Below are positions 1 to 20,767 of a stretch of DNA of 20,767 nucleotides, one piece after another. The stretch is taken from the IMG/VR virus record IMGVR_UViG_3300025137_000377, positions 1 through 20,767 of that record. One strand, written 5' to 3'. The stretch's first letter is position 1. Each line of letters starts with the position of its first letter. The notes beneath the pieces were generated by a model that worked only from the letters and a program-made list of their open reading frames with translations, searched no databases and was not told where the DNA came from. The translations under genes were made by a program, and so were the position numbers. This DNA is from a virus.

Positions 1-1469
1 ACAGAGTTACTACCATCATGATAAATGCTTAAGTCAGGTACGGCTCCGAATACTGCTTTTGCATTATCTGGAAACTTTAAAGAGTTTGCTGATTTATCCC
101 AAACAACATTATAATTATCACCTGTAAAAGTTGCATCACCATCGACATTAAGTCCTGTACTTGCTAATAATGTACTTGTTAATAAACCTGTGTTTGAATT
201 AAATGTTAAATTTGTTCCTGATTTAGGTGCAAGGTTACCTGAAGCACCTGTTGTAAATAATACATTACAGCTTGTATCTGTCGATTCATCAGCTACTGTA
301 ATTAAACTAGAAGCATCTGATATAGATACCCAAGCTGAACCATTGTAAAACTTTAATAAGTTAGAATTTGAGTTATAAAATAAATCACCCTCATCGAGTG
401 AAGATGATGGGTCGCTAGAACCTGTACGATAAATACTAGCAAAACTATTTAAGTCAGAAATACTACCAGCTACAGTTGCTATATTAGTTACATTAGTCGA
501 CGTAGCTAGCGTGTTTAAGTCAGAAACAAAATCTGATGTAGCTAAAGTGTTGAGGTCTGAAACTATATCGCTCGTTGCCAACGTATTAATGTCTGATACA
601 ATATCGCTCGTTGCCAAAGTGTTAAGGTCAGAGACCACGTCAGACGTAGCTAATGTGTTAATATCAGATACGATGTCGGACGTTGCCAGCGTGTTAATAT
701 CAGAAACTATGTCTGAAGTCGCTAGCGTATTAAGGTCAGATACAATATCAGATGTTGCTAATGTATTAAGGTCTGAAATTGCGTCTGATGTACCAAGTAA
801 CGCCATAGCCGCTATGTTTGATGAAGTTGCTAGTAAAGCCATATCAGCAATAACGTCAGATGTACCAAGGAGGGCCATATCAGCAACAGCATCCGAAGTT
901 CCTAGTCGTCCAATCTCAGTTGCTTTGGCTGCTAAAGTGTCAATATTTGTAGTAGTAGATCCAAGTTCTAGTGCAGTTCCGTTGCTGTCAAACTTTACAA
1001 TTCTGTTTACATTATTTGAAGCTGTCCCATCATATGGAAATTGTAGTGGCCCGCTGGTTCCTGTGCCTGTGACAGTCCTTGGGGTGCTAGGTTTTAGCTG
1101 TATAGATCTGTCTGTTATTTCTTTGAGTTGTTGCTGCCTCATAATAATGTTATCAAATTCTGTATCTAAATTAGTAGTCGTAATAGCAGAAGACGAATTA
1201 AAAGTAGTGGTACGAGATAAGGCTAGGCTACCTATTATCGTTATAATATCTCCGCTAGATGGTGTATGGCTTGAACCAAAAGCGACTGTCCCTGTTCCAT
1301 TAGAGGCTAAAGTTATGGTATAATGTGTACTAAGGCTTTGCAGAGTATCATTCTTAAATACCTGTATTTCGCTTGTAGCATTAACTTGAAAGTTAAAGGC
1401 ATAAGATGTTTGGCCAGTAGACGTAAACTGGGTTCTTCTAGCCGTTGCATTTATTGCAAATGTAGCCAT
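1..1469 (-). CDS. Tail fibre protein, T7 gp17-like N-terminus, 3' end outside window
   Basis: Translating the minus strand from an ATG at 1469 gives 489 residues with no stop before the left edge, so the C-terminus is missing. The start shares its A with the stop of the upstream 980-aa gene (TAATG). Residues 1-125 have the pattern of the T7 gp17-type fibre anchor domain: a beta-rich N-terminus (ARRTQFTSTGQTSYAFNFQV), then a VFKNDTL strand, HYTITLA, and a helix ending in RQQQLKEITDRSIQLKP. This domain attaches the fibre to the tail tube. Residues 189-332 are twelve 12-residue repeats (separate entry). After these comes LDEGDLFYNSNSNLLKFYNGSAWVS, a segment type common in phage fibres, and near the edge VVWDKSANSLKFPDNAKAVFG with IYHDGSNS, which I remember from marine podovirus and cyanophage fibres. 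The receptor-binding tip would lie off the window. The role is inferred from the anchor domain and the position after the ejection proteins. Confidence 0.85.
   Translation of the reverse strand, partial: MATFAINATARRTQFTSTGQTSYAFNFQVNATSEIQVFKNDTLQSLSTHYTITLASNGTGTVAFGSSHTPSSGDIITIIGSLALSRTTTFNSSSAITTTNLDTEFDNIIMRQQQLKEITDRSIQLKPSTPRTVTGTGTSGPLQFPYDGTASNNVNRIVKFDSNGTALELGSTTTNIDTLAAKATEIGRLGTSDAVADMALLGTSDVIADMALLATSSNIAAMALLGTSDAISDLNTLATSDIVSDLNTLATSDIVSDINTLATSDIVSDINTLATSDVVSDLNTLATSDIVSDINTLATSDIVSDLNTLATSDFVSDLNTLATSTNVTNIATVAGSISDLNSFASIYRTGSSDPSSSLDEGDLFYNSNSNLLKFYNGSAWVSISDASSLITVADESTDTSCNVLFTTGASGNLAPKSGTNLTFNSNTGLLTSTLLASTGLNVDGDATFTGDNYNVVWDKSANSLKFPDNAKAVFGAVPDLSIYHDGSNS
474..905 (-). 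repeat. Twelve tandem 12-residue (36-bp) repeats in the tail fibre shaft
   Basis: Twelve consecutive 36-bp units encode variants of LATSDIVSDLNT, residues 189-332 of the fibre. The first three units are degenerate (LGTSDAVADMAL type), units 4-11 are close to consensus and unit 12 decays to LATSTNVTNIAT. There is no insertion or deletion between units. The copies are near-identical as protein but differ at most third codon positions. Serine alone is written TCT, TCA, TCC, TCG and AGC. The regular hydrophobic spacing suggests a repeating trimeric shaft element, which is an inference. Confidence 0.9.
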
Positions 1470-4411
1470 TATTCTCTTCTACCTCTGAGCATTATTTGCT
1501 CTTTTATTTCTTCAATTCTAGCATTTAATTCTGGATATTTCTCTAGTATCATTTGTTTTGCTACAGATTTCCTATCCGACAATATGCTGTTTAAATCATC
1601 TATTTGATCTTTAGGTAATAGATCATCGAAGCCTTTACGATCTATTTCTTCTTCCATTTCATCTAACATAGTTATATTGCCCATGTCTTTGCTATCATCA
1701 TTCAAGAAAGTTAAGTAATCATGGTATTGATCGCTAGACAATGCTATGCCAGCTATAGTAGCTCTTGGCATAGAAAGCCCCAAACCTAGCTGTAAAAGTT
1801 TATCGTCTACCTTGTTGTATCTTTCATTTTGTACTTTAAAAGGAGATATGACTCCCCCTTCTGGGCCTTTCATATCTTCTCCCCACAAGTTTAATCTAGG
1901 TTTTAAATTGTTATTATAGAAGGGGCTTCTTATGGTTGCGTTGTTGTAAACTTGATAAAATTTTCTAATAGCTAAAGGTAACTCATATTGTTCTTCGTCT
2001 ATAAATAAACTAAAAAACATATTATCTTTAGCGCTTTCCCTTTGATCTTCTGTAAAGGTTTTGTCATATATAGTAGCATCTTGCATTTTAGTTAAATAAT
2101 TATTGAAGGTTCCAGTAGGGCCAGCTTCCATGAAAACTCCAACCGTTGCTCTTCCTACTTGTTCTGTAAGTTGCGCTAATATTCTTGCCCCAACCCCTGA
2201 AGGATCGTTTGCTCCAGAAGACTCTAATGTCTTTCCTAATTCAGATACAGCTGTCATAAAAGGTTGTGAGCTAATATAAGGGTAGATAGCTTCCAAAGAA
2301 GAGCTGGCAAGATTTAACATATTTGCAGAATTTGTGCTATCACCGAATTGATCTGGTCTTGACATTGCATAGGCCGTATCAGCTGATATAGCAAGTAATG
2401 CAGATATAGGCTCAAACCTAGCATAACTAACAGCTTTATAATTTCCGTCTTTTTGTTTTATATTGAAAGAATAAGGCAGCATACCTTTTCTAAAAAAAGC
2501 ATCTCTTTCTGCTCTATTGTAAGGAGCATGGCCTGTTATAAAAACATCATCATTTATATTAGCCCCATAAGCAAAACTGCCAAAATTGTACATTAGGGTA
2601 GTCCCTACTGATAATTTAGCAAGCGCAAGTTGTCTTGCGGCCCCTGGTTTTGCTATATCCTTGTAAACGCTAGGCATAAAAGCTGCAAGAGCTGGGTTAC
2701 GTTTAGATGTTTCTAAAAATATATTTGTAATTGTTTTGTAAAAAGGAACGAACACTCGCATTGTTGGGTGATTAATTGAGCTTTGTATTTTTTTTAAAAT
2801 ACCGTCTGGAAGATCTCCTTGAAAAGTGCCTTCTTCCATGTTTTGTTTTGCAAGATTTACTGTATCGTTATTGGGGTTAGTTACTGTTTTTGTATAAGCG
2901 TCTTGTGCCGCTTCTTTAGTCCCACCATTGTTTAAAACTTCATTTGCGTTTCTTTGTGCTATTTTATAAATTTCCATTTTATATAAAATCCCTTTTGCAT
3001 ACTCATCTTCTGCTACCAAAAATCTTCCTGGCAGCCTAAAATAAGATCCCATATATTCTAGCGCTGTACCAACAAAGTTATCTCTATATTTTTCTGGGAG
3101 TAGCCTTTTGCCAAAAGCGTTTGGTCTTCTTAAATCTAATTTTGTAGTAGCGGCATCACCTGTATTGAATGCATTTTTCATATTAGCAGTACCTAATCTG
3201 TGGCCCTGTTTTATAGCACGAATAGTAGCTAATACCTCGTTAAATTGAACGCCGTCTTTTGCAGACAGGCCTGGTATTTTATTTATTGATGCTGCAACAG
3301 CTTGTTCTCCAACTCTTAAAACATTAAATCCAAAGTTTGCTACGTTATTAACAACGTGAGTTATAGGAGATGATAAAAGAGAGTTTACCCAAACTTCAGA
3401 CCAAGCATCTCCTAGTCTTTTTACAAATCCATCGTTTGCAAACTTGCCAGCCTGATAAGGTTTCAATGATAAAAAGCTGCTAGCTATTTGAAAAAATTCT
3501 TTAGAGTCTCCTAGCCTTGCTTGTTTTCCTAAAAATTCTACAAAATCTTCTGAAAAATCTGTATCTGGTTTATCAACGTATTTTAAGCTAGCTAATTTTC
3601 TAGCTGACATGGTAACGTCTCCTGCGGTTCTACTATACATAGTTCCAAATAATCTTAGCGTTTGATAAAAATGTAATTGTTTTTCTTTTGAAATATTGCC
3701 TTTACCTTGTATAGCTTCTTTTGCTAAAGCACTTAATCTTGTATATAAAAGTTTGGTTTCAACAATCCCTCTTAATAACATTTTGTTATCATAAGGAGGT
3801 TTGTTCCTTAACATATATTGATATACATCGTTTCTGCCTATAGAGGCAGCTTGTTTCATCATTTCATCAACAGTCATTTTTGAGCTTGTTGCTATTTCAT
3901 CTAACTGTTTTGCAAAAGTTTTGTTTATAGCATCGCTAAAACCTTGAGTTCCCATTGCTTCATCTATGCTGTTAAAAAGAGTTTGTAATGATTTTGTTTG
4001 AGTTCCGTCTATGTCAGACATTCCCACATCATCAAAAAAGTTGTTTACTGATTTTACTTCATCTTCTGAAAAATCTTTAAATATTACGTTGCCAGTATCT
4101 TCTTCTACTATGAAATCTTTTTTTATTTCTGGCTGTAGTTCTTCTTGTTGTTTGAGACGCAACTCTTCATTTGATAAATCTTCATCTTTCTTTCCCCTTA
4201 GAGTAGGTTTTTTTGGTGGTCTAAAAGCTAGCTGTTCATCTTCAATGTTGTCTTGTGATTCATCTATGACAACAGGATCTTCTTCTAGATCTAGCGTGCT
4301 TTCATCTACAATGTCAGGTTCAGCTTGATCAAATACATCTTGAACAAATTCTTCTGTATTATTCTGTAGCTTCGGTGGAGTTTGGTTTGGTGTCGGATTG
4401 ATTATTGCCAT
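1469..4411 (-). CDS. Large internal virion (ejection) protein, T7 gp16 positional analogue
   Basis: A 980-residue protein whose ATG shares its base with the TGA stop of the gene before it (TGATG), with a GGGGGAG ribosome site about 7 bases upstream. Residues 1-100 are acidic and look disordered. Residues 341-375 (from WVNSLLSSPITHVVNNVANF) are a conserved hydrophobic patch that I recognise from very large phage and prophage proteins. The later motifs RFLVAEDEYAKGILYKME (about 463-480) and MRVFVPFYKTITNIFLETSKRNP (about 551-573) belong to the same family. A second hydrophobic stretch lies near 597-617. The C-terminus is charged and helical. Position just before the fibre and after the gp14- and gp15-like genes fits the T7 gp16 role: ejection into the host envelope as part of a DNA conduit. 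I see no lytic transglycosylase-like N-terminus as in T7 gp16. The virion role is inferred from family and context. Confidence 0.75.
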   Translation of the reverse strand: MAIINPTPNQTPPKLQNNTEEFVQDVFDQAEPDIVDESTLDLEEDPVVIDESQDNIEDEQLAFRPPKKPTLRGKKDEDLSNEELRLKQQEELQPEIKKDFIVEEDTGNVIFKDFSEDEVKSVNNFFDDVGMSDIDGTQTKSLQTLFNSIDEAMGTQGFSDAINKTFAKQLDEIATSSKMTVDEMMKQAASIGRNDVYQYMLRNKPPYDNKMLLRGIVETKLLYTRLSALAKEAIQGKGNISKEKQLHFYQTLRLFGTMYSRTAGDVTMSARKLASLKYVDKPDTDFSEDFVEFLGKQARLGDSKEFFQIASSFLSLKPYQAGKFANDGFVKRLGDAWSEVWVNSLLSSPITHVVNNVANFGFNVLRVGEQAVAASINKIPGLSAKDGVQFNEVLATIRAIKQGHRLGTANMKNAFNTGDAATTKLDLRRPNAFGKRLLPEKYRDNFVGTALEYMGSYFRLPGRFLVAEDEYAKGILYKMEIYKIAQRNANEVLNNGGTKEAAQDAYTKTVTNPNNDTVNLAKQNMEEGTFQGDLPDGILKKIQSSINHPTMRVFVPFYKTITNIFLETSKRNPALAAFMPSVYKDIAKPGAARQLALAKLSVGTTLMYNFGSFAYGANINDDVFITGHAPYNRAERDAFFRKGMLPYSFNIKQKDGNYKAVSYARFEPISALLAISADTAYAMSRPDQFGDSTNSANMLNLASSSLEAIYPYISSQPFMTAVSELGKTLESSGANDPSGVGARILAQLTEQVGRATVGVFMEAGPTGTFNNYLTKMQDATIYDKTFTEDQRESAKDNMFFSLFIDEEQYELPLAIRKFYQVYNNATIRSPFYNNNLKPRLNLWGEDMKGPEGGVISPFKVQNERYNKVDDKLLQLGLGLSMPRATIAGIALSSDQYHDYLTFLNDDSKDMGNITMLDEMEEEIDRKGFDDLLPKDQIDDLNSILSDRKSVAKQMILEKYPELNARIEEIKEQIMLRGRRE

Positions 4412-6672
4412 CAGTCGGCTCCCCCGTTATTTTGAACCCTTGTTTCTTCAATGTTGCTATCAAGTTTTTTAAGGCTTGATCCTGTGTCATCGAAGAGCTT
4501 ATCTCTGTAAGATCCACTTTCTTTGAGTTTGTTGATGCCATCTTCAGTCTTTATCTCTATTTCGTCATATCTACCGCTATTAGCGGCCCCTAAGTCTGCA
4601 ACAGCTATTTGATCTCCAGCTTTTGCAATGGCCAAAGCTTCGTCTAGCGAGTCGGTTACAACAACAGCATCTAAGTAATATTTGCCGTCATCTTCATTTA
4701 GCCATCCGCCAGCATGTACTCTAGTCTTCAAACCCATCTTATCATAGCCTTCATTTAGCTCAAATATGTTTTTAACTAGGTCTTGTGCGTCTTTATAGGA
4801 AAACTCTTTAGAATCTTTAACAATCTCTAACGATTTTAATGGAGCTACGCTATAGCCAGTAATAGGACTAGGCTTGCCATCTATGGAGTTTGTAAATCCG
4901 TCTGGGTTTTTTCTTATAAAATTATAAAGTTGTCCGCTTACTTGAGTCTTTACTAGGTCTGTTGCTTGTTTTGCATCTTCGATAACTGTAGGATCAGTTC
5001 TGCTCCCAGCCTGTAGGCTCTCGCCCTGTCCTTCAATGTCTTGAAGCTTGTTGACGAATTGTTCGATTTCGTCTGCTCGTTCGTTGAGTACCTTTGCATA
5101 ATCTCTTACCTCGTTTAAGTCTTTAATATTTGTTTTTCCGCCCCTTGGAATCATTTGATTGTAAGCCCATATAGCTGCCTGTCCTTCTTTTGGAGTAAAC
5201 CCTAGTTCATTAGAAGCTTCTGTAATCATTTGTTTTACAGTTACTATGTCTACAGGTTTGGCTGCTTTTTCTGCTTTACTTCCAAAACCGAAGAAATATT
5301 GCAGCATATGTCTATCTACTACAACCTCATCATCTGTACCTGTTCTCATAGCTTCTACAAAATCTGGTATCTTATTGCCACCAAAATAAGTTTCTATCCC
5401 GAAGCTTGTTGTAGTTTTAGGAAGGCCCATTCTTTCTCTTAGAGCTTTTTTAGATGCAATCTCACCAGTTTTTGCATCCATGACTCCTTCGAGTCTTTTT
5501 AGATTATCTACTACAGCAGGCACTAAAGGTAAGTCATCTACCGTTCTAGCTGCATCTCCAATATCTGCCGCTGATCTTGCATTAGCAAAAGTTCCGTATT
5601 CTTTAAAATACTCATAGACTTTTAGCGCCTTAGATATGTTCTCATCTACGCTAGTGTTTTGTGACGTGATTGCCACTATCTCTTCAAACAGATCTGCATC
5701 ATCTCCAAACAAGTCTTTTATCTTAGGTTTGTGTCTAATGTACCAATCCTTACCACTCTTAGCTTTTGTCATTCCGTCTAAGACTTGTTGCATACTAACC
5801 ACTACCTCTGAAGGTTTAGTAGTTTTATTTTTTAAGAAAGGATTTTCTGGTATCTCTGCTTTTCTTTCATATTCTAATAATTCTTTTTTGTTATAAGTAA
5901 TTAGTTTTAAATCTTCTGGTGTTGATGTTTTTTTATTAGCAAAAGATCTAAATAAAGGAAGAGCAACCTCTACTAACCCAGCAAGAGGTGAATCTGTTAT
6001 TATTGATTTGAATTTATCCTCAAACACATTGTGAGCTGTTAAATCTTTGTTTGGTGTTGCAAGATATACAAAGGTTGTTTGAGCCAAATTGTTTGCATTT
6101 TCTTCAGACAAAGCAAATAAATCTTTAAAAAACGTTGCTAAGTTTGGATCTCCTTGCACCTGTACAGTTCCTACCGTAGCTGCTTCAGCTGCTAACGCTC
6201 TCATAACGGTTGGTCTAATTCTGTTAAACATATTGTAATAACCAATACCTGGTATACCGTATTGAATAAGGCCTTCTGCTAAACCACCTGGAAGACCTTG
6301 CGTATCTCCTATATGATCATAAATTTTATTGTAAGCGTCGTTGTATTTTTTAAAATTCTCTTCATCTGCAATACCTGCTTCTACTAGCCCTGCAAAAATT
6401 AGTTGACCAGCTCCTTGAATTAACTTTGCTCCACCTCTTGCAGATCCTATACCGATGTCTACTATAGTGCTTCTAGTATCATCTTCAGCTTCTTTATCTT
6501 TTTGCATTTCAAACAAGGCTGATCTGTCCATCATAAGGTCTGGATTTTCTACTTGCATAATAGCTTTTAGTTTTGAATTATCTTTTAAGATATAACCTTG
6601 AGTGCTTAACGTGTAATCATCGCTATCTCTTGTGCCAATGTAATCTATAAATGCTTTGTCTATTTCATTCAT
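4411..6672 (-). CDS. Probable internal virion/ejection protein with two phage-type domains
   Basis: A 753-residue protein beginning 1 base after the stop of the 638-aa gene. Residues 71-100 and 125-150 are glycine-rich and hydrophobic and could contact membrane. Residues about 310-510 look like a globular domain that recurs in large proteins of phages and mobile elements. It starts with WYIRHKPKIKDLFGDDADLF, followed by VAITSQNTSVDENISKAL (333-350), VVVDRHMLQ (450-458) and LGFTPKEGQAAIWAYNQM (490-507). Residues about 600-695 resemble a second recurring domain: GYSVAP, then HAGGWLNEDDGKYYLDAVVV and GDQIAVADL. I cannot name an activity for either. Context between gp15- and gp16-like genes suggests it is packaged in the head and ejected. 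It may share the job that one large gp16 does in T7. A polyvalent enzyme-like effector is the alternative. Confidence 0.65.
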   Translation of the reverse strand: MNEIDKAFIDYIGTRDSDDYTLSTQGYILKDNSKLKAIMQVENPDLMMDRSALFEMQKDKEAEDDTRSTIVDIGIGSARGGAKLIQGAGQLIFAGLVEAGIADEENFKKYNDAYNKIYDHIGDTQGLPGGLAEGLIQYGIPGIGYYNMFNRIRPTVMRALAAEAATVGTVQVQGDPNLATFFKDLFALSEENANNLAQTTFVYLATPNKDLTAHNVFEDKFKSIITDSPLAGLVEVALPLFRSFANKKTSTPEDLKLITYNKKELLEYERKAEIPENPFLKNKTTKPSEVVVSMQQVLDGMTKAKSGKDWYIRHKPKIKDLFGDDADLFEEIVAITSQNTSVDENISKALKVYEYFKEYGTFANARSAADIGDAARTVDDLPLVPAVVDNLKRLEGVMDAKTGEIASKKALRERMGLPKTTTSFGIETYFGGNKIPDFVEAMRTGTDDEVVVDRHMLQYFFGFGSKAEKAAKPVDIVTVKQMITEASNELGFTPKEGQAAIWAYNQMIPRGGKTNIKDLNEVRDYAKVLNERADEIEQFVNKLQDIEGQGESLQAGSRTDPTVIEDAKQATDLVKTQVSGQLYNFIRKNPDGFTNSIDGKPSPITGYSVAPLKSLEIVKDSKEFSYKDAQDLVKNIFELNEGYDKMGLKTRVHAGGWLNEDDGKYYLDAVVVTDSLDEALAIAKAGDQIAVADLGAANSGRYDEIEIKTEDGINKLKESGSYRDKLFDDTGSSLKKLDSNIEETRVQNNGGAD

Positions 6673-6673
6673 C

Positions 6674-8590
6674 TTAATTACCCAAAATAATTAAACGTTC
6701 TCTTAAAGAGTGAATAGCGTCTATGTATTGATTTACATCTACATTTCCGCCTGGAATAAACTCAATCAAGCTAGTATCAAAGATAAGTCCTTCTTCTACA
6801 ATCTGATTCTCTAGGTTGCCGCTTTTTGCAAGATCTCTTATTTCTTCTAATTCTCTTAGCACTTGTTGTGTGCCTTCTTCTGTACTGAGCAATGTTTTTA
6901 TATCTTTTACATTTTCTAATTCAGTTAAGCCTTGTCCGCCAAACTGTCTAAAATAATTTTTCCACGAATTAAGATCTTTAAGTAAGCCTTCGTCTTTAAT
7001 AAGCTCATCAGCGTTGTTTTTTAAATCAGTATCTTTTTCTTCTTGAGCTACAAGATCTACAGCAATTCTATTGTATTCTTGTTTTATCTCTTCTGCTCCA
7101 AGTTCAGGATTATCATCTGCAAAAGTATAAATTTGTTCCATAATTTTTTCATATGTTCTTGTGCTTGCATCTGTTCTTACCGATTTGCCTGTATCATCAA
7201 TACCAAACCTTCTTTTTGCTATGTTGTTTATAGTTGTTATTTTAGCTTTTCTTCCTGTAGCAATGCCTTTTATATACTCGTTTGCTGTCTTAGATCCGAT
7301 AACTTTATCTCTTTCTAACTTTCTTACAAGGTCCACTCTAAGCGTTCCGTTAAATAAATCTTGATCTAAAAACGCTTTTACATCAGGTCTTAAAAATACT
7401 TCGTTGTCTTGGTCTTTAGCAAATTTGCCTTCCATTTCTTTTGCTCTTTTAGGATCAATTTTAAACATTGTGTTTATAGAATTTTGTGCAGATTCTCTGT
7501 CGTTGTCTACTGCTGCTGTTGCATAGTCTGTTTCAAGATTATCAATAGTGTCTGCTAATATAGCGTCATCTGCTTTTACTTTATCCTCTGCGTCTTTTAT
7601 AAAAGTTTGTCTGTATTCTCTAGCTTGTTTTTTTAAATCTTGTTTTTCTTCAAAACTCAACGTGTCGTACATAAGTTTTGTACTTATGTCTGATCCAAAA
7701 TCTTCACGAAGTAATCTATTTACTTTTTTGTTAACACTTTCTGGACTATCCAGGTTACGATCAGACTCTAAATGTTCTTGAAAAATTTTATTCTTCTTAG
7801 CTTTTTTATAACCTGCATCTAAATTGTTAACAAAAGACTTTAGTTCTTCTGGTGTAAAATATTTTTCTATTTCACTTATATAAATGCTTTTTAAATTTTC
7901 ATATTTTTCATCAACAGATATGTTTTGCACGTCTCCGTTTTCATCTAGTATTTGACTAAAATATGTTCCTTCGAGCATTTCTCCTATGTTATTAATTTTA
8001 TCTTGTGAGTATTTCATATATCTAGATTTTGTAATTCTTTTATGGTCTTTAACCCTTGCATCTAATATTGTCGAATATTTAGCAGCTGAAGTAGTTGCTA
8101 GTTTGCTTTTTAAAACGACAGCCGTTTCTGCGTCTACATCAGCAAGAGCATCTACATAGCCATTTACTAAAGCATTAAATTGTAACTCTACAAGCTCTAA
8201 AGGTTTATCGTTTACCAAAGCTTCGGCCTTTAGACCATTTAACTGACCTTCTGCTTTTACAGCAAGATCTGTTGCTAATATGTTTGCTTGTACAGCTTTT
8301 ACTTTTTTGCCATAAGTTGTAAAGTCATCGCCATCTAACATGTTGGCTCTTTCTTCTGGGTTTGCGTTTAGATAATCAGCGGTAGATATTGGATTATCGA
8401 CAGCAAATTTAAGTCCTTCTTCTTGCATATCTTCATCTAGTTCTTTGACAGCAAAGTTAAACATGCCATCTAAATCTTGTTCTAGTTGTGTAAACGTTTG
8501 GGCTTGCACTTGAAACTGCGTACCCGTGCCTTGTAAACTAGGAATGTTTACCGATTTTATCAAACCTCCCCTATTAATTTTTCTAGCCAC
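6674..8590 (-). CDS. Internal virion protein, T7 gp15-like
   Basis: A 638-residue, charged, mostly alpha-helical protein. The start codon is GTG, overlapping the TAG stop of the preceding gene (TAGTG), with GGGAG about 11 bases upstream. The N-terminus (SVNIPSLQGTGTQFQVQAQTFTQLEQDLDGMFNFAVKELDEDMQEEGLKFA) has the pattern of gp15-type ejection proteins: a short extended segment, then a helix carrying an EEG motif. Long predicted helices and coiled coil follow (about residues 190-480), with many KAK and DDE charge clusters. In T7, gp15 and gp16 form a periplasmic tunnel for DNA. Here the order gp14-like, this gene, then two large proteins matches that module. The assignment rests on order and overall character rather than a catalytic motif. 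Confidence 0.7.
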   Translation of the reverse strand: MARKINRGGLIKSVNIPSLQGTGTQFQVQAQTFTQLEQDLDGMFNFAVKELDEDMQEEGLKFAVDNPISTADYLNANPEERANMLDGDDFTTYGKKVKAVQANILATDLAVKAEGQLNGLKAEALVNDKPLELVELQFNALVNGYVDALADVDAETAVVLKSKLATTSAAKYSTILDARVKDHKRITKSRYMKYSQDKINNIGEMLEGTYFSQILDENGDVQNISVDEKYENLKSIYISEIEKYFTPEELKSFVNNLDAGYKKAKKNKIFQEHLESDRNLDSPESVNKKVNRLLREDFGSDISTKLMYDTLSFEEKQDLKKQAREYRQTFIKDAEDKVKADDAILADTIDNLETDYATAAVDNDRESAQNSINTMFKIDPKRAKEMEGKFAKDQDNEVFLRPDVKAFLDQDLFNGTLRVDLVRKLERDKVIGSKTANEYIKGIATGRKAKITTINNIAKRRFGIDDTGKSVRTDASTRTYEKIMEQIYTFADDNPELGAEEIKQEYNRIAVDLVAQEEKDTDLKNNADELIKDEGLLKDLNSWKNYFRQFGGQGLTELENVKDIKTLLSTEEGTQQVLRELEEIRDLAKSGNLENQIVEEGLIFDTSLIEFIPGGNVDVNQYIDAIHSLRERLIILGN

Positions 8591-9090
8591 TAACTATTGC
8601 TCCCTGTTATACTTCCTGTTTCTGGGGATGATTTGGGAGTAAGGCCTCCTGTTGCACCTACCGTACCTATGTCTGCTCCAAGAGAAAATAAAGCTTTATA
8701 AATTCCAGCTTTTGCTGCTGATTTTCCTGCTGCTTTTAAATTACCAAACTCTATTAATCCTAAGTTTTGTATAATTTCTTGGTTAAGAGTTGCTGTATTA
8801 AAATCTTCTACACCAGATTTGACTGTAATTATTTGTGCCAACTTGTTAGTTCCTTCGCTTACAAGAAACCCGCTAGACGCACCTTTAGCTATGATAGTTG
8901 ATAACATTTTATTACTTTCTTCTAAAGCCTTTACTCCTTGCTCTTTAGCTTCTATTTCTTCTGATTTATATTTAAGTCTAGATTGATCGGCTTGTGCATC
9001 GTAATACGCTTTTTGCGCCATACCAGCTTGATATGTAGCATAGGCTTTACCAACCGCTGCCACTACCGCTAATATTGCAAAAGGATTCAT
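8590..9090 (-). CDS. Internal virion protein, T7 gp14-like
   Basis: A 166-residue protein starting 1 base after the stop of the tail tube B gene, with AGGA about 9 bases upstream. Residues 3-14 are hydrophobic (PFAILAVVAAVG). Then comes an alanine-, glutamine- and tyrosine-rich helix (YQAGMAQKAYYDAQADQ) and a charged helix (residues 38-60). The C-terminus is glycine- and serine-rich. A hydrophobic N-terminal segment followed by an Ala/Gln-rich helix is typical of gp14-type ejection proteins, which insert in the host outer membrane. Position directly after the tail nozzle gene and before the gp15-like gene supports this. Its small size fits the family. Confidence 0.72.
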   Translation of the reverse strand: MNPFAILAVVAAVGKAYATYQAGMAQKAYYDAQADQSRLKYKSEEIEAKEQGVKALEESNKMLSTIIAKGASSGFLVSEGTNKLAQIITVKSGVEDFNTATLNQEIIQNLGLIEFGNLKAAGKSAAKAGIYKALFSLGADIGTVGATGGLTPKSSPETGSITGSNS

Positions 9091-9091
9091 T

Positions 9092-11095
9092 CTATTGTCC
9101 TACGCTAACCTTGTATTCAACTCCAAGTAAAGTAAAAAACAAAGGCTCAGTTTGAGAAAAAGTCATTTGTCCTTCTCTGTCATAACCCAGCATAGGTTTT
9201 CTTCTTTTCTTGCCCGTATAAAATTCACCGCTAGTAAATGCAAAATCATTACCGTTCAACGATAAGTTTTGCGAAAGATACATCAAAGCCGTTGCTTCTA
9301 TAATTCTTTTCTTTTGACCTACAGTATTCCCGCTAGGTAACTTTAGTTCAAGCGGCATTGTTTTTATTGTAGGAGTGTAATTTATTCCGACCTCTACGTA
9401 TGTAGTAGGAACAGAATCTAACGTTATAGCGCCAGAGCTTACTGTTTTGTCTGACTGCATTTCGTCATCTACAACAACTTTTACTGTTTGCCCTTCAAGA
9501 TGCGAAAGACCAGAAAGGCTCGTCGAGCTAGGTTTAGTGCCTCCAGAAAATAAAATACAGCTGTCCGTGGTGTCGTCATCGTTGAAACACTCTATATAAT
9601 ATTTAGTGCCGCCGTTTATTGTTCTTTTAACAACAAAATATATTTGGTCAACATCAACCGCTACCCTTTGAAACTCTCCGCTAGCTCCAGTAGTTGAAAG
9701 ACTAGGGGCAATAACGTTTTGTCCTCTTAAAATAGAATAGGTTGCAAGAGATCCGTCGGTGCCATTAATTAACAATAACAAATCGCCATCTGTAGTTGAC
9801 GTAGCTTTTCTTAAAGCCATGTCTATAGGAGATTTTAACAAATGAGAAGACAGCAAAGATATGTTGTTTGAAATATAAGAAAGCTCAACGTCACTAAATA
9901 AAAATTCTCTTAATGATTTACCAGCACGTTGCACAAATAGCGTGCCGCTTTCAGCTCCTACAGGCTTGATGCCTTCTAGCGATCCCCTTCTAGTTGCGCC
10001 ATTAACAACCACGTTGCTAGGGGTTATAGGGTCAAGTGTAGACTGAGGTAAGAAAAACTCTCCGCCTTTTGTAAAAACTTGTAAGTCTCTACCTGAAAAC
10101 ATTCCTGTGATTGCGTTGGTGCTGTCAGTCGCAAGTGTTACGTCTATAGCATCATCGTCTAATCCTTCACCAGGATTAAAATCAAAAAACCTAGCTACCC
10201 TCGAAGCAAAAATACTATTAGGCCTAGTTTTTGATCCGCCAAAATATAATCTGCCTTCATGAAAAGTTACTGTCCTTGGGTATCCTTTTGACTCTGACCA
10301 CGTTGCTTCATAGCCTGTTTCGATAAATGAAGAATTAGCAGCCAAAGCACTTGTATTAAAAAAAGGTATTTCGACTATTGCTTCTACAACAGTAGAAGAA
10401 ACAAATCTTGTAATTCTTGCACGACCTATTCCATCATTCGTTTCAACGTATTGATTAAGGTGACTTGTTGTAAAAATAGCCCCACTCGCTGTTAATGTAA
10501 TATTTCCGTCTACAGCAGAAGGTGTTATTGTTTTATCTATGTTTGTTTCACCTAATGTGAATGCATGGAAAGGAGTAAACTCAAAAGCTATCTTTTCTGC
10601 CGACCAAACAGTATCACCTGTTCTTGTAATTTTTACAGGGGGTCTATCTTCTTGTGTGGTTATTAAAGTATCGGCTGATTGTGTAAAATCCATTTTATCT
10701 AATTTTGCAGAGCCAAACAAACCTGTCACTCCATCACTTATCCCAAGCACTCCACTTAAATCTAAAAAGTTATTACCGCTACTGTTGATATTTGTTTGCA
10801 AAACTTTGTTTTTAAATACAAACATTTTTTCATTTACAAACAAAAGCATGTAACTATCTGTTGTTGAAAATTCAAAAGGCACTAATTTCATGCCGCTTTG
10901 CGGGTTTGTGGAGCTTGGTATCTCGAATAAAAATTGCAGACCTGGCCTTCTTTCTGCCCCGCCTTGAGGTTGTATAAGCACGTTTCTTGCTTCTTCTAAA
11001 GCGTTGTAATATTGATTTATATCAATACGTGCTTTTAATAAAGGGTCTAATTCGCCTGTTGTAAAATTTGACTGTATTGTTGCAGCTTTTGTCAT
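9092..11095 (-). CDS. Tail tubular protein B / tail nozzle (T7 gp12-like)
   Basis: A 667-residue, beta-rich protein. Its ATG shares the final A of the upstream TAA stop (TAATG). The N-terminus is the family signature: TIQSNFTTGELDPLLKARID, then a tyrosine-containing helix, LIQPQGGAERRPG and LVPFEFSTTDSYMLLFVNEKMFVFK. The middle carries GYPRTVTFHEGRLYFGGSKTRP and FTKGGEFFL strands typical of the nozzle beta-propeller. This protein forms the distal tube below the gp11-like ring and receives the fibres. Length is in the range for the marine members, shorter than T7 gp12. Confidence 0.88.
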   Translation of the reverse strand: MTKAATIQSNFTTGELDPLLKARIDINQYYNALEEARNVLIQPQGGAERRPGLQFLFEIPSSTNPQSGMKLVPFEFSTTDSYMLLFVNEKMFVFKNKVLQTNINSSGNNFLDLSGVLGISDGVTGLFGSAKLDKMDFTQSADTLITTQEDRPPVKITRTGDTVWSAEKIAFEFTPFHAFTLGETNIDKTITPSAVDGNITLTASGAIFTTSHLNQYVETNDGIGRARITRFVSSTVVEAIVEIPFFNTSALAANSSFIETGYEATWSESKGYPRTVTFHEGRLYFGGSKTRPNSIFASRVARFFDFNPGEGLDDDAIDVTLATDSTNAITGMFSGRDLQVFTKGGEFFLPQSTLDPITPSNVVVNGATRRGSLEGIKPVGAESGTLFVQRAGKSLREFLFSDVELSYISNNISLLSSHLLKSPIDMALRKATSTTDGDLLLLINGTDGSLATYSILRGQNVIAPSLSTTGASGEFQRVAVDVDQIYFVVKRTINGGTKYYIECFNDDDTTDSCILFSGGTKPSSTSLSGLSHLEGQTVKVVVDDEMQSDKTVSSGAITLDSVPTTYVEVGINYTPTIKTMPLELKLPSGNTVGQKKRIIEATALMYLSQNLSLNGNDFAFTSGEFYTGKKRRKPMLGYDREGQMTFSQTEPLFFTLLGVEYKVSVGQ

Positions 11096-11727
11096 TATCT
11101 AACGTCTGTTAGTGGAAAATCTACTATTGCGTAATTAGGTTTGCCTCTTCCGTCAATATTAGCAGCTTGCCTAAAATATCCGCCCCTCCCGTTTTCTGGT
11201 GCGCTACCAACAGCTATTTGCCTCCAATAATCTGATTTGTTTATTTGGTCTGTTACAGGCTCCGCTAAATGCCAGGCCATCATGTAGACTAAAAGCTGTA
11301 CAAAATACGCAGGCATAAGACCTTCTGTAATAATGCCTGATACGTAATCTATATAAATTTTTTCTTCATTAGTTGCTATAGCTGGACCAGAATCTGTATA
11401 TATTAGTTCATAATTTTGTATAGGCAGTATTCCTGTAGAGCTTGAATTATAAACTTGAACAGCTGATCCAGTTAGAGCTGTAGAAGGTAGATCGTATTGG
11501 TAGCTCCATTCGTTAACAGGAACCGTTGTTGACCTAGATAATTCTTGTTTTACAATAGAAAATGACCAAGGATACATTGACAAAGACTGTTTTTTTACAG
11601 TTTCATATATGTTGTTACAAACTATAGAAGCGTCATTTGCTGTGTCTGTAAAATTAGATATTGTGTCAGATCCTAATAGCAATAAAGCCTGATTACATAT
11701 AGTAACATTAGTGTCTCCAGCTGCCAT
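11095..11727 (-). CDS. Tail tubular protein A (T7 gp11-like)
   Basis: I place the start at the ATG at 11727 (210 aa, beginning MAAGDTNVTICNQALLLLGS) because GGAGG lies 5 bases upstream. A longer reading begins at a TTG at 11757 and would run into the hairpin. The opening motif, with a helix containing NQALLLLG, then NNIYETVKKQSLSMYPWSFSI, WSYQYDLPSTAL and YIDYVSGI, is the classic gatekeeper/adaptor ring pattern that binds beneath the portal. The helix LMPAYFVQLLVYMMAWHLAEPVT is also typical. It is followed by tail tube B with a 1-base stop/start overlap. Confidence 0.9.
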   Translation of the reverse strand: MAAGDTNVTICNQALLLLGSDTISNFTDTANDASIVCNNIYETVKKQSLSMYPWSFSIVKQELSRSTTVPVNEWSYQYDLPSTALTGSAVQVYNSSSTGILPIQNYELIYTDSGPAIATNEEKIYIDYVSGIITEGLMPAYFVQLLVYMMAWHLAEPVTDQINKSDYWRQIAVGSAPENGRGGYFRQAANIDGRGKPNYAIVDFPLTDVR

Positions 11728-11744
11728 AATACCTCCATTATAAC

Positions 11745-11777
11745 TTCCCTGTGCCAAGAGTGAATAGACACAGGGAA
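11745..11777 (-). promoter_or_regulatory. Strong RNA hairpin between decoration and tail tube genes
   Basis: In the minus-strand transcript the arms TTCCCTGTGTC and GGCACAGGGAA pair over 11 positions (one G-U wobble) around an 11-base loop. The hairpin ends 17 bases before the ATG at 11727 and leaves the GGAGG ribosome site free. No U-run follows, so it is not a canonical intrinsic terminator. It could be a leaky terminator, an RNase processing site or a 3'-end protector that keeps capsid mRNA more abundant than tail mRNA. Confidence 0.6.
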
Positions 11778-11785
11778 ATCTCGTT

Positions 11786-11801
11786 TAGTGATTAATCACT
11801 A
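11786..11801 (-). repeat. 16-bp perfect palindrome over the decoration gene stop
   Basis: TAGTGATTAATCACTA is a perfect inverted repeat that contains the TAA stop codon (11794-11792). As RNA it would form a 6-bp stem with a UUAA loop, 8 bases before the larger hairpin at 11777-11745. The two form a tandem hairpin unit at the capsid/tail boundary. It could also be a dyad protein-binding site. Confidence 0.55.
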
Positions 11802-12073
11802 TCTGTTGCACTTATAGCTGTACCATCGCCAATATCGACAACGCCAGAAGCGTTGCTTACTACTGGGTGTAAGCTAAATGTAGCAGTACCAGCTGAGCTT
11901 GCATGGATGTAGATTAAATCTCCAACCTTGAGCAAATCAGATGCGCTGTTAAAATATCCAGCAGCATCTATTGCTGTTTTTGCTTCAGTTGATTTATAAC
12001 TCCATACTTGAGGAGCGTTACCAGCTTTTGCTTGTCCGCCTATTGGTTGTAGGCCTTTTGCATCATATGCCAT
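11792..12073 (-). CDS. Probable capsid decoration / minor head protein
   Basis: A 93-residue protein immediately downstream of the major capsid gene (11-base gap) with AGGAGT about 8 bases before the ATG. The sequence is small, glycine- and alanine-rich and beta-like: a QPIGGQAKAGNAPQVWSY segment, then GYFNSASDLLKVGDLIYIHAS and a C-terminal strand region ending in acidic residues. I remember this pattern (QPIGGQ, APQVW, LLKVGDLIYV) from small proteins next to capsid genes in many phages, often listed as hypothetical or structural. A decoration role is inferred from size, position and presumed high expression. Confidence 0.6.
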   Translation of the reverse strand: MAYDAKGLQPIGGQAKAGNAPQVWSYKSTEAKTAIDAAGYFNSASDLLKVGDLIYIHASSAGTATFSLHPVVSNASGVVDIGDGTAISATDSD

Positions 12074-12084
12074 AATTAATACTC

Positions 12085-12933
12085 CTATTCTTCACAAGTT
12101 ATTTTTACTATACCTTCGTCGTCAATAGCAACGGCGCCAGCACTAAACATTGAATTTACTAAGAAAGATGTCTTTTCAGGGACATAATTAATCTCAGTTT
12201 TTTGATTCATGTTTACTGCCATACCGCATGAGCTGCGATGAAAAGCAAAGCATGTTCTGTCGCTAGATGAAAGAGGAAGCCCGCCTTCGTCTCTATCTCC
12301 TAGTACATAGAAGTTAAAGCCTAAGAAAGTATTTATCTCTCCGCTAACTAATGCCTTGATTGATGCAAAATCACCAGATACTGCTCTTTCGTCACCTAGT
12401 AAACCAGATAATGAATTAGCGTGTACTATGATGTGTCTGTCGTCAAATGGTACATTTTTAGCGTCTAGTGATTTTTTGGCAGCAATAAGCTTACCAACGT
12501 TTAAATTACTAGCAGCTGCTGAACCAGTTGTAACAACGGTTTTCGCCACAGTTGATGGTGATGATGCTGCATCAAGAGCATCTAAAATTAATTGATCCAT
12601 TCTTCTACCGATAGCTTTCGATACTACCTGCACAAGCTCAGAGCGCTCGTCAAAGTTGACCTTAGCTTGGTGAAATATATCGCTATATTCAGCTGCATTA
12701 TAATCACTCATTGTTGCTGTAACCTGTGAATATGTGACATTCAACGGAGTTACATCAGTTTGAGGGATACGGCTTGTAGCGCTACCTTTTCCAAGTTTTG
12801 GAAACTTATATGTGTTGCCTTGTACGCCTTGTCTGAGTCTTACACAGTTTAAGATAGAGCTTTCACCCTGATAAGCTTGCTTTACTTCAGCATCAAAAAG
12901 CGTAACAAAAGCATTTGTAATTGATTGTGCCAT
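12085..12933 (-). CDS. Major capsid protein
   Basis: A 282-residue protein directly after the scaffold gene. It has a strong ribosome site, AAAGGAG, about 8 bases upstream. The start MAQSITNAFVTLFDAEVKQAYQ, the LGKGSATSRIPQTDVTPLNV region, then RRMDQLILDALDAASSP, DRHIIVHANSLSGLLGDE and FLGFNFYVLGDRDEGGLP match a podovirus capsid family that is expected to have the HK97 fold. The closing part, MAVNMNQKTEINYVPEKTSF followed by SMFSAGAVAIDDEGIVKI, is the usual end of these proteins. There is no separate long N-terminal delta domain, consistent with an independent scaffold. The promoter candidate and long leader upstream fit the need for very high expression. Confidence 0.88.
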   Translation of the reverse strand: MAQSITNAFVTLFDAEVKQAYQGESSILNCVRLRQGVQGNTYKFPKLGKGSATSRIPQTDVTPLNVTYSQVTATMSDYNAAEYSDIFHQAKVNFDERSELVQVVSKAIGRRMDQLILDALDAASSPSTVAKTVVTTGSAAASNLNVGKLIAAKKSLDAKNVPFDDRHIIVHANSLSGLLGDERAVSGDFASIKALVSGEINTFLGFNFYVLGDRDEGGLPLSSSDRTCFAFHRSSCGMAVNMNQKTEINYVPEKTSFLVNSMFSAGAVAIDDEGIVKITCEE

Positions 12934-13045
12934 ACAAATATCTCCTTTGTATTGTTAAACAAATATCTCTTGCAGTTATCTGGAATTGCCCAGGCTGACA
13001 TTGTGTACTTTCACACTAGCCAGAAGGCCATGAATGGTTATCTTC
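12934..13045 (-). promoter_or_regulatory. Structured 5' leader of the capsid gene
   Basis: The scaffold-to-capsid gap is the longest inside the late operon. Its transcript contains nested complementary segments: TCTGG (12979-12983) with CCAGA (13020-13024), or alternatively GGCT (12993-12996) with AGCC (13018-13021), plus GTGT (13003-13006) with ACAC (13013-13016) as the tip. The two outer pairings compete for the same bases. The ribosome site AAAGGAG near the ATG stays outside these stems. It could stabilise the capsid mRNA. No known riboswitch class is recognisable. Confidence 0.4.
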
Positions 13046-13051
13046 ACCCCA

Positions 13052-13080
13052 AATATAATCTTTTTGTTTTAAAAAATCAA
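13052..13080 (-). promoter_or_regulatory. Sigma70-like promoter candidate for the capsid gene
   Basis: TTGATT (13080-13075) and TATATT (13057-13052) are separated by 17 bases, and the -35 box begins 7 bases after the scaffold stop codon. Matches to consensus are 4 of 6 and 5 of 6. Transcription would start near 13045 and give a leader of about 110 bases. AT-rich DNA yields chance matches, but exact spacing in the only sizeable gap before the most abundant virion protein supports it. Confidence 0.5.
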
Positions 13081-13086
13081 ATGAAA

Positions 13087-13902
13087 TTAGATAACACCCG
13101 TTCCCGTAGCATTACCTGGGAATAAGCGTTCAGCTACTTTAGCCACTTTTGCCCTATACTTCGGATCTGTTTTATATTCTGGAGAGCCAACCATTTCATA
13201 AAATTCTTCTTTACTTGGCAATCCTTCGGTATTTACAGGAGCTGTAGGTATTTCGTATCCTTCATAATACTTTCTAAGTTTCGTTATTACATTAACGCCT
13301 TCTGCTGTTGCAGCTAGGACTTCTATTTCTTTAACGTCATCAGCTCCTAATACTCCTTTTTCTACCAAGCCAGAAACCCATCCAGCTGTTCCTTTTACAA
13401 TATCAGGTCCATTGGGGCCTAGTTTTGCAAGCTCTGCTTTTTCATCTATTGTTTCAGAAGAAACTTGTTGCTCAGAAAGCTCAAGAAAAGTCCCTACTAA
13501 ATCGTCTACAGCTTCCTGAGTAGGTTTGTTTTCTTTAATCCAGCCAGTAACAAAGTTTTTCAAAGGGTCTGAGTCATCAACATCTTCTAATAAGCTAAAA
13601 TTATATTCTTTTGGAGCTTTGTGTTTGCCCATAGAAAATTGCTTTTGTAGCTCATTGTAAGAGTCTGATAGTTTTTGATCATCTACTTTTCCAGTTTCTT
13701 TATTAATAAACTTGTTGTTTATGTTTTCTGGCAATTCAATAATATTGTCTTCATCTTTTATTTGTTCCTTATCCTCAGTTTTATGAGAAAGCTCTACGGG
13801 AGCGTCTTCTATTTGTTGTTCTGAAGCTGCCTCTACATTAGCATTTGCTAATAATCCTTCTGGTTTTTCTTCTACTTGTTCTTGATTGGTTGTTTCGTTC
13901 AT
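13087..13902 (-). CDS. Scaffolding protein
   Basis: A 271-residue, strongly acidic protein between the Bbp19-like gene and the capsid gene. GAGGAC lies about 7 bases upstream of the ATG, and ATGA overlaps the previous stop. The first 75 residues are Glu/Gln/Asn-rich and look disordered. The middle contains DSYNELQKQFSMGKHKAPKEYNF and long acidic helices. The C-terminal 50 residues become basic (KYRAKVAKVAERLFPG), which is typical for a scaffold's coat-binding tail. Sequence families of scaffolds diverge quickly, so the call rests on position and charge layout. The SMGKHKAPKEYN motif recurs in podovirus scaffolds. Confidence 0.78.
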   Translation of the reverse strand: MNETTNQEQVEEKPEGLLANANVEAASEQQIEDAPVELSHKTEDKEQIKDEDNIIELPENINNKFINKETGKVDDQKLSDSYNELQKQFSMGKHKAPKEYNFSLLEDVDDSDPLKNFVTGWIKENKPTQEAVDDLVGTFLELSEQQVSSETIDEKAELAKLGPNGPDIVKGTAGWVSGLVEKGVLGADDVKEIEVLAATAEGVNVITKLRKYYEGYEIPTAPVNTEGLPSKEEFYEMVGSPEYKTDPKYRAKVAKVAERLFPGNATGTGVI

Positions 13903-14168
13903 GACTTCGTCCTCTCTATCCTTTGGTTTATTTCTCTTATAATGCTGTTTTGACCTTCTCTTGCGTAGCCATATGAGTTATCAAGCCCAGGTACCCAGGT
14001 TGGTTGTTCCAGCGTTTTGTGCATTAAATAGTTTAAAACTTTCTTGCCCTCTTCTGTGTCGAATGTTCTAGCAAATGCTTTATCTAACTCTATTTGATTG
14101 TCTTTTGGTTTCGATTTTCTTTTTTCTTCTAAGTCTAAAACCTCGATACCTTCCCATCCCGATGTCAT
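13899..14168 (-). CDS. Bbp19-like small phage protein
   Basis: An 89-residue protein sandwiched between portal and scaffold with ATGA overlaps on both sides. The core, AFARTFDTEEGKKVLNYLMHKTLEQPTWV followed by YAREGQNSIIREINQRI, fits the Bbp19-type family (named from a Bordetella phage), with an FxTxEGKKVLxxL helix and an EGQ..I.R.I helix. The function of the family is unknown to me. Its fixed place next to the portal suggests a head-assembly role. AAGAGG about 7 bases upstream supports the start. Confidence 0.7.
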   Translation of the reverse strand: MTSGWEGIEVLDLEEKRKSKPKDNQIELDKAFARTFDTEEGKKVLNYLMHKTLEQPTWVPGLDNSYGYAREGQNSIIREINQRIERTKS

Positions 14169-15760
14169 GCTTTAGCCTCTTGTTCTAGAGCTTCTTCTGG
14201 CTGTTGTATGTCTGGGCTAGGAGGCTGGCCACCCTGGTCCATCATCCCGCCTGTTATATTTGCTGTAGCCATAGCTTGCTGTACAATTTGTTCTTTTTCT
14301 TCTGGAGTATTTCTTAGCGATGCTGGTACTCCAAACTTATCAGCTATAAAACTAGCCACTTGATCTGGTTTTAATTCTGCAACCCCGCCAGGTCCAAGGC
14401 TATTCGCTATTTGTACAAACTGCATGACCTCGTTTACTTCTTCTAAATTTTGCGCTTTTGCAAGAGGAGACACAGGAGTTACTTTTACCTGTAAACCATT
14501 CACTTTGAGTGGCATTTGTATTAAACCTTTTTCGTCCATTATGCTTAGTGTTTTAGCTACAATAGGAACCATGGTTTCAGTAATTAATCTACCAAAGGCA
14601 GCTCCCATGTTCTGGGATAACTCTTTCATTCTCTCTACAATTTCTGTTGCTGATCTTGCTGACATGTTGTCAGGAGGCAAGGTGTCATCTAGCATTGTTT
14701 TTTTAATATTCATTCTAAGGTCATTTATAACAATCTGTGAAACGTTAAAGTCTCCAGACCTAGGCAAAGGAGCTAATGATGCGCCTTGAGGCCCACCGTT
14801 TCTTGCTACAGGTATAATAGAACCTGGCGATATTCTAATGTTAGATGGGTTAATTACTCCATCATCTGCTGCGGTATAAACCCCAGCGCAAGCGATAGAT
14901 GCATTTTTAAGCAACAGCTCCAAGGTTTTGTTGAGAGTTCTTATGTCTGGTAACGCAGAGACAAGGGGGCCTCGACCAAAAACTTCGCCTGGTAATTTCA
15001 TATACCTTGCAACAACCCAAGGAGACTGCCTCATTCTTCTAAAAACTAATTCTTCTGACGTTTTTTCATAAATAATGTGATAACAGTAATCGCCTCTGTC
15101 TGTATCAATAATGACAGATTCGAGAAGCTCAACCATTTCAGACGGCTTGTCTTCTATAATTCTTTGTATTGTGCTTGGTATTTTAGCATCTGGAAAAGTT
15201 CTTGTTATTGCTTCTGCTCTTACTTTATATTTTCTGTATACGTTATCAACAGTTCCATACGGCCCCTCTTCTAGTGCTAAAAGATATTGGGGAACAGGTG
15301 TAAACCTTATTGGAGTTGTGTCATCTCCTGGTTGTATCAAAATAGCCGCTGTACCAACAGATAGGTCTAATAAAAACTCACCCATAGCTAAATCGAAATT
15401 ACTCTGTCTCAAAATACTAAACATTTTGTCGCTATATAAATCAAGCGCCTGCTGAGTTTGTGTTTTGAATTTTTCTGGAATATCGTTACCTGGCTCAAGT
15501 CTACACCATTTTTTTACTGGCGGGAAAAGGCCTGACTGTATTCTGTTGGCAAATCTTTGTGTGGAGTGAATTGCTGTAGAATCGAACACATTGTTCATCT
15601 TGTCTTGGCCAGGCGCATTTCCTTCGTAACCGCCTTCATATAAGTTTCTCTGGGGGAGGGCGTATCTATAACAGTCCTCGTATATGTTTCTCCAAAGATC
15701 TTTTTTAGCAAAAGCTTTTTTCGATCTATCTAAAACTTGTCTAGGAGTAAGCTGTTTCAT
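14165..15760 (-). CDS. Portal protein (T7-type head-to-tail connector)
   Basis: A 531-residue protein whose start overlaps the previous stop (ATGA). The N-terminus carries the connector signature: a helix with DLWRNIYEDCYRYALPQRN, then DSTAIHSTQRFANRIQSGLFPPVKKWCRLEPG. Later segments such as SPWVVARYMKLPGEVFGRGPLVSALPDIRTLNK and SARSATEIVERMKELSQNMGAAFGRLITE are typical of this family's stem and wing. The C-terminus is Gln/Pro-rich. It forms the dodecameric ring at the packaging vertex, binding the large terminase and later the gp11-like adaptor. Length is close to T7 gp8. Confidence 0.95.
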   Translation of the reverse strand: MKQLTPRQVLDRSKKAFAKKDLWRNIYEDCYRYALPQRNLYEGGYEGNAPGQDKMNNVFDSTAIHSTQRFANRIQSGLFPPVKKWCRLEPGNDIPEKFKTQTQQALDLYSDKMFSILRQSNFDLAMGEFLLDLSVGTAAILIQPGDDTTPIRFTPVPQYLLALEEGPYGTVDNVYRKYKVRAEAITRTFPDAKIPSTIQRIIEDKPSEMVELLESVIIDTDRGDYCYHIIYEKTSEELVFRRMRQSPWVVARYMKLPGEVFGRGPLVSALPDIRTLNKTLELLLKNASIACAGVYTAADDGVINPSNIRISPGSIIPVARNGGPQGASLAPLPRSGDFNVSQIVINDLRMNIKKTMLDDTLPPDNMSARSATEIVERMKELSQNMGAAFGRLITETMVPIVAKTLSIMDEKGLIQMPLKVNGLQVKVTPVSPLAKAQNLEEVNEVMQFVQIANSLGPGGVAELKPDQVASFIADKFGVPASLRNTPEEKEQIVQQAMATANITGGMMDQGGQPPSPDIQQPEEALEQEAKA

Positions 15761-16029
15761 GTCTTTTTATGCCTATTTGCAAAATTTCTAGCGCTTTGTT
15801 TGCTTCTAAATCCCCATGCTTTCAATGCTAATGATAGCCTAGTAGGTTCGCCTTTACTAGTTTTCTCTGATCCTGCCATGCCTCCAAACCTTGCAGCAAA
15901 AGAAACTCTTCTGGGGTTAGTTCCTGTTTTTACGGGAGATTTTAAATTAGATCCTTCGGTTTTTTTGAAATGATTCCTGCCAGCTTCATTTAATCCTCCG
16001 CCAGGGTTTTGAAATTTTTTAGCAACCAT
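15757..16029 (-). CDS. Small basic conserved phage protein (DUF6321-like)
   Basis: A 90-residue, Arg/Lys-rich protein. Its ATG shares a base with the stop of the 20-aa ORF before it (TAATG). The sequence follows a pattern I recognise in many phages: GGGLNEAGRNHFKKTEG, NLKSPVKTGTNPRRVSFAARFGGM, then KGEPTRLSLALKAWGF and SARNFANRHKK. I associate it with DUF6321, a name recalled and not checked. Function is unknown. Its size, charge and place before the portal suggest a DNA-associated virion or assembly protein. Confidence 0.7.
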   Translation of the reverse strand: MVAKKFQNPGGGLNEAGRNHFKKTEGSNLKSPVKTGTNPRRVSFAARFGGMAGSEKTSKGEPTRLSLALKAWGFRSKQSARNFANRHKKT

Positions 16030-16091
16030 TACTTATATTTTTTGGCTTTTTTCTTTTTTTTCATTTTAAATTTGTAGTGAGTGCCTGGCAT
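16029..16091 (-). CDS. 20-residue lysine-rich mini-protein
   Basis: A 20-codon ORF beginning MPGTHYKFKM and ending in a run where 8 of the last 10 residues are Lys. AGGA lies about 7 bases before the ATG, and the TAA stop shares its last base with the ATG of the 90-aa gene (TAATG). A good ribosome site plus exact coupling make it a real gene candidate despite its size. I recall similar MPGxHY-plus-poly-Lys mini-proteins in marine podoviruses. The function is unknown; possibilities are DNA or RNA binding, or simple translational coupling. Confidence 0.6.
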   Translation of the reverse strand: MPGTHYKFKMKKKKKAKKYK

Positions 16092-16103
16092 TTTTTATCC
16101 TAT

Positions 16104-16256
16104 CTAAGCTTTTTTCTTTTTTGGGAAACCTGCTTTCATGTTGGCATAAGCCTTATCTGAAATCGTAGATTCTTTTTTAGTCCTACTTGTTCCTTCTTTT
16201 TTTCTTTGGTTAATATTATAATACAAACCTTTTTTTACTTTTCTTCTTCTAATCAT
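16104..16256 (-). CDS. 50-residue basic protein
   Basis: A 50-codon ORF starting MIRRRKVKKGLYYNINQRKK. It continues with a GTSRTKKESTISDKAYANM core and ends in GFPKKKKA. About 40% of residues are Lys or Arg. The core GTSR-K-STIS-KAYANMKAGF is a pattern I remember from small proteins of marine phages. The start overlaps the stop of a 19-aa ORF (ATGA) and no clear ribosome site precedes it, so it is probably translated by coupling. Function is unknown. Together with its neighbours it forms a cluster of basic mini-proteins ahead of the portal. Confidence 0.65.
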   Translation of the reverse strand: MIRRRKVKKGLYYNINQRKKEGTSRTKKESTISDKAYANMKAGFPKKKKA

Positions 16257-16312
16257 GTTTGTTTTTTTCTGTGCCTTGGATTGCGGATATATTCTTGTTC
16301 ATGATGATCCAT
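16253..16312 (-). CDS. Possible 19-residue peptide (coupling ORF)
   Basis: The ORF encodes MDHHEQEYIRNPRHRKKQT. It starts 3 bases after the stop of the 102-aa gene, and its TGA overlaps the next ATG (ATGA), which fits the coupling style of the operon. Against it: the ribosome site is weak, and a second 17-codon ORF in another frame (start at 16302) covers nearly the same bases. Only one, or neither, may be used. Confidence 0.35.
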   Translation of the reverse strand: MDHHEQEYIRNPRHRKKQT

Positions 16313-16315
16313 GAT

Positions 16316-16624
16316 CTATCCAAGTTTACTGTTTGTGTCTCTAGGGTTTCTTATAGGAGAATAATTAGATCCAGATGCAGCAATATTTGCGCTACCTCCT
16401 ATTAAAGATTTTCCTGCCATTCTAGTTGATCGCCTACGCTTAGTTAAGTTTCTAGAAACAGTTTTTCTATCTGCTTCTGTTTTTTTAGGAGCATCTGTTT
16501 TGGATGCAATTTCTGATCTAGTCTCTGCTGATCTACGAGGTGTGTCGCCTCCCGATAGTCCACGAATTGTTCTAATTGGTACGTTTACAGCCTTCTTAAT
16601 AATTTTTGTTACTGAGCCTCCCAT
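16316..16624 (-). CDS. Basic glycine/serine-rich protein, 102 aa, unknown
   Basis: A 102-residue protein whose ATG shares a base with the preceding stop (TAATG). The N-terminus (MGGSVTKIIKKAVNVPIRTI) could form a basic amphipathic helix. A charged stretch with many Arg and Lys follows, including NLTKRRRSTRMAGKSLI. The C-terminal 30 residues are Gly/Ser/Asn-rich and look disordered. No catalytic motif is visible. The high positive charge and position between terminase and portal suggest a minor virion or DNA-associated protein. Confidence 0.65.
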   Translation of the reverse strand: MGGSVTKIIKKAVNVPIRTIRGLSGGDTPRRSAETRSEIASKTDAPKKTEADRKTVSRNLTKRRRSTRMAGKSLIGGSANIAASGSNYSPIRNPRDTNSKLG

Positions 16625-16890
16625 TAGCTTATCCTCCTCTGGTCATCATATGGATTTCTGACTGACGTATCTCCAGCCAAATCTGTTCCTACTCCAAGTG
16701 CTGGAGCTTGTCTGTCTTGTGAGTATAAAAGTCTAGCGTTTTTTCTTCTTGCCCTAGAGCTTGCCGAAGTTTTCCTTAATTCTTTTTTTTCTTTATCGTC
16801 AGCTTTTCTTTCTCTTTCATCAAGAGCAGCATCAGTTGCCGCCACTTGAGGGGGCGGATTGTATTTCGGCGTTTTAAAAAGTCCCGACAT
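16624..16890 (-). CDS. Small charged protein, 88 aa, unknown
   Basis: I choose the ATG at 16890 (MSGLFKTPKY) because GAGG lies 5 bases upstream and it begins directly after the GNAT-like stop. An ATG at 16902 would give a 92-aa product overlapping that gene. The N-terminus is proline-rich (KYNPPPQV). Then comes a long Glu/Lys/Arg helix (residues about 22-52, DERERKADDKEKKELRKT) and a polar tail. I recognise the general layout (MSGLF-KTPK-PPP plus charged helix) from small phage structural proteins but cannot assign a role. Confidence 0.65.
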   Translation of the reverse strand: MSGLFKTPKYNPPPQVAATDAALDERERKADDKEKKELRKTSASSRARRKNARLLYSQDRQAPALGVGTDLAGDTSVRNPYDDQRRIS

Positions 16891-16891
16891 A

Positions 16892-17392
16892 TTACCTCGC
16901 AAATATTCTACTATACATTATCATATCTTTTTTATCGTATGTATACCTTTTTAAAAAACCTTCTTTTTCAAATTTCATAGCTTTTATCCACTTGAGAGCA
17001 ATAATGTTTTGTGCATCTACAGTTACATGTATTCTATGTAAATCCATATCTTTTGCTATTTCTTCCATGAAGTTCAAAGATCCTTTGTGAAAAGGAATCC
17101 TCCATTGCTTTATTTTATTTACATCTGGTAGTAACCAACACTCAGCTACATGAGGCCATTGTTCTACAACACCAAAACAAACAATGGGCTGCCCGTTATC
17201 TAAAATACAGTAAGCTACGCCTTGATTTCTTGCACACTCTAAATATTCTCTATAGTTAGGAATGCTCTCTAAACTTCGCTTGTCCATTTCGCCGAGCTTC
17301 ATCATGTTAAGAAAAAACCCTTCAAAGTTGACAGCTGTTAACCCTTTTACTTTATTTATACCTAGAACAGTTTCTAGTTTGTCAAGATTCAT
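16892..17392 (-). CDS. GNAT-like protein (T7 gp13-like)
   Basis: A 166-residue protein starting in the TGA stop of the large terminase gene (ATGA). Its layout follows a GNAT fold: GVAYCILDNGQPIVCFGVVE (58-77) for the central strands, a variable PHVAECWLLPD region, and the C-terminal signature HRIHVTVDAQNIIALKWIKAMKFEKEGFLKRY (119-150), as in acetyltransferases that end with an N-x-x-A-x-x-W...GF-x-x-EG pattern. The usual acetyl-CoA loop (Q/R-x-x-G-x-G/A) is not clear; KIKQWRIPFHKG stands in its place, so catalysis is uncertain. T7 gp13 is a comparable small GNAT-type protein needed for assembly. Here it lies between terminase and portal. Confidence 0.72.
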   Translation of the reverse strand: MNLDKLETVLGINKVKGLTAVNFEGFFLNMMKLGEMDKRSLESIPNYREYLECARNQGVAYCILDNGQPIVCFGVVEQWPHVAECWLLPDVNKIKQWRIPFHKGSLNFMEEIAKDMDLHRIHVTVDAQNIIALKWIKAMKFEKEGFLKRYTYDKKDMIMYSRIFAR

Positions 17393-18909
17393 GCAAAAAT
17401 ATCGAAGTCTGTATTGGCAACAGATTGTTTAAACTTAGGATTATGGCCCCTCGTTAAAGCTTTATGTTCACCGCCTCCAAGCATTAAGTACATAAAAGCG
17501 TCACCAATGTGAGAGTGTTCGTTTTTGTTAGGACTATCCTTGTACCTTTCACCTCCAGATATTTGTATTCTTCTAAAATGATACCCGCCAGCTAATGATT
17601 TTCTAAGTCTTTTGCATTTTTTGTCTACAAAAAGTCCTGGTTTGCCCTTAATAAGCCTATTCATTGGCATAGCACCAGCTTCTCTCCTTACTCTAAAATC
17701 ATTTGTTGCTGTTGGCCTAGCGGATAGACCAATAGATCTTAAATGGTCAAATGCTGTTACTTCGTATATTTCATCACGTTTTTGCCCAGCTGGATCACCC
17801 CATATCAATACATCGTATTTGGGAAACTTTTGTGCAAGCTCGCCTTTTAGCAATGTGCCAAACCTTTCTAGCCCCATATCAAAAGTTACTAATTCATCGT
17901 ATACAACCCATCTTCCATCAGATAGTCGTTGGCCGAACACGGCCGCTGGGGTTAACCCGAAGTCAACCCCGACTTGTATAGGGTACTGAGGATCTGGTTC
18001 TAAGTTGTCTTGTGCCATTATATTATCATCATATTCGTGAATTACTGGTTTCCCTTCTTGTACATAGGTGTACAGGCCTTGAGCATAACAGCGTATCCAA
18101 TCAATATTTTTACCAAGCAACGTTTGTTCATAGTAGCCACTCGGAAGATTGACTCTGTTTTCTGTTGTAGGGTTAACCATCCACCACTTATTGGCGCTAA
18201 AAACAAACCCGTTTGCTTCTGGATTTTCTGGTAAATCGCCTTTTTGATATTCTTCAACAGCGCCAGGTTGCTTGAAAAATTTCCAAGCATAACGGCCTTG
18301 CATCTTTTCTTTTTCTGCTAAACGGTACCACCAATGATCGTCATCCATAGGGTTTGTGTCCATAATGATTCCACGCCACGGCGTTGCCCCTCCATCAGAT
18401 AGTGTGGGATATCTTCCTACCCTATGCGTCAAACCGTCTATAACGGCCTTAGGAAGCTCTCTAGCCTCGTTTACCCATGCACCAGTCAATTCCATTGATA
18501 AAAGTTTTCTAACGTCTTTTGGCTGATCTAGGGCTAAAAATATAACCTCGCAATCAATCCCAGGCGCTCCGTCTCTTGATGGTAGTTTAATGTGATGCGT
18601 TAGAGGAGGTGACCACCTGAAGGCTCCCCAGATGTTTTCTGGGAATAATTCTTGCCAAGTCTTAATAGTTGTTGTTCTAAGCTCTGGATATGAGTTTCTA
18701 ACCACAACAAACCTGCTATATTTTATACCGTCTCTAGGACTCGCTACTTGGGATACCGCTTTGAGCATGATCTCAGCTGCACAAGCATAAGACTTGCCAG
18801 ATCCCACAGGCCCCATAAGACCTCTTACAAAAGATTTGTCTTGTAAAAATTTCCAAACCATAGGTGATTGAGTAAAATTAAGTTTTAAATTGGTTATTGC
18901 ATCACTCAT
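17389..18909 (-). CDS. terL: Terminase large subunit
   Basis: A 506-residue packaging ATPase-nuclease. Walker A is GPVGSGKS (33-40). A Walker B-like LTGAWVNEARE (141-151) carries the catalytic Glu148, and MDTNP (183-187) fits the coupling motif. The nuclease half has the three expected acidic sites: VGVDFG (Asp316), WGDPAG (Asp372) and HIGDAF (Asp470). All key residues are present and the length is normal. The gene overlaps the 68-aa ORF by 8 bases upstream and the GNAT-like gene by 4 bases downstream. It cuts and translocates phage DNA through the portal. Confidence 0.96.
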   Translation of the reverse strand: MSDAITNLKLNFTQSPMVWKFLQDKSFVRGLMGPVGSGKSYACAAEIMLKAVSQVASPRDGIKYSRFVVVRNSYPELRTTTIKTWQELFPENIWGAFRWSPPLTHHIKLPSRDGAPGIDCEVIFLALDQPKDVRKLLSMELTGAWVNEARELPKAVIDGLTHRVGRYPTLSDGGATPWRGIIMDTNPMDDDHWWYRLAEKEKMQGRYAWKFFKQPGAVEEYQKGDLPENPEANGFVFSANKWWMVNPTTENRVNLPSGYYEQTLLGKNIDWIRCYAQGLYTYVQEGKPVIHEYDDNIMAQDNLEPDPQYPIQVGVDFGLTPAAVFGQRLSDGRWVVYDELVTFDMGLERFGTLLKGELAQKFPKYDVLIWGDPAGQKRDEIYEVTAFDHLRSIGLSARPTATNDFRVRREAGAMPMNRLIKGKPGLFVDKKCKRLRKSLAGGYHFRRIQISGGERYKDSPNKNEHSHIGDAFMYLMLGGGEHKALTRGHNPKFKQSVANTDFDIFA

Positions 18910-19108
18910 AATTTTCTAATGTCTCAAAAAAAGAATCAATACTGCTCCTGTCCATTGTACATTGTCCTGAAACCAGTCTTTTATACTTTTGTAATGGTAA
19001 CCCTGTCACCCTCGCCCCATCTTTATCGGGTATCCTATTTTTTAGAATCAATTTTATCGCTCTAGCCCTTTCTTCAGCTGTCAGCTTTCTCGTCCAATTC
19101 TCTGCCAT
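18902..19108 (-). CDS. Small basic/helical protein between terminase subunits
   Basis: A 68-residue ORF that overlaps the end of the small terminase gene by 35 bases and the start of the large terminase gene by 8. GGGG lies about 5 bases before the ATG. The sequence KLTAEERARAIKLILKNRIPDKDGARVTGLPLQKYKRLVSG reads like a short helix-turn-helix: helix, turn, then a GLPLQKYKRL recognition-like helix. No family is certain. It may be a DNA-binding accessory packaging protein or a repressor-like factor. Tight overlaps on both sides support it being translated. Confidence 0.6.
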   Translation of the reverse strand: MAENWTRKLTAEERARAIKLILKNRIPDKDGARVTGLPLQKYKRLVSGQCTMDRSSIDSFFETLENYE

Positions 19109-19514
19109 CTGGCCCCTGCATTACAATACCGACAACACTTGGTTTGTCCATATCTTCTTGTTGTTCTAATAATCCTGATGCTTTGGCTAATATTCTAAGT
19201 ACAGCTACCTTGTCATGAAGTTCTACTTCCATTTGTGGCCCCGCCGATGTTTGCACCAATTTTATTTTTTTTATAGCCTTAATTGCTGCTTCTGGAATAT
19301 CTTTCGGATCTTTTACGGTCATTGTCCCTAGTTCTGTCCAATGCACAATGTCTGTAATTTTGGCCCTAGCCACATCTAAAAGCTCTTGGGCTACTCCATC
19401 TTTATTCTGTTCTATGATTTCAGACTTCTGAATCCTACGCTGGACAACCCTTACTCCGCCAAATCTGTCTAACGGAGGCTTGGTTATCTTCTTCTTAGCT
19501 GTAGTTTTCTTCAT
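19074..19514 (-). CDS. terS: Terminase small subunit
   Basis: A 146-residue protein next to the large terminase. The N-terminus is Lys-rich (KKTTAKKKITKP). The middle holds a helical region with DIVHWTELGTMTVKDPKDIPEAAIKAIKKIK, and residues 97-116 (VELHDKVAVLRILAKASGLL) are the hallmark of a common small-terminase family: a strand leading into DK-x-x-x-L-x-x-L-x-K-x-x-G-L. The acidic tail is typical. It should bind the packaging start site and recruit the large subunit. The ATG overlaps the stop of the 82-aa gene (ATGA). I see no good ribosome site, so coupling is likely. Confidence 0.82.
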   Translation of the reverse strand: MKKTTAKKKITKPPLDRFGGVRVVQRRIQKSEIIEQNKDGVAQELLDVARAKITDIVHWTELGTMTVKDPKDIPEAAIKAIKKIKLVQTSAGPQMEVELHDKVAVLRILAKASGLLEQQEDMDKPSVVGIVMQGPDGRELDEKADS

Positions 19515-19759
19515 TCAAAAGGATTCTCGCTGTTGTTGAATACTCTCATAAAAGCTATCTGATCGCCTTTATTGTACTGCGCTTCTTCTGATCTATTGTA
19601 AAGTTTTATGTCTGATGCTCCTGGAACAGGAACAGCTATATTCTTTTCTTTATTCCAATCTGAACCAGGCCATATTTCGATTACTAGCTCAGTTCCTTTA
19701 GCAATATTCACATCTTTCATGATTCTAAATTGCCTGTTACTAAATTTTGGACCCGCCAT
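19511..19759 (-). CDS. Hypothetical 82-aa protein, first gene of the late operon
   Basis: An 82-residue protein, first after the large gap. GAGG lies about 8 bases before the ATG, and a promoter candidate sits 33-60 bases upstream. The sequence MAGPKFSNRQFRIMKDVNIAKGTELVIEIWPG and later DQIAFMRVFNNSENPF looks like a small beta-rich domain. I do not recognise the family. Coupling to the small terminase gene suggests a role in packaging or late gene control, but this is only context. Confidence 0.7.
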   Translation of the reverse strand: MAGPKFSNRQFRIMKDVNIAKGTELVIEIWPGSDWNKEKNIAVPVPGASDIKLYNRSEEAQYNKGDQIAFMRVFNNSENPFE

Positions 19760-19791
19760 GTTTTATACCTCTTAGTTTATTTCCTGACCCT

Positions 19792-19819
19792 AGTATACCA
19801 TTTTATGAAAAAATGACTA
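19792..19819 (-). promoter_or_regulatory. Sigma70-like promoter candidate for the late operon
   Basis: TAGTCA (19819-19814) and TATACT (19797-19792) are separated by 16 bases, with TGG just before the -10 box (extended -10 form). Matches are 4 of 6 and 5 of 6. It faces the 82-aa gene and thus the whole packaging and virion module. The start point would be about 25 bases before the ATG at 19759. Confidence 0.5.
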
Positions 19820-19836
19820 AAAAATTGTGTAAAAGG

Positions 19837-19872
19837 CCCCTATATATATACCGCAGGGGGAGGGGAAGGGGG
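19837..19872. other. AT repeat plus purine/pyrimidine tract in the main intergenic gap
   Basis: This part of the 173-base gap (19760-19932) contains TATATATATA (19841-19850), then an 18-base pure purine run on the plus strand (19855-19872, G-blocks of 5, 4 and 5). On the transcribed strand it is C-rich. CCCCT at 19837-19841 can pair with AGGGG at 19855-19859, followed on the minus transcript by CCTTTT, so a weak terminator for the upstream gene is possible. The tract contrasts strongly with the AT-rich surroundings. Candidate roles are origin, packaging site or polymerase block. Confidence 0.6.
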
Positions 19873-19932
19873 TGTCTTTTTTAAAATAAGTATTTCCGCA
19901 ATCCCCAGGCGTGTATAAACTGCATACGAACC

Positions 19933-20766
19933 TTAGCGCTTTATACGCTTGAGTCCCCTGCCTAGCTTTTTAAGCATAGCCTCTGCTCTTTGTCCTTTGT
20001 CGTTCTTCTCTTGTTTGAACAAAGCATCCTTGAAGAAGACTACTGACTTAGGGCTGTCTAGGTTATTGTTACGCCTCCACAGCATCACATGCTTCATACG
20101 TCTCACAGCATACTCTGGGTCAAGTCCTTGCTCTAACCAGCCTGCAACAATTTTTATATGTTTTTCATCATATGCTCGTACCTGTCCGTATATCTCTTCA
20201 GACATTCGTACGAACTTATTCAAGACATTCTTTCCTATAGTATATATATCATTGTTAGTTATGTTGTTATGTATGTACTCTGGGCGCATATCTGAATATG
20301 CATTAGGGTGCATAACTTCCTTATTCACAATAGGTTTATTACTCTGTTTGGTTGGTGTCTTCCCTACCTTTGCTTTTGAATCATTGAGTGGGCCAGTAGG
20401 AATCTCTGGCTTTTCTTGGAATGATCTGTCTTGTACCGTAGCTATTGCTGCTGCATCTGCCTCTACAATCTCAGGGTCAAACACCATGAAGTATTTGTTA
20501 CCTTTGAGTCCTGGATGTTTCTTGGCGTATCTTATGTAATCCCATTGGATCAGTCGCTTGATATGTCTAGATACAGTTGATTGACATAAGTGTAGGTCTC
20601 TAGCTATGGTGGATTGATTGGGCCAGCAAACTCCTTGTCTTGATGTGTAATTACCAAGTGCTGCTAATACTCTGAATACAGATGGGTGGTCTTTGAATCG
20701 TGGATCTACTATTGATCTTTGTGGTAGTACACAGAAATGCCCAGGTGTCTTGCCTTTGCCGTAGTC
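19933..20766 (-). CDS. Winged-helix replication-initiator-like protein, 5' end outside window
   Basis: The reading frame is open from the right edge, so at least 277 residues are visible and the start is missing. An internal ATG at 20487 would give only 184 aa and lose the DNA-binding domain. The visible N-terminal part contains a winged helix: DHPSVFRVLAALGNYTSRQG, then CWPNQSTIARDLHLCQSTVS with a recognition helix RHIKRLIQWDYI, and a GNKYFMVFD wing. This layout resembles replication protein O and related phage initiators. The middle is Lys/Thr/Asn-rich and disordered. The C-terminal 110 residues are helical, Arg/Lys-rich and end in LKKLGRGLKRIKR. It probably belongs to the replication module next to the late genes. 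A transcription regulator is the alternative. Confidence 0.7.
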   Translation of the reverse strand, partial: DYGKGKTPGHFCVLPQRSIVDPRFKDHPSVFRVLAALGNYTSRQGVCWPNQSTIARDLHLCQSTVSRHIKRLIQWDYIRYAKKHPGLKGNKYFMVFDPEIVEADAAAIATVQDRSFQEKPEIPTGPLNDSKAKVGKTPTKQSNKPIVNKEVMHPNAYSDMRPEYIHNNITNNDIYTIGKNVLNKFVRMSEEIYGQVRAYDEKHIKIVAGWLEQGLDPEYAVRRMKHVMLWRRNNNLDSPKSVVFFKDALFKQEKNDKGQRAEAMLKKLGRGLKRIKR

Positions 20767-20767
20767 T

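Follow-up and report, generated by a model that had tools for sequence, protein, structure and literature searches.

Six small genes upstream of the portal gene

The window, a 20,767-nt stretch of DNA from an uncultured marine phage (IMG/VR record IMGVR_UViG_3300025137_000377), carries on its minus strand, in this order, genes for the large terminase, a GNAT-fold protein, six small proteins, the portal and further head and tail proteins. The GNAT-fold protein (166 aa; positions 16892–17392) is a relative of the T7 gp13 family, and the portal (head–tail connector) protein (531 aa; 14165–15760) matches PF12236 (3e-98). Between them lie the genes for A88 (88 aa; 16624–16890), B102 (102 aa; 16316–16624), X19 (19 aa, MDHHEQEYIRNPRHRKKQT; 16253–16312), C50 (50 aa; 16104–16256), D20 (20 aa; 16029–16091) and E90 (90 aa; 15757–16029), all on the minus strand, which confirms the six proteins, their lengths and their placement as given in an earlier, sequence-only reading of this DNA. 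The same reading held that the genes are coupled by stop/start overlaps and co-expressed with the portal and packaging genes; they are indeed co-oriented with these and tightly coupled, with overlaps of 1–4 nt and gaps of 1–12 nt. Specifically, A88 starts 1 nt after the GNAT gene and overlaps B102 by 1 nt; X19 follows B102 after 3 nt and overlaps C50 by 4 nt; D20 follows C50 after 12 nt and overlaps E90 by 1 nt; and E90 overlaps the portal gene by 4 nt. A scan for promoters and terminators revealed no convincing element dividing the operon. The strongly basic character ascribed to the whole group holds for B102 (net charge +16), C50 (+15), D20 (+10) and E90 (+16), but not for A88 (+6) or for X19, which is weakly basic here.

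Scanning viral contigs via the portal yielded 80 related loci, in 59 of which both the GNAT and portal genes could be placed; one of the 59 is identical to the window and another is the cultured Methylophilales phage MEP301, in which the A-like and B-like proteins were assigned by profile match and position. Homologues of A88, B102 and X19 occupy the same locus in 59, 58 and 56 of these, respectively, and the E90 family is present in most. A search at this locus for the 20- and 50-aa proteins, as had been proposed, recovered the C50 family in 37 loci and the D20 family in 41, although members of the latter usually measure 40–46 aa rather than 20. Median pairwise dN/dS, calculated across loci that, as in the conservation counts, are not mutually independent, is 0.40 for A88, 0.66 for B102, 0.51 for X19, 0.19 for C50, 0.14 for the D20 family and 0.21 for E90. 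Given the presence of homologues in the same place and dN/dS values below 1, the six frames are not fortuitous: all are real genes, arranged in two blocks (A88/B102/X19 and C50/D20/E90). Lack of conservation in relatives, which the sequence-only reading had named as the finding that would speak against it, is not what we observe, and X19, regarded there as merely possible, proved to be a gene in its own right.

That the frames are open merely by chance, in DNA rich in A, T and Lys codons, would be in line with the abundance of AAA codons in the region, with the very short 19- and 20-aa frames and with the absence, upon inspection, of a clear ribosome-binding site in front of C50 and E90. However, chance does not account for conserved position, order and sequence combined with purifying selection, which refute this explanation for five of the six frames, D20 as a free-standing 20-aa product being the exception; as an account of the region, it is highly improbable. 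The D20 start is preceded by AGGA. Of the three frames suspected to fall below annotation cut-offs, the 19- and 20-aa ones do so (fewer than 30 codons), and the 19-aa gene, conserved throughout a phage clade, lies beneath what automatic annotation reports; by contrast, 42–45-aa homologues of C50 are annotated in Syn5, HTVC019P and MEP301, though not in HTVC010P. In the unannotated HTVC010P homologue (L173, ~4990–5130; 26.77–26.91 kb), an A-residue run interrupts the frame, and sequencing error, pseudogene and frameshifting are indistinguishable there.

The R-N-P motif and the comparison with T7

The order GNAT–A–B–X ahead of the portal is fixed in the window and its relatives. All three small proteins of this block carry the tripeptide R-N-P (all codons on the minus strand), near the C-terminus in A88 (residues 78–80; 16651–16659) and B102 (residues 92–94; 16343–16351) and at residues 10–12 of X19 (16277–16285). 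As estimated from shuffled window proteins, the chance of finding it in all three is ~1e-5. Among distinct relatives, R-N-P is present in 28/28 X, 40/45 B and 29/42 A proteins (39/42 for A when R-D-P is counted), and R[ND]P is kept in A, B and X together in 52 of 56 loci; in MEP301, R-N-P is absent. Other large ORFs from the same loci, most of which are mutual homologues, contain no instance of it in 116,510 aa. The A and B profiles match one another with a probability of 94%, a value to be treated with caution because both are of low complexity. In the X alignment, R-N-P accounts for the sole invariant columns, and the X homologues, 18–48 aa in length, always contain it. Their charge is neutral to acidic (median 0, down to −11), and this range, from basic in the window to strongly acidic in relatives, indicates that X is, by composition, not a DNA-condensing peptide. 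Some X homologues extend beyond R-N-P into a Cys-rich stretch (CxC...CxC) that is possibly metal-binding (L045:2039–2149, L073:4138–4254 and L080:4977–5099). A pairwise search with A88 gave no match in cultured phages, and we found no description of an R-N-P tag.

The GNAT protein, which heads this block, matches phrog_308 (7e-8) and phrog_4177 (1e-15), the former being the family matched by T7 gp13 itself (1e-42), and its AlphaFold model (pLDDT 88) retrieves RimI/RimL-type enzymes in Foldseek at ~1e-9. The likeness to T7 gp13 and the phage GNAT family thus lies in the profile match and the GNAT fold, whereas direct hhalign against the T7 gp13 sequence was not significant. In HTVC010P and BcepC6B, homologues directly follow the tail genes, as does T7 gene 13, which lies after the nozzle gene; in the window, by contrast, the GNAT gene adjoins A and B before the portal. 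Inspection of 16 homologues did not reveal the acetyl-CoA loop R/QxxGxG/A, the expected place being taken by FHKGA/S, so that acetylation by this protein is speculative. A relationship between T7 gp7 and the GNAT protein was considered as well and rejected, the comparison being not significant.

In T7, gp6.7 and gp7.3 are encoded directly upstream of the portal, the position held by A and B in the window and its relatives. Cryo-EM places gp6.7 at the portal/core, with 12 copies bridging the two, and gp7.3 at the adaptor/nozzle, where its C-terminal loops are anchored in the nozzle and touch the DNA end (PMC11784390). Both sets comprise two small polar proteins of ~90–100 aa just before the portal (phrog_1391 and phrog_1320 for gp6.7 and gp7.3), and, in view of the T7 gene location and the cryo-EM placement, we infer by analogy that A and B may function like gp6.7 and gp7.3. 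The anchoring part of gp7.3 is its C-terminal tail, and R-N-P could serve likewise here; nevertheless, the T7 proteins lack R-N-P, and the window has a third, 19-aa partner. Homology between A88/B102 and gp6.7/gp7.3 is not supported by hhalign, which was not significant for A or B against either T7 protein, and the comparison is retained as one of position and size. For B, the phrog_1320 profile was matched weakly, by only 3/29 members (best 2e-4), with a reversed-sequence control of ten hand-typed, approximate sequences that carries little weight.

By this analogy, A88, B102 and X19 would act at the portal/tail axis of the virion as small peptides that are probably unfolded for the most part; they would bridge ring-shaped parts differing in symmetry and, early in infection, exit the particle. 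The shared R-N-P peptide might dock each of the three into a single repeated site on a ring, in which case the 19-aa gene would encode little beyond the docking peptide. The fixed linkage to a GNAT protein of the T7 gp13 family would also suit A, B and X working with the GNAT protein to chaperone the assembly of portal, scaffold or nozzle without being retained in the particle, the R-N-P tail being a docking tag that is subsequently released, and gp7.3 itself has been described as a nozzle assembly scaffold (PMC11784390). We nevertheless consider such a role unlikely, given that T7 virions contain gp6.7 and gp7.3 and eject them, that both are present in the virion proteome of the related phage phiPsa17 (PMC4517105), and that the virion data for DUF6321 described below would be left unexplained. 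Within the preferred reading of A88, B102 and X19 as peptides of the portal–tail axis, a docking code can be tentatively envisaged, whereby the products of three consecutive genes offer the same R-N-P to equivalent positions on a single symmetric ring of the virion, formed by the portal, adaptor, nozzle or GNAT-like protein, with copy number and filling order setting the assembly or opening of the axis. A short motif common to three neighbouring proteins provides a concrete docking hypothesis for the portal–tail axis.

The C50–D20–E90 cassette and DUF6321

The sequence-only reading assigned no described function to these proteins, which stands insofar as function is unknown throughout both phrog_25774 and DUF6321; however, the 50- and 90-aa proteins do belong to these catalogued families. 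C50, with its KKGLYxNI module, falls into phrog_25774 (4e-21, profile positions 3–41 of 42), a family with at least 498 confirmed viral loci, and E90 is a DUF6321 protein (PF19846; 1.2e-21; 77.6 bits against a gathering cut-off of 28.5, profile positions 2–72 of 72), a domain matched in 409 of 50,697 phage records. Sequence searches of the PDB with the A, B, C and E families returned nothing, and Foldseek with DUF6321 gave no PDB match at E ≤ 0.001, its good matches in BFVD being DUF6321 proteins. No paper naming DUF6321 was found in the literature library searched, and a term search of the P-SCSP1u cryo-EM paper found no mention. The opening of D20 recurs in a family whose members in relatives continue into either an EF-hand/dockerin-like stretch or a different tail, and it looks like a shortened form of the 40–46-aa peptide of its relatives. 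The Lys-rich opening with its two alternative C-terminal halves is exemplified by L036:4907–5047, L034:5492–5629 and L008:5491–5616. A further conserved peptide of 36 aa (FGHTPREWKRR...), the C-terminal half of which is hydrophobic and probably spans a membrane, is encoded just ahead of DUF6321 in L008 (5616–5726) and 33 other loci and is absent from the window.

Comparison with locus L003, whose portal is 92% identical to that of the window, provides a direct view of exchange. DNA homology in blastn breaks off within the end of X19 (window position 16266) and picks up again within D20 (16043), so that the segment 16043–16266 (minus strand), comprising C50 and most of D20, is replaced in L003 by a stretch that holds a DUF5824 gene together with the beginning of a gene for 46 aa. 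The second block is, therefore, an exchangeable cassette.

C50 and DUF6321 are also genomically linked, the two families neighbouring each other in phages that are unrelated. In a separate scan of 80 C50 loci, DUF6321 was present in 47, always on the same strand and in either order, with 39 lying within 500 bp of C50, a distance that covers only 17% of the searched flank. The two are adjacent in MEP301 and HTVC200P, and in phrog_11180 and phrog_28131 a GLYANI module and DUF6321 occupy separate positions of one profile, as in a fusion. In the cyanophages S-RIP2 and P-SCSP1g, the DUF6321 gene is followed by one for a GLYANIHAKRKRI protein, the start of which resembles C50; this cyanophage family (phrog_16028) has its opening in common with phrog_25774, a likeness short of a proven relationship. 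In an S-RIP2 protein (L087:5193–5705), a GLYANIHAKRKRI module is fused with an outer-membrane-like beta barrel of the cyanophage type (Phage_OMP).

A recognizable head or packaging gene is found in at least 37 of the 80 C50 loci. C50/DUF6321 genes lie between the scaffold and capsid genes in HTVC200P and HTVC019P, between the capsid and adaptor genes in P-SCSP1g, and between the small and large terminase genes in S-CREM2 and Hodr, the terminases of Hodr being our reading of unannotated genes; C50 of Syn5 and the S-SCSM1 gene are located just or close before the large terminase. C50 is also found away from head genes, for instance beside dnaA-like genes in HTVC010P-type phages.

Two published cyanophage virion proteomes report DUF6321 proteins. 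For S-CREM2 gp137, which has a C-terminal DUF6321, mass spectrometry of CsCl-purified virions yielded 4 unique peptides and 4.1% coverage (PMC10665884, Table 3), and S-SCSM1 ORF29, also with a C-terminal DUF6321, is annotated as 'virion protein'. Because S-SCSM1 ORF91 carries the same label and is named as detected by mass spectrometry (PMC9602691), we take this annotation to denote detection. Both papers caution that abundant infection proteins may co-purify with virions (PMC10665884, PMC9602691), and the detected domains are C-terminal parts of ~500-aa proteins, whereas E90 is a stand-alone protein of 90 aa; for the 90-aa form, the data amount to support, short of proof. A third candidate for a virion-detected DUF6321 protein, S-SZBM1 protein 190, was dismissed, as it does not contain DUF6321. 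The large cyanophage DUF6321 proteins (L175:2882–4213 and L231:4663–6216) include further short basic modules, such as YxKVKSRYSVWPSAYASGALVKC, that look repeated and are shared by different phages.

These observations bear on whether C50, D20 and E90 might instead work inside the cell, as late-expressed peptides that bind RNA, DNA or ribosomes or serve host takeover and are merely co-transcribed with head genes. Their strong net charge, the dnaA-like neighbours of C50 in HTVC010P-type phages and the highly exchangeable nature of the module zone are all compatible with such a role, yet the reported presence of DUF6321 proteins in two virion proteomes and the repeated terminase, scaffold and capsid neighbourhoods argue against it and render it rather unlikely. 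We favour a virion location, with C50, D20 and E90 as exchangeable, strongly basic modules that would be packaged in or on the head and possibly contact the packaged DNA there, C50 and DUF6321 perhaps working as a pair. Taken together, the virion proteomics, the terminase and capsid neighbourhoods and the recurring partner C50 provide a first functional assignment of DUF6321 as a virion-associated module.

A proposed late morphogenesis operon segment with two blocks

The best joint explanation of the region, to which we assign a probability of roughly one half, is that it is a segment of a late morphogenesis operon with two functional blocks. In this view, small peptides of the portal–tail interior, serving in the virion or in its assembly, would be followed by virion-associated basic modules. 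The suggestion that the cluster encodes head-assembly or ejected peptides fits this picture, considering the DUF6321 virion proteomes and the T7 gp6.7/gp7.3-like position of the first two genes; the notion of a single set of basic, DNA-condensing peptides does not, because there are two blocks and the 19-aa family is not basic. Overlooked tiny frames are thereby turned into specific, testable virion candidates. For specialists, the likely surprises are the R-N-P motif with its 19-aa gene and the converging evidence on DUF6321 as a virion-associated module. Elsewhere in the window, the plus strand of positions 511–1323 contains a frame with repeated SDxxSxVAxVLxS, which probably lies antisense to a repetitive gene located at the fragment's left end.
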